This document shows, in pieces, positions 1 to 64,000 of a stretch of DNA of 64,000 nucleotides. The position numbers were made by a program, and so were the translations under genes. The notes beneath the pieces are model-generated. The model made no database searches and was not told where the DNA came from. It worked only from the letters and a program-made list of their open reading frames with translations. Positions within the stretch are counted from its first letter, which is position 1. Every line of letters begins with the position of its first letter. Source of the stretch: Aliiruegeria lutimaris (GTDB taxonomy: Bacteria > Pseudomonadota > Alphaproteobacteria > Rhodobacterales > Rhodobacteraceae); the NCBI RefSeq assembly GCF_900099935.1, contig NZ_FNEK01000023.1, positions 1 to 64,000 on the forward strand, given 5' to 3'.

Positions 1-292
1 AAGGCGACGTTGTCATACTCGACAACCTGTCGAGCCACAAAGCCCCGGCCGCAGCGGCGTCCCTACGCGCGATTGGTGCATGGTTCCTGTTCCTGCCACC
101 CTACAGCCCAGATCTGAATCCCATCGAGATGGCCTTCTCGAAACTCAAGACACTGATCAGGAAGGCCGCCGCGCGAACCTATGACCAACTCTGGGCCGCC
201 GTCGGACAGGTCTGCAACCTCTTCTCGGACGAAGAATGCTACAACTACTTCAAAGCCGCAGGCTATGAGGCCGATTAAACGCGACACGCTCT
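1..292 (+). mobile_element. IS630-family transposase, C-terminal part, and right end of the insertion sequence
   Basis: The reading frame is open from the window edge to a TAA at 276-278. It encodes the last part of a DDE transposase: the LDNLSSHK block carries the second catalytic Asp, and PPYSPDLNPIEMAFSKLK carries the catalytic Glu. The tail LFSDEECYNYFKAAGYEAD is typical of IS630. The frame is followed by a short end sequence and CTAG at 291-294; IS630 elements are known to insert at TA within CTAG, so the element probably ends at about 290-292. The rest of the element lies outside the window. The element interrupts a patatin-like gene whose remainder follows directly. Confidence 0.85.
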
Positions 293-653
293 AGTGGTAA
301 ATATCAACCCGCTTTTCCGGCCGAACGTACCCAAATCGGCGGGCGATATCCATAACCGGATCAACGAGATCAGCTTCAATTCCTCGCTGCTGCGGGAGCT
401 TCGGGCGATCCATTTCGTACATGAGTTGATCTCCGAGAACCGGGTGGAGGGGATGCGTGACGTATTGGTGCACATGGTCGCCGATGACGATTTCATGCGG
501 GATCTGTCGGTTGCCACAAAGATCGTGCCCTCGCCGGTTATCCTGTCGCGGCTGAAGGCGGCCGGGCGCGCGGCGGCAGAGCGGTTCCTGGCCGCGCACA
601 AGCAGGATCTGAACCTGCGGGGCAGTGTCGATCTGGCGGAGATGTTCGGCTAA
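293..653 (+). pseudogene. Patatin-like phospholipase, C-terminal fragment truncated by IS630
   Basis: About 119 residues remain, ending in a TAA at 651-653. The fragment opens with VVNINPLFRP and continues with DIHNRINEISFNSSLLRELRAI. This matches, from memory, the region after the catalytic Ser-Asp domain in bacterial patatin-like lipid hydrolases. The nucleophile motif GxSxG and the catalytic Asp are absent and would lie upstream of the insertion. The coding frame runs straight into the insertion sequence end, with no ribosome binding site and only a GTG (294) available as a start. I therefore read it as a disrupted gene and not as a small protein gene. The identification rests on recalled family sequence and is good but not certain. 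Confidence 0.65.
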
Positions 654-689
654 GCGAATGCTTCGGCGCGTTGCCTGCCTGGAGCTTTC

Positions 690-1469
690 TCAGGCGCCCA
701 GCTTGTCCCGCTGGCGCTCGTTCTCGACATCGAGCGGAATGCCACCCGGCGTCGGCGGCAGGTCTTCATGGCCGGCGTTCGGATAGACCAAGCCGGCCGA
801 GATCACCAGCTTGGCCGCGTCTTCGACCGACATGTCGAGATAGACCACGTCGGACTCGGGCACGAACAGCAGGAAGCCTGAGGTCGGGTTCGGCGTGGTC
901 GGCAGGAAGACCGACAGGATATTCTCGTTCCGGGGCACCCGTCTGGAGATTTCGCCCTTGGCCGAAGTGGAGACGAAGGCGATCGCCCAGAGCCCGGTGC
1001 GTGGGTATTCGATCAGGCAGGCCTTGTCGAATTTCGAATCCGTCTGGGCAAAGATGGTCTCGGCGATCTGTTTCACGCCGCTATAGATGGAACGCACAAT
1101 CGGCATCCGGTCCACCAGCCTTTCGGCCCAGGCAATGAAGGACCGGCCGATCACGCCCTTGGCGATCCAGCCGATCACCACCGTGAAAACCAGGAAGAAC
1201 ACAACGCCGACGCCACGCACGTTGATCTGCGTGTCTTCGCCAAAAATCTCCTTCAAGAACCTTTCCGGCTCGTAGGGGTCGGGCACGAAAGGCAGCACGA
1301 AGCTGTCGACCCAACCAACGACGGTCCAGATCAGCCAGACAGTCAGGCCGACAGGCGCGATCACGACCAGCCCTGTCAGGAAGGAAGACCGCAGGTTTGC
1401 AAGGATCCCCGGCTTTCGGCGGAGATGAAGCGGCTCGGGGGCCGGTTGGTTCTTGTCGCGATTTGGCAT
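690..1469 (-). CDS. DUF502 family membrane protein
   Basis: A 259-residue protein of the DUF502 family, for which no enzymatic function is established. Two hydrophobic membrane segments are visible, at about residues 30-52 (GLVVIAPVGLTVWLIW) and 86-108 (VVFFLVFTVVIGWIAKG). They are followed by a soluble domain with the family motifs ERLVDRMPIVRSIYSGVKQ and FVSTSAKGEI, then LPTTPNPTSGFL. The tail from about residue 235 is polar and rich in Pro and Glu. I chose the ATG at 1469. A GTG at 1493 would add eight residues, and neither start has an ideal ribosome binding site. It is oriented like psuG and psuK but separated from psuG by 84 bp. Confidence 0.85.
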   Translation of the reverse strand: MPNRDKNQPAPEPLHLRRKPGILANLRSSFLTGLVVIAPVGLTVWLIWTVVGWVDSFVLPFVPDPYEPERFLKEIFGEDTQINVRGVGVVFFLVFTVVIGWIAKGVIGRSFIAWAERLVDRMPIVRSIYSGVKQIAETIFAQTDSKFDKACLIEYPRTGLWAIAFVSTSAKGEISRRVPRNENILSVFLPTTPNPTSGFLLFVPESDVVYLDMSVEDAAKLVISAGLVYPNAGHEDLPPTPGGIPLDVENERQRDKLGA

Positions 1470-1553
1470 GGCCTGGACTTGTGCTCCCCGCACGCAAGCT
1501 AAGTAGCCGCCCGAAACTTCGCAAGGGCGGCTGGAGGTTTCAAAGGAAGCGAC

Positions 1554-2468
1554 TTACTGTTTGCTCGCCAGACAGCCGGCAATTGCCGCCGCAAGCCGGG
1601 CATTGTTCAAAACGAGGCCGATATTCGCTTCCAGAGAGCGCCCCTCGGTCAGCTCGAAGATCCGTTGCAGCAGGAACGGGGTCACCGCCTTGGCCGAGAC
1701 GCCGGCGGCATCGGCTTCGGCCTGCGCCTGGGCAATCACCGGGGCCAGCGCGTCAGCGGAGATCTCGGCCTCGGCCGGGATCGGGTTGGCAACAAGCTGT
1801 CCACCCGGCAGCCCAAGCGCGCGCCGCATGCGCATCGCGTCTGCGATCTCGTCGGCGCTGTCCATGCGCAGCGGCGCGGCAAGCCCTGAACGTGCGGACC
1901 AGAAGGCCGGCAGCACATCCTGCCCGAGGGCGATGACCGGTACACCAAGGGTTTCCAGCACCTCGAAGGTCTTGGGCAGATCCAGGATCGCTTTCGCGCC
2001 GGCACAGACAACGGTGACCGGTGTCTGGGCCAGTTCCTGCAGGTCGGCGGAAATGTCGAAACTCGTTTCGGCGCCCTTGTGCACCCCGCCAATGCCGCCG
2101 GTGGCAAAGACCTCGATCCCGGCAAGATGCGCGGCGATCATGGTCGCCGCGACGGTCGTGGCGCCGTTTCCACCGCGCGCCATGCAGACGGCGAGATCGG
2201 CGCGGCTGACCTTGGCAACATCCTTGGCCTGGGCGAGCGCTTCCAGCTCTTCCGCCTCCAGCCCGACATGTAGACGGCCTGCCAGAATGGCGATCGTGGC
2301 CGGTGTCGCACCGGCCTGGCGCACGGTCTGCTCTACCTGCTGCGCGGTTTCCAGGTTCTGCGGCCAGGGCATGCCATGGGTGATGATCGTGCTTTCCAGC
2401 GCGACCAGGGCCTGGCGATTGGCCCGCGCCTCGGCGACCTCGGCCGAGAAGTGAATGGGAAGGCTCAA
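1554..2468 (-). CDS. psuG: Pseudouridine-5'-phosphate glycosidase
   Basis: A 304-residue enzyme that reversibly splits pseudouridine 5'-phosphate into uracil and ribose 5-phosphate, the second step of pseudouridine degradation in the cytosol. The family's active-site blocks are present: ALESTIITHGMPWPQN with the catalytic Glu at 25, a conserved Lys near 86 (KDVAKVSRAD) and the Schiff-base Lys at 159 in CAGAKAILDLPKT. The metal/phosphate region ARGGNGATTVAAT and GGIGGVHKGAE is also intact. Its ATG overlaps the stop codon of the upstream kinase by 4 bp (ATGA, 2465-2468), so the two genes are translationally coupled. Length is normal for the family, at about 305-312 residues. Confidence 0.95.
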   Translation of the reverse strand: MSLPIHFSAEVAEARANRQALVALESTIITHGMPWPQNLETAQQVEQTVRQAGATPATIAILAGRLHVGLEAEELEALAQAKDVAKVSRADLAVCMARGGNGATTVAATMIAAHLAGIEVFATGGIGGVHKGAETSFDISADLQELAQTPVTVVCAGAKAILDLPKTFEVLETLGVPVIALGQDVLPAFWSARSGLAAPLRMDSADEIADAMRMRRALGLPGGQLVANPIPAEAEISADALAPVIAQAQAEADAAGVSAKAVTPFLLQRIFELTEGRSLEANIGLVLNNARLAAAIAGCLASKQ

Positions 2469-3355
2469 GTGTCAGTCTCCGAAATATAGGCGGCCGTGAT
2501 GCCAAGCGCCGCTTCGAGCGCGAAATTCCCGCTCTGGCCGCGCAACTCGGCCGCGATATGGGCGGCCATGAACGTGTCGCCCGCGCCGGTCACCCGGTTG
2601 ACCGTGACCTTGGGCGGGATGGCCGTGCGCACGCCATCGGGGCTGGCCTCGGCCATGGCTTCGCCGCCATCGGTAACCAGTACCCGGCGGGCACCCAACG
2701 CGCGCAGCCCTTCGGCCGCAGCAAGGGCGGTGGAGAACTTCTTGTCACAGATCAGGCCGGCTTCGATCCGGTTGACATAAATGGTCGCCTTCGGATGGTG
2801 CAGCAGTGGGACCAACCGGTTCGCCTTGCCGGGCGAGGCCGGCGCGATGCGAAGGTCTGCATTTGAAAACAGTGGATTATCCGAGATTCTTGACAGGAGA
2901 CTTTCAGTCAGGTTCCCGTCCAGTGCGATCACGCCCGAATAGGGGGTGGAGATGGCGCCGAGGCGTCCATCGGCCATTGGTGCGAGGATCGTATCCCCGG
3001 CCCGTTCCAGCGAATGCGCGTCGGCGATGGCGGCGACAAGTCCGTTCTCGGCCTCGATAGCCATGTATTGATCGGTCGGCAATTCCTCGGACCAGGTGAC
3101 CAGGTCGACCACCATCCCCATCTCCAAGGCAGCCCGCGCAAGCTCGCGCCCCTCACTGTCCTGTCCCAGCACCGTCAGCAGGGCCGGTGTCAGGCCCTCG
3201 CGCACCAGCGCCATCGCGATATTCATGGCAACGCCACCTGGCAGGCGCGTGATGCGACCCGGCACATCATGGCCGACGGCCATCGAACGCGGCGTTCTGC
3301 CGATCACGTCCCAAAGCACCGAGCCGATGCAGAGAATGTCGATTTCCTTGCTCAT
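2465..3355 (-). CDS. psuK: PfkB-family carbohydrate kinase, probable pseudouridine kinase
   Basis: A 296-residue PfkB (ribokinase) fold kinase. The N-terminal ILCIGSVLWDVIGR strand-loop and the first PfkB signature (GGVAMNIAMALVREG) are present. The C-terminal signature VTGAGDTFMAAHIAAEL carries the catalytic Asp of GAGD. PfkB kinases phosphorylate many sugars and nucleosides. Here the 4-bp overlap with psuG makes pseudouridine the best-supported substrate, with the product pseudouridine 5'-phosphate passed to PsuG. No dedicated pseudouridine transporter gene is adjacent in this window. Confidence 0.85.
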   Translation of the reverse strand: MSKEIDILCIGSVLWDVIGRTPRSMAVGHDVPGRITRLPGGVAMNIAMALVREGLTPALLTVLGQDSEGRELARAALEMGMVVDLVTWSEELPTDQYMAIEAENGLVAAIADAHSLERAGDTILAPMADGRLGAISTPYSGVIALDGNLTESLLSRISDNPLFSNADLRIAPASPGKANRLVPLLHHPKATIYVNRIEAGLICDKKFSTALAAAEGLRALGARRVLVTDGGEAMAEASPDGVRTAIPPKVTVNRVTGAGDTFMAAHIAAELRGQSGNFALEAALGITAAYISETDT

Positions 3356-3490
3356 GCCGACTTGTGACCTGCAGGGGCGGGCGTGGCAAGCGCGTTGGTA
3401 TGGCAGACATGGAAATCAAAGTCGCAGATGCAAGGTCCGCTGCCGATCGGCGCGTCTTTACTCGGATGAAACAACCGCGTCCTCCACTTC

Positions 3491-3553
3491 ATCTTTCTGA
3501 AAATATCCTGGGGGGAGCGCTCGCAAGAGCGCGGGGGGCAAAGCCCCCTGCGT
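3491..3553 (-). repeat. Oriented 3' intergenic element, copy 1 (double hairpin plus AGGATATTTT motif)
   Basis: Read on the minus strand, a GC hairpin GGGGGC-TTT-GCCCCC (3534-3548) is followed by a second hairpin GCGCTC-TTGC-GAGCGC (3517-3532; on the plus strand its loop is GCAA). Then comes CCCCCAGGATATTTTC and AGAAAGATGAAG. It starts 31 bp after the cupin gene's stop codon. Two close copies occur at 25900-25938 and 41451-41517, both also just behind minus-strand genes, and a looser one at 6024-6056. The layout suggests an intrinsic terminator or REP-like element. Confidence 0.7.
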
Positions 3554-3578
3554 CCCAAGCTTTGGCTGTTTAGCGTTG

Positions 3579-3914
3579 TCACCGTATGACCGGATAGCGA
3601 TCCGGTTCCTCGAAAACGTCGATCACGATGGTACCTGCCTGGATCTGGCCGGAATGCTCTGCGCCCGATGGGATGTCGTAGCTATCGCCGGGGCCATAGA
3701 CCCGGCTTTGCCCGGCTATTGTCAGCTTGATCTCGCCTTGCAGGACCGTGCCCCATTGCGCCTTGTGTGCATGCGGTGGCAATTCGAACGCCTTGTGAAA
3801 GATAAAGAAGACCAGCAGCGCGTCCTCCGTGCGCATTGCGCGGCTCTCGACCACATCGGCGGGAAACGGAACATCGAGCGATGGCAGCGCCATCAGGAAA
3901 TCGGGTAGCTTCAT
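3579..3914 (-). CDS. Small single-domain cupin protein
   Basis: A 111-residue single cupin domain. The first cupin motif is visible as PPHAHKAQWGTVLQGEIKLTI (H-x-H then W-G), and the second as YDIPSGAEHSGQIQAG with a His placed as a metal ligand. Such proteins bind a divalent metal or a small ligand, and their substrates cannot be predicted from sequence. I chose the ATG at 3914 because GGAG lies seven bases upstream; an in-frame ATG at 3941 lacks such a site. It is a single gene facing away from rpsB, followed by a hairpin-type 3' element. Confidence 0.75.
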   Translation of the reverse strand: MKLPDFLMALPSLDVPFPADVVESRAMRTEDALLVFFIFHKAFELPPHAHKAQWGTVLQGEIKLTIAGQSRVYGPGDSYDIPSGAEHSGQIQAGTIVIDVFEEPDRYPVIR

Positions 3915-3987
3915 TGGGATTCTCCGTGTGTCGTTCCGCAAATTAACAGCTTTTTGCGCCGCGCCACCAGAAAAGCAGGGCAGGGGG

Positions 3988-4016
3988 TTGCAAGGGCGCC
4001 CGGGATGATCTATGCG
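3988..4016 (+). promoter_or_regulatory. Candidate rpsB-tsf promoter
   Basis: TTGCAA at 3988-3993 is separated by 17 bp from TATGCG at 4011-4016, a plausible sigma-70 type promoter. It lies about 120 bp before the rpsB start, leaving a GC-rich leader (4017-4133) with several inverted repeats. Ribosomal protein leaders often carry autoregulatory structures, but I could not match this one to a known class. Confidence 0.3.
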
Positions 4017-4133
4017 CAGCCCACTTCACAGGCGGGGCCTGGGCCTTCGGGGGAGACATCCTCGTTCGGTCCGCCGGTTGGGCGAGAGCCCGTTATGACC
4101 CCGCCGAGGACGCTAAACCGGAAAGGATAGGAT

Positions 4134-4940
4134 ATGGCGCTTCCTGAGTTCTCTCTTCGTCAGCTGCTTGAAGCTGGCGTTCACTTCGGTCACCAGACCC
4201 AGCGGTGGAACCCCCGCATGGGCCAATACATCTACGGTGATCGTAACGGCATCCACATCATGGACCTGACCCAGACCCTGCCGATGCTCGAGCAGGCCCT
4301 CGTGGCCGTGCGCGAGACCGTCGCCAAGGGTGGCCGGATCCTGTTTGTCGGCACCAAGCGCCAGGCTCAGAAGCCGATCGCCGACGCCGCCGAGCGCTGC
4401 GCGCAATACTACATGAACCACCGCTGGCTGGGCGGCACGCTGACCAACTGGAAGACCGTCTCCCAGTCGATCAACCGCCTGCGCGCCATTGACGAGCAGA
4501 TGGCGATGGGCGCCGAAGGCCTCACCAAGAAAGAGCGCCTGCACATGGAGCGTGACCAGGAGAAGCTGACCGCTTCCCTCGGTGGTATCCGCGAGATGGG
4601 TGGCGTGCCCGACCTGCTCTTCGTCATCGACGTGAACAAGGAAGACCTGGCCATTGCCGAAGCCAAGAAGCTCGGTATCCCGGTTGTCGCCGTAGTTGAC
4701 ACCAACGCCTCCCCCGATGGCGTGGATTACGTGATCCCGGGCAATGACGACGCCGCTCGTGCCATCGCGCTCTATTGCGACCTCGTGTCCCGCGCCGCGC
4801 TCGACGGCATGTCCGCCCAGATGGATGCCGCCGGTATCGACCTTGGCGAGATGGAAGAAGGTTTCATCGAGGAAGCCCTGGAAGAGGCGCCTGCCGCCGA
4901 AGCCGAAGCTGCCGCCGAAGAAACTCCGGCCGAGGCCTGA
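4134..4940 (+). CDS. rpsB: 30S ribosomal protein S2
   Basis: A 268-residue S2 protein, a component of the small ribosomal subunit. The N-terminus [20 protein letters not shown] and the blocks [28 protein letters not shown] and [12 protein letters not shown] are diagnostic. A C-terminal extension rich in Ala and Glu (about residues 240-268) is typical of alphaproteobacterial S2. A purine-rich site (AAAGGATAGG) precedes the ATG. The gene is followed by tsf after 91 bp, the usual order. Confidence 0.98.
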
Positions 4941-5031
4941 TTTCCGTATCTCGTGAAATCGTCACGGAACTGACACATGCGGCGGGCTAAAGCCTGCCGC
5001 AACACGACCGCAAATCGAGGAGAGCCAAGAG

Positions 5032-5904
5032 ATGGCGATCACCGCGAAACTGGTGAAAGAACTGCGCGACATGACCGGCGCAGGCATGATGGATGCCAAG
5101 AAGGCGCTGACCGAGGTCGAAGGCGACATCGAAGCCGCCGTCGACTGGCTGCGCACCAAGGGCCTGGCCAAGGCTGCCAAGAAATCCGACCGCGTCGCCG
5201 CGGAAGGTCTCGTTGGCATGAAGGTCGAGGGTGGCAAGGGCGTTGTCGTCGAGGTGAACTCCGAGACCGACTTCGTCGGCAAGAATGCGGAATTCCAGGA
5301 AATGGTTTCCGACATTGCCGCCGCCGCGCTCGGCGTGTCCGACCTTGAAGCGCTCAAGAATGCTGATCTTGGCGGCAAGACCGTTTCCGAGATCTTGACC
5401 GACAAGATCGCCACCATTGGCGAGAACATGTCGCTGCGCCGCATGGCCGCTGTCGAGGGCGACGTCGTTGCTGCATACATGCACAATGCCGCGGCCACCG
5501 GCCTTGGCAAGATCGGCGTCCTCGTCGCGCTCAAGGGCGGTGACGAAGCCTTTGGCAAGCAGGTTGCGATGCATATCGCCGCCTCCAACCCGGCCTCGCT
5601 CTCCGAAGCCGATCTCGACCCGGCTGTTGTCGAGCACGAGAAGCAGGTCCAGATGGACATTGCCCGTGAGTCTGGCAAGCCGGAGCAGGTGATCGAGAAG
5701 ATGATCGTCGGCCGCATGAAGAAATTCATGTCCGAAGTGACGCTGCTCGGACAGTCCTTCGTGGTGAACCCGGATCTGACCGTGGGCGAAGCCGCCAAGG
5801 AAGCCGGCGCCGAGATCACTGCTTTCGTGCGGATGGAAGTCGGCGAAGGCATCGAGAAGAAGGAAGAGGATTTCGCGGCCGAAGTTGCAGCCATGCAAGG
5901 CTGA
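5032..5904 (+). CDS. tsf: Elongation factor Ts
   Basis: A 290-residue EF-Ts, the guanine nucleotide exchange factor that regenerates EF-Tu-GTP in the cytosol. The N-terminal UBA-like domain shows [22 protein letters not shown]. The core carries [16 protein letters not shown] and the second repeat carries [18 protein letters not shown]. The ribosome binding site GAGGAGAG precedes the ATG. Co-transcription with rpsB is likely, and a strong intrinsic terminator follows at 5933-5963. Codon use is strongly biased, as expected for a highly expressed gene. Confidence 0.98.
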
Positions 5905-5932
5905 GACACGGCAGGGAAAATCTGACCGGATC

Positions 5933-5963
5933 GGGCGCTTGCGTTTTCGCGGGCGCCCTTTTT
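5933..5963 (+). terminator. Intrinsic terminator of rpsB-tsf
   Basis: GGGCGC (5933-5938) pairs with GCGCCC (5953-5958). Inner pairing TGCG/CGCG surrounds a TTTT loop, and a run of five T (5959-5963) follows. This is a textbook Rho-independent terminator 28 bp after the tsf stop. Confidence 0.9.
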
Positions 5964-6023
5964 CGTTTCGAAACCCGCGCCATGCTATTTGCGTTTCGCA
6001 CGGACACGATCCTGGGGATTGTG

Positions 6024-6056
6024 CCTCCGGCGGAGGTGTTTTCTGGAGAAAGGAAT
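6024..6056 (+). repeat. Possible divergent copy of the oriented 3' intergenic element
   Basis: CCTCC-GGC-GGAGG (6024-6036) is followed by TGTTTTCTGGAGAAAGGAATG. This has the same arrangement (hairpin, AGG, T-rich run, AGAAAG) as the copies at 3491, 25900 and 41451, but on the plus strand and 120 bp behind tsf. The match is partial. Confidence 0.4.
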
Positions 6057-6126
6057 GCAAGAAACCGGCCGGCAACCCGTGTTTCGGACTTTTCGCAAGG
6101 CGGGGTGTCAAGCACGGCCAAAATGG

Positions 6127-6158
6127 AAACGGCGCAGCACGGGCAAGCTGCGCCGTTT
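6127..6158. terminator. Perfect 12-bp inverted repeat, probable bidirectional terminator
   Basis: AAACGGCGCAGC (6127-6138) and GCTGCGCCGTTT (6147-6158) are exact complements around an 8-nt loop. The A/T ends make it able to stop transcription in both directions. It lies between the convergent tsf and luxR-type genes, 297 bp beyond the latter's stop. Confidence 0.6.
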
Positions 6159-6454
6159 CGCATCCACATGCCGGACCTGGCAAAATTGGGGATGATGCCC
6201 GGTCCGTGGATAAGCGTCGGCCCGGCGGCGAAGAATACACCGACACGAGCCGACTCCGGTTGCCCGGTGTGGACCAGGCACCTCGAAATCGCGAGGGAGT
6301 ATCCAGCCCACTGTTCCTTGGCTAATGCCACCACTCACGGAACCGTTCTAAAATGACAATTTACGCGTGGTTAAGAAAGTAAGGAATCCCCGACCGTTGA
6401 TTCGAATTTGTTACAAAGTTTCGTTAAATTGTGGAGTTTTGTGCGGCAATTTGC

Positions 6455-7201
6455 TCACAAAACAAATATCTGATTGAGAAAGGACGCTTTCAGTACGGCC
6501 TGTGCCGTGGTCGAAACGTCGAGGGCTTCGCGCGCGAGACGCAGGTGCTTTTCAACCGTTGCCGGTGTAAGTCCCATGATAGAGGCGATGTCGGCTGTTG
6601 TTTTGCCGTCTCCAACCCATTCAAGGACCTCGCGTTGGCGTGGCGTCAGCGGACGGAGCGAGTTCGGGTTGGGCATGGAGGAAAGGCGCAGGTGAAGCAC
6701 GTTGCTCATCGCCTCCAGTTCGCGGCCGTGCCGGGCCCAGATGTCGTCCACTTCGTCAAAGGAGAGGGCAGGGACCGAGGTCAGGCTGATCGCGCCCTTG
6801 GCACGTTTCGAATTGGTCTGGAAGCTCACCGTGTACCCCGCCCCCAGCCCGTGGCTCCTATTGAATTCCCAGATCTTGCGCGCGGTCTCGTTAAGCGTGC
6901 CGGAGGCCATCATGTCCTCTGTCTGTCGCCAGGAACTGGAACCAACGTTATTCAGGGCCCAAAGGGTCATCGGGGCATTCAGATAGAGCCCTTGATTGAG
7001 GAAAGTCTGGATATAGGCAATGTCGTGATTGGTCAGCACCAGCAGGTCCTGGGGGTCGCCGAGGGACTTCTCTGTCCGAAATCGGGTGAAACCGTAGAGA
7101 ACCCGGTTGAAGCCATAGGTTGCCATGACTTCCTTGTGATAGGCCCAGACATCCTGCATTTCCGACAGGCCCATCACGCGTTCAACGTAGTCGAGGATCA
7201 C
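6455..7201 (-). CDS. Orphan LuxR-type transcriptional regulator with autoinducer-binding domain
   Basis: A 248-residue regulator. Residues about 1-165 resemble the LuxR autoinducer-binding domain. Residues about 183-240 (LTPRQREVLEWVGDGKTTADIASIMGLTPATVEKHL) are the GerE/LuxR helix-turn-helix that binds DNA. In the ligand pocket the usual Asp-Pro pair of acyl-homoserine-lactone binders appears as NAPM, so the key Asp is replaced by Ala, and the conserved Trp/Tyr positions before it are also changed. Acyl-homoserine-lactone binding is therefore doubtful. Its ATG overlaps the aroQ stop by 4 bp (7198-7201), which indicates coupled translation. No luxI-type gene is in the window. Confidence 0.85.
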   Translation of the reverse strand: MILDYVERVMGLSEMQDVWAYHKEVMATYGFNRVLYGFTRFRTEKSLGDPQDLLVLTNHDIAYIQTFLNQGLYLNAPMTLWALNNVGSSSWRQTEDMMASGTLNETARKIWEFNRSHGLGAGYTVSFQTNSKRAKGAISLTSVPALSFDEVDDIWARHGRELEAMSNVLHLRLSSMPNPNSLRPLTPRQREVLEWVGDGKTTADIASIMGLTPATVEKHLRLAREALDVSTTAQAVLKASFLNQIFVL

Positions 7202-7641
7202 GCCTTGACTCCGAGGTGGTCTACCATCGCTCGAAGGGAGAGCAAGTAGCCGGCCGGGCCCAGTCCGCAGATCAAGCCGATAGCGACACGGGAGATATAG
7301 GAGAAGTGGCGAAACTCCTCGCGCGCATGCACATTGCTCAGGTGAAGCTCCAGCGTGGGCAACTCGACGGAGGCGAGCGCGTCCATGATGGCGATGGAGG
7401 TATGGGTATAGGCGCCGGCATTGATGATGATAGCGTCATGTACGCCCTTGGACGCGTGGATCATGTCGACCATGACACCTTCATGATTCGACTGCTCGAA
7501 GGCGAGCGAGATGCCCAGTTCCTCTGAAAGCTGCCGGCACATCTGTTCGATTTGCGGCAATGTCGTGTGTCCGTAGACTTCGGGTTGACGGGTTCCGAGC
7601 ATATTGAGGTTCGGCCCGTTCAAAACAAGAATTGATACCAT
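7198..7641 (-). CDS. aroQ: Type II 3-dehydroquinate dehydratase
   Basis: A 147-residue enzyme converting 3-dehydroquinate to 3-dehydroshikimate in the shikimate pathway (cytosolic dodecamer in this family). The N-terminus ILVLNGPNLNMLGTRQPEVYG carries the catalytic Arg18 and Tyr23. INAGAYTHTSIAIMDAL and ELHLSNVHAREEFRH carry the Asn, His and Arg active-site residues. The ATG at 7641 has AGGAAG ten bases upstream. The frame is open for a further 368 codons upstream, but that is an antisense shadow of the FAD oxidoreductase gene and has no family similarity. It forms a two-gene unit with the LuxR-type gene. Confidence 0.95.
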   Translation of the reverse strand: MVSILVLNGPNLNMLGTRQPEVYGHTTLPQIEQMCRQLSEELGISLAFEQSNHEGVMVDMIHASKGVHDAIIINAGAYTHTSIAIMDALASVELPTLELHLSNVHAREEFRHFSYISRVAIGLICGLGPAGYLLSLRAMVDHLGVKA

Positions 7642-7752
7642 GTGCGATTGTCTTCCTTTGACGTTGAGGCAGAATAGGTTGCGCGAGCGGAAGTGTCGAG
7701 ACGACAGCGGTAACAACAAGGCCGACAGGGCACTGATGGAAAAGGGTTTCTG

Positions 7753-8931
7753 ATGGCTGAACATGTGGATGTCGCGATCATTGGCGGCGGGATCATGGGA
7801 GCTTCGACCGCCTATTGGCTGAGCCTGTTTGACCCGGCGTTGCGTGTCTGTGTCTACGAGCGCGACCCAACGCATGAATTCTCCTCGACGGCGCTCTCCG
7901 TTGCGTCGATCCGGCAGCAGTTCACGGTGCCGGTCAATGTCAGGATTTCCCGCTTCGGCATTGAATTCATAAGGGAATTTCAGCATCTTACTGCTAAGGT
8001 GGGCGGCATCGATCTCGGGTTTCGCGGAAATGGCTACCTGTTTCTGGCCGGTAGCGAGACAGCCGCCGAAATCCTGCACGAGGCGGTCGAGATGCAGCGA
8101 CGCGAAGGGGCAGGGACGGTGACTCTCACCGCCGATCAGGTCTCCCGGCAATTCCCTTGGATCAGCGCCGAGGGTATCTCGCTTGCGTCCTTTGGTGGCA
8201 GTACGGAAGGCTGGTTCGACAATATGGGCCTGTTGGCCGGTCTGCGCGACCTGGCGCGGCTGCAAGGGGTCCGTTTCGAGCATGCCGAGGTTGTCGACGC
8301 CGATTACGCTGGCAGGGCAATCCGGTCGCTCTTGCTCGCGGACGGGCGCCAGGTTTCTGTTGGAGAGGTTGTGAACGCAGCCGGGCCGAGGGCGTCGCTT
8401 TTCATGCAAAAACTGGATGAGGTTTTTCCGGTAGAACCCAGAAAAAGAACGGTTTTTGTGGTTGATGCTCCAAATGCGCGGCATCCCGGAGCGCCCTTGC
8501 TGATTGACTATCAGGGCTATTATGTGCGGCCGGAAGGAACCGTCTGGATCACCGCCACCGTGCCGGAAGATGACGCAGCGGTCGATTGGGACGATTTCGA
8601 CGCAAGGCATTGGGATTTCGAGGAAAACATCTGGCCGAAACTCTACACGCGCATTCCGGGCTTCGATCAGGCAAAGGTCATTCGCCATTGGGTCGGGCAT
8701 TACGCGTTCAACACTCTGGATCAGAATGCGATTCTCGGGCGGCACCCGAACTGGGACAACTTGCTGCTGATCAACGGGTTTTCAGGCCACGGTCTGCAAC
8801 AGGCACCGGCCATGGGGCGTGGATTGGCCGAATTGCTGGTTCATGGCGGCTTCCGGAGCCTCGATCTGTCCGAGTTTTCGATGGAACGGATCCTTGAAAA
8901 CCGACCGTTCCGCGAGCGCAGCATCGTGTAG
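7753..8931 (+). CDS. FAD-dependent oxidoreductase of the DAO family
   Basis: A 392-residue flavoprotein related to glycine, sarcosine and D-amino-acid oxidases. The N-terminal Rossmann motif AIIGGGIMGASTAYWL (residues about 8-23) binds FAD, and SSTALSVASIRQQF matches the FAD-contacting region of the DAO family. The C-terminal block LLINGFSGHGLQQAPAMGRGLAELL is the usual closing FAD signature. The natural substrate is unknown; secondary or N-methyl amines are likely for the family. AAGGG precedes the ATG. It is divergent from aroQ across 111 bp. Confidence 0.85.
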   Translation: MAEHVDVAIIGGGIMGASTAYWLSLFDPALRVCVYERDPTHEFSSTALSVASIRQQFTVPVNVRISRFGIEFIREFQHLTAKVGGIDLGFRGNGYLFLAGSETAAEILHEAVEMQRREGAGTVTLTADQVSRQFPWISAEGISLASFGGSTEGWFDNMGLLAGLRDLARLQGVRFEHAEVVDADYAGRAIRSLLLADGRQVSVGEVVNAAGPRASLFMQKLDEVFPVEPRKRTVFVVDAPNARHPGAPLLIDYQGYYVRPEGTVWITATVPEDDAAVDWDDFDARHWDFEENIWPKLYTRIPGFDQAKVIRHWVGHYAFNTLDQNAILGRHPNWDNLLLINGFSGHGLQQAPAMGRGLAELLVHGGFRSLDLSEFSMERILENRPFRERSIV

Positions 8932-9059
8932 CAACAACATGCTTCCCGCTCCGAGCCTTGCACTCCCGAGAACGCGGAGTTGCATCGGAGGCGTGCAGTT
9001 ATCGGCTTTGCCGCATGTTATGGGCCGCGAAACACGGTTACGGTCGCGTCAAAGCCGGG

Positions 9060-9082
9060 TTTTGCCGATTCAGAGGGCAAAA
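9060..9082. promoter_or_regulatory. Inverted repeat upstream of the rquA-like gene
   Basis: TTTTGCC (9060-9066) and GGCAAAA (9076-9082) form a perfect 7-bp inverted repeat with a 9-bp spacer, 67 bp before the ATG at 9150. The size and symmetry fit a dimeric regulator's operator, but the site resembles no regulator I can name. Confidence 0.4.
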
Positions 9083-9149
9083 TCGATGTAGTGGCGATGC
9101 GCCGATATACGAAGGGGCGAAAACCCCGGTACTTGGAAAGGGTCCAGTC

Positions 9150-9896
9150 ATGAATGCGAGTGTCGATTTCGGAGGCAATGACAAGATTGAGCCGGTTACC
9201 ACCGTGCCAGCGGCTTCCTGGGGCGACACGCCCGCGCCGAAACTGCCCGATTACCTGGTCGACGTTTACACTTGGGCCTATGTCGCGCCGAACATGGTTG
9301 AACTGCTGGACCGGGAAGTCGTCGTGGCGACGATCCTCTGGATGCAGCAGAACAAGCTGATGCGCGCCGCGAGGGACGAAATCACACCGGGCGATCGCGT
9401 GCTTCAGCCGGCTGCCGTGTACGGCAAGCTCGTCAGCCACCTGGCCAAGAAGGTCGGCCCGGACGGTGAATATAGCGTCACCGATATTCAGAACGTCCAG
9501 ATCGAGCATGTGAACCGCAAAATCGCCGATCTGCCGCAAACCCGCACTGGCATCTGCGATGCACGGACCACGGGCGAAGGGCTCTATGACGTGGTAAACT
9601 CGTATTTTCTGATGCATGAGGTTCCCAAGGACTACAAACACGCCATCGCCAACAATCTCGCCAGCCGGGTGAAACCTGGCGGCAAGCTTATGTTCGTTGA
9701 CTACCACGAGCCGGTGATGTGGCATCCGATGCGTCCGATCATCTGGCTGGTCTTCAAATGGCTGGAGCCGTTCGCGAAGGCGCTGTGGAGCAATGAGCTT
9801 TGGGACTACGTCGAAGACAAGGACAAGTTCGAGTGGCGCAAGGAGACGATCTTTGGTGGGCTGTACCAAAAGGTTGTCGGCGTTCGGAAGGCCTGA
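9150..9896 (+). CDS. rquA: Rhodoquinone biosynthesis protein RquA (SAM-dependent, methyltransferase fold)
   Basis: A 248-residue protein that I recognise as RquA, the enzyme needed to convert ubiquinone to the low-potential quinone rhodoquinone. The diagnostic blocks are LPDYLVDVYTWAYVAPNMVELLD, the altered SAM motif VLQPAAVYGKL in place of the usual DxGxGxG, YFLMHEVPKDYK, and PGGKLMFVDYHEPVMWHPMRP. The last two match class I methyltransferase motifs in order. GGAAAGGG sits seven bases before the ATG at 9150. The gene stands alone, with an inverted repeat upstream and an AT-rich patch (9955-9995) downstream that suggests acquisition by transfer. The call rests on recalled family sequence. A plain quinone or lipid methyltransferase is the alternative. 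Confidence 0.8.
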   Translation: MNASVDFGGNDKIEPVTTVPAASWGDTPAPKLPDYLVDVYTWAYVAPNMVELLDREVVVATILWMQQNKLMRAARDEITPGDRVLQPAAVYGKLVSHLAKKVGPDGEYSVTDIQNVQIEHVNRKIADLPQTRTGICDARTTGEGLYDVVNSYFLMHEVPKDYKHAIANNLASRVKPGGKLMFVDYHEPVMWHPMRPIIWLVFKWLEPFAKALWSNELWDYVEDKDKFEWRKETIFGGLYQKVVGVRKA

Positions 9897-9927
9897 TTCC
9901 AAAGGGTTACAGTGGGAACTGAAAGCT

Positions 9928-9951
9928 GGAACGGGTATTCGAGCCCGTTCC
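9928..9951. terminator. Hairpin behind the rquA-like gene
   Basis: GGAACGGG (9928-9935) pairs with CCCGTTCC (9944-9951) around an 8-nt loop, 32 bp after the stop codon. No T-run follows directly, but the next 45 bp are AT-rich. Probable terminator. Confidence 0.5.
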
Positions 9952-10186
9952 GGATGGATATTTATATTACATAATACTGATTATACGACTTTAGGTTGTG
10001 GAGTCTTGGGAGCTGTTGCGCCATGACACCGCGCCTGTTCTGCATCTCGAACGGCTTCCCCTGTCCAACTCACCTCCGACGTGCGCACCGGCACACGACT
10101 TGGATGGCTGAGACAGATACCGGTGCTGTCCTGGATTGAATTCCGTCAAAGCTGCTGCCACGCTGGAAAGCTGAAGGAGGCTCGAC

Positions 10187-10456
10187 ATGGCTGGCGGTTG
10201 GGCGCGCGATGGCGCTGTAAGTGAACAGATTGAAGACTCGATCCAGGACGAGCTTTCCCGCATGAAGGCGCGTGCGCGGCCTGTTGGCGAGAGCCTGACG
10301 CATTGCGCGGAATGCGACGAGCCGATCCCGGAGGCGCGCCGCGCCGCCCTGCCCGGCGTCAAGCTCTGTATCGATTGCCAGCAGGAACGCGACGCGCCCT
10401 ACAAGCACCGCGGCGGGATCAATCGCCGCGGCAGCAAGGACAGTCAGTTGAAATAG
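10187..10456 (+). CDS. DksA/TraR family C4-type zinc-finger protein
   Basis: An 89-residue protein with one C4 zinc finger: C40-x2-C43 and C61-x2-C64 within HCAECDEPIPEARRAALPGVKLCIDCQ. This is the DksA/TraR finger without the long coiled-coil arm of DksA, so it resembles short TraR/YbiI-type members. Such proteins can bind the RNA polymerase secondary channel. A role here is not shown. AAGGAGG lies six bases before the ATG, a near-perfect ribosome binding site. It is convergent with phoB. Confidence 0.9.
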   Translation: MAGGWARDGAVSEQIEDSIQDELSRMKARARPVGESLTHCAECDEPIPEARRAALPGVKLCIDCQQERDAPYKHRGGINRRGSKDSQLK

Positions 10457-10477
10457 TCGCGGGCTTGTCGGCGCCGG

Positions 10478-11170
10478 TCAGCCGAGCGCGTAGCCCGCGC
10501 CGCGCACCGTGCGCAAAGGATCGTCGCCGCCATGCTGGCAGAGCGCCTTGCGCAACCGTCCGATATGCACGTCAACCGTGCGGGTATCGACATAGATGTC
10601 GCGCCCCCAGACCCGGTCCAGGAGCTGCTCGCGGCTCCAGACGCGGCCGGGCTTCTCCATGAAGGTCGTCAGAAGCCGGAACTCGGTCGGGCCAAGCTTG
10701 AGCAACTGCTCGTTGCGATGGACCTTGTGGGTTTCTGCATCGAGCACGATATCGCCGAAGGTGAGCTTTTCGCCGACGCTGGCGGGCCGTGTCCGGCGCA
10801 ACTGCGCACGAATCCGGGCCATCAGTTCGGCCACCGAATAGGGCTTCACGACATAGTCGTCCGCCCCGGTTTCAAGCCCCCTCACCCGGTCAACCTCTTC
10901 GGAGCGCGCGGAAAGCATGATGATCGGCACGCCACGGGTGTCCGCCTGCATCTTGAGCCGCCGGCAGATCTCGATGCCCGACACGTTGGGCAGCATCCAG
11001 TCCAGCACGATCACGTCCGGTGCGTTCTCCTCGACGAGCAGGAGCGCCTCCTCGCCGTTTTCAGCCTTGTCGACGTGGAACCCCTCGGCTTCGAGATTAT
11101 AGGCGAGCACCTCCCGCTGCGCGGGTTCGTCCTCGACCACAAGCACCCTTGGTTGCTCCGGCGGAGACAT
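10478..11170 (-). CDS. phoB: Phosphate regulon response regulator PhoB
   Basis: A 230-residue OmpR/PhoB-type response regulator. The receiver domain (about 1-125) has the acidic pair at E13-D14, the phosphoacceptor Asp57 in VLDWMLPNVSG and the conserved Lys in VVKPYS. The C-terminal winged helix (about 135-228) contains LLTTFMEKPGRVWSREQLLDRVWG and VDVHIGRLRKAL, standard for PhoB. Phosphorylated by PhoR under phosphate limitation, it activates Pho-box promoters such as the one before pstS. The start overlaps the phoU stop by one base (TAATG). Confidence 0.95.
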   Translation of the reverse strand: MSPPEQPRVLVVEDEPAQREVLAYNLEAEGFHVDKAENGEEALLLVEENAPDVIVLDWMLPNVSGIEICRRLKMQADTRGVPIIMLSARSEEVDRVRGLETGADDYVVKPYSVAELMARIRAQLRRTRPASVGEKLTFGDIVLDAETHKVHRNEQLLKLGPTEFRLLTTFMEKPGRVWSREQLLDRVWGRDIYVDTRTVDVHIGRLRKALCQHGGDDPLRTVRGAGYALG

Positions 11171-11895
11171 TACGCACCCTCGCTATAATCGATCGATGTC
11201 CGGTCGGCCTTGGGACGCGGATCGTCGGGATATGCGCCGGTGTCGAGATAGATCACCTGTTCGGCAATCGCGGTCACGTGGTCGCCCATCCGCTCGATAT
11301 TCTTGGCGATGAAATGCAGGTGCATGCAGGCCGTGATATTGCGCGGATCTTCCATCATGTAGGTCAGGTAGTTGCGGAACAGCGAGTTGTACATCTGGTC
11401 CACTTCGAGGTCGCGCTGGCGGACATCCTCGGCCAGCTCGCTGTCGCGCTGGACGAAGGAATCCAGCGCGTCCTTGAGCATCACCTCGACCATCTTGGCC
11501 ATGCGGCGCACGGAGGAGCTGTTCTCTTCCACCGGCTTCATCTGCACCAGAACGCCGGTCCGCTTGGCCATGTTCTTGGCATAGTCGCCAATGCGCTCCA
11601 GGTTGTTGGCGATCTTCATGACGGCAAGGATGGTCCGCAGGTCGAAGGCCATCGGCTGACGCTCCGCAATGGTGAGCGCGGCCTCCTGCTGGATCAACGC
11701 TTCCAGCTCGTCGATGGCCCGGTCGGAATTGCGGACCTTCTCTGCCAGCTCCTCGTCGCGGGTGGATAGTGCCTGCGCGGCGTCCAGGATGGCGGCCTCG
11801 ACAAGACCGCCCATTTTCATGATATGCGCCTGGATTGCCTCCAGGTCGCGGTCATAAGCACGCGCAATGTGGCGCTCGGATTTGTCCATAACCAT
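11170..11895 (-). CDS. phoU: Phosphate signalling complex protein PhoU
   Basis: A 241-residue all-helical protein with the two PhoU repeats: AYDRDLEAIQAHIMKMGGLVE at the start and YMMEDPRNITACMHLHFIAKNIERMGDH in the second. PhoU links the PstSCAB transporter to PhoR and keeps the kinase in phosphatase mode when phosphate is plentiful. I chose the ATG at 11895, which has GGGAGA nine bases upstream. The ATG two codons further in is less well placed. It lies between pstB and phoB in one transcription unit. Confidence 0.95.
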   Translation of the reverse strand: MVMDKSERHIARAYDRDLEAIQAHIMKMGGLVEAAILDAAQALSTRDEELAEKVRNSDRAIDELEALIQQEAALTIAERQPMAFDLRTILAVMKIANNLERIGDYAKNMAKRTGVLVQMKPVEENSSSVRRMAKMVEVMLKDALDSFVQRDSELAEDVRQRDLEVDQMYNSLFRNYLTYMMEDPRNITACMHLHFIAKNIERMGDHVTAIAEQVIYLDTGAYPDDPRPKADRTSIDYSEGA

Positions 11896-11910
11896 GTCTC
11901 GGTCTCTCCC

Positions 11911-12708
11911 TTAGCCGATCCGGCCAGTGATGTAGCTTTCGGTGCGCGGATCTCTCGGGTTGGTGAAAATCTTCCCCGTCTCGCCGAATTCCACCAGGTT
12001 GCCGAGGTGGAAGAAGGCGGTTTTCTGGCTGACGCGCGCGGCCTGTTGCATGGAGTGGGTCACGATGACCACGGAGTAGTTCTCGCGCAGCTCGTCGATC
12101 AGTTCCTCCACCTGCGCGGTGGCGATCGGATCGAGCGCCGAGCAGGGCTCGTCCATCAGCAGCACTTCCGGCTCGGTCGCAATGGCGCGCGCAATGCACA
12201 GGCGCTGCTGCTGGCCGCCCGACAATCCGGTGCCCGGAGCGTCCAGACGGTCCTTGACCTCGTCCCAAATCGCACCGCGGCGCAGGGATTTCTCCACAAT
12301 TTCATCTAGTTCCGCCTTGTTCTTGGCGAGGCCGTGGATGCGCGGGCCATAGGCGATATTGTCATAGATCGATTTCGGGAAGGGGTTCGGTTTCTGGAAC
12401 ACCATCCCCACCTTGGCGCGCAGCTGGACCGGGTCCACCCGCTTGTCATAGATGTCCTCGCCGTCGAGCAGAAGGTTGCCCGTGACGCGGCAGATGTCGA
12501 TGGTGTCGTTCATCCGGTTCAGGCAGCGCAAGAAGGTGGATTTGCCACAGCCCGACGGGCCGATGAACGCGGTCACGGTCTTGTCTTCAAGCGTGACGTT
12601 CACGTCCTTGATGGCGTGGGTTGCACCATAATAGACCTGTACGTCACTGCATTCGAACTTGATTTCCTTGGTATCCACGGAGCGCTCCACTGGTCGCATG
12701 TCGTTCAT
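11911..12708 (-). CDS. pstB: Phosphate ABC transporter ATP-binding protein PstB
   Basis: A 265-residue ABC ATPase powering phosphate import. Walker A is GPSGCGKST, the signature is [16 protein letters not shown], Walker B is [14 protein letters not shown], and the switch His is in [14 protein letters not shown]. The region [20 protein letters not shown] is diagnostic of PstB. It is separated from pstA by 18 bp and from phoU by 15 bp, so it belongs to the pst-pho operon. Confidence 0.97.
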
Positions 12709-12726
12709 TGTCTTGCCCTTCCCGGT

Positions 12727-14094
12727 TTACCAGCGACGCTCGAAGCGGCGGCGGAGGACGATGGCGAGGAAGTTCATGCAAAGCAGGAAGATCAATAGCA
12801 CGATGATCGCTCCAGATGCACGTTCCACGAAGGCGGGGTCGGCGCGGGTCGTCCAGTTATAGACCTGCACCGGCAGCGCCGAGGCGGGATCGAAAAAGCC
12901 CTCCGGCGGTGCCGAGGGGAATTCGCGGACGAAAGCCACCATGCCGATCAGCATCAGCGGCGCGGTCTCTCCGAGCGCCTGTGCAAGGCCGATGATGGTG
13001 CCGGTGAGGATGCCGGGTGCTGCCAGCGGCAACACGTGGTGGAACACGGACTGCATCTTGGAGGCCCCTACCCCGAGTGCCGCGTCGCGGATGCTTGGCG
13101 GTACAGATTTCAGGGAGGCGCGGGTCGAGATGATGATGGTCGGCAGGGTCATCAGCGTCAGCACGAGGCCGCCGACGACGGGCGCCGATTGCGGCAGGCC
13201 GGCATAGTTGATGAAGATGGCAAGGCCGAGGATACCGAAGACGATGGAGGGCACCGCGGCGAGGTTGGAGATATTCACCTCGATCAGGTCCGTTATCCAG
13301 TTCTTCGGCGCGAATTCCTCCAGGTAGATAGAGGCTGCCACGCCGATGGGCAGCGCGAGGCAGAGCACGATGATCATCATGTAGAGCGAGCCGAGCATCG
13401 CCACGCCGATACCGGCGGCTTCGGGGCGGTTCTCGGAAGCATCCGCCATGGTGATGAAGCCCCAGTTGAAATGGGTGGAAAGCGCCCCACCCTCTTTCAG
13501 CGCATCGGCCAACTGGAGCTGTCCGGGCGTGACATTGCTGTCCTTCTCGGCGCTCTCCATGCTCACCCGGCCCTTGTAATAGCCGTCGATCCGGCCGGAG
13601 GCGAGAAACTCGAACTCCACCGTGTCGCCGATCCGGTCCGGATGGGCGATGACGAAACGACGAAGCTGCGCGGCGGCCTCCTTGGAAATCATGGCCTCGG
13701 CATCCTTGCCGGAAACCCCGAACGTTTCGAAGCTGATCCCGAGTTCGTCGACCTTTGCAGCCATCGCGTTCTTGATCAGAGGCGCGTAGCCGAAGGTCGA
13801 GACCTTCTTGATCGCCTCGATATCGCGGGTGCCGTTCTTGTCGAGCTTGGCCTCGTCCAGGTAGACATCCAGCGTGATGAAGGTCTGATTGAAGGCCGGC
13901 AGGCCCTGGCCCAGGATCGAGGTCATGAGCATGATCAGCGCGGCAACGCCGATGCCTACCGCGGTCAGGCCATAGGCGCGGAAACGGGTCTCGGCGGCAT
14001 TGCGCTTCTTCGTGCGCGCATCCGCATCGAAGAGCGAGCCGGCATGCTTGCCCTGCTTCGGAGCAGGGGCTGCGTTTGCGGTTGCGTCGGTCAT
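12727..14094 (-). CDS. pstA: Phosphate ABC transporter permease PstA (long form)
   Basis: A 455-residue inner-membrane permease. The C-terminal ~270 residues carry the six-helix transport domain with the EAA-type loop (DAALGVGASKMQSVFHHVLPLAAPGILTG). The first ~180 residues form an extra soluble region with one membrane helix at about 40-65 (GIGVAALIMLMTSILG). This corresponds to the DUF3333 extension known from alphaproteobacterial PstA, so the protein is longer than the ~290-residue E. coli form. The start overlaps the pstC stop by 4 bp. Confidence 0.93.
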   Translation of the reverse strand: MTDATANAAPAPKQGKHAGSLFDADARTKKRNAAETRFRAYGLTAVGIGVAALIMLMTSILGQGLPAFNQTFITLDVYLDEAKLDKNGTRDIEAIKKVSTFGYAPLIKNAMAAKVDELGISFETFGVSGKDAEAMISKEAAAQLRRFVIAHPDRIGDTVEFEFLASGRIDGYYKGRVSMESAEKDSNVTPGQLQLADALKEGGALSTHFNWGFITMADASENRPEAAGIGVAMLGSLYMMIIVLCLALPIGVAASIYLEEFAPKNWITDLIEVNISNLAAVPSIVFGILGLAIFINYAGLPQSAPVVGGLVLTLMTLPTIIISTRASLKSVPPSIRDAALGVGASKMQSVFHHVLPLAAPGILTGTIIGLAQALGETAPLMLIGMVAFVREFPSAPPEGFFDPASALPVQVYNWTTRADPAFVERASGAIIVLLIFLLCMNFLAIVLRRRFERRW

Positions 14095-15572
14095 TCGTAC
14101 TGCTCCCGGTACTTGCGCACGATGTAGAGCGCCAGGACGTTCAGCCCCAGCGTGATCACGAAGAGGGTCAGGCCGAGGGCAAAGGCGACAAGGGTCTCGG
14201 GGCTGGCGAAATCGGTGTCGCCGGTCAGCTGCGAGACGATCTTGACCGTCACGGTTGTCATTGCCTCGAAGGGATTGACCACCGCGCCCAGGCCTGCCTG
14301 GAACTGCGCGGCGGCGGCCCCTGCCCCCATCACCACGATCATGGTCTCGCCGATGGCGCGCGAGGCAGCCAGCAGCACGGCGCCGACGATACCCGGCAGC
14401 GCGGCCGGCAGGACAACCTGCTTGATCGTCTCCGAATGGGTGGCGCCGAGGCCGAAGGAGCCGTCCCGCATCGCCTGCGGCACGGCGTTGATGATGTCAT
14501 CCGAAAGCGAGGAGACGAAGGGGATGAGCATGATCCCCATCACCAGCCCGGCCGTCATGACCGAGTTGGTCGAATTGCCCAGGCCCAGCGGCGCGGCGAA
14601 CCAGTCGCGCACGATCGGGCCGACCGTGATCAGCGCGAACAGACCGTAGACGATGGTCGGGATGCCGGCGAGGATCTCGATCATCGGCTTGGCGACGGCG
14701 CGCAGCTTGGGCCCCGCATATTCCGACAGGTAGATCGCGGCAAACAGGCCGATCGGCACCGCCACCGCGAGTGCGACGAAGGAGATGTAGAGCGTGCCCC
14801 AAAGCAGCGGCAACATGCCCAGCTCGGAGTCGCCACGGAAATCCGGCGCCCATTTGGTGCCGAAGAAGAAATGCTGCCAGGGGTACTTCTCGAAGAAATT
14901 CCCGGTCTCGAACAGCATCGACATAACGATGCCGACGGTTGTCAGGATGGCGATGGTCGAGGCCAGGATCAGGATGATCTTGATACCCGATTCCACCGTG
15001 TTGCGTGCCCGGAAATCCTTGTCGCTGCGCAGGACCGCGACCGCGAAACCGGCAGTTGCCAGCACCAGCACCGCGACGCTCATCCAGAGCGCGGAGATCG
15101 CGGAAAGGTTGCGATATAGCTGCGCGGCCTGCAGGACAGGCTGGGTCACGTCGGAGGTGATGATCGCTCCGGTTTCCTTGAGGCGCTCCGTCACATCGGA
15201 GAGGTTGGCGTCGATGTCATGCGACGTCGCCGCGTCCATCAGCCCCTGCTGGACCGCCATGTCCAGGGCGCCGGCGGCGCGCCGGACTTCGGCCATCACC
15301 AGGCTGCGGGAACCCGATTCCGCGATTGTCGCTTCGGGAATGCCTGCACCAACGGTGTTTTCGATCCAGTTCGGCGCAACCAGAAGCCAGGCGGCCAGAA
15401 CGAGCAAGGCTGGCACAGCCGTCAACATGAAGGCGTGCCAGCCATAGTAATTCGGAAGGGAGTGCAGCTGGCGCGTGTCGCCGCCTGCAGAGCCGAGCGC
15501 ACGCATGCGCCCGACGTAAAAACCGATCAATCCGAGTCCGAGGACTGCGAGGACGATCCAGAGCACCGGCAT
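14091..15572 (-). CDS. pstC: Phosphate ABC transporter permease PstC (long form)
   Basis: A 493-residue inner-membrane permease. The N-terminus begins with a membrane helix (LWIVLAVLGLGLIGFYVG) and includes an extra domain of roughly 180 residues as in other alphaproteobacterial PstC proteins. The transport domain follows, with the conserved loop DGSFGLGATHSETIKQVVLPAALPGIVGAV. With PstA it forms the translocation channel. A 173-bp gap separates it from pstS; a GCCGG/CCGGC hairpin in that gap may favour higher pstS expression. Confidence 0.93.
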   Translation of the reverse strand: MPVLWIVLAVLGLGLIGFYVGRMRALGSAGGDTRQLHSLPNYYGWHAFMLTAVPALLVLAAWLLVAPNWIENTVGAGIPEATIAESGSRSLVMAEVRRAAGALDMAVQQGLMDAATSHDIDANLSDVTERLKETGAIITSDVTQPVLQAAQLYRNLSAISALWMSVAVLVLATAGFAVAVLRSDKDFRARNTVESGIKIILILASTIAILTTVGIVMSMLFETGNFFEKYPWQHFFFGTKWAPDFRGDSELGMLPLLWGTLYISFVALAVAVPIGLFAAIYLSEYAGPKLRAVAKPMIEILAGIPTIVYGLFALITVGPIVRDWFAAPLGLGNSTNSVMTAGLVMGIMLIPFVSSLSDDIINAVPQAMRDGSFGLGATHSETIKQVVLPAALPGIVGAVLLAASRAIGETMIVVMGAGAAAAQFQAGLGAVVNPFEAMTTVTVKIVSQLTGDTDFASPETLVAFALGLTLFVITLGLNVLALYIVRKYREQYE

Positions 15573-15745
15573 CGTGCTACCTCACCAATTCGCTGTTTTC
15601 GTCATCGGGGTGATAGCACATCCCTGAAACGACGGCACCCGCCGGCAGCGTTTCCGGCAGTCTGAGCGGGGCACGGGGGAGAAAGTCAACTTGGGTGGGA
15701 GGGCGGCACGCGACCGCTCTCCCGAAGGGCATTCGCCCGCGCGGC

Positions 15746-16786
15746 TCACATGCCGCCCATGACCTCTTCGGCCTCGACAGCAGTCTGGGTGGCGGCCAGT
15801 TCCGGATCGGAAACCAGGCCATAGGCAGCCAGCGGGCCATCGGGGCCGGCAATCTCGTCGGCAACGAAGAACTGCGCGTACTCTTTCAGGCCGGGGATCA
15901 CGCCGATATGGGCCTTCTTGATGTAGAAGAACAGCGGACGGGAGACCGGGTACTCGCCGGTGGCGATGGATTCGGTGGAGGGCATCACGTCGCCCATGGT
16001 CGCGACCTTCAGCTTGTCGGTGTTGTTCTCGTAGAAGGCCAGGCCGAAGATGCCGACACCGTTTGGGTTGGCGTCGATGCGGGCCAGGGTCTCGGTGTAG
16101 TCGCCGTCGATATCGACAGCCTTGCCGTCGGTACGCAGGGAGATACAGGCCTTTTCGGCGGCTTTTTTGTCGCCGCCATTCTTTGCCATGATGGCCTCGA
16201 AAGCGCCGGTGGCTTCACAGCCGGCCAGCACGACCTTCTCTTCGAAGACTTCACGCGTGCCGTGCTTGGTGCCCGGAGGGAAGGCGATGATGTCGACGGC
16301 CGGCAGATCGGCGTTGAAATCGGCCCACTGCTGGTAGGGGTTTTCGACGATGGCGCCGTCAACCAGCACCTTGTCGCTCAGCGCGTTGAAGATGTCGGCG
16401 GGCTCGAGCGCGGTAAAGGCCGGGCCGTTGGTCTGGGAGGCAAAGACGATCCCGTCATAGCCGATGCGAACTTCGATGATGTCCTTCACGCCGGCTTCGG
16501 CGCAGGCCTGGATCTCGGAATCCTTGATCTTGCGCGAAGCGTTCGCGATGTCGATGGTGTTTTCGCCCACGCCTTCGCAGAAGCGCTTGAGGCCAGCGGA
16601 CGACCCGCCGGATTCAACAACGGGGGTCGGGAAGTCGAAGTTCTCGCCAAAGGCTTCGGCAACGATCGAAGCGTAGGGCAGAACGGTCGAGGAACCGGCG
16701 ACTTGAACGTTGTCACGGGCGGCGGCAGCGGTGGCCGAAACGGCTGCGATCGCCAGTGCAGAGGCGGTCAGCTTCACGAGAGACAT
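15746..16786 (-). CDS. pstS: Phosphate-binding protein PstS
   Basis: A 346-residue periplasmic binding protein that captures phosphate for PstCAB. A Sec signal peptide occupies about residues 1-23 (LTASALAIAAVSATAAAA). The mature protein begins with the phosphate-binding loop VQVAGSSTVLPYAS, followed by VVESGGSSAGLKRFCEG and ANASRKIKDSE, all family hallmarks. The start at 16786 has GGAGA six bases upstream; the in-frame ATG at 16798 does not. A three-repeat Pho box lies 86 bp upstream, so the gene should be strongly induced on phosphate starvation. Confidence 0.95.
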   Translation of the reverse strand: MSLVKLTASALAIAAVSATAAAARDNVQVAGSSTVLPYASIVAEAFGENFDFPTPVVESGGSSAGLKRFCEGVGENTIDIANASRKIKDSEIQACAEAGVKDIIEVRIGYDGIVFASQTNGPAFTALEPADIFNALSDKVLVDGAIVENPYQQWADFNADLPAVDIIAFPPGTKHGTREVFEEKVVLAGCEATGAFEAIMAKNGGDKKAAEKACISLRTDGKAVDIDGDYTETLARIDANPNGVGIFGLAFYENNTDKLKVATMGDVMPSTESIATGEYPVSRPLFFYIKKAHIGVIPGLKEYAQFFVADEIAGPDGPLAAYGLVSDPELAATQTAVEAEEVMGGM

Positions 16787-16871
16787 AGTGTTCTCCATGG
16801 CAGTGGTTTTGGTTGGACCGTCGCTCTCCGACGGCCTCGAGTGGCGTTTAGTCTTCTCTCGTTGGCCTTTT

Positions 16872-16900
16872 GTGACACCAGTGTAACAGATTGATGACAA
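16872..16900 (-). promoter_or_regulatory. Pho box with three 7-bp repeats upstream of pstS
   Basis: On the minus strand, TTGTCAT, CTGTTAC and GTGTCAC are separated by 4-bp spacers (CAAT, ACTG), giving an 11-bp period. This matches the PhoB consensus of repeated CTGTCAT. The site ends 86 bp before the pstS ATG. It is the only good Pho box I found. Confidence 0.85.
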
Positions 16901-17022
16901 GGTGCGTATTTTCGGGGGATGCGAGCCCAATTGACGCGAGGGAACCCGCTTCGAACGGTTATCCGCGCTTCAAGAAGCCAGAAATGGGTCCGAAATGGCC
17001 CCGCCAAGCGGTTCGGGACCCT

Positions 17023-18072
17023 TCACGAAAGCGCCGGCAGCAGCACGGTGAAGCTCGCCCCCTTCCCCGGTTCGGTCTCGATTCGAAACCGCCCCCGGTG
17101 CCGGTTGACGATATGTTTCGCGATTGCGAGGCCGAGCCCGGTCCCGCCCATCTCGCGCGAGCGGTGGTTGTCGACGCGGTAGAAACGTTCCGTCAGGCGC
17201 GGAATATGGATCGGGTCGAACCCTGCCCCGTCATCGACGACCTTGATCTGCACGCCCGGACCGCGAAAGGCCAGTTCCCTTGCAGAATAGGACAGCAGGA
17301 CCTGAACGGTTCCGCCGTTCCGCCCGTACTTGATTCCGTTTTCGATCAGGTTGGTCAGGACCTGCTGCAACTGGTCACGGTCCCCCCGAACAATCAGGTC
17401 CTCGGTGCCATTATCCAGCCGTTGCGTGATCAACCGCACATTTTCCGCCGATGCGACGCTCTCCAACGACAGAATGGTGGAATCGACGAGGGCCTTGATG
17501 TTCACCGGATCGGTGGGCTGCTGGCGTTCCGCCGACTCGACCCGGCTGAGCGAGAGCAGGTCCGACACGAGGCGGTTCATGCGTTGCGCCTCGCGCTCCA
17601 TGATCGACAGGAAACGCTCGCGGACCTCCGGATCGTTGCGCGCGGCCCCGCGCAATGTTTCGATGAAGCCCAGAAGCGCGGTGAGCGGGGTTTTCAACTC
17701 GTGGCTGACATTGGCCACGAAATCCCGCCGCATCTCGCCCGCCTGTTCCAGATCCGTGATGTCCTCGAAAGAAAGCAGAACGCAATTCCCGTCGCTATCC
17801 TGCACCGGCGCCGCACGCACCTTGTAGGTGGCTTCCCGCGCCAGGTTCTTGTCCACGTAGCGGCCATCCCCGGTCTCGCCCGAGCGCAGTGCCCGTTCAA
17901 CCACCTGCAACAGCGCCGGCTGGCGCAGGACGGTCACGACATGGCGCCCGGTTGCGGAGCCGGAAAACAGCCGCACCGCTGCAGGGTTCATTGCCCGGAT
18001 CCGCTCGTCGGGACCGACCAGCAGCAACGGCATGGGAATCGCCGCGAGGATATCTTCGGAAAACGCGCTCAT
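17023..18072 (-). CDS. phoR: Phosphate regulon sensor histidine kinase PhoR, without membrane segments
   Basis: A 349-residue histidine kinase. Residues about 1-108 form a PAS domain. The H-box NVSHELKTPLTALLGF places the phosphorylated His at 124. The N box (NLIENGIKYG), G1 (VVDDGAGFDP) and G2 (GGTGLGLAIAKHIV) of the ATPase domain follow. Unlike E. coli PhoR it has no transmembrane helix before the PAS domain, so it should be cytosolic and sense through PAS, PhoU and PstB. It is the first gene of the minus-strand pho cluster, and 236 bp with the Pho box separate it from pstS. Confidence 0.92.
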   Translation of the reverse strand: MSAFSEDILAAIPMPLLLVGPDERIRAMNPAAVRLFSGSATGRHVVTVLRQPALLQVVERALRSGETGDGRYVDKNLAREATYKVRAAPVQDSDGNCVLLSFEDITDLEQAGEMRRDFVANVSHELKTPLTALLGFIETLRGAARNDPEVRERFLSIMEREAQRMNRLVSDLLSLSRVESAERQQPTDPVNIKALVDSTILSLESVASAENVRLITQRLDNGTEDLIVRGDRDQLQQVLTNLIENGIKYGRNGGTVQVLLSYSARELAFRGPGVQIKVVDDGAGFDPIHIPRLTERFYRVDNHRSREMGGTGLGLAIAKHIVNRHRGRFRIETEPGKGASFTVLLPALS

Positions 18073-18128
18073 GAAACGGATCTCTGCGTGGAAAACGTTT
18101 CGCCATCATTACTGTGCCCCGTCGCCGA

Positions 18129-20141
18129 TCAAGGCGGCCCTCTGTCGCTACCGGCTCTGGCCTTCCGGGCGTCCCCCTCCTGCCGCCGGGGCCAGCAGAT
18201 CGGGCAGGAGCAACTCAGTGAAGCCGGGGCCAGCAGATCGGGCAGGAGCAACTCAGTGAACCTGTCCTTCAAGAGCAGCGCCGCCTGGTTGCTTAAGTGA
18301 TCGCCGTCCCGGTAGATCGGATAGGACAGATCAGCGGCGAAGAGCGGGCAGCCGGTTGGCGGGCAGAAATCAGCGAAAACCGGCACGAAGGTTACATTGG
18401 CATTCTTTTCCGCGAGCGCCAGCAGGATCGGCGCGTAGACGGCGCGTCGCTCGCTGGCCAGTTCGTATGGCAATATCGCGTCTTCCCGGCTTCCGGGCCG
18501 CAGCATCGAATGGCGCACGAACGCGTTCAGATCGAGGTCGCGGCCGGCGGCCACGTCGTCGAGCAGGATGACTTGGCGTTCCGGCAGCGCCGCGATGAAG
18601 CGCTCCAGCGCTCGCGAGAACAACGCGACATTCTCGGCCGAACTGCCGGCCGTGGCGATATCGTCCTCGTAGAGCCAGAGCCTGCCTTTCCAGTTGGTGC
18701 CGGTGGCATAATCCGCCCAGGCCCCGGCAAGGATAACGGTCGGGATCTCCGGATGTTCGGCAACGATCTCCAGCGCCCGGGCAATCCGCGGGTCTTCCCG
18801 GGCGGTGCCAAGCGTTTTCCGGCCCGGCCCCGGAAAGAAGCCGTCCGAGGTGAATTGCAGCCCCGACAGTCCGCCCTCCGATGCCGCCCGGAACAGGCCG
18901 GGGCTCAGCGCGAAGGCGTGGCTGTCCCCGATCAGCAGGAAGCTGGGCGGCTGCCCGGTTGCGCCGCGCAGACAGGGAGCCGCCGTCAACGCTGCCTCGC
19001 CGAGGAGAAAGCATTCCGGCGGCACACGCCCCGGAAACCCCGCGTTCCAGATTACAAGCGCCGCCGACAGCGCCAGGGCTGCCGCCGCGCTGCCGGCCGC
19101 GCCATAGACGCGGATGCGCGATTGCAGGATGCGCCTGCGCCGCACGGGCTCCTCGATCAGGGCCCAACTGAGGCTTGCCAGAAGGAAGGACGCCGCGATG
19201 CAGGCCAGCTTCGTCGCCGTACTGTCGGAGGCGAAGCCGCTGTAATTCACGAAGACGATGACCGGCCAGTGCCACAGGTAGAGGGAGTAGGAAATGCGCC
19301 CGATGAAGACCATGGGCGGCAGCGACAGGAACCGTGAAGAGAGCGCCCCCGGCGCGGCGCCGCAATAGATCAGGGCCGCTGTCGCCAGCACCGGTCCCGC
19401 CGCGATCCAGCCGGGAAAGGGCGCGCGTTCGTCGAAACTCACGACGATCACGGCTATAGAGAGCAGCGCGGCAATTCCCATCACATGCGCAAGCCGGGTC
19501 GAAACGGAGAGCCTTGGCATCGCGGCCAGAAGGGTTCCGGCCAGAAGCTCCTAGGCGCGTGTATGCGGCATGTAGAAGGCAAAGGGTCTGTAGGCGCTGG
19601 TGTAATGGATGCAAAGGGCAAGCGATGCCACGAGCGCGAGCGCGATCAGTCCGGGCAGCCACCGTCTCGGAAACAGGTATCCCGCCGTCAGCAGCGCAAT
19701 CGGCAAGACAGCATAGAACTGCTCCTCGATCGCCAGTGACCATGTGTGCAGGAGCGGCATCAACTCGGCCGACTGGCTGAAATAGTCGATCGAATTGTAG
19801 AAGTGGAAATTGGCGAAGATGAAGATCGTGGCCAGCGCGGAGCGGGCGAAATCGGTGATATCATTTGGCAACATAAGCAGCCAGGCCGCCGGGAAACAGA
19901 ACGCGAGCATTACGACCAGGGCCGGCGCGAGCCGGCGGATGCGGCGCTCGTAGAAGGCCAGGAAGCTGAACCGCTTCTCGGCAATCTCTGTCATGACGAT
20001 GCTGGAAAGCAGGTAGCCCGAGATCACGAAGAAGATGTCGACGCCGACAAACCCGCCCGAAAGCCCGATCCCGGCGTGGAAGAACACCGCCGGGATAATG
20101 GCGACCGCACGCAGCCCATCAAGGTCGGGACGGTATTTCAA
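18129..20141 (-). pseudogene. Acyltransferase 3 / SGNH fusion (OafA type), broken by an amber codon and a 38-bp duplication
   Basis: The full span (671 codons) matches the usual ~650-residue O-acyltransferases that acetylate surface polysaccharides: an N-terminal multi-helix acyltransferase-3 domain (YRPDLDGLRAVAI, GGFVGVDIFFVISGYLL, LLHTWSLAIEEQFY) and a C-terminal periplasmic SGNH domain (LLIGDSHAFALS). A TAG at 19551-19553 interrupts the frame exactly where relatives have Trp in TRxWELLAG. The same frame continues intact to 18129, so TGG to TAG is a single-base change. A 38-bp tandem duplication near the 3' end alters the last ~30 residues. The start is a TTG at 20141, preceded by GGGAGG. 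Confidence 0.85.
18185..18260. repeat. Perfect 38-bp tandem duplication
   Basis: Bases 18185-18222 and 18223-18260 are identical. The unit length is not a multiple of three, so it shifts the reading frame of the overlapping acyltransferase gene near its C-terminus. With one copy removed, the gene would read ...LLAPAAGGGRPEGQSR and stop at a TAG near 18148. Confidence 0.95.
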
Positions 20142-20165
20142 CGGCCTCCCTGCCCCTGCCCGAAA

Positions 20166-20680
<515 letters not shown>

Positions 20681-20684
<4 letters not shown>

Positions 20685-21328
20685 TCCAGCCCTTCCTCGA
20701 ACTCTGCCTGCAAGCCGCGAACGAACCCCTGCAACGACGGTTGCTGTGCGCGGCGCATCCGCTCGGCCGTCACGATGGTCTTCAGCTTCTCGAATGTCGC
20801 GTCCAGGTCGTCATTGACCAGCACGTAATCGTAGCTTCCCCAGTGGCTGATCTCGTCCCAGCTCTTCTGCATCCGCTTGCCGATAACATCGGCGCTGTCT
20901 TTGCCGCGCGAGATGAGCCGGCGGCGCAACTCGGTGATCGAGGGCGGCAGGATGAAGATCGACAGCGTGTGCTTGCCGAGATCCGAGTTGCGGATCTGCT
21001 GCGCGCCCTGCCAGTCGACATCGAACAGCACGTCGCGCCCGCTCTCGATGGCCTCTTCCACCGGGCCCTGCGGCGAGCCGTAGAAATTGCCGAAGACGTG
21101 TGCATGTTCCAGCATCCGCCCTTCCTCGACCATCTTCTTGAAGCCCGCAACATCCATGAAACGGTAATCCACACCGTCCTGTTCGCCCTCCCGCGGGGCG
21201 CGGGTGGTGGCGGAGACCGAGAAGCGGAGGCTCTCGTCCCATTCCATCATCCTGTGTGCCAAGGTCGATTTCCCGGCGCCCGAGGGCGAAGAGAGAATGA
21301 TGAGAAGACCCCGGCGTTCGGATGTCAT
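20681..21328 (-). CDS. gmk: Guanylate kinase
   Basis: A 215-residue enzyme phosphorylating GMP to GDP. The P-loop [11 protein letters not shown] is at about residues 13-23. The GMP-binding part contains [21 protein letters not shown], and the lid and core show FGNFYGSP and [13 protein letters not shown]. Length and motifs are standard. It lies 3 bp behind yicC, the usual bacterial arrangement. Confidence 0.97.
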
Positions 21329-21331
21329 GGC

Positions 21332-22222
21332 TTACTCCACGTTTTGAACCTGTTCGCGCATCTGGTCGATGACCGCCTTCAGGTCAAGGCCGATCCGGGT
21401 GAGCGCGACATCCTGGGATTTGGAGCAAAGCGTGTTCGCCTCCCGGTTGAACTCCTGCGTCAGGAACTCGAGCTTGCGGCCCACGGGGCCTTCCTCGACC
21501 AGCAACTCGCGTGCCGCGTCGACATGGGCGCCGAGCCTGTCCAGCTCCTCGGTGATGTCGGATTTCACCGCCAGGATGGCCAGTTCCTGCGCTACCCGCG
21601 CCTCGTCCGTGCTCTCGACACCCTCCATGACCCGTTGCAGCGCATCGCGCAGGGCGCGCGCGGCGTTCTCCGCCCGCGCATCGAGGCAGGCCACGGCATC
21701 CTTGCGCAGCTTGGCGATCTGGTCGAGTTGCCCCAGCAGCAGCTCGCGCAATGCGGCGCCTTCGCGCGCCCGCATCCGCAGGAAGCTATGCAGCAATTCT
21801 TCGAAATCTTCCATCAGGGCCGATTTGAGCGGCGCGGTATCGGTGGCCTGCACGCCCTGCGCCTGAACAGCTTTCATGGAGAGGATCTCCGCAGTGCTCG
21901 CTGGTGCAACGACAACACCGGCCGCGGCGGCCGCCTCGGCGATCTGGCCAAGCGCCTGCAACGCCTGTTGCAACCCGGCCGGGTCGATGTTCAACGCCCC
22001 TTCGGGTTGGTCGCGCGACACGCGCAGACCTATCGCCAGCGAACCGCGCTTCACGTCGCGCCCGATCCGTCCGCGCAGGGCCGTTTCCAGCCCCTCCACC
22101 CAGTCGGGCACCCGCAGGCGCAGGTCCATCCCCTTGGAATTCAGGCTGCGCAGATCCCAGCTCCAGCCATATTCTCCGCTCTGCCCGTTGCGGGCCGCGA
22201 AGCCGGTCATCGAGTTAACCAT
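21332..22222 (-). CDS. yicC: YicC/YloC family endoribonuclease
   Basis: A 296-residue protein with the N-terminal signature MTGFAARNG and SWDLRSLNSKGMDLRLRVP, and the C-terminal DUF1732 block AHVDAARELLVEEGPVGRKLEFLTQEFNREANTLCSKS. Family members have RNase activity and have been linked to RNA turnover. GAGGTGAA directly precedes the ATG at 22222; an in-frame ATG at 22210 is possible. It heads the yicC-gmk-carbonic anhydrase operon. Its upstream region contains a CtrA-type site shared with the divergent PAS gene. Confidence 0.93.
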   Translation of the reverse strand: MVNSMTGFAARNGQSGEYGWSWDLRSLNSKGMDLRLRVPDWVEGLETALRGRIGRDVKRGSLAIGLRVSRDQPEGALNIDPAGLQQALQALGQIAEAAAAAGVVVAPASTAEILSMKAVQAQGVQATDTAPLKSALMEDFEELLHSFLRMRAREGAALRELLLGQLDQIAKLRKDAVACLDARAENAARALRDALQRVMEGVESTDEARVAQELAILAVKSDITEELDRLGAHVDAARELLVEEGPVGRKLEFLTQEFNREANTLCSKSQDVALTRIGLDLKAVIDQMREQVQNVE

Positions 22223-22263
22223 TTCACCTCTTTTTTACCACAAGGGCTTCAAAACGTGGCATG

Positions 22264-22278
22264 TTAAGACTTGGGTAA
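22264..22278. promoter_or_regulatory. Second, imperfect CtrA-like site
   Basis: TTAA (22264-22267), seven bases, then GTAA (22275-22278). This differs by one base from the CtrA consensus TTAA-N7-TTAA and lies 19 bp before the perfect site. Confidence 0.4.
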
Positions 22279-22296
22279 GCATTGCTGAGTCATGGG

Positions 22297-22312
22297 TTAA
22301 CAGACACTTAAC
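22297..22312. promoter_or_regulatory. Consensus CtrA-binding site TTAA-N7-TTAAC
   Basis: TTAA (22297-22300), CAGACAC and TTAA (22308-22311) followed by C match the full CtrA consensus. The site also reads as consensus on the other strand, because GGGTTAA and TTAACCC are inverted repeats (22294-22314). It lies in the 170-bp divergent region, 81 bp before the PAS gene's ATG and 75 bp before yicC. I found no other TTAA-N7-TTAA in the window. Confidence 0.65.
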
Positions 22313-22392
22313 CCTTGGACAACAATGCGCGAGTGAAACGGGGTTGCGCGAGAGGCGTCTTGCCTGCCCCGCGGTTGGAATGGGTCAAGACC

Positions 22393-23115
22393 ATGAACGA
22401 CGGTTTCGTCGAAGGTCGGAACGTGGTGTCCCTCGAGGGTGCCGGAGGTGAAGCGATGCGCTTTCCCGTTTTGCAGGATGTCGAAAACTACTGGGATGCA
22501 TTGCGCGGCAACAGGCAGGTACCGAGGCGCGCGGAGCTGGATCCAAGATGCATCCAATCCGCACTTTCAACCTCCTTCATTCTTGAACGGCTGGCCCCCG
22601 GCATCGCCCGTTTCCGCCTCGCCGGGTCCTATCTGAACGAACTGATGGGCATGGAGGTGCGCGGCATGCCGCTGACCTCTTTCTTCCTTCCGGAAAGCCG
22701 CAAACGGGTGAGCAACTCGCTTGAACAGGTCTTCGATGCGCCGGCCAAGGCGTGGCTGACGCTGGCCGGGGATCGTGGCATCGGCAAGCCGCCGCTCGAT
22801 GCCTGCCTGCTCCTGCTGCCGCTGCGGGGAGACGCGGGCGAGGTCAACCGGGCGCTCGGCTGCCTGGCCACGCTGGGGCCGCTGGGGCGTGCGCCGAGAC
22901 GGTTCGACATTCGCTCGACGGCGGTCACGCCGATCCTGGCGGACGGGACGTACCAGGTTCCGGAGACCATTCCGAATGATTGGCCGTTCCAAAACGAAAC
23001 GTCCCGGCATGAACCGCTTGGGCTCGCCGAACCCATGCGCGGTTTCCGTCCATCCCCGCATCGGCCTCCGCGTACGGACAGGCCGCATCTCTACCTCGTC
23101 AAATCCGACGACTGA
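22393..23115 (+). CDS. PAS-domain protein of the alphaproteobacterial PF07310 type
   Basis: A 240-residue protein. Residues about 20-165 fit the PF07310 PAS family: LQDVENYWDALRGNRQVPRRAELDP, then LERLAPGIARFRLAGSYLNELMGMEVRGMPLTSFF. The tail is Pro- and Arg-rich. No output domain follows the PAS fold, so it probably acts by protein contacts. I believe the Caulobacter regulator MopJ belongs to the same general class, but I could not check this. The ATG at 22393 was chosen because family similarity starts soon after. An upstream TTG at 22315 is possible. A CtrA site in the promoter suggests cell-cycle control. Confidence 0.75.
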   Translation: MNDGFVEGRNVVSLEGAGGEAMRFPVLQDVENYWDALRGNRQVPRRAELDPRCIQSALSTSFILERLAPGIARFRLAGSYLNELMGMEVRGMPLTSFFLPESRKRVSNSLEQVFDAPAKAWLTLAGDRGIGKPPLDACLLLLPLRGDAGEVNRALGCLATLGPLGRAPRRFDIRSTAVTPILADGTYQVPETIPNDWPFQNETSRHEPLGLAEPMRGFRPSPHRPPRTDRPHLYLVKSDD

Positions 23116-23135
23116 CCAGGTGTCTCGCTGAATGA

Positions 23136-23160
23136 AAAAGGCGGCTTTGCTCCGCCTTTT
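23136..23160. terminator. Bidirectional intrinsic terminator between the PAS gene and DAHP synthase
   Basis: AAAAGGCGG (23136-23144) pairs with CCGCCTTTT (23152-23160) around CTTTGCT. The A-tract and T-tract allow termination on both strands, matching the convergent genes on either side. Confidence 0.85.
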
Positions 23161-23193
23161 CTGAGCCTTGCGAGGCGAAGCTCGCTTGGGTTT

Positions 23194-24561
23194 TCAGCTT
23201 GCCGCGCGGTGCATCTCGCGCCGGTCGGACAACTCCTCGGCCACAAGAAACGCCAGTTCCAGCGATTGCGACGCGTTCAGACGCGGATCGCACGCGGTAT
23301 GATAGCGGTCCGACAGGTCCTCTTCGGTCACATCGCGCACGCCGCCGGTGCACTCGGTCACATCCTGCCCGGTCATCTCGAAATGCACACCGCCCGGGAT
23401 CGTGCCCTGCTCGCGATGTACGGCAAAGAACTCGCGCACTTCCGACAGCACCATATCGAAGGGGCGCGTCTTGTAGCCAGTGGCGGATTTGATCGTGTTG
23501 CCATGCATCGGATCGCAAGACCACACGACATTCGCACCCTCTTCCTTGACCGTCTCGATCAGGCGGGTCAGGTTGTCGCCGACTTTGCCGGACCCGAAAC
23601 GCGCGATGAGCGTCAGCCGGCCGGGATCATTCTCCGGATTCAGCTTAGCCATCAGCGTCTTGAGGTCTTCCGCGGTCATTGTGGGGCCACATTTCAACCC
23701 GATCGGGTTGATCACGCCACGGCAGAACTCGACATGGGCGCCATCGGGCTGGCGGGTGCGGTCCCCGATCCAGATCATGTGGCCGGAACCGGCGATTGTC
23801 TGTCCAGTGGTGGAGTCGACGCGTGTCAGCGCCTCCTCGTATTCCAGAAGCAGCGCTTCATGCGAGGTATAGAAATCCACAACCGACATGGTGGACATGC
23901 GGTCGGAGCTGACGCCGGCGGCGGTCATGAAATCGAGCGCGGAGGAAATCCGGTTACTCAGTTCGCGGTAGCGTTCCGCCTTGTCAGTCTCGGCAAAGCC
24001 GGTGGTCCAGGAATGCACGCGGTGGATATCGGCGAAACCACCGGTGGAGAAGGCGCGCAGGAGGTTCAGCGAGGCCGCGGCCTGGGTGTAGGCGCGCAGC
24101 ATCTTCTCCGGGTCCGGCATGCGGGACTCGGGCGTGAATTCCAGCTCGTTGATGATGTCACCACGGTAACTCGGCAGCTCCACGCCGCCCACGGTCTCCG
24201 TCGGCGCCGAGCGCGGCTTGGCGAACTGCCCGGCCATCCGCCCGACTTTCACCACCGGCACCTTGGCGCCATAGGTCAGAACGACCGCCATCTGCAGCAT
24301 GACCTTGAAGGTCTCGCGGATGGAATCGGCGGAGAACTCCGCGAAGCTCTCGGCACAGTCGCCGCCCTGCAACAGGAACGCCTCGCCTCGCGCCACCTTG
24401 GCAAGTTCGGCCCGCAAGCGGCGCGATTCACCGGCAAAAACCAACGGCGGATATTTCGACAGACGGGCCTCGACGGCTTCGAGCTTATCCCGGTCGGGAT
24501 AATCGGGCATCTGTACCCGCGGCTTTGCGCGCCAGTCAGATTTATTCCAGACCCGTGTCAT
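23194..24561 (-). CDS. Class II 3-deoxy-7-phosphoheptulonate (DAHP) synthase
   Basis: A 455-residue class II (plant/Mycobacterium type) DAHP synthase, which condenses phosphoenolpyruvate and erythrose 4-phosphate as the first step of the shikimate pathway. Motifs include [21 protein letters not shown] with the metal-binding Cys, [29 protein letters not shown], and the C-terminal CDPMHGNT and [17 protein letters not shown] metal site. GGAGG lies five bases before the ATG at 24561, and an in-frame TTG at 24573 is less likely. With aroQ, this window supplies steps 1 and 3 of the pathway. Single gene. Confidence 0.95.
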
Positions 24562-24845
24562 GTCGTCCTCCAAAAGGTATGGGCAATAGAAGTCCGCGGT
24601 GTATATCTTGCGCCCTCCCGCTTGAAAACGAGAAATTTTCGATAGGTTTTCCCTGTCCGGGACTCAGATTGTTGCGCACATTACCGAGTGACGTGGCGGG
24701 CATCTGCATTTCGCCAAAAAGGCAGGCGATTTCTTTTGCTTAGGCTGCGACCCGTGCGGCGCGAGGCGAAACAAACCCAAACGCCCCCTTGCGAAGACAG
24801 GGTTTTCCGGCTTTCGATAGCTGGTACGAATTGCGCGAGACCACG

Positions 24846-25862
24846 ATGACACCCTTCCACGACACGCCCGAGATCCTCGTTGACGTCGCCGATGACGGCA
24901 GCCGTCCGCGACGCTTCGTGTTCGTGTTGCTGGATCGCTTCACGATGCTCTGTTTCGCCTGCGCGATCGAGCCGCTGCGCATTGCCAACCGGGTCTCGGG
25001 CAAGACGCTCTATTCGTGGACCATTGCCGGCGAAGGCGGCGACCGGATCAGCTGTTCCAACGGCGTGGAATTCATGCTCGACATGGATCTCGAAGAGGTG
25101 AACCGCGACGACACCGTGCTGGTCTGCGGCGGCATCGACGTCCAGTCCGCGACCACACGCCGACTGATCAACTGGTTGCGCCGCGAAGCACGCCGGGGCG
25201 TGACGATGGGCGGGCTGTGCACCGCGGGCTACACCCTTGCGCAGGCGGGGCTTCTCGACGGCAAGCGAGCGACGATCCACTGGGAGAACCAGGACAGCTT
25301 TATCGAGGAGTTCGACGCGGTGACGCTCACCAAATCGGTCTTCGTGATGGATGGCAATCGCATCACCACCGCCGGCGGAACGGCCTCGATCGACCTCATG
25401 CTCAAGATCATCGCCGACGATCACGGCGAGGAACTGGCCGGCGCCGTGGCCGACCAGCTGATCTATTCCGCGATCCGGACCGATCAGGACACCCAGCGGC
25501 TCTCGATCCCGACCCGCATCGGCGTGCGTCACCCCAAGCTCAGCCAGGTGATCCAGATTATGGAACAGAACCTGGAGGAACCGATCTCTCCCGCATTGCT
25601 GGCCAAGGACGTCGCGCTCTCCACCCGGCAGCTGGAGCGACTCTTTCGTCGCTACCTCAATCGTTCGCCCAAGCGCTACTACATGGAATTGCGCCTGCAA
25701 AAGGCCCGTAACCTGCTGATGCAGACCGATATGAGCGTGATCAATGTCGCGCTCGCCTGTGGCTTCACCTCGCCCAGCCATTTCTCTAAATGCTACCGGG
25801 CGCATTACCATACCACCCCCTACCGCGAGCGCGGCGCGCAATCGAGCCGGCTCAGCGTCTGA
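24846..25862 (+). CDS. GlxA-family transcriptional regulator (DJ-1/PfpI domain plus AraC helix-turn-helix)
   Basis: A 338-residue regulator. Residues about 20-190 form a DJ-1/PfpI-like amidotransferase fold (FVFVLLDRFTMLCFACAIEPLRIANR, GGIDVQSATTRR, GLCTAGYTLAQAGLLDG). Residues about 230-330 form an AraC-type double helix-turn-helix (LAKDVALSTRQLERLFRRYLNRSPKRYY and VALACGFTSPSHFSKCYRAHY). Relatives in this group control glycine betaine, choline and arginine catabolism, but the target here is unknown. The ATG at 24846 has no strong ribosome binding site. It is divergent from the DAHP synthase gene across 284 bp. Confidence 0.85.
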   Translation: MTPFHDTPEILVDVADDGSRPRRFVFVLLDRFTMLCFACAIEPLRIANRVSGKTLYSWTIAGEGGDRISCSNGVEFMLDMDLEEVNRDDTVLVCGGIDVQSATTRRLINWLRREARRGVTMGGLCTAGYTLAQAGLLDGKRATIHWENQDSFIEEFDAVTLTKSVFVMDGNRITTAGGTASIDLMLKIIADDHGEELAGAVADQLIYSAIRTDQDTQRLSIPTRIGVRHPKLSQVIQIMEQNLEEPISPALLAKDVALSTRQLERLFRRYLNRSPKRYYMELRLQKARNLLMQTDMSVINVALACGFTSPSHFSKCYRAHYHTTPYRERGAQSSRLSV

Positions 25863-25899
25863 AGCGGCGCCCGCCGCCTTCCTCACCGCCTTTCCTCTT

Positions 25900-25938
25900 T
25901 CCCAAAATATCCTGGGGGTTCGGGGGCAACGCCCCCGA
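25900..25938 (-). repeat. Oriented 3' intergenic element, copy 2 (single hairpin)
   Basis: On the minus strand, CGGGGGC-GTT-GCCCCCG (25921-25937) is followed by AACCCCCAGGATATTTTGGG. It starts 20 bp after the stop codon of the sugar dehydrogenase gene, in the same orientation as copies at 3491 and 41451. The second (GCGCTC) hairpin of those copies is missing. Confidence 0.7.
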
Positions 25939-25956
25939 TGTCGAAACCGTTGGATC

Positions 25957-27060
25957 CTATCGCGCGGGATCAATCCTGTAGATCGCGCCATTTCCCTCCG
26001 AAATGAACCAGACGCTGCCATCGGGCGCTTCGCGTACATCCCGCACCCGCTGCGTCTCGGGCCATTCCAGACGTTCGGCCTCGACCAACTCGTCGCCCTG
26101 CCCTTCCAGCCGCGAGATCAGGCCTAACTTGAGTGAACCGACGAGGAAATCGCCACGCCATTCTTCCATCCTCGGGTCTTTCAGGATCGCCAGCCCGGAG
26201 GGTGCGATCGACGGATCCCAGTAATGCACGGGCTGTTCCATGCCCGGCTTCTGCGTGCCTTCGCCAATCGTCTGGCCGGAATAATGCGTGCCATACGAGA
26301 TCACCGGCCAGCCGAAATTCGCGCCCTGGCGGATCCGGTTCACCTCGTCCCCGCCCCGCGCGCCGTGTTCAACTGCCCAAAGCTGCCCCGATGCGTCCAG
26401 CGCCGCGCCCTGCGGATTGCGATGACCATAGGACCAGATCTCGGGCCGGGCACCGGCCCGATCGACGAACGGGTTGTCGGATGGCGCCGTCCCGTCGCGC
26501 GCGATCCGCAGCACTGAGCCCTGGACACGGCCCAGATCCTGCGCCGCCGGCCTGTCGCCGCGCTCGCCGACGGTGACAAAGATCGTCCCGTCCGGCGCCT
26601 CCACCAGCCGCGATCCGAAATGGCGACCGCCCTTGCTGCCCCGAGCCATTTCGAAGATCTGCTCAAAACCGGTCAGTTTCCGGCCATCCTCCGACAGCCG
26701 CCCACGGCCGATCGCGGTGCCGGCTTCCCGCCCCTGCGGCGTGGAATAGCTCAGGAAGATCTCCCGGCTCACCGCGAAATCGCGCGGCACCAGCACATCG
26801 AGCAAACCACCCTGCCCCCTGGTCCGCACTTCCGATACGCCCTGCACCGCGTGCCGCGTGCCGTCCGAAGAGAAATACAACAGCACCCCGCCCCGCTCCG
26901 TCACCAGGAAGCCACCCTCCGGCAGGAAGGCTACCGCCCATGGCTTGTCCAGCCCCTCGGCGACAGCTGTCACCTCGACCGGGCCGAGCGACGTCTGCCG
27001 CGGCGCGGCGGTGGCCCCGCAGGCGAGCAGGGTAAAAAGCAGAATCGATAGAATACGCAT
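25957..27060 (-). CDS. PQQ-dependent sugar dehydrogenase (soluble aldose dehydrogenase type)
   Basis: A 367-residue secreted beta-propeller enzyme of the glucose/sorbosone dehydrogenase family, which oxidises aldoses with pyrroloquinoline quinone. A Sec signal peptide covers about residues 1-20 (MRILSILLFTLLACGATAAP). Family motifs are GLDKPWAVAFLPEGGFLVTER, GGRHFGSRLVEAPDGTIFVTVGERGD, YGHRNPQGAALD and EHGARGGDEVN, with the calcium/PQQ-binding residues in the last two. The ATG at 27060 has GGAG six bases upstream. No pqq biosynthesis genes are in the window. Confidence 0.88.
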   Translation of the reverse strand: MRILSILLFTLLACGATAAPRQTSLGPVEVTAVAEGLDKPWAVAFLPEGGFLVTERGGVLLYFSSDGTRHAVQGVSEVRTRGQGGLLDVLVPRDFAVSREIFLSYSTPQGREAGTAIGRGRLSEDGRKLTGFEQIFEMARGSKGGRHFGSRLVEAPDGTIFVTVGERGDRPAAQDLGRVQGSVLRIARDGTAPSDNPFVDRAGARPEIWSYGHRNPQGAALDASGQLWAVEHGARGGDEVNRIRQGANFGWPVISYGTHYSGQTIGEGTQKPGMEQPVHYWDPSIAPSGLAILKDPRMEEWRGDFLVGSLKLGLISRLEGQGDELVEAERLEWPETQRVRDVREAPDGSVWFISEGNGAIYRIDPAR

Positions 27061-27254
27061 CACCATCTCCTGTCCTGCATGTGACAATAGCGCTTCAGAA
27101 CGGCTGGTCAGTCGGTATGCGCGGGGATCGAGCCTTTGTGAGCGGGGCCGCTGCCTCCTGTCGCGCCGATTACATGCATGCCGGTCCTTCCCATTTCTCA
27201 TTCTCCCCAATAACGTATCGTCCGGACAAGAGTTCCAACTGGGAGACTAATGAA

Positions 27255-28433
27255 ATGAAAAAACTTCTGCTGGCGAGCGCCGCCACACTGCTGGCAACCG
27301 CCGCCACCGCCGAAGACGTCAAGCTGGGCGTGCTTCTGGGCTTCACCGGGCCGATCGAATCCATGGCCGTGAACATGGGCGCCGGCGCCGAACTGGCCGT
27401 CAAGGAAGTCAATGACAGCGGCAAGTTCATGGACGGGGCCACCGTGGTTCCGGTCCGCGCCGACTCGACCTGCATCGATTCCGCGGCCGCCACCGCCGCC
27501 GCCGAGCGTCTGATCACGTCCGAAGGCGTGGCCGGCATCATGGGCGCGGCCTGCTCCGGCGTCACGGGCGCCGTGCTTGCCAACGTGGCCCGGCCCAATG
27601 GCATGGTCATGATCTCGCCCTCGGCCACTTCGCCGGCGCTGTCGGAAGCCGAGGATGACGGACTGTTCTTCCGCACGCCTCCCTCCGATGCCCGCCAGGG
27701 CGTGGTGATGGCCGAGATCCTGAAGGAGAAGGGCATCAATTCGGTCGCGCTGACCTATACCAATAACGACTACGGCAAGGGCCTCGCCGACAGCTTCCAG
27801 GCCGCGTTCGAAGGCATGGGCGGCGAAGTGACAATCTCGGCCGCGCACGAGGACGACAAGGCCGATTACTCGGCCGAAGTGGGTGCGCTTGCCTCTGCGG
27901 GCGGCGAAATCCTCGTCGTTGCCGGCTATGCCGACCGTGGCGGCGCGGGCATCGTGCGGGCCTCGCTCGACACCGGGGCCTTCGATACGTTCCACTTCCC
28001 TGATGGCATGGTCTCCGACGCCACTATCGGCAAGTTCGGCGCGGATGTTGACGGCTCTGGCGGCCAGCTTCCGGGCTCCGACTCGCCGGGCGCAGAGAAA
28101 TTCGCCGAAGTCGTGGGCGATGCTTTCGACCCGACCTCGATCTTCTCCGCCGAATCCTATGACGCCGCCGCCATCCTGCTGATGGCGATGCAGGCCGCCG
28201 GATCCACCGATCCGAAGGTCTACAAGGACAAGGTCATGGAAGTTGCCAACGCTCCGGGCGAAGCGATCCTCCCGGGTGAGCTTGGCAAGGCGATGGAGAT
28301 CCTCGCCGCTGGCGGCGATATCGACTACGTCGGCGCGACCGCGGTGGAGTTCCTTGAGAACGGTGACTCGGCCGGTTCTTTCCGCGAAGTCGTCATGGAC
28401 GGCGGCCAGTTCAAGACCGTCGGATACCGCTAA
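27255..28433 (+). CDS. Branched-chain amino acid ABC transporter substrate-binding protein
   Basis: A 392-residue periplasmic binding protein of the LivJ/LivK (Leu-Ile-Val) family. The signal peptide is about residues 1-19 (KLLLASAATLLATAATA), and the mature protein starts at EDVKLGVLLGFTGPIESMA. The central block VMISPSATSPALS and the TYTNNDYGKGLADSF region are typical. The ligand may be a branched-chain amino acid, an amide or another small organic acid. GGGAG precedes the ATG at 27255. It heads a five-gene transporter operon, and a hairpin (28493-28511) after it may raise its relative expression. Confidence 0.9.
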   Translation: MKKLLLASAATLLATAATAEDVKLGVLLGFTGPIESMAVNMGAGAELAVKEVNDSGKFMDGATVVPVRADSTCIDSAAATAAAERLITSEGVAGIMGAACSGVTGAVLANVARPNGMVMISPSATSPALSEAEDDGLFFRTPPSDARQGVVMAEILKEKGINSVALTYTNNDYGKGLADSFQAAFEGMGGEVTISAAHEDDKADYSAEVGALASAGGEILVVAGYADRGGAGIVRASLDTGAFDTFHFPDGMVSDATIGKFGADVDGSGGQLPGSDSPGAEKFAEVVGDAFDPTSIFSAESYDAAAILLMAMQAAGSTDPKVYKDKVMEVANAPGEAILPGELGKAMEILAAGGDIDYVGATAVEFLENGDSAGSFREVVMDGGQFKTVGYR

Positions 28434-28492
28434 GCGGGGACAGGCCGTTCGGCAGGCTTGCCGTTCGGCCACTCTTGACGTAACGACGAGCG

Positions 28493-28518
28493 GCCCGGGG
28501 CTTTCCCGGGCTGTTTGC
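28493..28518 (+). terminator. Intercistronic hairpin in the liv operon
   Basis: GCCCGGG (28493-28499) pairs with CCCGGGC (28505-28511) around GCTTT, followed by TGTTTGC. It is 60 bp after the binding-protein gene and 52 bp before livG. Partial termination here would explain excess binding protein, a common arrangement. Confidence 0.65.
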
Positions 28519-28562
28519 TTCCCCTAAAAGCCCCTGCCAAAGGAACCAAAGGACGCGCGAGA

Positions 28563-29354
28563 ATGATCCGGGTTGAAAACCTCCACAAGCATTTCGGCGG
28601 TTTCCGTGCCTGCGATGGCGCGTCGATCGAGATCGCCCAGGGCTCCATTACCGGCCTGATCGGACCAAACGGCGCCGGAAAGACAACGCTTTTCAACGTG
28701 ATCGCGGGTGTTCTTCCTCCGACCGACGGCAAGGTCTTCATGGGGGACGAGGACATCACCGGCCTGCCGCCGCATGAGCTGTTTCACAAGGGGCTGCTGC
28801 GGACCTTCCAGATCGCGCACGAGTTCTCGTCCATGACCGTGCGCGAGAACCTGATGATGGTGCCCGGCGGGCAATCCGGCGAGACTCTCTGGAACACGTG
28901 GTTCCACCGCGCCCGGATTGCGCAGGAAGAAACGGCCTTGATGAAGAAGGCTGATGAAGTTCTTGAATTCCTGACGATTGACCATCTCGCAGATGAGAAA
29001 GCCGGTAACCTGTCCGGCGGGCAGAAGAAGCTGCTGGAGCTTGGCCGCACGATGATGGTGGACGCCAAGATCGTCTTCCTCGACGAGGTCGGCGCGGGCG
29101 TGAACCGCACGCTGCTGCGCACGATCGGCGACGCGATCATCCGGCTCAACAAGGAGCGCGGCTATACCTTCTGCGTCATCGAGCATGACATGGATTTCAT
29201 CGCGCGGCTCTGTGACCCGGTGGTCTGCATGGCCGAGGGCAAGGTGCTCGCCGTGGGCGGCGCCAAGGAGGTCATGCAGAACGATCTCGTAATCGAGGCC
29301 TATCTCGGCACCGGGCTGAAGAACAAGGTCAAGCAGGAAGCGACGCAGGTATGA
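28563..29354 (+). CDS. livG: Branched-chain amino acid ABC transporter ATP-binding protein LivG
   Basis: A 263-residue ABC ATPase of the LivG subfamily. Walker A is GPNGAGKTT, the signature is LSGGQKKLLELGR, Walker B is KIVFLDEVGAGVN and the switch His is in CVIEHDMDFIA. LRTFQIAHEFSSMTVRENLM is the LivG Q-loop region. Catalytic Glu follows Asp in LDE. The ATG at 28563 directly follows GCGCGAGA. It overlaps the next gene by 4 bp. Confidence 0.93.
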   Translation: MIRVENLHKHFGGFRACDGASIEIAQGSITGLIGPNGAGKTTLFNVIAGVLPPTDGKVFMGDEDITGLPPHELFHKGLLRTFQIAHEFSSMTVRENLMMVPGGQSGETLWNTWFHRARIAQEETALMKKADEVLEFLTIDHLADEKAGNLSGGQKKLLELGRTMMVDAKIVFLDEVGAGVNRTLLRTIGDAIIRLNKERGYTFCVIEHDMDFIARLCDPVVCMAEGKVLAVGGAKEVMQNDLVIEAYLGTGLKNKVKQEATQV

Positions 29355-29752
29355 AGAACGTTCTTCAAGCCATTGCAATTGCGTCATTCATTCTGGCGGG
29401 CGCTATGGCGCAGGCCGACGAGGTGATCCTTTTCAAGTGCTTCTTCGACTGGAAATGCGACCCGAATACCAAATGCGATCATGCTTCGCTGGACCTGCGC
29501 ATAAAGCATAATACCGACACCAACGAGGCCGAGTTCCTCGGCAAGCATGGCAGCCCGCTGGACACGATCGGCGTGCATATCGGCGACCGTTCCGTGAGCT
29601 TTCTGGCCTACCAGATTTCGGGAGCCGTGGATGTGACGACGATTGCGCTGATGAATGGCGAGGCGACTCACAGCTCCCACCGGATTGGCGGCATCACAAT
29701 GAAACCCGAACAATATGTGGGCGAATGCGTCGCCCTGCCCTCCTCGGAGTGA
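29351..29752 (+). CDS. Small secreted protein of unknown function inside the liv operon
   Basis: A 133-residue protein with a clear Sec signal peptide (about residues 1-22, AIAIASFILAGAMAQA), so it should be periplasmic or outside the cell. The mature part has four Cys: three spaced in CFFDWKCDPNTKC and one near the C-terminus in VGECVAL, able to form two disulfides. I recognise no family. Its ATG overlaps the livG stop by 4 bp and its stop lies 4 bp before livF. It is therefore translated as part of the transporter operon, between the two ATPase genes, where liv operons usually have none. Confidence 0.8.
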   Translation: MKNVLQAIAIASFILAGAMAQADEVILFKCFFDWKCDPNTKCDHASLDLRIKHNTDTNEAEFLGKHGSPLDTIGVHIGDRSVSFLAYQISGAVDVTTIALMNGEATHSSHRIGGITMKPEQYVGECVALPSSE

Positions 29753-29756
29753 GCGA

Positions 29757-30473
29757 ATGAGCGAGAAATACCTGATAGGCGACAAGATGTCGGGCGGCTA
29801 TGGTCGCGGCCCGAACATCCTGCATGGCTGTACCATTGCCTGCGACAAGGGCGAGATCGCGGTGATCGTCGGCCCCAACGGCGCCGGAAAATCGACCGCG
29901 ATGAAGGCCGTCTTCGGCATGCTGGACGTGCGTGAGGGCGCAGTGCGGCTGGGCGGTGAGGATATCACCGGCCTGTCCCCGCAGGCCCGCGTCGGCAAGG
30001 GCATGGCCTTCGTGCCGCAGACCAACAACATCTTCACCTCGATGACGGTCGAGGAGAACCTCGAAATGGGCGCCTTCCTGCGCGAGGACGACATGAAGGA
30101 CTCGATGGAACAGGTTTATGACCTGTTCCCGATCCTCAAGGACAAGCGCCGCCAGGCCGCGGGCGAGCTTTCAGGCGGCCAGCGCCAGCAGGTCGCCGTT
30201 GGCCGCGCGCTGATGACCCAGCCCACCGTTCTGATGCTGGACGAGCCCACCGCCGGCGTCTCGCCCATCGTCATGGACGAGCTTTTCGACCGGATCATCG
30301 AGGTCGCCCGGACCGGCATCTCGATCCTAATGGTGGAACAGAACGCCCGCCAAGCCCTTGAAATTGCAGACACTGGCTATGTGCTCGTGCAGGGCCGCAA
30401 CGCCCATACCGGCACTGGCAAGGACCTTCTGGAAGACCCGGAAGTTCGCCGCACCTTCCTTGGAGGGACCTGA
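29757..30473 (+). CDS. livF: Branched-chain amino acid ABC transporter ATP-binding protein LivF
   Basis: A 238-residue ABC ATPase of the LivF subfamily. It contains Walker A GPNGAGKST, the LivF-type VPQTNNIFTSMTVEENLEMGA, signature LSGGQRQQVAVGRALM, Walker B VLMLDEPTAGVSP and switch VEQNARQALEIAD. I chose the ATG at 29757, just after the stop of the small secreted protein gene, where GGAGTGAGCGA provides a ribosome binding site. It pairs with LivG to power the LivH-LivM channel. Confidence 0.94.
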   Translation: MSEKYLIGDKMSGGYGRGPNILHGCTIACDKGEIAVIVGPNGAGKSTAMKAVFGMLDVREGAVRLGGEDITGLSPQARVGKGMAFVPQTNNIFTSMTVEENLEMGAFLREDDMKDSMEQVYDLFPILKDKRRQAAGELSGGQRQQVAVGRALMTQPTVLMLDEPTAGVSPIVMDELFDRIIEVARTGISILMVEQNARQALEIADTGYVLVQGRNAHTGTGKDLLEDPEVRRTFLGGT

Positions 30474-30476
30474 TCC

Positions 30477-31487
30477 ATGGACCTTCTCAACGCCTTCGTG
30501 GCGCTTCTCAACTTCGTCATCATCCCGGCGACGGCCTATGGCAGCCAACTGGCGCTCGGCGCGCTCGGGGTCACGCTGATCTACGGCATCCTGCGGTTCT
30601 CGAACTTCGCCCATGGCGACACGATGGCATTTGGCGCGATGATCACCATCCTTGTCACCTGGATGTTCCAGGCGATCGGCATTTCGCTCGGGCCCCTGCC
30701 GACCGCGCTGCTCGCCCTGCCCTTCGGCATTGCCGCGACAGCCGGAATGATGTTGCTGACGGACCGCTGGGTGTACCGCTTCTACCGCGCGCAGAAGGCC
30801 AAGCCGATCATCCTCGTGATGGCCTCGCTCGGGGTCATGTTCGTGCTGAACGGCATCGTCCGGGTCATAATCGGTCCGGGCGAGCAACAGTTCAACGATG
30901 GTGCGCGCTTCATCATCAATGCGCGTGATTTCAAGGAGATGACCGGGCTTTCCGAGGGGCTGGCCTTCCGCTCCAGCCAGGGCATCACCATCGTCGTCAC
31001 CGTCATCGCAGTGGCGGCGCTCTTCTGGTTCCTCAACCGCACGCGGACGGGCAAGTCGATGCGCGCCTATTCGGATAACGAGGATCTGGCGCTGCTCTCG
31101 GGCATCAACCCCGAGAAGGTTGTACGCGTGACATGGATCCTCGCCGCGATCCTGGCCACGACGGCGGGCGTGCTCTATGGGCTCGACAAGGCGTTCAAGC
31201 CCTTCACCTATTTCCAGCTCCTGCTGCCGATCTTTGCCTCCGCCATTGTCGGCGGCCTTGGCAATCCGCTCGGCGCGATTGCGGGCGGCTACATTATCGC
31301 CTTCTCGGAGGTGACGCTGACCTATGCTTGGAAGAAGGTGCTGACCCATGCGCTGCCAGAGAGCATGGCGCCGGACGGCCTCGTTCAGCTCCTGTCGACG
31401 GACTACAAATACGCGGTTTCTTTCACGATCCTGGTGATTGTGCTGATCTTCAAGCCATACGGCCTCTTCAGGGGGAAAGCGGTATGA
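30477..31487 (+). CDS. livH: Branched-chain amino acid ABC transporter permease LivH
   Basis: A 336-residue inner-membrane permease with about eight hydrophobic helices. TLIYGILRFSNFAHGDTMAFGA at the start and FASAIVGGLGNPLGAIAGGYIIA near residue 250 are LivH hallmarks. The cytoplasmic ATPase-contact region RAYSDNEDLALLSGIN precedes the latter. It starts 3 bp after livF and overlaps livM by 4 bp. Confidence 0.93.
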   Translation: MDLLNAFVALLNFVIIPATAYGSQLALGALGVTLIYGILRFSNFAHGDTMAFGAMITILVTWMFQAIGISLGPLPTALLALPFGIAATAGMMLLTDRWVYRFYRAQKAKPIILVMASLGVMFVLNGIVRVIIGPGEQQFNDGARFIINARDFKEMTGLSEGLAFRSSQGITIVVTVIAVAALFWFLNRTRTGKSMRAYSDNEDLALLSGINPEKVVRVTWILAAILATTAGVLYGLDKAFKPFTYFQLLLPIFASAIVGGLGNPLGAIAGGYIIAFSEVTLTYAWKKVLTHALPESMAPDGLVQLLSTDYKYAVSFTILVIVLIFKPYGLFRGKAV

Positions 31488-32779
31488 ACCGGAACGCGCT
31501 TCTCTTCGGCGGGGTCGCCCTGCTATATATCCTGACCGGCTTCATGCAGAGCTGGAACACGGCACTGGCGATCTTCAACATGGGGTTGATCTCGGCCGTC
31601 ATGGCGCTCGGCGTGAACATCCAGTGGGGCTATGCGGGGCTGTTCAACGTGGGCATCATGGGCTTCGTGGCGCTTGGCGGGCTGGCCACCGTGCTTGTTG
31701 CGATGCCGCCCATCCCCGAGGCCTGGGCTGCTGGTGGCCTGCGCATCTACGCTGCGCTTCTGCTCGGGGCCGGAACAATCGGCGCAGCCATCGTCACCTA
31801 TCGCAGGATGTCCGCAGGCAAGATCCGCGCTCTGGCGGTCCTTGCAATCTTTGTGGTCGGCTACATCCTCTATCGCGGGATGTTCGATCCGGCGCGCGAC
31901 GCCATCGAGGCGGTAAACCCGGCGCTGACCGGCTATCTCGGCGGTGCAGGTCTGCCGATCCTGTTGGCTTGGCCTGCCGGCGGCTTGCTCGCTGCGGGCG
32001 CAGCCTGGCTCATTGGCAAGACGGCGCTCGGGCTGCGCTCCGACTACCTCGCCATCGCCACGCTGGGGATTGCCGAAATCATCATCGCCGTGATGAAGAA
32101 CGAGGACTGGCTTGGCCGCGGCGTGAAGAACGTGGTCGGCCTGCCCCGCCCGGTTCCCTACGAAGTCGATCTGCAGGAAAGCGCCTCCTTCGTGGAGAAC
32201 GCCGCCTGGCTTGGGCTGGACCCGGCCACGGCCTCCACGATCTGGGTGAAGCTTCTCTATGGTTGCCTCTTTGCCATCGTCCTGCTGCTGCTGATCTGGC
32301 TCACGCAAATGGCGCTGAACTCGCCCTGGGGCCGAATGATGCGCGCGATCCGCGACAACGAGACTGCCGCCGAGGCCATGGGCAAGGATGTCACCCGCCG
32401 GCATCTGCAGATCTTCATCATCGGCTCGGCCATCTGCGGCATGGCCGGCGCGATGATCACCACGCTGGACGGCCAGCTTACCCCCGGCACCTACCAGCCG
32501 CTGCGCTTCACCTTCCTGATCTGGGTAATGGTGATCGTCGGCGGCTCCGGCAATAACTGGGGCTCGGTGCTGGGCGGCTTCCTGATTTGGTGGCTCTGGA
32601 TCCAGGTGGAACCGATCGGCGGCGCGATCATGAACGTGATCACCCTGCCCCTGCCCGACGGTTCGGGCCTCAAGAACCACCTGCTGGATTCGGTCCAGCA
32701 TATCCGGTTGCTGACGATGGGGGTCGTGTTGTTGCTGGTGCTTCGGTTCAGTCCACGCGGGTTGATCCCGGAGAAATAG
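31484..32779 (+). CDS. livM: Branched-chain amino acid ABC transporter permease LivM
   Basis: A 431-residue inner-membrane permease. GVNIQWGYAGLFNVGIMGFVALGG and ALGLRSDYLAIATLGIAEII are LivM signatures. The contact loop is MMRAIRDNETAAEAMGKDV, and VMVIVGGSGNNWGSVLGG follows. The protein is about 100 residues longer than short LivM forms because of an extra membrane region at about 85-150. It overlaps livH by 4 bp and ends the operon before a GC-rich hairpin at 32792. Confidence 0.92.
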   Translation: MNRNALLFGGVALLYILTGFMQSWNTALAIFNMGLISAVMALGVNIQWGYAGLFNVGIMGFVALGGLATVLVAMPPIPEAWAAGGLRIYAALLLGAGTIGAAIVTYRRMSAGKIRALAVLAIFVVGYILYRGMFDPARDAIEAVNPALTGYLGGAGLPILLAWPAGGLLAAGAAWLIGKTALGLRSDYLAIATLGIAEIIIAVMKNEDWLGRGVKNVVGLPRPVPYEVDLQESASFVENAAWLGLDPATASTIWVKLLYGCLFAIVLLLLIWLTQMALNSPWGRMMRAIRDNETAAEAMGKDVTRRHLQIFIIGSAICGMAGAMITTLDGQLTPGTYQPLRFTFLIWVMVIVGGSGNNWGSVLGGFLIWWLWIQVEPIGGAIMNVITLPLPDGSGLKNHLLDSVQHIRLLTMGVVLLLVLRFSPRGLIPEK

Positions 32780-32791
32780 CGCTTCGGGCGT

Positions 32792-32819
32792 GCGCCGGCC
32801 CGACATTACGGACCGGCGC
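32792..32819. terminator. Hairpin between convergent livM and osmC
   Basis: GCGCCGG (32792-32798) pairs with CCGGCGC (32813-32819), centred between two converging genes 55 bp apart. There is no T-run, so it could act by stem strength or with Rho. Confidence 0.5.
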
Positions 32820-32834
32820 GAAACTTGTTCAGTC

Positions 32835-33260
32835 TCAGGTTTCGACCGTCAGCACCAGGCTGATCTCGCCGGTCAGCGACCGCGAGATCGGGCAACCGGC
32901 TTTGGCGGCGTCACCGATTTCACGCACCTTGGCTTCGTCCGCACCAGGCACGTTGGCAACCGACGTCAGGACGATCTTGGTAATGGCATAGCCCCCCTCG
33001 ACCTCGCCGAGCGAGACGGCGGCTTCGGTCTTGACCGAGCTCGGGGTAAGGCCGGCCTTGTCCAGTTCGTTCGAAAACGCCATCGAGAAACAGCCAGCAT
33101 GCGCCGCGGCAACCAGTTCTTCCGGGTTCGTGCCGGGTTCATCCTCGAAACGGGTGCTGAAGGAAAAAGCGAGATCCGCGAAGGCGCCGGAGCTGCCGGA
33201 CATCGCGCCCTTGCCCGATTTCAGGTCTCCATACCATTCTGCCGATGCTTTGCGAGCCAT
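32835..33260 (-). CDS. osmC: OsmC-family peroxiredoxin
   Basis: A 141-residue OsmC/Ohr fold protein that reduces organic hydroperoxides with a redox Cys pair. The two Cys are at 57 (AAAHAGCFSMAF) and 123 (KAGCPISRSL), the standard spacing, and the Arg of the active site region is in FSFSTRFEDEPG. AAGGAAAGGA precedes the ATG at 33260. Sequence detail fits the OsmC group better than Ohr, though I did not test this. It is a single gene convergent with the liv operon. Confidence 0.92.
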   Translation of the reverse strand: MARKASAEWYGDLKSGKGAMSGSSGAFADLAFSFSTRFEDEPGTNPEELVAAAHAGCFSMAFSNELDKAGLTPSSVKTEAAVSLGEVEGGYAITKIVLTSVANVPGADEAKVREIGDAAKAGCPISRSLTGEISLVLTVET

Positions 33261-33330
33261 GTTGTAATCCTTTCCTTGAAGTAAACCGAGGGCGTGTCGC
33301 GTTCGAGAGACTACAAGAAAGCCCTCGATG

Positions 33331-33354
33331 CGCCAGCGAGGAAACGCGCTGGCG
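33331..33354. terminator. Hairpin behind the M32 carboxypeptidase gene
   Basis: CGCCAGCG (33331-33338) and CGCTGGCG (33347-33354) pair around an 8-nt loop, 34 bp after the carboxypeptidase stop on the minus strand. Confidence 0.5.
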
Positions 33355-33387
33355 GCCAAATTGTTCCACGCCTTTCGCGGAGGGGTG

Positions 33388-34860
33388 TCAGAGCCCGTAA
33401 AGCGCGCCGAATTTCGCTTCGAGATAATCCAGCAGCGGCTCGACCGAGATCGGTGCGCCGGTGGCATGTTCCACCGTAGCGCGCGGCGCGCGCAATGCGC
33501 CGTGCCGCTGGAGATTCTCTGCGAGCCACCCGGTTACCTCTGCCGCCCGGCCTTCTGCAAGCGCGTGCTCCCAATCCGGGTGGGCCTTGCGCAACGTCTC
33601 GAACAGGCAGCCCGCATAGACATTGCCGAGCGTGTAAGTAGGAAAATAACCGAAGAGCCCGACCGGCCAGTGGACATCCTGCAGCACGCCGTTGGAGGGT
33701 TTGTCCACCGCGACGCCGAAATCCACGCGGAAACGATCGTTCCAGGCGGCTTCCAGGTCGTTCACTCCCAGGTCGCCCGCGATCAGGGCGCGTTCAAGAT
33801 CGAAGCGCAGCAGGATATGCAGGTTGTAATGCACCTCGTCGGCCTCGGTGCGGATATAGCCGGAATGCACCGCGTTGACGGCGGCATAGAACGCCTCGGC
33901 GCTGTCGATCCCTATCTCGCCGAAGGCCTCCCGGCAGCGCTCGTAGAGCCAGCCGGTGAAGGCGCGCGAGCGGCCGAGCTGGTTTTCGTAGATCCGGCTC
34001 TGGCTCTCGTGCACGCCCATGGAAACGCCGCAGCCGATGGGTGTCAGCAGGTAGTCCGGCGACACGGTCTGTTCGTAGCGGCTGTGGCCGACTTCGTGGA
34101 TCGTGGAATAGATGCAGCCGAAGGGCTCCGCCGGGTCGGTGCGCGTGGTGATGCGGGAATCGAGGCCGGAGCCGGAGGAGAACGGGTGCACAGCCTTGTC
34201 GATGCGACCATGCTCGAAATCGTAGCCGAAGGCGCGGGCGCAGGCATCGGAAAGGCGCAACTGTGCCGTTTCGTCAAAAATTCCCTGAAGCTTGGGCGCG
34301 GATTTCCCGCTGTCGAGAATGGCGCCGCGCAGGGCCACGAGGCGCGGGCGCATCGCGTCGAACATCGCCGCCAGCGTGGCCCCGGTTTCGCCAGGCTCGT
34401 AATCGTCCAGAAGCGCGTCGTAGAGATCGCCGCCCGTGGCCAGCGCTTCCGCTTCCTGCCGGCGCAGGTTCAGAACCTCGGAAAATGTCGGGGCGAAGGC
34501 GGTGAAATCGTTCGCCGACCGCGCATCCGCCCAGATCCCCTGCGAGAGGCTGGTGACGCGGGTGAGTTCCGCCGAGAGATCGGCGGGCACCTTGGTCGCG
34601 CGGTCATGTTCGCGGCGGATATGGTGAAGCTGTGCCGCGGCCACGTCGTCGCCGGCCTCGGCCTCCGCCAGCCACTCCGCGATCTGCGGCGCGCTTCGGC
34701 GCGCGTGGATCACCCGGTCCAGCGCGGCCATTTCCTCGGCCCGCTGCGGGGCGGCCCCGCGCGGCATGACGGTTTCCTGGTCCCAGCCAAGCCGGCCCTG
34801 AACCTGTTTGAGCGCCTCTGTCTCGCGGACGAAACCCATGAGATTGGCATATGCGGTCAT
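33388..34860 (-). CDS. Carboxypeptidase M32 (thermostable carboxypeptidase 1 family)
   Basis: A 490-residue zinc metallopeptidase that removes C-terminal residues from peptides. The zinc motif is HEVGH with His255, Glu256 and His259. The downstream ligand Glu is in MGVHESQSRIYEN (about residue 285). The family hallmarks WDQETVMPRGA near the start, IRTEADEVHYNLHI and SNGVLQDVHWPVGLFGYFPTY are all present. AAGGA precedes the ATG at 34860. The start lies one base after the ctaA stop, so the two genes are probably co-transcribed. Confidence 0.95.
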   Translation of the reverse strand: MTAYANLMGFVRETEALKQVQGRLGWDQETVMPRGAAPQRAEEMAALDRVIHARRSAPQIAEWLAEAEAGDDVAAAQLHHIRREHDRATKVPADLSAELTRVTSLSQGIWADARSANDFTAFAPTFSEVLNLRRQEAEALATGGDLYDALLDDYEPGETGATLAAMFDAMRPRLVALRGAILDSGKSAPKLQGIFDETAQLRLSDACARAFGYDFEHGRIDKAVHPFSSGSGLDSRITTRTDPAEPFGCIYSTIHEVGHSRYEQTVSPDYLLTPIGCGVSMGVHESQSRIYENQLGRSRAFTGWLYERCREAFGEIGIDSAEAFYAAVNAVHSGYIRTEADEVHYNLHILLRFDLERALIAGDLGVNDLEAAWNDRFRVDFGVAVDKPSNGVLQDVHWPVGLFGYFPTYTLGNVYAGCLFETLRKAHPDWEHALAEGRAAEVTGWLAENLQRHGALRAPRATVEHATGAPISVEPLLDYLEAKFGALYGL

Positions 34861-34861
34861 G

Positions 34862-36007
34862 TCAAAGTCCTTCGCGAACGGAACTGGCCAGCGGATAGCC
34901 CGAGAGGAACCGCGCGCGCAGGATGAGAGACCAGAACGCGACCCCGACAAACAGATGCGTAATGGCGACGTGCCATTGCGCCTGTGTCAGCACGGCGACA
35001 ATGCCGAGCACGACCTGCCCGAAGCACATCACCAGCACCCAGTCAAAGGCGCGGCGCGTGCGCGGATGGGCCGAGGCCCGGCTGCGGCGCCAGGCAAAGA
35101 TGGCGAAGGCGAAGACGATATAGCCAAGCGTGCGGTGCATGAACTGCACGAGGCCGGGATCTTCGAAGAAATTGCGCCAGACCGGTTCCAGCAGGAAGGG
35201 CGAAGGCGGGAAGACCGAGCCGTTCATCAGCGGCCAAGTCGGGAAGGCCACGCCGGCATCGATTCCGGCCACGAGCGCGCCGAGCAGGATCTGGAAGAAG
35301 GCGAGGTGCAGCAAACCGGTCGAAAGGCCCCAGAGCTTGGCTTCCTTGTTCCGGCGGGCCTGCATCAGCTCTCGCTCGGGGCGCGAGAGCAGGAGCATGT
35401 ACCACCAGAGCAGGCCGAGAATGACGAAGGCAAGGCCGAGATGGGTGGCCAGCCGGTAGGAGGCGACATCGAGCATCCCTTCGCCCAGCCCGCTGGAGAC
35501 CATCCACCAGCCGATGGCGCCCTGCACGCCGCCGAGAATGCCGGGAATTGCCAGCCGTCCGGTCCAACCGGTCGGGATCTTGCGCAGGGCAAGAAAACCC
35601 AGGAAGCCCACGGCCCAGACGAGGCCGATGACGCGGCCAAGCTGCCGGTGGCCCCATTCCCACCAATAGATGCCCTTGAACTCCTCCAGCGTCATGTCCT
35701 TGTTCTGGATCTGGAATTCCGGGATCTCCTGGTACTTGGCGAACTCCGCCTCCCAGGTTTCGACCGACATTGGCGGAATGGCTCCCGTGATCGGCTTCCA
35801 CTCGGTGATCGAGAGGCCCGAGTCGGTCAGGCGCGTCAGCCCGCCGACGAGGATCATGGCGACGACCATGGCAAAGAGGATGCCAAGCCAGACCCGTATC
35901 GCGCCGCGCGCCCCACGGGCGGCGCGGTCGATCATGCCGGGCTGGGCGGCGGGCGCTTTCGGGCGCTCCTCGCCAACCTCTTCGAAAATGCTGCGCTTGG
36001 CGGCCAT
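34862..36007 (-). CDS. ctaA: Heme A synthase (COX15/CtaA)
   Basis: A 381-residue inner-membrane enzyme that converts heme O to heme A for aa3-type cytochrome oxidases. About eight membrane helices are visible. Conserved blocks are GGLTRLTDSGLSITEWKPITGAIPP, WWEWGHRQLGRVIGLVWAVGF with a heme-ligand His, and QFMHRTLGYIVFAFAIFAW with another. It belongs to the alphaproteobacterial type 2 form that has no Cys pair. GGAG precedes the ATG. It is followed with one base gap by the M32 peptidase and sits 12 bp behind trmJ. Confidence 0.95.
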   Translation of the reverse strand: MAAKRSIFEEVGEERPKAPAAQPGMIDRAARGARGAIRVWLGILFAMVVAMILVGGLTRLTDSGLSITEWKPITGAIPPMSVETWEAEFAKYQEIPEFQIQNKDMTLEEFKGIYWWEWGHRQLGRVIGLVWAVGFLGFLALRKIPTGWTGRLAIPGILGGVQGAIGWWMVSSGLGEGMLDVASYRLATHLGLAFVILGLLWWYMLLLSRPERELMQARRNKEAKLWGLSTGLLHLAFFQILLGALVAGIDAGVAFPTWPLMNGSVFPPSPFLLEPVWRNFFEDPGLVQFMHRTLGYIVFAFAIFAWRRSRASAHPRTRRAFDWVLVMCFGQVVLGIVAVLTQAQWHVAITHLFVGVAFWSLILRARFLSGYPLASSVREGL

Positions 36008-36018
36008 GAACGGTCTCC

Positions 36019-36741
36019 TTAATCGTCCTTGGGGAGCGGGCGGGTCAACTGCCGCAGCATCCCGTGGAATATCTGCACATCAGCCCGGGTCAGGGCCAGC
36101 CGGGAAAGCATGTTCCGGATCGAAAGCTTCATCCCAGCCGCTTTCGTTTCGGGAAAGAAAAAGCCGGCATCGTCCAGTCGCTGCTCGAAATGGTCCCCGA
36201 GCTTCTCGATTTCAATCATCTGCGCACGTTCGATCTCCGGCGCCTCGGACAGTTGCTCGCTCTGCCGGTGCCACTCATAGGCGGTCAGCAGCACGCATTG
36301 CGCCAGGTTGAGCGAGAAGAATTCCGGGTTTACCGGGACGGTGATGATGGCATGGGCGCGCGCCACGTCCTCGTTTTCCAGCCCCGCCCGTTCGGGGCCG
36401 AAAAGCACGCCGACCTTGCCGCCCTCGGCGGTGATTGCACGGGCCTCGGCCATGGCCTGTTCGGGGGTCATCACCGGCTTGGTCAGCTCGCGGCTCCGCG
36501 CGGTGGTGGCGTAGACATGAGTGCAATCGGCCACAGCGTCGGCCACCGAGCCATAGAGCCCGGCATTGTCCAGCACGCGGGCCGCGCCGCTTGCCAGCGC
36601 CACAGCGCGCGTATTGGGCCAGCCATCGCGCGGCTCGACCAGGCGCATCCGGTCGAGGCCGAAATTGAGCATTGCCCGCGCCGCGCCGCCGATATTCTCG
36701 CCCATCTGCGGACGCACGAGGATGAAGCTGGGCTGGGACAT
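36019..36741 (-). CDS. trmJ: SpoU-type RNA methyltransferase, TrmJ-like
   Basis: A 240-residue SPOUT-class methyltransferase, probably making 2'-O-methyl at position 32 of tRNAs. The knot-domain motifs are FILVRPQMGENIGGAARAMLNFGL (motif 1), GVLFGPERAGLENEDV (motif 2) and NPEFFSLNLAQCVLLTAYEW (motif 3). The C-terminal ~80 residues are helical as in TrmJ. I chose the ATG at 36741, which has GGAG five bases upstream. The open frame further upstream is the complement of the thiE-like gene. Confidence 0.9.
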   Translation of the reverse strand: MSQPSFILVRPQMGENIGGAARAMLNFGLDRMRLVEPRDGWPNTRAVALASGAARVLDNAGLYGSVADAVADCTHVYATTARSRELTKPVMTPEQAMAEARAITAEGGKVGVLFGPERAGLENEDVARAHAIITVPVNPEFFSLNLAQCVLLTAYEWHRQSEQLSEAPEIERAQMIEIEKLGDHFEQRLDDAGFFFPETKAAGMKLSIRNMLSRLALTRADVQIFHGMLRQLTRPLPKDD

Positions 36742-36867
36742 GAGCACTCCTGAATTTCGATCCCGGACCTGATACGCCGCCAGCCCCACGGCTTCAAGCA
36801 GGCATGGCGCAGGCGAAAAAAGGGCGCTAGAAGACGCAGGATCCATTGAAGAAGCCGGAGCGAGAAA

Positions 36868-37482
36868 ATGGCCGAGCAGGAACAGCCGCAGATCTATCTC
36901 ATCAGCCCGCCGGAATTCGAGCTGTCGCGTTTTCCCGACCAACTGGCGCGAGTGCTGGATTCGCGCGAGATTGCCTGTTTCCGGCTGGCGCTCGCCTCGC
37001 AAGACGAGGATCGTATCGCGCGGGCGGCCGATGCCTGCCGGGCGGTCTGCCATGAGCGCGATATCGCGATCGTCATCTCGCAGCATCTGCGCCTGGCCGA
37101 GCGGCTGGGGCTCGATGGCGTCCATCTGGACGGCGCGCGCGGGATCCGCGACGCACGCACCGAGCTGGGCGAGGATGCGATTGTCGGTGCCTTCTGCGGC
37201 GCCTCCCGCCATGACGGCATGAATGCAGGCGAAGCCGGGGCCGATTACGTCTCCTTCGGCCCGGTTGGCGACACGCCGCTCGGCGATGGTACGCGGGCAG
37301 ATCTGGAGCTGTTCTCCTGGTGGTCCGAGATGATCGAGGTTCCGGTCGTGGCCGAGGGCGCGCTGGATCAGGATCTGGTTGCAAGCCTTTCTTCTGCCGT
37401 CGATTTCTTTGGAATCGGCAGCGAGATCTGGACAGCCGAAGACCCCGCCGTGGCGCTCTCCACGCTCCTGGCGCGGATGTAG
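36868..37482 (+). CDS. Thiamine phosphate synthase-like (ThiE/TenI fold) protein
   Basis: A 204-residue TIM-barrel protein. RLGLDGVHLDGARGIRDAR and GADYVSFGPVGDTPLGDG match the middle and phosphate-binding regions of ThiE. In true ThiE the first barrel strand ends in QxRxK, which binds the pyrimidine pyrophosphate; here the region reads IACFRLALAS, so the Gln and Lys are missing. It may therefore be a TenI-like relative with a different role. No other thiamine gene is adjacent. It is divergent from trmJ across 126 bp. Confidence 0.7.
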   Translation: MAEQEQPQIYLISPPEFELSRFPDQLARVLDSREIACFRLALASQDEDRIARAADACRAVCHERDIAIVISQHLRLAERLGLDGVHLDGARGIRDARTELGEDAIVGAFCGASRHDGMNAGEAGADYVSFGPVGDTPLGDGTRADLELFSWWSEMIEVPVVAEGALDQDLVASLSSAVDFFGIGSEIWTAEDPAVALSTLLARM

Positions 37483-37486
37483 CCGA

Positions 37487-38347
37487 TCACCCTTGGGCGG
37501 GGCGGATGTCGTTGAGACGTGCGCTCGCCACGCCCTCGCGGACGGCCTCCTCGCAGACCGCGGCCAGCGCCTTGCGTCCGCCGATATCGTGCAGCGCCAC
37601 GGGCGGGTGATAGATCACATCGACCGAGCCCTGTCGCTTCTGCCGCAGCACCTTCAGGAAATGCTCGCCGAATTCCATGTCGGCCCACCAGCCATAGAAG
37701 CGCGGATCCTCGCCCTCGGGGGCGTGATAGACCACGCTGACCGGTTGAACCTGCAGAAACTCCGGCAGGTCATCAGCATAGAAGGCCTGGAACAGGGTCG
37801 TCTTGAACGGCAGCACGCGCAGCCCGTCGGTACTCGTCCCTTCCGGAAAGAACAGCAGGCGGTGGCCGGCTTTCAGGCGCTGCTCGAAAATCGCCGCCTG
37901 CGACCGCGCCTCGCGCCGGTCGCGGTTGATGAAGACCGTGCCCGTGGCCCGCGCCAGCCAGCCGATTCCGGGCCATCCGGCCACCTCGGCCTTGGAGACG
38001 AAATAAATCCGGTCGGAAGCGTTCAGCGAAAAGATGTCAAGCCAGCTGACATGGTTGGACACCTGCGCCCCGCGCCCCTCCATCGGGACTCCATGCACCT
38101 TGCGGTGGATTCCGAGGAAAACGAAGGCGGATTGGCAGACAAAGCGCGTGATGGCCGGTGTCCAGGGGCGGTTCTCGCCAAAGAGCGGCCTTTCGATCAG
38201 CCGCAACAGAAGCAAGAGCGCCAGACAGCCGAAAACGACGATCGCGAGTGGAATCGCCCGGCGCAGCACCCGGAACCAATCCCGCAATCCCCGCGGCGCA
38301 TGCATCTCGGGTTCATCTTCCGAGCGCCACGTCGCGTCCGAAGTCAT
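37487..38347 (-). CDS. olsA: Lysophospholipid acyltransferase, probable OlsA (ornithine lipid synthesis)
   Basis: A 286-residue PlsC-family acyltransferase. A membrane helix covers about residues 33-50 (LAIVVFGCLALLLLLRL). The catalytic HX4D motif is NHVSWLD (His99, Asp104), and block III is FPEGTSTDG. In ornithine lipid synthesis this enzyme adds the second acyl chain to lyso-ornithine lipid. It overlaps the upstream olsB by 4 bp, which supports that role over general phospholipid synthesis. The ATG at 38347 was chosen from the overlap and the family start. Confidence 0.88.
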   Translation of the reverse strand: MTSDATWRSEDEPEMHAPRGLRDWFRVLRRAIPLAIVVFGCLALLLLLRLIERPLFGENRPWTPAITRFVCQSAFVFLGIHRKVHGVPMEGRGAQVSNHVSWLDIFSLNASDRIYFVSKAEVAGWPGIGWLARATGTVFINRDRREARSQAAIFEQRLKAGHRLLFFPEGTSTDGLRVLPFKTTLFQAFYADDLPEFLQVQPVSVVYHAPEGEDPRFYGWWADMEFGEHFLKVLRQKRQGSVDVIYHPPVALHDIGGRKALAAVCEEAVREGVASARLNDIRPAQG

Positions 38348-39120
38348 CCGCGCCCGCCCGTGTACAGGTTGCGCTGCTTCTCTGAAATCTTTTCGGTATC
38401 CATGACGAGGCAGATATCGGTCGTGTTGAAGGGCCGGTCGATGAAAGCGCCCTCGCCCACATAGCCGCCGAGTCGCAGGTACCCCTTGATCAGCGCCGGG
38501 ATCTCGCGCACGGCCTGCACCCTGTCGAGCTTGTCTTCCGGCAGGATGTTCATCGACGTGAAGTTTTCTTCCAGGGCGCGCACGCGCAATTCCGGCGGCG
38601 CAAGATGGGCGTGATGAAGGTAGGAGAGTGGCTGCGCCAGTGCCTCCACATCGGTTCCATGAAAGCTCGCCACACCGAAAAGCAGCTCGATATCGCGCTC
38701 CGTCACATAGCGGCCAAGTCCGTTCCACAGGTGATAGAGCGCCATCCCGCCGCGATAATCGGCATGCAGGCAGGAGCGGCCCAGCTCCAGCAAGCGTTTC
38801 CCGGAGCGCACCAGCAGGCCAAGATCGTACTCGCCCGCACAATAAAAGCCGCCGGCCGCTGCGGCGCGTTCGCCCGGCATCAGCCGATACACACCGACCA
38901 CATGCTCCAGCGCCGCCGCATCGCGCCTTGTGTCCACAAGGATCATGTGATCGTAAAACGGATCGAACCGATCCCGCTCGAAACGGTTCTCGTGATCGAC
39001 GAGCGCCCCGTTGCCGTGCAACTCCTGCACGAAGACGTTGTAGCGCAGCCTTTGAGCGGCAAGCATGTCCTGCTCGCTCTCGGCCAGCCTAACTTGGAAT
39101 TGGGGGTCTGCGGCGCTCAT
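38344..39120 (-). CDS. olsB: Ornithine-acyl[ACP] N-acyltransferase OlsB
   Basis: A 258-residue GNAT-fold enzyme adding a 3-hydroxyacyl chain to ornithine, the first step of ornithine lipid synthesis. The N-terminal QVRLAESEQDMLAAQRLRYNVFVQELHG, the region LELGRSCLHADYRGG and YLRLGGYVGEGAFIDRPFNTTDICLVMD are diagnostic. It forms an overlapping pair with olsA. In several Alphaproteobacteria this pathway is induced by phosphate limitation; I saw no convincing Pho box in the 150 bp upstream. Confidence 0.92.
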   Translation of the reverse strand: MSAADPQFQVRLAESEQDMLAAQRLRYNVFVQELHGNGALVDHENRFERDRFDPFYDHMILVDTRRDAAALEHVVGVYRLMPGERAAAAGGFYCAGEYDLGLLVRSGKRLLELGRSCLHADYRGGMALYHLWNGLGRYVTERDIELLFGVASFHGTDVEALAQPLSYLHHAHLAPPELRVRALEENFTSMNILPEDKLDRVQAVREIPALIKGYLRLGGYVGEGAFIDRPFNTTDICLVMDTEKISEKQRNLYTGGRG

Positions 39121-39254
39121 GCCCGGGGCGGTCTCTTGCCTGTCTGCGGTTTCGAGGGTGTTTAGGCAAAGCCGCCAGTCTTGTCCACACTCCCCATTTT
39201 CAGCGGGTTGACGCCCCGCACAGGTCAGATAATTTACGCAGCGTTTTGTGTACC

Positions 39255-39273
39255 TTCCGCTGTTTGAGCGGAA
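39255..39273. terminator. Small hairpin behind the DUF3553 gene
   Basis: TTCCGCT (39255-39261) and AGCGGAA (39267-39273) pair around a 5-nt loop, 4 bp after the DUF3553 stop on the minus strand. No T-run follows, so this is a weak terminator candidate. Confidence 0.4.
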
Positions 39274-39276
39274 ATA

Positions 39277-39456
39277 TCAGACGTCTTCCGGAAGCAGACC
39301 GATGACACGACCATCCAGCACGACCTTGCCGGCGTGTTCAAAATTGACCGTTATCCTGTGCCCGGCACGGGATTGTACTTGGCCCAGCCCCCAATCGGGC
39401 TGGTCTGGATGGCGAACCAGCATGCCTGGTTCGAGAAAAGCATTCATGTCGATCAT
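39277..39456 (-). CDS. DUF3553 small protein
   Basis: A 59-residue protein with the DUF3553 pattern LEPGMLVRHPDQPDWGLGQVQS, then VNFEHAGKVVLDGR. The fold resembles the small barrel found at the C-terminus of some UvrD/PcrA-type helicases and probably contacts RNA polymerase or nucleic acid, but its function is unproven. Several in-frame ATGs occur (39465, 39456, 39447). I prefer 39456 because GGAAG lies just upstream and family proteins begin shortly before NAFLEPG. It is divergent from chpT across 29 bp. Confidence 0.75.
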   Translation of the reverse strand: MIDMNAFLEPGMLVRHPDQPDWGLGQVQSRAGHRITVNFEHAGKVVLDGRVIGLLPEDV

Positions 39457-39485
39457 GGCTTCCATACCTTCAGGAACTCCCACTC

Positions 39486-40091
39486 ATGTCCAGTAACGAT
39501 CCCTTGGCCAGTCCCGATCTCACCTCGCTGATAGGCTCGCGGATCTGTCACGATCTGATCAGCCCCGTAGGCGCAATCGGAAACGGGTTGGAACTGCTGT
39601 CAATGGCGGGGTCCGGCGGGCCGGAAGTGGCCCTGATCTCCGACAGCGTCTCCAATGCCAACGCGCGCATCCGCTTCTTTCGGATCGCCTTCGGAATGGC
39701 GTCGTCCGAACAGGGCACGCCACGTTCCGAGATCCTGTCGATCCTCAGGGACATCTATGGCGAAACGCGGATCAAGCTGGACTGGGCCGTGAACGTCGAT
39801 TGTCGCCGCGCCGAGGCCAAGGCGGCGTTCCTGACCCTGCTGTGCCTGGAGAACGCCCTGCCCTATGGCGGCGAGATCGTCGTGACCCGCTCCGATGGCC
39901 GATGGCAATTCACCGCTATCAGCCCGAAACTCAAATATGACGAGGCGCTCTGGGCTGTATCGACCAGCAGCGCCCCCTTCGAGCTTTCGCCGAAAAACGT
40001 GCAATTCGCGCTGCTGCCGGAGGCCTTGGCGAGGCTCGGCCGCCGGCTCGCGCTCACGCAAACCCAAGGCACGCTCGCTCTGACCTACTGA
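39486..40091 (+). CDS. chpT: ChpT-type histidine phosphotransferase
   Basis: A 201-residue protein of the histidine phosphotransferase ChpT family. The H-box SRICHDLISPVGAIGNGLELL places the phosphorylated His at 22. The C-terminal ~110 residues resemble a degenerate kinase ATPase domain with LLCLENALPYGGEI, lacking nucleotide-binding motifs as in Caulobacter ChpT. In known systems it relays phosphate from CckA to CtrA and CpdR. Neither of those genes is in the window, but a CtrA-type site is found at 22297. It ends 18 bp before the convergent proA. Confidence 0.88.
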   Translation: MSSNDPLASPDLTSLIGSRICHDLISPVGAIGNGLELLSMAGSGGPEVALISDSVSNANARIRFFRIAFGMASSEQGTPRSEILSILRDIYGETRIKLDWAVNVDCRRAEAKAAFLTLLCLENALPYGGEIVVTRSDGRWQFTAISPKLKYDEALWAVSTSSAPFELSPKNVQFALLPEALARLGRRLALTQTQGTLALTY

Positions 40092-40109
40092 GTCGACAGG
40101 CGCGCCCCG

Positions 40110-41363
40110 TTACGGGCGCGTCGTGCCATCTCCCTCGACCAGATACTTGAAACTCGTCAACTGCGCCGCGCCGACCGGGCCACGTGCATGCATCTTGCCG
40201 GTCGCAATCCCGATCTCCGCGCCCATCCCGAATTCGCCGCCATCGGCGAACTGGGTCGATGCGTTGCGCATCAGGATCGCGCTGTCGAGGCGTTGGAAGA
40301 ACCGCGCCGCCGCCGCATCGTCCTCGGTCAGAATCGCCTCGGTGTGGCTGGAGCCGTATTGGCGGATATGCGCAATCGCGTCGTCAATGTTATCAACGAC
40401 CTTTGCGGCGATTATCATGTCGAGGAACTCGGTGCCGAAATCATCGTCCGCGGCCTCGACCGAGCCATCAAGTCCGCGCGCGCGCACCTCGACCCCAGCT
40501 GCCTTGAGATCGTCCACGATCTGCTGGCCAAGGGTGTCGGCAATATCGCGATGCACCAACAGACATTCCGCCGAGCCGCAGATTCCCGTCCGCCGAGTCT
40601 TGGCGTTCAGCACCACCGCGCGCGCTTTCTCAGGATCGGCCGCCTTGTCGACATAGACATGACAGATACCCTCCAGATGGGCAAAGACGGGCACGCGCGC
40701 CTCGCGTTGCACCAGCCCAACCAGCCCCTTACCGCCCCGCGGCACGATCACGTCGATCGTGTCGGTCATGTGCAGCATCTCGCGCACCGCCTCGCGGTCC
40801 CGCGTCGGCACCAGCTGTATCGTAGCCTCCGGCAGCTTTGCGGCCTTCAGCCCTTCGACTAGACAGGCATGGATCGCGCCAGAGGAGTGGAAACTCTCCG
40901 AACCACCCCGCAGGATCACCGCATTGCCCGCCCAGAGACAGAGTGCGCCGGCATCGGCGGTCACGTTGGGCCGGCTTTCATAGATCACGCCCACGACACC
41001 GAGCGGCGTGCGCACCCTGCGGATATGCAGGCCCGAGGCCATTTCCCACTCCGCAAGCGTTTCTCCCACCGGGTCGGTCTGGGATGCTACCGCCATCAGG
41101 CCATCGACAATGCCGCGAATCCGCCCCTCGTCCAGCATCAGGCGATCCATCATCGCCGCCGAGAGCCCCTTCTCGCGGCCAAATTCGAGGTCCTTGGCGT
41201 TGGCCTCGACAATCTCTGCACGGCGTTTCCACACCGCATCGGCCGCCGCCACCAGCGCGGCATGCTTGCGTTCGGTGCTGGCAAAGGCAAGCTCCGCGGA
41301 CGCGGCCCGCGCCTTCTTGCCCATTTCGGCCATAAGGGCGGAAATTTCGGTATGGTCTTTCAT
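40110..41363 (-). CDS. proA: Gamma-glutamyl phosphate reductase
   Basis: A 417-residue aldehyde-dehydrogenase-type enzyme reducing gamma-glutamyl phosphate to glutamate semialdehyde in proline synthesis. [34 protein letters not shown] is the NADPH-binding region. The catalytic Cys lies in [16 protein letters not shown], and the C-terminal [19 protein letters not shown] is typical. The ATG at 41363 was chosen with AGAGGGG upstream. Although proB lies next, 163 bp with a hairpin element separate the two. Confidence 0.96.
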
Positions 41364-41450
41364 CGGAAGCACCCCTCTCGGAGCGCCTGAATAGGACATC
41401 AAGCCCGCGATCTCAACGCAAAACCCGCCCGGAGCGGCTCACTTCGCGTC

Positions 41451-41517
41451 CATCATCTTTCCGGAAATATCCCGGGGGGAGCGCTCGCAAGAGCGCCGGG
41501 GGGCAGCGCCCCCCGCA
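41451..41517 (-). repeat. Oriented 3' intergenic element, copy 3 (double hairpin)
   Basis: On the minus strand, GGGGGGC-GCT-GCCCCCC (41498-41514) and GCGCTC-TTGC-GAGCGC (41481-41496) are followed by CCCCCGGGATATTTCC. It begins 10 bp after the proB stop codon. It is nearly identical in layout to the copy at 3491, including the second hairpin. Confidence 0.7.
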
Positions 41518-41526
41518 ACCGGTCGC

Positions 41527-44264
<2,738 letters not shown>

Positions 44265-44591
44265 ACCCTGCATGTATCGCGCTCCGGGGAGGTCATGGTC
44301 CTGCGCGGTTCCGCAGGCCAGTTCAGAGATCGTTTCCACCGGGCGTCAGCGGTGCCGCGCCTGAAAAATGCAATGCACGAGCAGCGGGTCCAGTTCGGCC
44401 TCGGTGCGGACATGAACGAGTTGCCCGCTCTCCAGTTCCGTCTGCACGGTTGCCAGCGCAACGGCAGAAAAACCTTGGCCGAGCTTGAACATTTTCTTGA
44501 TCGTGACGAGCGCATTGGCGTGGTGACGAATTCCGAAGAGACACCCTCGAGGCACCCTCACGCGTGGTCCACTGCCCACCACACGTTTCAC
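44265..44591 (-). pseudogene. Possible LysR-type regulator remnant (C-terminal effector-binding part)
   Basis: The minus strand from 44591 reads ANALVTIKKMFKLGQGFSAVALATVQTELESGQLVHV and PLLVHCIFQARHR. This resembles the C-terminal part of LysR effector-binding domains, where a loop rich in Gly is followed by a strand ending in SGxLV. A TGA at 44346-44348 interrupts it. The same frame continues with RPVETISELACGTAQDHDL, where an LTTR C-terminus would lie. There is no N-terminal helix-turn-helix. The similarity is recalled and moderate. Confidence 0.4.
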
Positions 44592-44647
44592 AGGTCACCG
44601 TTGATCTTCAGAAATACTTATGAAGGTGCCATCACCATTGTTCGTCC

Positions 44648-45442
44648 CTAGATCGTGCCGCCGAGGGAATCCTCAAGTGCCACAAGCTCCTGACCGCCCG
44701 CCATCATGTCCTGGAGTTCCTCGGGAGTTATCTGGCCGCGCTGCGCGGTACCCAATGTCTGGCCACGGTTCAGCACGGTGAAACGGTCGCCAACGGCGAG
44801 AGCATGACGCACGTTATGGGTGATGAAGACCACGGCGATGTCCTGTTTGCGCACCTTGTCTATCGTCGCGAGCACATTGGCCGTCTGGCGCACGCCGAGC
44901 GCGGAAGTGGGCTCGTCGAGGATCAGAACCTTGGCGCCAAAATGAACCGCGCGGGCAATGGCCACTGTCTGCCGCTCTCCGCCAGACAGAGTTCCGACAG
45001 CCTGGTCCGGACCGCGAAGGTTGATTCCCATCCTGCGCATCTCTTCCATGGTCACCTGGTTGGCCAGATCGTGATCGAAGAACTTCAGCGGCCCGATCTT
45101 CTTGAGGGGTTCGTTACCCATGAAGAAATTGCGGCTGACCGACATCAACGGGATCATCGCCAGATGCTGGTGCACGGTCGCAATCCCGGCAGAGATGGCA
45201 TCGCGCGGGTCGTCGAAATGCATCGGCTTGCCTTCAAAGATGATCTCGCCCGCGGTGGGTTTGTGCACGCCCGACATGGTCTTGATGAAAGTTGACTTGC
45301 CAGCGCCGTTGTCGCCCAGAAGGCAATGGCATTCCCCGGGATAGACATCGACCGATACGCCGGCCAGCGCGATGACCGAACCGAAATGTTTCTCGATATT
45401 GATCATCCGTATGATTGGTTCGTGGATGCTGCGGGTGTTCAT
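44648..45442 (-). CDS. Sugar ABC transporter ATP-binding protein (single-domain), probable inositol uptake
   Basis: A 264-residue ABC ATPase of the CUT2 sugar class, with a single nucleotide-binding domain as in FrcA and not the duplicated RbsA form. Walker A is [10 protein letters not shown], the signature is [15 protein letters not shown], Walker B is [12 protein letters not shown] and the switch His is in [11 protein letters not shown]. It starts one base after the permease stop, in one operon with permease and binding protein. The LacI operator at 47670 and the neighbouring iol genes point to myo-inositol or a related polyol as the substrate. Confidence 0.9.
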
Positions 45443-45443
45443 C

Positions 45444-46568
45444 TCAACGTTCCCCTGTAATCAGACGGCGAATATAGGTGTTCAGGATCACTGCGAAGAG
45501 CAGGATGATGCCCAGGAAGACACGGAACAGCGAGCTTTCCACCCCGGCGAAGAACAGCCCCTGCTGCACCACTCCGAAGATCAGCGCGCCAAGCGCTGCC
45601 CCGATGACGGAGCCATAGCCGCCCGTCAGGAGCGCACCACCGATGACAACGGCGATGATAGCCTCGAATTCCTTCAAGAGACCGCGGTCGGCCCCGGCAG
45701 AGCCGAATTCCATTACTTGGCAGGTGGCAAAGACACAGGCGCAGAAGGCTGTGAACATGAACATCAGGATCTTTACCCGGCTGACGGGCACGCCAGAGTT
45801 GCGCGCGGCCTCTGCATCTCCACCCGACGCGAAGATCCAGTTGCCGAAGCGCGTGCGGGTCAGGAGGATATGGCCAAAAATAACGAGGATGATCGCCCAG
45901 ACGATCAGCATCGGGATCCCGTCGACAACCGGTTGTCCCTCGCGTGTGCCGCGTTCGAAAGTCTCGATGAGGCCGGCCTGTCCCATCCAGGTAAAGAAAC
46001 CGGTCAGGATCTTCCCGCCGAACAGAGCGGCGAGCCAGTCGCCCTCGGCCACGTCCCTTACACCGCTGATGATCGTTTTCCGCTCGATCGTCTGCGGCAG
46101 GTAGATCGTGAAGCCACGCAGGATGAACAAGAATGCAAGGGTAACGATGAAGCTTGGCAGGCCGGTGCGGATCACGATGTACCCGTTGAGCGCGCCTATC
46201 ACGATGCACATTGCAAATGTCACGATGATCGCAAGCCACACGGGCCAACCGAGCGTGACCGACAGGATCGCGATCATCATGCCCGAAAAACCTATCATGG
46301 AACCGACGGACAGATCGAACTCTCCCGCAATCATCAACAGACAGGCGCCGACGGCGATAATCATGAACTGTGCCGACACCGTCGACCAGTTCATCACACC
46401 CTGGGAACTGAACATTCCGCTATCGAACGCGAAAAGCAGAAAGAAGGTAAAGACTGCGACGGTTCCGACCAGGCCTCCCAGTTCCGGGCGGATAAGCGCG
46501 CGGCGCAAGGCGGACATTTCCTTGACGCGTTCGTCGGACACAGTTTGTGACTGCGCTGTCTGTGACAT
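45444..46568 (-). CDS. Sugar ABC transporter permease (CUT2 class)
   Basis: A 374-residue inner-membrane permease of the RbsC/FrcC type with about ten hydrophobic helices. [23 protein letters not shown] is the characteristic CUT2 block (GxxDLSVG). [28 protein letters not shown] is the ATPase-contact loop, and [17 protein letters not shown] follows. It lies 72 bp behind the binding-protein gene. Confidence 0.92.
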
Positions 46569-46640
46569 CGCTCAAGCTCCGTTTGTCTGCTGAATGTTTT
46601 TGATCGGAGGCACGGACGGACCCGGCGCCTCCGAGTTGGC

Positions 46641-47591
46641 TCAGCGGTACTCGCCTGCGAATTTTTCGACCATTTCCAAAGCGTCGGCGGTGACGAAACC
46701 CGGGCCGGAATTGATGTTGTTGCCCGGAAGGACGCCGTAGCGATGGTAGTTCGTCATGATCACGACCGGCAGGTAAGCCTGCAGGAAGGGTTGCTGATCG
46801 ATCCCCCACTGGATCACACCGCTCTTGATGCCCTTGACGATCTCGTCCCCGAGATCGAACGTGCCGAAATAGATGTCACCCGCCATTCCGTTTTCCTCGA
46901 GCGCGAGAATGGTCGGGTCCGCCGAAACTGGCCCCAGCGTAAGGATCCCGTCGGTGTCGGGGTTGGCGTTGAGATAGGCCATGACGCGGTTCTTGATTTC
47001 GGCCGGGTCAGTGCCGCTGTCGAGCATCGACTCGCCGAGCTCGACGCCAAGGCCGTCTGCGAAACCCTGGCAACGTTCGCCCACCGTGGGCTGCTGGATC
47101 GCGTGATTGACGCAAAGGAACGACGTCACACCGTCGTCCTTGGCACGCATTCCGGCGGCCAGGCCTGCGTCATATTCCGGCTGGCCAACATACATCAGGG
47201 CGCCAACTTCGCGCGCTTGCTCCGGCGTTCCGGTGTTCATGATTATGACATCGACACCCGAGGCCACCGCATCCATGATTGGCCCTTTTAGAACGTCGTA
47301 GTCGGCGAGCGTGGTGATAATCCCGTTCGGTGCGGAGGCCGCAGCCTGTTCAACGATACGCGCCATATCCGCAATGTCGCCGGTCGGCGGGTTGCGGTAC
47401 TCCACCTCTACGCCCATTTGCTCCCCTGCAAGCGCGATACCGTTCTTGATCGTGTTCCACCAGCTGTCGCTGTCGGGTGCATGGCTCACGAGAACGTATC
47501 TCTCGCCCTCGGCAGTGGCAAAAGTCGGTGCAACCATTGGCGCAACCGCAATAGCTGCGCCCACCAAAAACTTGGTCAGGTTCGATTTCAT
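46641..47591 (-). CDS. Sugar ABC transporter substrate-binding protein, probable inositol-binding
   Basis: A 316-residue periplasmic binding protein (Peripla_BP_4 fold, RbsB/FrcB group). The signal peptide is about residues 1-27 (LVGAAIAVAPMVAPTFATA). The mature protein begins with YVLVSHAPDSDSWWNTIKNG. DVIIMNTGTPEQA and NPDTDGILTLGPVSADPTI mark the hinge and the second lobe. GGGAGG precedes the ATG at 47591. It is first in the transporter operon and divergent from the LacI gene, with the palindromic operator 79 bp upstream. Confidence 0.9.
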   Translation of the reverse strand: MKSNLTKFLVGAAIAVAPMVAPTFATAEGERYVLVSHAPDSDSWWNTIKNGIALAGEQMGVEVEYRNPPTGDIADMARIVEQAAASAPNGIITTLADYDVLKGPIMDAVASGVDVIIMNTGTPEQAREVGALMYVGQPEYDAGLAAGMRAKDDGVTSFLCVNHAIQQPTVGERCQGFADGLGVELGESMLDSGTDPAEIKNRVMAYLNANPDTDGILTLGPVSADPTILALEENGMAGDIYFGTFDLGDEIVKGIKSGVIQWGIDQQPFLQAYLPVVIMTNYHRYGVLPGNNINSGPGFVTADALEMVEKFAGEYR

Positions 47592-47669
47592 GGTGTCCTC
47601 CCAGTATCGATTCATTGATCGGAGCGGTGTTTCCCTTCGCTCAAACACACAAGAACACGAATCGGTTAT

Positions 47670-47689
47670 TTTTGCAACCGGTTGCAAAA
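47670..47689. promoter_or_regulatory. LacI-type operator, 20-bp perfect palindrome (site 1)
   Basis: TTTTGCAACCGGTTGCAAAA is a perfect palindrome centred on CCGG, as LacI-family operators are. It lies between the divergent binding-protein gene and the lacI-type gene, well placed to control both. The inner 16 bp recur exactly at 52033-52048. Confidence 0.85.
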
Positions 47690-47770
47690 GTGATCGCGGT
47701 TTTCCATAATGTGCTCACCCTGCGACTGATGTATGGATGGCATCGGTCGCGATTTTCGGAGGGTCAGAGA

Positions 47771-48775
47771 GTGCCGGTAACGCTTAAGGATGTCGCCGAA
47801 CGGGCGGGAGTTTCCCGTTCCGCAGTATCGCGCACCTTCACCGATGGCGCCTCTGTGTCAGCCAAGATGCGGCGCAAGGTCGAAAAGGCCGCTACAGAGT
47901 TGGGCTACAGCCCGAATGCGCTTGCGAGCAGCCTTACGACGGGACGCACCAAGCTGATCGGGTTGGTTTCCAACAACTTTCACAATCCCATTTTCCTGGA
48001 GGTATTCGACCTCTTCACCCGCGGGCTTCAGGATCGTGGCTTGCGCCCGCTGCTGGTGAATCTGACCAACGAGACTGAGCCCGACAACTCGGTTCGAATG
48101 CTGAGGCAGTATTCCGTCGATGGCGTCGTGGTGGCCTCCTCAACCTTGTCGCCGGCTTTCGCAAGGGCATTCAGAGACGCTGGAATACCCGTGGTCCATA
48201 GCTTCGGTCGCTATTCCAGCTCACCGCAGGTTCATGTCGTGGGCATCGACAATGTCGAATGCGGTCGCATGGCTGCGCGGGAGCTTCTGAAGCGGGGCTA
48301 TCGTCGCATCGGTTTCCTGGGCGGTCCAGAGCAAGCCACATCCACCCAGGATCGTTTTGCCGGATTCATGGAAGAACTGGCAAAGCACCCCGGATTGAAC
48401 GTGAAACACTCCTATGCCGATGCCTATTCATTTAAGGCAGGGCGGGCAGAGATGCAGCGCCTCCTTCTGAAAGAGGCCCCCGTTGCAGAGGCCTATTTCT
48501 GCGGCGACGACGTGCTCTCGATCGGCGTTCTCAGCGCCTTGCAGGATGCCGGTCTGCGCGTTCCGGAAGATGTTGGCCTGATCGGTCTGAACGACATGGA
48601 AATGGCTTCGTGGGAAAACATCTCGCTCACCACCATTCGTCAGCCAATCCGGCAGATAATCCGCTCCTCGATTGAACTCGTCGAAGCCATGCTGGAAGAG
48701 CCGGAACGATACCCGGAAGCGCGCCTGTTTCCCTGCTCTGTCGTGGAAAGACGTACGCTCCGGGCCGCAAAATAG
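47771..48775 (+). CDS. LacI-family transcriptional regulator of the inositol island
   Basis: A 334-residue repressor. The N-terminal helix-turn-helix is VTLKDVAERAGVSRSAVSRTF (about residues 3-23), with the hinge helix NALASSL inserting in the central CG of the operator. Residues about 60-330 form a periplasmic-binding-protein-like effector domain (LIGLVSNNFHNPIFLEVFDL, IGFLGGPEQATSTQDRFAGF, IGLNDMEMASWENISLTTIRQP). The start is a GTG at 47771 with GGAGGG seven bases upstream. Two matching palindromes, at its own promoter and before iolD, identify its likely targets. The effector is probably an inositol pathway intermediate. Confidence 0.92.
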   Translation: MPVTLKDVAERAGVSRSAVSRTFTDGASVSAKMRRKVEKAATELGYSPNALASSLTTGRTKLIGLVSNNFHNPIFLEVFDLFTRGLQDRGLRPLLVNLTNETEPDNSVRMLRQYSVDGVVVASSTLSPAFARAFRDAGIPVVHSFGRYSSSPQVHVVGIDNVECGRMAARELLKRGYRRIGFLGGPEQATSTQDRFAGFMEELAKHPGLNVKHSYADAYSFKAGRAEMQRLLLKEAPVAEAYFCGDDVLSIGVLSALQDAGLRVPEDVGLIGLNDMEMASWENISLTTIRQPIRQIIRSSIELVEAMLEEPERYPEARLFPCSVVERRTLRAAK

Positions 48776-48841
48776 GATCGGACGGGCATACGTTGCCCGG
48801 GCAAACCCGACCGAACCAGGTCGGTCACACAGGGAATGGCA

Positions 48842-49975
48842 TCAACGGAAGATAGACGGGCGCGCGTCAAGCCATGCGCCGCCATCTCGTGCCGACGCAA
48901 CAGCCGTGTGGACTGCCGCCATGGACCGAACCCCGTCAGCCGCACCGGGCAGGCCATCGCGCGCCTCTCCGCGGATGGTATCCGCCAGGTCGCAATAGAT
49001 GTTGGCGACGGCCAGCGGAAACCCTTCGGGATGCGCGATTGCCACTCTGGAAAGCCGCTGGGCATCCGCGTGCAACCCACGCTCGCCTTTTTCGATGATC
49101 TGGGTGCGCCCGCCTACAGGCGTATAGACCAACTGGTTGGGCTGCTCCGACGCCCATCGGAACCCTCCTGTCTCGCCAAATACCTGGATGTCGAAACCGT
49201 GCTGCCGGCCGATTGCGACCGAGGATGTCCAAAGCCTTCCCACCGTACCGCCGGACATGCGAAAATTCACCATCGCGTCATCCTCCAACTCGCGGCTGGA
49301 GATGGTCGAGGCGAAGTCGGCGGAAAGGCTTTCGACTTCGTCATCGCAAATGAAACAGGCCATGTGGAGTGCGTGAATGCCACAATCGGCGAACTGGCCG
49401 GAGACTCCGGCCATTGCAGGATCGTACCGCCAGCGCACACGTGGGTTGTCGGCATCTGTCGCGTCGCCGTGGTGACCGTGGCTGAAATTGGTCACGACAA
49501 GACGCACCTTTCCAATTTCTCCTGCACGGACCATCGCTCGCGCCTGCCGGACCATTGGATAGGCCGAATAGCAATAGTTCACCGCACAGATCCGGCCCGT
49601 CGCCTCGGCCACACGCACGATCTCCTCCCCCTCTTCTACCGTCATTGTCATGGGCTTTTCACACAGCACGTTGAAGCCCGCTTCCAGGAACGCCCTGGTT
49701 ATCTCGAAGTGGGTTGCGTTTGGTGTTGCGACCGTCACCAGGTCTATGCGGTCATCCCGCTTGCGCTCACCCTCCAGCATTTCCTTCCAGTCGCCATAAG
49801 TGCGGTCGGAAGCAATCCCGAGCCTTTGGGCGTACTCCCTGCCGGCCTCCGGTCGATGATCCAAAGCTCCGGCTGTGAAAGAAAAATGACCATCCGCGAG
49901 GGCCCCGAGCCGGTGTGCCGGCCCGATCTGGCTGCCTTCGCCGCCGCCGATCATGCCCCATTGCAATTTTTTCAT
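48842..49975 (-). CDS. Gfo/Idh/MocA family oxidoreductase
   Basis: A 377-residue NAD(P)-dependent dehydrogenase. The Rossmann region begins MIGGGEGSQIGPAHRLGAL, followed by VTVATPNATHFEITRAFLEAGFNVLCEKPMTMT with the catalytic-site Lys in EKP. The C-terminal alpha/beta domain includes FADCGIHALHMACFI. Family members oxidise inositols, glucose and related sugars; in this island an inositol stereoisomer or an inosose is a reasonable guess. It lies 12 bp behind the iolE-like gene in a three-gene minus-strand unit. Confidence 0.88.
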   Translation of the reverse strand: MKKLQWGMIGGGEGSQIGPAHRLGALADGHFSFTAGALDHRPEAGREYAQRLGIASDRTYGDWKEMLEGERKRDDRIDLVTVATPNATHFEITRAFLEAGFNVLCEKPMTMTVEEGEEIVRVAEATGRICAVNYCYSAYPMVRQARAMVRAGEIGKVRLVVTNFSHGHHGDATDADNPRVRWRYDPAMAGVSGQFADCGIHALHMACFICDDEVESLSADFASTISSRELEDDAMVNFRMSGGTVGRLWTSSVAIGRQHGFDIQVFGETGGFRWASEQPNQLVYTPVGGRTQIIEKGERGLHADAQRLSRVAIAHPEGFPLAVANIYCDLADTIRGEARDGLPGAADGVRSMAAVHTAVASARDGGAWLDARPSIFR

Positions 49976-49987
49976 GGATCGGATTCC

Positions 49988-50881
49988 TCAGTTGAAGCCG
50001 ATGGACTCGAGGTATTCGCGGTTGTAGCGCGAGTCCTCCATCGGCGTGACGTCAAGCGTGGGGTCGCAATCCTGCTCGACGGTGCACCAGCCTTCGAAAC
50101 CATTCTCGAGCAGCACCTGGCGAACGGCAGGGAAATCGACATCCCCAAGACCCAGCTTGCAGAATATTCCTCGCCCGCAGGCATCGTAGAAACCGGCGCG
50201 GGCGGCGATTGCCTCGGTCTTAACTTTCGGGTCGATATCCTTGAAATGCATATAGGAAATCCGTCCGATATGCCGCTTCATGAAAGCCACGGGGTCGAAG
50301 CCGGCATAGGAATGGTGGCCGGTATCGAAGCATATCTTCAGGATGGCCTCGTCCACCTCGTCCAGTAGCCGCTCGAGCTCCGGTTCGAAATCCATGAAGC
50401 CGGCCGCATGGGCATGCATACCCACTGTAAGCCCGTATTCTTCGGTTCCGATCCGAGCCGCCTCTGCGATGCGTGACCGGAAGGCGATCCATTCGGCTGG
50501 ATCCATCTGCTCAGCCTCTGCAATGCGACCCGCCGTGGGGGCGCGGCGCCCGGAAATCGAGTCGATCAGCACCAGATGCTGCGCACCATGCGCCGTCAGC
50601 GCCTTGCACGTCCGATGGACCCCGTCGAGCACGTCACCCCATTGGTCGGGGGCGTGAAACGCCCGGAAAACGACGCCGCCGATCAGTTCGAGGTCATGTT
50701 CTGCGAGGGCGTCTCCAAGAACAGCGGGATCTTCCGGCATGAAACCGACCGGACCCAGTTCGATCCCCTTGTAACCCGCCTCGGCGCATTCCTTCAGGAC
50801 TGTCTGCCAAGTGGGGTTTCGCGGGTCATCTGCAAATTCCACACCCCAGGAACAGGGGGCATTGCCAATGCGAATAGTCAT
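49988..50881 (-). CDS. iolE: Inosose dehydratase-like sugar phosphate isomerase/epimerase
   Basis: A 297-residue TIM-barrel protein of the AP endonuclease 2 / IolE family. The start IRIGNAPCSWGVEFADDPRNPTWQ is the IolE hallmark. Metal-binding residues are in GMHAHAAGFMDF, CFDTGHHSYAGFDP, SYMHFKDIDP and WCTVEQDCDPT. IolE dehydrates scyllo-inosose to 3D-trihydroxycyclohexane-1,2-dione, the substrate of IolD encoded divergently. It sits between two Gfo/Idh/MocA genes, 26 bp from the upstream one. Confidence 0.88.
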   Translation of the reverse strand: MTIRIGNAPCSWGVEFADDPRNPTWQTVLKECAEAGYKGIELGPVGFMPEDPAVLGDALAEHDLELIGGVVFRAFHAPDQWGDVLDGVHRTCKALTAHGAQHLVLIDSISGRRAPTAGRIAEAEQMDPAEWIAFRSRIAEAARIGTEEYGLTVGMHAHAAGFMDFEPELERLLDEVDEAILKICFDTGHHSYAGFDPVAFMKRHIGRISYMHFKDIDPKVKTEAIAARAGFYDACGRGIFCKLGLGDVDFPAVRQVLLENGFEGWCTVEQDCDPTLDVTPMEDSRYNREYLESIGFN

Positions 50882-50907
50882 GGTCCGGGCCTTTCAACAG
50901 TTGCCGG

Positions 50908-52008
50908 TTAGATGTCTTGCCAGGTTTTCGTTCGGGAGGATTCGATCGCGGCCTGAACGACGCGATGGACGTCGAGCCCGTCGCGAAACGTCGGCCAGAC
51001 CTGCTTGCCCGTCTCGATGGCTTGCAGGAAATCCCGGGCTTCGATGATGATCTGATCCTGGTAGCCGGTGCCGTGGCCCGGACCCTGACAGAAAGGCAAG
51101 TAGTCCGGATGGGTTGGCCCCGTCAGGATCTTGGTGAAGCCTCGCTCTGCCTCGGGCCCTTCGGATCGATAGAGCCAAAGCGCATTCTGGTCCTCCTGAT
51201 CGAAGCGGATCGCGCCCTTCGTGCCGGTGATCTCGTAGGCATAGCCCATCTTCCGCCCTGTCGCGATCCGGCTAAAATGCATTTGACCCATGGCGCCGTT
51301 GGCAAACCGACACATCATCTGCGCCTGGTCGTCGTTGGTGACGTCGCCGCCGGGGCGCTCGGAATGCACCGTTTCGACCTCGGCCACGAGGGAGCAGATC
51401 GGTCCGATTAACGCCAGCGCGGCGTTAATCATGTGCGGGGCAAGATCTCCCATCGTGCCATTTGCCATTCCGGATGTGCGCCAGGTCGCGGGCATTTGGG
51501 GGTCGGCATAGAAATCTTCGGTATGTTCGCCACGGAACCAGGTGACCGTGCCGATCTCGCCCTTCGCAACCAATTGTCGTGCGAACTGGCTCGCCGGGGT
51601 GCGGATGTAGTTGAAGGCGACCATGTTCACCACACCGGCGGCCTCTGCCGCCGCGACCATGGACTCGGCATCTTCGAGCGAAGCGCCCATTGGCTTCTCG
51701 CAGAGCACGGGCTTGCCAAGCGCAAACGCAGCCTCTGCAATTTCTCGGTGCAGCGCCTGCGGTGTTGCGATGACGATGGCGTCCACGCTGCGGTCTTCGA
51801 CCAGAGTGCGCCAATCATGCGTTGCCCGTGCGAATCCAAACGCCCTGCGATAGCGTTCGGACGTCTCTGCGCTGCTGGAGCAGATCATTTCCAGGCGGGG
51901 ACGGAGCGCCGTCTCGAACACGGCACCCACGGCAGCCATGGCGACGGAGTGGGCTTTGCCCATGTAGCCACCTCCCAGAATGCCAATGCCGATCCCGCGC
52001 TGGTCCAT
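50908..52008 (-). CDS. Gfo/Idh/MocA family oxidoreductase, second copy
   Basis: A 366-residue dehydrogenase. IGIGILGGGYMGKAHSVAM is the NAD-binding motif, and AIVIATPQALHREIAEAAFALGKPVLCEKPMGAS holds the EKP Lys. DLAPHMINAALALIG matches the substrate-site His region. It is distinct from the 48842 gene and from iolG, so three such enzymes occur in the island. The ATG at 52008 begins the minus-strand unit, and the palindromic operator lies 24 bp upstream, so repression should be direct. Confidence 0.88.
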   Translation of the reverse strand: MDQRGIGIGILGGGYMGKAHSVAMAAVGAVFETALRPRLEMICSSSAETSERYRRAFGFARATHDWRTLVEDRSVDAIVIATPQALHREIAEAAFALGKPVLCEKPMGASLEDAESMVAAAEAAGVVNMVAFNYIRTPASQFARQLVAKGEIGTVTWFRGEHTEDFYADPQMPATWRTSGMANGTMGDLAPHMINAALALIGPICSLVAEVETVHSERPGGDVTNDDQAQMMCRFANGAMGQMHFSRIATGRKMGYAYEITGTKGAIRFDQEDQNALWLYRSEGPEAERGFTKILTGPTHPDYLPFCQGPGHGTGYQDQIIIEARDFLQAIETGKQVWPTFRDGLDVHRVVQAAIESSRTKTWQDI

Positions 52009-52032
52009 TATCGCTCCACAATCAGATTCGAA

Positions 52033-52048
52033 TTGCAACCGGTTGCAA
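52033..52048. promoter_or_regulatory. LacI-type operator, 16-bp perfect palindrome (site 2)
   Basis: TTGCAACCGGTTGCAA is identical to the core of the site at 47670-47689. It lies in the 122-bp divergent region between the Gfo/Idh/MocA gene (start 52008) and iolD (start 52131), so one repressor dimer could silence both directions. Confidence 0.85.
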
Positions 52049-52130
52049 AATTGTTATCGTTGGAATCGAATTCGCGCAAGCTGCAATCGGCCAGAGTCGT
52101 TGCGGAGGGCAACCGGGAGAAAGAACGAGC

Positions 52131-53996
52131 ATGGGTGCAGAGACAATCCGCCTCACAACGGCGCAAGCCATCATTCGCTGGCTTGCCAACCAGTTCATTG
52201 AGATTGATGGAGAGGAAATTCGCCTTTGCGGCGGGGGTTTTGGAATCTTCGGGCACGGCAACGTGACCTGCCTTGGCGAGGCACTCTACAATCATCGTGA
52301 GGAGCTCCCGCTCTACCGCGGACAGAACGAACAGAGCATGGGCTTTGCGGCAGCCGCCTACGCCAAACAGTGGCTGCGCCAGAGGTTCATGTTCTGCACG
52401 GCGAGTGCCGGGCCGGGCACGTCAAATCTTGTTACCTCCGCCGCGCTGGCGCATGCCAACCGACTGCCCATGCTCATGCTTTGCGGCGATACATATCTCA
52501 GCCGACTGCCGGACCCCGTATTGCAGCAGATGGAGAATTTTCAGGATCCGACCTTTGGTGTGAACGATGCCTTCAAGCCGGTTGTGCGCTACTGGGACCG
52601 GATCTCGCACCCGGCGCAAGTCATTCAATCTCTGCCGGCAGCGCTTGCCACCATGCTGGATCCCGGTGACTGCGGCCCCGCTTTCCTTGGGCTTCCACAG
52701 GACGTGCAGGGTTGGACCTATGATTTTCCGACCGTCTTCTTCGAACGCAAGGTTCACCGTATCCGCCGCGTCGCCCCGGATACCGATGAAGTCGCGGATG
52801 CAGTTGCGTTGCTGACCTCGGCGCGACGCCCCATGATCATTGCAGGCGGTGGGGTACAGTACTCCCGCGCCGTGGCCGAACTCACCGCCTTTGCCGAAGC
52901 GCACAAGATCCCTGTCGTCGAAACGATTGCCGGCCGGGCCAACCTGCTTGCATCCCACCCGCTCAACATTGGACCCATCGGGGTTACCGGATCGGACAGC
53001 GCCAACGCGATCGCGGAAAAAGCCGACGTTATTGTCGCTGTTGGTACGCGCCTGCAGGATTTCACCACCGGGTCATGGACAGCATTCGACATGAGCGCGC
53101 GTTTCATCTCGCTCAACGCCGCAAGGTTCGATGCAGGTAAACACCGCTCGCTTCCCGTGGTGGGCGACGCGAAACGCGCACTGGAGGCGCTCGGGTCCGC
53201 CATGGTGGGCTACACGGCTCCAGCCGATTGGGTCGAATTCGCGCAGGCTCAACGCAAGCAATGGGATGGCTACGTTGCGGACAATGTGGCTCTTGGCAAC
53301 CGACCGAACTCCTACGCGCAGGCGATCGGCGTGGTGAACGCGCTCTGCGACCCTCGCGACCGCGTCGTGACGGCATCCGGAGGATTGCCGGCCGAAGTGA
53401 CGGCCAACTGGCGTACGCTATCGCAGGGAACGGTCGACGTGGAATTCGGGTACTCTTGCATGGGCTACGAGATTGCCGGTGGATGGGGCGCCCGGATCGC
53501 GCAGGACGAGCGGGAACCCGACAAAGACACCATCGTTTTCGTCGGTGACGGAGCCTACCTGCTGCTGAACTCGGACATCTATTCCTCTGTCCTGACCCGA
53601 AAAAAGCTGATCGTCATCCTGCTCGACAACGGCGGCTGGGCCGTCATCAACAAGCTTCAGAACAATACCGGAAACGAAAGCTTCAACTGCCTTATCGAGG
53701 ATGCCCCCACGATCCCGGAACCCTTCCTCGTGGATTTCGAGGCACATGCCGCCTCGATGGGTGCGACTGCCGAGACTGTCGCCAATGCCGCGGAACTGGG
53801 CGAAGCATTCAAGCGGGCCAAAGCGTCAGACAAGACCTACGTGATCTGCATGAAGGTTGAGGCTTACAATTCCTGGACCGATCAGGGCCACACGTGGTGG
53901 GAATGCGGCACGCCTCATGTTTCGGAGAGCGCCAAGGTTCGCGCGGCGCACGCGGAGTGGGAATCGGCCCGCACAGGTCAGCGGAGGGGCGTGTGA
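52131..53996 (+). CDS. iolD: 3D-(3,5/4)-trihydroxycyclohexane-1,2-dione hydrolase
   Basis: A 621-residue thiamine-diphosphate enzyme that opens the ring in inositol catabolism, giving 5-deoxy-glucuronate. The N-terminal part has FGHGNVTCLGEAL and YRGQNEQSMGFAAAAYAKQ with the ThDP-activating Glu. The cofactor motif GDGAYLLLNSDIY to DNGGW is at about residues 465-500. Length is close to Bacillus IolD (about 637). GGGAGAAAGAACGAGC precedes the ATG. It heads iolD-iolC-iolB-aldolase-iolG, and its promoter contains operator site 2. Confidence 0.95.
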   Translation: MGAETIRLTTAQAIIRWLANQFIEIDGEEIRLCGGGFGIFGHGNVTCLGEALYNHREELPLYRGQNEQSMGFAAAAYAKQWLRQRFMFCTASAGPGTSNLVTSAALAHANRLPMLMLCGDTYLSRLPDPVLQQMENFQDPTFGVNDAFKPVVRYWDRISHPAQVIQSLPAALATMLDPGDCGPAFLGLPQDVQGWTYDFPTVFFERKVHRIRRVAPDTDEVADAVALLTSARRPMIIAGGGVQYSRAVAELTAFAEAHKIPVVETIAGRANLLASHPLNIGPIGVTGSDSANAIAEKADVIVAVGTRLQDFTTGSWTAFDMSARFISLNAARFDAGKHRSLPVVGDAKRALEALGSAMVGYTAPADWVEFAQAQRKQWDGYVADNVALGNRPNSYAQAIGVVNALCDPRDRVVTASGGLPAEVTANWRTLSQGTVDVEFGYSCMGYEIAGGWGARIAQDEREPDKDTIVFVGDGAYLLLNSDIYSSVLTRKKLIVILLDNGGWAVINKLQNNTGNESFNCLIEDAPTIPEPFLVDFEAHAASMGATAETVANAAELGEAFKRAKASDKTYVICMKVEAYNSWTDQGHTWWECGTPHVSESAKVRAAHAEWESARTGQRRGV

Positions 53997-54979
53997 TGAG
54001 CACCCTTATCGACGGAATCCGCAAGAATAGTTTCGTGGTATTCGGGCGGGCCGGCATGGACATGTTTGCCGATCCGCAAGGCACGAAGGCAGAAGTCGCA
54101 GAGACCTTCCGGTCAGGCCTCGGAGGCTCGTCGGCCAATATCTGCGCCGGGTTGTGCAAGTTGGGCGGACAATCGGCACTCGTAACCTCGATATCAAACG
54201 ATTGTGTTGGCAGATACTGCGCCAACCAGCTCCGCCATTACGGCGTCGATACCCAATACCTGCGCGTGCTGGACGGCGAATATCGCATTTCGCTTGCGGT
54301 CTACGAGAGCACGATGGAGGATTTTCAACTCTGCATCTATCGCAACAACGCGGTCGATTTCCAGGTCACCGAAGAAGACGTTGACCGAGTAGACTACAAC
54401 GCTTTCGGCGCCCTGATTACCGCCGGCACCGTTTTTGCCGCCGAACCCTCCCGCGGCTCCACGTTCCGTGCATTCCGGAACGCCCGAAATGCCGGTCTTC
54501 CGGTGATTTTCGATATCGACTACCGCCCATACTCCTGGCCATCGCCCGAGGTCGCATCAGAGGTGCTGTCCCGTGCCGGGGACGAAAGCGACCTTATCGT
54601 CGGCAATGACGAGGAGTTCGGTTTCATGGCTGGCGACATGGACAAGGGGCTCGACAAGGCGCGCGAACTCGCCCGGCAGCTTGGACGCATTGTGATCTAC
54701 AAGATGGGCCAGAAGGGCGCCATCACGCTGGCAGACGGCCAGGAAATCCGCACCGGCATCTTTCCCGTGACCGCAGTCAAACCGAATGGCGCCGGCGACA
54801 GTTTCATGGCTGGCCTTCTGGCTGGCATCGCGGAGGGCCGGGACTTGCGCGAGGCTGTTCTGCGCGGCTCGGCCTGCGCCTCCATCGTCGTCTCCAAACC
54901 AGGCTGCGCTCCATCGATGCCGACAACCGCAGAACTTGATGCATTTCTTGCCACCTATCCCGGCCCAACCGACAACTGA
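53996..54979 (+). CDS. iolC: 5-dehydro-2-deoxygluconokinase
   Basis: A 327-residue PfkB-family kinase phosphorylating 2-deoxy-5-keto-gluconate. It begins NSFVVFGRAGMDMFADPQGT. The first PfkB signature is GLGGSSANICAGLCKLGG, and the second is KPNGAGDSFMAGLLAGI with the catalytic Asp. The IolC-specific FDIDYRPYSW is present. Many bacteria fuse iolC with a DUF2090 aldolase domain; here it is single and a separate aldolase gene follows. The start overlaps the iolD stop by one base (TGATG). Confidence 0.95.
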   Translation: MSTLIDGIRKNSFVVFGRAGMDMFADPQGTKAEVAETFRSGLGGSSANICAGLCKLGGQSALVTSISNDCVGRYCANQLRHYGVDTQYLRVLDGEYRISLAVYESTMEDFQLCIYRNNAVDFQVTEEDVDRVDYNAFGALITAGTVFAAEPSRGSTFRAFRNARNAGLPVIFDIDYRPYSWPSPEVASEVLSRAGDESDLIVGNDEEFGFMAGDMDKGLDKARELARQLGRIVIYKMGQKGAITLADGQEIRTGIFPVTAVKPNGAGDSFMAGLLAGIAEGRDLREAVLRGSACASIVVSKPGCAPSMPTTAELDAFLATYPGPTDN

Positions 54980-54993
54980 AAAGGCCACATTCC

Positions 54994-55836
54994 ATGCACA
55001 TCGCCCCACATGACAACCAGAACCAGCCCATCGTGGATACCAATCATCCGTTGGTACCGCTCAACTACTTCAACATTGTAAAGCTAACCAAGGGCCAGAG
55101 CTTCGAGTACGCCGTGCCGGGTTACGAAACCTGCGTCGTGCCTGCCACCGGTACCGTAAATGTCGAAGTAGAGGGCGTCACCTTTGCGTCGCTTGGCAAC
55201 CGAACAATCGACGTCTGGGACGGCGAGCCCGAAGGCGTTTACGTACCCGTTGGCGCGAAAGTCCGGATTACCTGCGAGACCGACGCGACCGAAACATTCA
55301 TCGCGGGCGCCAAGTACGACAAGGTTCTGGAGCCGTTCGACGTCCGCGCCGATGGGCTTGACGTGGTGCAATACGGCTCGGACGACACCAAGACGCACCG
55401 CAAGATCAAGCACATTCTCGGCGCAAGCCACCATGACAAGGTGGGCCGACTGCTCGTGAGCGAACTTTATACGGTCGGCCAGGGTGGATGGTCGGGCTTC
55501 CCCAGCCACAAGCATGACACCGATCGCCTGCCCGACGAAACCCGCCATGACGAAACCTACAATTTCCGGTTCCGCCCGAACTATGGCTCAGGCGTTCAGA
55601 TGCTGCAAAGGGAGGATAACGAGCCCGGCGACGCCTATCACATCATGGATGGCTCCACGATCCTGATCGACAAGGGCTACCACCCCTGTGCGGTTCTCCC
55701 GGGGTACGAGATGTACTACTTCACCATTCTTGGCGGGTTAAGCCAGCGCAGCCTGCGACAGTACTTCCAGCCGACCCACGCGGCCCAACTCCACACGATA
55801 CCCGGCATCATGGACATGGTGGCCAAGTTCAAATGA
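54994..55836 (+). CDS. iolB: 5-deoxy-glucuronate isomerase
   Basis: A 280-residue cupin-like enzyme converting 5-deoxy-glucuronate to 2-deoxy-5-keto-gluconate. KLTKGQSFEYAVPGYETCVV, GGWSGFPSHKHDTDRLPDETRHDETYNFRF with the metal-binding His and Glu, and DGSTILIDKGYHPCAVLPGYEMYYF are family hallmarks. It lies 14 bp behind iolC and overlaps the aldolase gene by 4 bp. Confidence 0.95.
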   Translation: MHIAPHDNQNQPIVDTNHPLVPLNYFNIVKLTKGQSFEYAVPGYETCVVPATGTVNVEVEGVTFASLGNRTIDVWDGEPEGVYVPVGAKVRITCETDATETFIAGAKYDKVLEPFDVRADGLDVVQYGSDDTKTHRKIKHILGASHHDKVGRLLVSELYTVGQGGWSGFPSHKHDTDRLPDETRHDETYNFRFRPNYGSGVQMLQREDNEPGDAYHIMDGSTILIDKGYHPCAVLPGYEMYYFTILGGLSQRSLRQYFQPTHAAQLHTIPGIMDMVAKFK

Positions 55837-56672
55837 CGATCGCGACACTTGCGGAGGTCTTGCAACCGGCTCTGAGACAGGGCTACGCCGTGGCAGGTCT
55901 GGTGACGCTCGGCTGGGAGGACATGCGCGCCTATGTGGATGCCGCCGAATCCGAGCAGGTGCCGGTCATCCTGCAGGCAGGCCCTTCTTGCCGGGAACAC
56001 ACACCTTTGCCGATCCTGGGCAAGATGTTTCGGTATCTGGCCGAGGGAGCATCGGTGCCAGTCGTGGCACATCTCGACCACGGCTACACGATGGAAGAAT
56101 GCCGAATCGCTCTGGACTCGGGTTTTACCTCGCTCATGTATGATGGCTCACGCAAGCCGCTTGCCCAGAACATGGACGAGACTGCTGCCGTTGCCGAACT
56201 CGCCCATTCGGCCGGAATATCCTGCGAGGGTGAAATCGGCTTCGTGGGATATTCCGAGGGAGAGGCTTCCGCAGGCACCGATCCCGAGGAGGCTGCGGCC
56301 TTCGCGCGTGCAACGGGCGTGGATGCCATGGCGATCTCTGTCGGCAACGTCCATCTGCAACAGCAGAGTGGCGAGGGTCTGGACGAGGGACGCATTCGAG
56401 CGATCGAAGCTGTGACGACCGTTCCGCTCGTAATTCACGGCGGATCCGGTGTGCCGATCGAACAGCGTCGGATCCTGTCGCACGGTTCCGCCATCTGCAA
56501 ATTCAACATCGGTACTGAACTCCGCATGGCCTTTGGTACAGCGCTGAGGAGCGCCGTTAACCGGGACAAAAATCGGTTCGATCGGGTTCAGATCCTCAAG
56601 GAAACTCATGATCCTCTTGTCGATGCGGCGCGACAGGTGTTGCGTCCGATCAGCAAGCCAATGGAAAGGTAG
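55833..56672 (+). CDS. iolJ: Class II aldolase, probable 6-phospho-5-dehydro-2-deoxy-D-gluconate aldolase
   Basis: A 279-residue zinc aldolase of the fructose-bisphosphate class II family. It contains VPVVAHLDHGYTMEECRIALDSGFTSLMYDGS with zinc-binding His and the catalytic Asp. GEIGFVGYSEG, AISVGNVH and LVIHGGSGVPIEQ complete the active site. In the iol context it should split the phosphorylated IolC product into dihydroxyacetone phosphate and malonic semialdehyde. The start overlaps iolB. Its position in the operon supports the IolJ role over glycolytic function. Confidence 0.88.
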   Translation: MTIATLAEVLQPALRQGYAVAGLVTLGWEDMRAYVDAAESEQVPVILQAGPSCREHTPLPILGKMFRYLAEGASVPVVAHLDHGYTMEECRIALDSGFTSLMYDGSRKPLAQNMDETAAVAELAHSAGISCEGEIGFVGYSEGEASAGTDPEEAAAFARATGVDAMAISVGNVHLQQQSGEGLDEGRIRAIEAVTTVPLVIHGGSGVPIEQRRILSHGSAICKFNIGTELRMAFGTALRSAVNRDKNRFDRVQILKETHDPLVDAARQVLRPISKPMER

Positions 56673-56678
56673 TGCAAA

Positions 56679-57662
56679 ATGCGCATCGGAATTCTCGGTT
56701 GTGGCCGTATCGGTCGTGTTCACGCCGGCAGCGTTCTGGCGTTGCCTGACACACGACTGGTCGCCGTCGCCGATGCCATTCACGAGTCTGCGCGGGCACT
56801 GGCGGATGAGACCGGGTCAGACGCCCGGACAGCGGAAGAGATCGTCTCGGCCGATGATATCGACGCCGTGGTGATCGCCACGCCTACAACGACCCATTAC
56901 GATCTGATCCATGCCCTTGCGTCAGCGGGAAAGGCAATTTTCTGCGAAAAGCCCATCGACATGTCGGCAGCCCGTATTCGGGAATGCATCGACGCGGTGA
57001 ACCGGGCCAACATACCTTTCATGACGGGGTTCAACCGACGTTTCGATCCGAACTTCGCCCGGCTTCAACGGCTGATCAGCGAGGGCGAAATCGGCAATGT
57101 GGAGATCGTGACAATTCTTTCGCGCGATCCGTCACCACCACCGCATGACTACGTCCGCACCTCGGGCGGGCTGTTCCGGGACATGATGATCCATGATTTC
57201 GACATGGCCCGCTTTCTGCTTGGAGAGGAGCCTGACATGATCCACGCGGTCGGTTCGGCCCTCGTGGATCCGGAAGTGGCCAGACTTGGCGATGTTGATA
57301 CCGCCGCGGTGACGCTGACCACGCCAAGTGGCCGGATATGCCAGATATCCAATTCCCGACGGGCCACCTACGGCTATGACCAGAGGATAGAGGTGCACGG
57401 AGCGAAGGGCTTGCTCCGGGCCGGCAATGTCCACCAGAACACGGTCGAGTTAGCCACTCGAGCGGGTTATCAAAGCGCGCCTGCAAAGGAGTTCTTCCTC
57501 GAACGTTACGAGGCCGCATATCGGAATGAACTGGAAAGCTTCATTTCCAGCGTTCGCACCGTTACACAGCCGGTACCCTCGATCCATGATGGCCTCAAGG
57601 CGCAACTGATTGCGGATGCTGCGACGGAATCCTGGAAAACTGGTCGGTCCGTGCAGATATAG
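56679..57662 (+). CDS. iolG: Inositol 2-dehydrogenase
   Basis: A 327-residue Gfo/Idh/MocA dehydrogenase oxidising myo-inositol to scyllo-inosose, the first pathway step. The NAD motif is IGILGCGRIGRVHAG. Also present are VVIATPTTTHYDLIHALASAGKAIFCEKPIDMS, FMTGFNRRFDPNF and GGLFRDMMIHDFDMARFLLGEEP, the last holding the catalytic Asp/His pair. It is the last gene of the plus-strand operon. IS remnants begin about 60 bp later, and the iolA gene for malonic semialdehyde is not found. Confidence 0.94.
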   Translation: MRIGILGCGRIGRVHAGSVLALPDTRLVAVADAIHESARALADETGSDARTAEEIVSADDIDAVVIATPTTTHYDLIHALASAGKAIFCEKPIDMSAARIRECIDAVNRANIPFMTGFNRRFDPNFARLQRLISEGEIGNVEIVTILSRDPSPPPHDYVRTSGGLFRDMMIHDFDMARFLLGEEPDMIHAVGSALVDPEVARLGDVDTAAVTLTTPSGRICQISNSRRATYGYDQRIEVHGAKGLLRAGNVHQNTVELATRAGYQSAPAKEFFLERYEAAYRNELESFISSVRTVTQPVPSIHDGLKAQLIADAATESWKTGRSVQI

Positions 57663-57723
57663 CGAAGCTGGGTGGTGTCAGACCAATTCGAACTCGTCTC
57701 ACTAAGGGCAGGACGGCTGGCCC

Positions 57724-58112
57724 TTATGTCGTATCGAGCTGACGCCACTCGGCGAGAGCGGCGGCGAACAACTGCAGACTTCGCAATCGCCTGAAGCGCT
57801 GTATTGCCCTCTCTCTTCGTGGAAATGGCAGGTGCGAATTCTCCGCCCGGTCGTTCATCCACTGGCCGGTTTCCTGCAAATCCACCGAAAAAATTGGCTC
57901 TAAGGTTGCCCCGGAGGATCGAAGTTAGTCAGTGACGATGGCCTCGGGCTGACCGTACCGCCGAATTGTTTTCTTGAGGAATTTCAATGCCGCCTTCTTG
58001 TCCCGTTTCTTCGTCACGGAGCTCTCCAATACCTCGCCCTCGTGATCGACTGCCCGCCAGAGATCGTGCCGCTCGCCGTTGATCTTCACGAACATCTCGT
58101 CGAGATGCCACT
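57724..58112 (-). mobile_element. IS6-family transposase remnant, truncated and with a stop codon
   Basis: In one frame, from 58110 down to 57724, the sequence reads WHLDEMFVKINGERHDLW, RAVDHEGEVLESSVTKKR, then YGQPEAIVTD, a TAA stop (57925-57927), LRSSGATLEP, and QWMNDRAENSHLPFPRRERA to the natural end. This is the C-terminal DDE region of IS26/IS240-like transposases. The first ~100 residues, including the helix-turn-helix, are missing. The internal TAA replaces one codon of a otherwise collinear frame. The break at 58112 abuts an IS110 fragment. Confidence 0.85.
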
Positions 58113-58199
58113 GTCACGGCGGCCATCATGCGAAAGCTCATCGTCCTCGCCAAGGCGCTGATCCGCGATCGTCTCTTATGGCAAGCCTCACGCACTTGA
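58113..58199 (+). mobile_element. IS110-family transposase remnant, last 28 codons
   Basis: The plus strand reads VTAAIMRKLIVLAKALIRDR and LLWQASRT before a TGA at 58197-58199. AxMRKLIVLxNALIRD is the usual C-terminus of IS110-type transposases. It begins exactly where the IS6 fragment ends, so one element probably inserted into, or recombined with, the other. Confidence 0.65.
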
Positions 58200-58392
58200 C
58201 CAAAACGGATGCTCTGACATCACCGAATGAAGCCATCGCCAACCATTTCGACACCCAAAGCCATCGGATTTCCCACCGCACGCCGAAGACCCTGCGCGCC
58301 AGGGCCTCGGCCGAATGGCTTGAGATCTTCGCGGTCTGAGGCCAACTTCGGAAAATGCTGTCGCTGACAGGGATTTGCCGTGACAGCGCCCC
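58200..58392. other. Unassigned spacer after the IS remnants
   Basis: About 190 bp between the IS110 fragment and the stop of the tartrate dehydrogenase-like gene. It may be the non-coding end of the IS110 element or another remnant, but I recognise nothing in it on either strand. Confidence 0.4.
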
Positions 58393-59466
58393 TCAGTCGA
58401 GCGCATCTGCCACAGATTTTCCGCACATCTGTGTGTCAGCCTGCCCGCCGAGATCCCTTGTTCGCATGGCCGGTTCAGAGAGAATGCGTTCGATTGCGCG
58501 CATGATGTCGGACGCGGCTTCCGCGTGACCCAGGTGGTCGAGCATCATCGCTCCCGCCCAGATCTGCCCGATCGGATTGGCGATGCCCTGACTGGCTATG
58601 TCGGGAGCGGAACCGTGCACGGGTTCGAACAGCGAAGGGAACTCGCGTTCGGGATTGATATTTCCAGAGGGCGCGATGCCGATGGTTCCGGCGCAGGCGG
58701 GGCCAAGATCGGAAAGGATGTCACCAAACAGGTTCGATGCCACCACGACGTCGAACTTGTCCGGATTAAGCACGAAATGCGCGGTCAGGATGTCTATGTG
58801 GTACTTGTCGACGCTGATCCCCGGATAGTCCTTCGCCATTTCCGCCACGCGTTCGTCCCAATAAGGCATGGTGATGGAGATGCCGTTGGACTTCGTGGCC
58901 GAGGTCAGTTTTGCACGCGGTCGTGTGGCCGCGAGTTCGAACGCGTATTTCAATACCCGATCCACGCCAATCCGGCTCATTACCGTCTCCTGCAGGACCA
59001 CCTCGCGCGGCGTGCCGGCAAACATCTTTCCGCCGATGGAAGAATACTCGCCCTCGGTGTTCTCGCGCACGATCATCATGTCGATGTCGCCGGGCTCGCG
59101 CCCCACAAGGGGACAAGGCACCCCCGGCATGAGGCGCGCGGGGCGCAGGCTGATATACTGGTCGAACTCGCGACGGAATTGGATCAGCGACCCCCAGAGG
59201 GAAACGTGATCGGGCACGGTTTCGGGCCAACCCACGGCACCGAAGAACAACGCATCGTGGCCACCGACCTGCTCTTTCCAGTCATCCGGCATCATTTGCC
59301 CGTGTTTCTGGAAGTAGTCACAGGATGCGAAATCGAACTCGTCGAACCGCATGTCGATATTGTGACGTTTCGCAACGGCCTCCAGAACGCGAAGTCCCTC
59401 CGGCACGACCTCCTTGCCGATTCCGTCGCCGGGAATGACCGCGATCTTCAAGTGATTATCTGTCAT
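58393..59466 (-). CDS. Tartrate dehydrogenase / D-malate dehydrogenase-type enzyme
   Basis: A 357-residue member of the isocitrate/isopropylmalate dehydrogenase superfamily, closest in motif to tartrate dehydrogenase (TtuC) and D-malate dehydrogenase. It begins IAVIPGDGIGKEVVPEGLRVL. The substrate-binding block is SLWGSLIQFRREFDQYISLRPARLMPG, with VRENTEGEYSSIGG following. The catalytic Lys region is TSATKSNGISITMPYWDE, and the metal site is SNLFGDILSDLGPACAG. It oxidises a 2-hydroxyacid with NAD and may decarboxylate it. It is last in a four-gene operon with the tct transporter. Confidence 0.85.
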   Translation of the reverse strand: MTDNHLKIAVIPGDGIGKEVVPEGLRVLEAVAKRHNIDMRFDEFDFASCDYFQKHGQMMPDDWKEQVGGHDALFFGAVGWPETVPDHVSLWGSLIQFRREFDQYISLRPARLMPGVPCPLVGREPGDIDMMIVRENTEGEYSSIGGKMFAGTPREVVLQETVMSRIGVDRVLKYAFELAATRPRAKLTSATKSNGISITMPYWDERVAEMAKDYPGISVDKYHIDILTAHFVLNPDKFDVVVASNLFGDILSDLGPACAGTIGIAPSGNINPEREFPSLFEPVHGSAPDIASQGIANPIGQIWAGAMMLDHLGHAEAASDIMRAIERILSEPAMRTRDLGGQADTQMCGKSVADALD

Positions 59467-59476
59467 TGTGTGTCTC

Positions 59477-60559
59477 TCAATCGTTGCGGCCGCGAAGGCT
59501 CTCGACAACGGCGTCCGTGACCATGCGGGTCGTCGCATTCCCGCCAAGGTCGGGCGTGTGCAGCGCGGGATCGGCCGTCACTGCTTCCACCGCCTGCATG
59601 AGGCGCTCCGCTGCGGGCGTCTCGCCCAGGTGTTCAAGCATCATCGCGGCTGTCCAGAAGGTCGCCACGGGGTTCGCCACGCCCTTGCCGGTGATGTCGA
59701 AGGCCGAGCCATGGATTGGTTCGAACATGGAAGGCGTATCGCGTTCCGGGTTCAGGTTTGCCGTGGGCGCGACCCCGATCGAGCCGGAGAGGGCCGCAGC
59801 GAGATCCGACAGGATGTCGGCATGCAGGTTGGTGGCGACGATGGTATCGAGCGAGGCCGGTTTCATCGTCATGCGGACCGTCATCGCATCGACCAGCATC
59901 TTGTCCCAGGTAACGTCCGTGAAGTCTTGCGCCACTTCGGCAGCGATCTGGTCCCACAGGACCATGCCATGCCGCTGCGCGTTTGACTTGGTCACAACGG
60001 TCAGGAGCTTGCGTGGACGCGACTGAGCCAGCTTGAAGGCAAAGCGCATGATCCGCTCGATGCCAGCGCGCGTGAAGATCGAGACATCCGTTGCCACTTC
60101 GAGTGGCAGCCCGGGATGCGATCGGCCGCCCTGTCCGGCGTATTCGCCTTCGGAGTTTTCGCGCACGATCACCCAGTCCAGTTCGCCGGCGTTCACGTGG
60201 CGGAGCGGAGACTGGATGCCCGGCAACACGCGCGTGGGGCGCACGTTGGCATACTGATCCAACGGCTGGCAGATCGCGAGGCGCAGGCCCCAGAGCGTCA
60301 GGTGATCCGGAACGTCTGGCGCACCGACCGCTCCGAACAGGATGGCATCGAAGCTGCGAAGCTGGTCTGCCCCGTCGGCGGGCATGAATTCCCCCGTACG
60401 CTTGTACCGGTCGGTGCTCCAATCGAAGTTGGTCACATTGAGTGCGAAGCCACCGTCGCGGTCGGCAAGGACGTCGAGGACTACAAGGCAAGCGTCGACG
60501 ACTTCCACACCAATCCCGTCGCCGCCAATCGCGGCGATCTTGTACGTTTTCCTGGTCAT
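59477..60559 (-). CDS. Isocitrate/isopropylmalate dehydrogenase family protein, second tartrate dehydrogenase-like enzyme
   Basis: A 360-residue paralogue of the neighbouring dehydrogenase. It has IAAIGGDGIGVEVVDACLVVL, LTLWGLRLAICQPLDQYANVRPTRVLPG, VRENSEGEYAGQGG, VVTKSNAQRHGMVLWDQ and TNLHADILSDLAAALSG. All catalytic regions are intact, but the substrate loop differs (AICQPL versus QFRREF), so it may act on a different hydroxyacid or stereoisomer. GGAG lies seven bases before the ATG at 60559. It is 10 bp from the downstream gene and 14 bp from the tct permease gene. Confidence 0.85.
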   Translation of the reverse strand: MTRKTYKIAAIGGDGIGVEVVDACLVVLDVLADRDGGFALNVTNFDWSTDRYKRTGEFMPADGADQLRSFDAILFGAVGAPDVPDHLTLWGLRLAICQPLDQYANVRPTRVLPGIQSPLRHVNAGELDWVIVRENSEGEYAGQGGRSHPGLPLEVATDVSIFTRAGIERIMRFAFKLAQSRPRKLLTVVTKSNAQRHGMVLWDQIAAEVAQDFTDVTWDKMLVDAMTVRMTMKPASLDTIVATNLHADILSDLAAALSGSIGVAPTANLNPERDTPSMFEPIHGSAFDITGKGVANPVATFWTAAMMLEHLGETPAAERLMQAVEAVTADPALHTPDLGGNATTRMVTDAVVESLRGRND

Positions 60560-60573
60560 TGAATGTCTCCGTT

Positions 60574-62577
60574 TCAGAACAACAGGCCAGTTGGCATGCG
60601 AAGAAGCAGCACTTCGGCCATAAGCCACCAGAAGGCCGTGCAGATAAGCAGGCCGGCCGTGATCCAGATTGCCCACATCTTTGCGGGCGGGTTGTCGTAG
60701 TCCGCGATAACCATGATCGCGATGAAGGCGGCCATGCTGGTTACCAGAAAGCCGATCGCGGGCATCAGCACGACCCATGCCAACATCACGGCCCCAAGCG
60801 CGATCCGATGCTTGGCAGCGGCATTCAGTTCAATTGCCTCGCTCGGTCCGCCGGCAGGTAGACGCAAGTTCATGGCGATGAGAATGGCCGAAAACGCGAT
60901 TAGAGCGGCGGCGATCGTCTTCGGGAACACCGATCCCAGTGGCGACATGCCGGAGGCGCCAAGGTAGATCACCACGCCCAGAACAATGAAGATGCCTGCG
61001 ATGACCATGCCGGGAACGTCGCGCTGCTTCGGCTCCGGCGCGATCCCGGTCCCATCGTCGGCCAGTTGCTCGGCGACCTGCGCTAGCTGTGCGCGCCGCT
61101 TCGATTTCCAGTCGGCCCAGATCGGGAAAACCAGTGTCAGCACGGCAGCGCAAATGATGCCGATACTGATCGGGCGCATGAAGAACATCTCTGCCAGGCG
61201 TCCGGATGCATTGCCGATCAGATAGGTCTGCACGAAGCCCTGCTCGGCAATCGAGCCGAGGACGAGCCCTAGAACGATGGGGGAAGGCTGGAAGCCGTAG
61301 CGGTTCAGAATCCAGGCAAAGATGCCGAGAACGACCATCAACTGAGCGTCTTCGACGTTGGAGTGGATCGCGAAGGCACCGATGATCGTTAGCAAAGCGA
61401 CAGTCGGGGCCAGTATCGCCTTCGGCACCTTGATGATGAAGGAATAGGCGTATCGCCCGATCAGAAGGCCGACAGGCAGCATGAGTGCGGTCGCAATGAG
61501 CAGCCCCCAGATGAACGTGTAGACGATATCTGCGTCTGTCGTGAAAAGCGTCGGGCCGATCTTGATACCCTGCACGAGCAGCGCACCAAGTATGATCGCG
61601 TCCGGCGGCGTGCCCGGAATTCCGAGCACAAGCGTCGGTATGAAACCGCCGCCAACGGTGGCATTGTTTGCTGCCTCCGTGGCGATCACTCCGTCCGGGT
61701 TGCCCTTGCCGAAGCTCTCCGGTTCGTCCGATGAACGTCGGGCCTCGGAATAGGATACAAGCCCCGCGATGGATCCCCCGGCGCCGGGCAGGATGCCGAT
61801 CACCGTGCCGATCACCGAAGAGCGGATAACGTTGAACTTGCGGTTGAGTGACATGCGAAGGCTGTCACGGAAACGAAGTCCTCCCGTTTCCGACGGCTTA
61901 AGGTGTGGATCGGCCGTCGCGACGAGATCGAGGATGACGGGAACGCAATACAGACCGATGATGGCCGAGGTCAGGTCGATACCCGCCAGAAAGCGTTGCA
62001 TTCCCATCGTGTACCGCACGTCGCCGCCCACCACGGCGACGCCGATCATTGAAAGGAACAGGCCGACGCAGGCACCGATGAGCCCCTTGACCGTGTTTCC
62101 GACCGACAGCGCTGCGATGAGCGTCAGACCGAACATGGCGAGCCAGAAATACTCGGTCGGACCGAATGACAGTGCAACCTTTGCCAATGGTGGCGCGAGC
62201 AGCAACAGCGATACCGCACCGACAATGCCGCCTGCGACCGAGGCGATGGTTGCGAGCGAAAGCGCCAGCCCACCGTCGCCACGCTTCGCCATAGGGAAAC
62301 CGTCGAACGTCGTGGCGATTGCTGACGGCGTACCCGGCGTGTTTACGAGGATGGCGGCATAGGCACCGCCATAGATCGCACCGGTATAGATCGCGCCGAG
62401 GGCGATGAGGCCCGCGGCGGGATCCATGGTGAAAGTGAAGGGGACAAGCACGGCCACTGCCATGGTCGCCGAGAGGCCAGGAAGTGCGCCGATCACCGTT
62501 CCCAGGATCACGCCAACGAGGGCGAGCAGGAGGTTGAACGGAGTCAGCGCGTTCAGGAGGTAGCCGAGAATGTCCAT
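60574..62577 (-). CDS. tctA: Tripartite tricarboxylate transporter permease, TctA fused to TctB
   Basis: A 667-residue inner-membrane protein. Residues about 1-500 are the large TctA subunit: GTVIGALPGLSATMAVAVLVPFTF, YTGAIYGGAYAAILVNTPGTPSAIATTFDG, GTVIGILPGAGGSIAGLVSY and GIPGTPPDAIILGALLVQG. After a charged linker at about 500-530, residues about 535-667 form four helices typical of the small TctB subunit (GMVIAGIFIVLGVVIYLGASGMSPLGSVFPKT). The two subunits are usually separate genes. It imports a carboxylate captured by TctC, encoded 12 bp upstream, using an ion gradient. Confidence 0.9.
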   Translation of the reverse strand: MDILGYLLNALTPFNLLLALVGVILGTVIGALPGLSATMAVAVLVPFTFTMDPAAGLIALGAIYTGAIYGGAYAAILVNTPGTPSAIATTFDGFPMAKRGDGGLALSLATIASVAGGIVGAVSLLLLAPPLAKVALSFGPTEYFWLAMFGLTLIAALSVGNTVKGLIGACVGLFLSMIGVAVVGGDVRYTMGMQRFLAGIDLTSAIIGLYCVPVILDLVATADPHLKPSETGGLRFRDSLRMSLNRKFNVIRSSVIGTVIGILPGAGGSIAGLVSYSEARRSSDEPESFGKGNPDGVIATEAANNATVGGGFIPTLVLGIPGTPPDAIILGALLVQGIKIGPTLFTTDADIVYTFIWGLLIATALMLPVGLLIGRYAYSFIIKVPKAILAPTVALLTIIGAFAIHSNVEDAQLMVVLGIFAWILNRYGFQPSPIVLGLVLGSIAEQGFVQTYLIGNASGRLAEMFFMRPISIGIICAAVLTLVFPIWADWKSKRRAQLAQVAEQLADDGTGIAPEPKQRDVPGMVIAGIFIVLGVVIYLGASGMSPLGSVFPKTIAAALIAFSAILIAMNLRLPAGGPSEAIELNAAAKHRIALGAVMLAWVVLMPAIGFLVTSMAAFIAIMVIADYDNPPAKMWAIWITAGLLICTAFWWLMAEVLLLRMPTGLLF

Positions 62578-62589
62578 CTTCTTGCGCCG

Positions 62590-63543
62590 TTACTGGATGA
62601 TACCAAGCGCCTTGGCACCGGCGGTATACTCTTCGACACGCTCGGCGACGAACTCGTCCATCTTGTCATACCCGATATCGGTCAGCACGAAGCCGGCACT
62701 CTCCATCTTTTCGATGAAGGCAGGCTGGGCGTTGATCTGGGAGACGATATCGGAAATCCGCTGACGCAGTTCCTCGGAAGTGGAAGCCGGCACCGCCACG
62801 CCGCGATAGGCGCCGCCAACGATGTCGTATCCGAGCTCCTTGAACGTGGGAACATCCGGGAAGGACGCCAGACGTTCTTCGGAGGCAACAGCGAGCATCC
62901 TCATGGCATCCCCTTGGCTTACACCGGAGGTCGCGTAGTTGAAGCCAGCCATTGTCGAGCCGCCCAGAATCGCGGTGATCGAGGGGCCGGTGCCCGAGAA
63001 CGGAACGTAGGTGGTGTTGACTTCAGCCAGCTGGTTCAACTGTACGGCAGCAAGGTTGTTGGCGGAGTTCGAACCCGAACCCGCGAAAGTAACCATGCCC
63101 GGGTTCGCCTTTGCGTGTTCAATCAGCTGATCCAGGGATTCAAACTGACTTTCCTTACGCACGAAAATCGCGTTCGGCGTGTAATGGAAGTAGTGAACCG
63201 GCGTTAGGTCTTCGGTCGCATACCCGACCGAACCGGCAAGCGGCTGCAAGACCGTGTGAGGCAGGTTGATACCCATGACGGTGTAGCCGTCGCCGGGCAG
63301 AGAGTTGAGCTGCGACCAGGCCTGCGCACCGCCCGCGCCGGGTTGATATTGGATCACCACTTGCTGTCCGGTCACGGCCTCCCATTCGGACTGCTGAAAG
63401 CGCGCCGAAATGTCGGACTCGCCACCGGCATTGAACGGGATGATGTAGGTCATCGGCTTGGTCGGGAAGTCCTCGGCCGACTGCGCAGCGAGCGGTGACG
63501 CCGCCAGCAGCCCGGCAAAGATGGTTGCAACAGTTCTTTTCAT
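62590..63543 (-). CDS. tctC: Tripartite tricarboxylate transporter substrate-binding protein (TctC/Bug family)
   Basis: A 317-residue periplasmic binding protein. The signal peptide is about residues 1-22 (TIFAGLLAASPLAAQSA). The mature part has FPTKPMTYIIPFNAGGESDISARF, the carboxylate-binding PGAGGAQAWSQL loop and PFSGTGPSITAILGGSTMAGF, all typical of Bug proteins. GGAGGAAA precedes the ATG at 63543. It heads the operon with tctAB and two hydroxyacid dehydrogenase genes, so the ligand is probably tartrate, D-malate or a similar acid. Confidence 0.92.
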   Translation of the reverse strand: MKRTVATIFAGLLAASPLAAQSAEDFPTKPMTYIIPFNAGGESDISARFQQSEWEAVTGQQVVIQYQPGAGGAQAWSQLNSLPGDGYTVMGINLPHTVLQPLAGSVGYATEDLTPVHYFHYTPNAIFVRKESQFESLDQLIEHAKANPGMVTFAGSGSNSANNLAAVQLNQLAEVNTTYVPFSGTGPSITAILGGSTMAGFNYATSGVSQGDAMRMLAVASEERLASFPDVPTFKELGYDIVGGAYRGVAVPASTSEELRQRISDIVSQINAQPAFIEKMESAGFVLTDIGYDKMDEFVAERVEEYTAGAKALGIIQ

Positions 63544-63715
63544 GGTTTCCTCCTCATGAATTTCCACATGGGAACACGCAGCATGTAGCGGAACCATTCA
63601 GAGACCTCGGGTCTGCCGGTTTCGGTTCCACGCCAATTCTGCCGAACAACTTTCACTTACAGACAGATGTCCGCCATCTCCTCACAGGCGGACCGGACAA
63701 ACCGTAGACTACTTC

Positions 63716-63733
63716 GAAATTTTCTTTAATTTC
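63716..63733. promoter_or_regulatory. Candidate LysR operator between tctC and the LysR gene
   Basis: GAAATT (63716-63721) and AATTTC (63728-63733) form a perfect 6-bp inverted repeat with a 6-bp spacer in an AT-rich part of the 225-bp divergent region. Size and position fit the T-N11-A dyads bound by LysR-type regulators. Confidence 0.45.
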
Positions 63734-63768
63734 AGAAAGTGAACATCATTATTGCATGCAGGTAACTA

Positions 63769-64000
63769 ATGAGTGAGAGCGACCTGGGTTTTTTTGTGCT
63801 TCTGGCTCGACGCGAAAGCTTCGTCGAAACTGCGCGGGAGATTGGGATCACAGCTTCGGCCGTCAGCCGCCGCCTGGCACGGCTGGAGGATCGGCTCGGG
63901 GTCCGACTGATGAACCGAACAACGCGGAGAGTCAGCCTGACTGGCGAAGGCGAGGCGTATTTCAGCAAGGCCATTCTGCTATTGGGGGAAATCGAAGAAC
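63769..64000 (+). CDS. LysR-family transcriptional regulator, N-terminal part (runs off the window)
   Basis: The first 77 residues of a LysR-type regulator. The winged helix-turn-helix is clear: GFFVLLARRESFVETAREIG, then ITASAVSRRLARLEDRLGVR, and LMNRTTRRVSLTGEGEAYF. The effector-binding domain lies beyond 64000. It is divergent from the tct operon, the usual position for a regulator of its neighbour, so it probably controls uptake and oxidation of the hydroxyacid. Confidence 0.92.
   Translation, partial: MSESDLGFFVLLARRESFVETAREIGITASAVSRRLARLEDRLGVRLMNRTTRRVSLTGEGEAYFSKAILLLGEIEE

Follow-up and report, generated by a model that had tools for sequence, protein, structure and literature searches.

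Rhodoquinone is a low-oxygen electron carrier, made from ubiquinone by the enzyme RquA in other bacteria, and Lonjers 2012 is reportedly the reference for the RquA of Rhodospirillum rubrum. The R. rubrum protein alone turns ubiquinone into rhodoquinone, with SAM as the amino donor and Mn2+ (PMC9814641), and two Asp residues, D118 and D143, have been located at its SAM site (Neupane et al. 2022, PMC9814641). Within the Rhodobacterales, rquA was reported by Stairs et al. 2018 in 6 of 513 genomes; the gene does not lie near other quinone biosynthesis candidates and often occurs within 15 genes of respiratory genes (PMC5953543). RquA, its chemistry, its patchy spread and its occurrence in Rhodobacterales are thus already known. 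The present analysis deals with a further member of this family, encoded in a window of 64,000 nucleotides from Aliiruegeria lutimaris (contig NZ_FNEK01000023.1), and with its distribution, its genomic site and its possible function.

Family assignment and SAM-site residues

The open reading frame located at 9150-9896 on the forward strand starts with ATG at 9150 and stops with TGA at 9894-9896, and encodes a protein of 248 amino acids, exactly as described in the first-pass annotation, which had identified it as rquA. Judged from its sequence, it is a genuine rquA, which adds one member to an already described family, and the profile search, the phylogeny and the comparison of residues all agree on this identity. 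The protein scores 293 bits (E 1.4e-87) on NF038261 (rhodoquin_RquA), the curated NCBI equivalog model for RquA, well above the cut-off of 175 bits, and its residues 32-245 align with positions 1-217 of the 218 positions of the model. The next-best family, UbiE, gives 32 bits versus a cut-off of 378, and Pfam returns general methyltransferase domains, with weak matches to Methyltransf_12/25. According to the family searches, carried out gene by gene and also used for all absences from the genome given below, this is the single RquA above the cut-off in the 5.8-Mb genome.

A sequence comparison with the PDB yielded no significant match. The AlphaFold2 model (pLDDT 78.6, pTM 0.78, with residues 1-23 below 50) finds its closest solved folds among the SAM methyltransferases, including the SAM-bound Coq5 from yeast (4obw).

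Three sequence blocks singled out in the first-pass annotation were recovered in the protein, namely VLQPAAVYG, MHEVPKDY and FVDYHEP. In the alignment, VLQPAAVYG (residues 84-92, codons at 9399..9425, forward strand) occupies the position of motif I and replaces the usual class I motif, which reads LLDVAGGTGD in the UbiE homologue of the same genome. The claim that this motif is specific for RquA holds for its type and not for its exact letters: most of the collected RquA sequences follow the form LQxAxVYG, LQVACVYG being the commonest, and the exact string VLQPAAVYG is the version of the Aliiruegeria/Tropicimonas genus. Close variants, LQPACVYG and LQAAAVYG, were found in other RquA proteins. 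The Asp residues encoded by codons 112 (9483..9485, forward strand) and 137 (9558..9560, forward strand) are the counterparts, by motif and spacing, of D118 and D143 of the R. rubrum enzyme (PMC9814641); the 25 residues that separate them correspond to an identical spacing in R. rubrum, and the surrounding motifs match as well. Both residues are invariant in an alignment of 13 sequences, together with the HE-P and FVDY blocks. In small alphaproteobacterial genomes, divergent RquA-like proteins (L063-L073) which pass or approach the RquA cut-off display an altered motif I, e.g., LQFGATFG or LQLGIASG.

The phylogeny proposed in the first-pass annotation was built with IQ-TREE from 68 proteins, consisting of 56 RquA and 12 non-RquA methyltransferases, among them the genome's own UbiE homologue; the named R. 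rubrum RquA is absent from this tree. RquA and non-RquA methyltransferases are split with a support of 100/99, and the protein of the window falls on the RquA side; some non-RquA proteins form long branches, and the order among them is unsure. If the protein were instead a class I methyltransferase of the UbiE/UbiG or another type, with no more than a resemblance to RquA, the general class I fold and the weak UbiE and Methyltransf_12/25 matches would also be expected. However, such an enzyme would hardly account for the tree split, the different motif I and a UbiE score of 32 bits where 378 are required, in a genome which possesses a UbiE homologue as a separate gene (296 bits, itself below the curated cut-off of 378), and this explanation is considered extremely improbable.

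Within RquA, the Aliiruegeria and Tropicimonas proteins form a single clade (100/100) carried by a long stem (0.88). Elsewhere in the family, three further RquA occupy two places in the tree (L008 with L135, and L010) and none of them joins the genus clade, which makes more than one transfer or loss of RquA in this family probable. In addition, another alphaproteobacterial genome (G453) apparently harbors two intact RquA genes, L056 on contig C64 and L075 on contig C33, which are placed apart in the tree; with a contamination estimate of 5%, the assembly may be a mixed one.

Distribution, genomic site and upstream region

The nearest named relative of the RquA under study is that of Aliiruegeria sabulilitoris (96% identity), followed by those of Tropicimonas and other Aliiruegeria. 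An intact rquA occurs in all nine Aliiruegeria/Tropicimonas genomes, including that of the window, and 4 of the 395 genomes of the family, sampled at about one per genus, exceed the RquA cut-off. The first-pass annotation had regarded the gene as patchily distributed and laterally transferred, which agrees with its scattered occurrence in the family and not with its fixed, syntenic presence in the genus. Its view of a gene standing alone among unrelated genes is borne out by the neighborhood, which comprises luxR, aroQ and an FAD oxidoreductase gene upstream, and a DksA/TraR zinc finger gene followed by phoB-phoU-pst downstream.

The same site, with rquA lying between a luxR side and a phoB-phoU side, is found in the nine genomes and in A. 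sabulilitoris. Depending on the genome, the luxR side often contains aroQ and sometimes the FAD oxidoreductase gene, the phoB-phoU side contains pst where it was read, and extra genes sometimes intervene. The tsf gene follows beyond luxR in every genome except one, where the stretch read showed no tsf. No clean empty site was identified, and five relatives possess tsf-luxR and, at the position of rquA, lack the phoB block. Since the gene is fixed and syntenic in the genus, any transfer must predate the genus; the sequences compared most likely reflect an rquA acquired before the diversification of the genus and retained since, and the conservation of intact orthologues at a common site in 9/9 genomes points to selection to keep the gene. 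A recent lateral or plasmid-borne origin was rejected, no rquA match being found among 72,556 plasmids and the site being common to all nine genomes.

Truncated 5' pieces of rquA were also detected in two other members of the family (L133:6933-7340 and L134:7726-8076), where they directly follow a similar membrane-protein gene; in the former, a gene for an FAD-dependent oxidoreductase comes immediately after the piece. Both look like decaying copies, i.e., losses of rquA.

When the sequences upstream of rquA are aligned across the genus, two blocks, GnTTTGCCGCATnTT and TAnGGTC, stand out as conserved in otherwise diverged DNA, at a constant spacing of about 20 poorly conserved bases. The genus form of the pair reads TTTGCCGCATnTT-N19-TAnGGTC, devoid of an FNR box, and corresponds in the window to TTTGCCGCATGTT-N19-TACGGTC at 9007..9045 (forward strand), a putative promoter/activator element conserved in the sampled genus members. 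The first block accumulates 4 mismatches in total over the nine genomes, versus at least 22 in 2000 shuffles, a crude shuffling which ignores common descent. The layout of the element is reminiscent of a promoter with TAnGGT as the -10 region, whose -35 region is overlapped by an activator site.

In the whole genome, the full element is matched only at rquA. A regulon for the TTTGCCGCAT element was considered and discarded, as no copy other than that at rquA gives a full match, and the single site with 3 mismatches lies within chance (4 control hits). FNR control of rquA was similarly rejected: no TTGAT-N4-ATCAA-like site with up to 3 mismatches occurs in nine of the ten upstream regions, and only weak ones in the tenth. 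It may tentatively be proposed, as a rather speculative extension, that rhodoquinone synthesis in the marine Aliiruegeria/Tropicimonas is a fixed genus trait driven by a dedicated promoter and a non-FNR activator binding TTTGCCGCATnTT, and would form a single-gene, separately controlled branch of low-oxygen respiration.

Quinone pathway and predicted function

The host is predicted to make ubiquinone, the substrate of RquA, from the presence of UbiT, UbiU, UbiV and the UbiE homologue, the ubiquinone synthesis proteins checked individually. The genes ubiT, ubiU and ubiV, of the O2-independent ubiquinone synthesis, are adjacent on contig C138 and all three exceed their curated cut-offs. Their occurrence in a genome with rquA fits a survey of the Pseudomonadota, in which the O2-independent pathway was found in 73 of 84 RquA-bearing genomes (PMC11707229). 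In the ubiTUV cluster, ubiT is closely preceded by an FNR-like palindrome, TTGACTTCGGTCAA (L136:7176-7189). For menaquinone synthesis, the family search covered menD, for which no match exceeded the cut-off.

With respect to the fumarate reductase-type complex that the first-pass annotation suggested looking for, the genome contains one complex II, sdhCDAB, with an SdhA scoring 949 bits on TIGR01816. A second SdhA-like match is NadB, encoded between nadA and nadC, and a third is an FAD protein of 457 amino acids; once these matches were sorted, the family search left no separate fumarate reductase flavoprotein in the genome.

By analogy with the R. rubrum enzyme, the protein would most likely bind SAM together with a divalent metal ion (Mn2+), and an amino group from SAM would replace a methoxy group of ubiquinone to yield rhodoquinone. 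The lower-potential rhodoquinol could then transfer electrons between NADH dehydrogenase and the single complex II (sdhCDAB), which would run backwards as a fumarate reductase under low oxygen; this is predicted to maintain redox balance and to allow proton pumping under oxygen shortage. The reading of this locus as a bona fide RquA, which aminates ubiquinone to rhodoquinone used with a reversed complex II, is given a probability of about 0.93. The long stem of 0.88, the absence of a dedicated fumarate reductase and the absence of an FNR box at rquA speak against this mechanism. A literature search found neither biochemical nor quinone data on this protein, and no report of rhodoquinone appeared among the hits on the quinones of Aliiruegeria and Tropicimonas.

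That the gene is a true RquA by descent, with a rhodoquinone-forming activity changed or lost in the genus, is an unlikely alternative, suggested by the length of the genus stem and by the LQPAAVYG variant of motif I. It is also suggested by one Desulfobacterota rquA which gave no rhodoquinone in E. coli (2026 survey, PMC13386864), a case implying that sequence alone is not a proof and that the gene is not equivalent to the product. Such a change would, however, be hard to reconcile with a gene kept intact and syntenic in all nine genomes and with the invariance of the SAM-site Asp, HE-P and FVDY blocks; in addition, LQPACVYG and LQAAAVYG occur in RquA proteins elsewhere. The rhodoquinone-forming RquA remains the preferred reading.

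Comparison with described systems

The reliable presence of rquA is extended here to a whole marine genus of the Roseobacteraceae. Its members are predicted to be capable of rhodoquinone synthesis when oxygen is low, a trait which routine quinone profiles of aerobic cultures might overlook, and the regulation of rquA can be approached through the element conserved upstream. The protein shares the class I SAM fold and a predicted quinone substrate with the UbiE/Coq5 ubiquinone C-methyltransferases, and differs from them by its motif I and its phylogenetic position. It resembles the RquA of R. rubrum in belonging to the equivalog family NF038261, in the altered kind of motif I and in the identical spacing of the two SAM-site Asp residues, a comparison made by motif and spacing and not by percent identity; unlike the R. 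rubrum enzyme, it stands on its own long-stemmed branch and its activity is a predicted one. The rquA genes reported by Stairs et al. 2018 (PMC5953543) belong to the same order and show the same patchy presence; neither Tropicimonas nor Ruegeria is mentioned in the main text of that study. Beyond it, the modest novelty of the present locus consists of the genus-wide fixation of rquA at a conserved site, together with a conserved upstream element.
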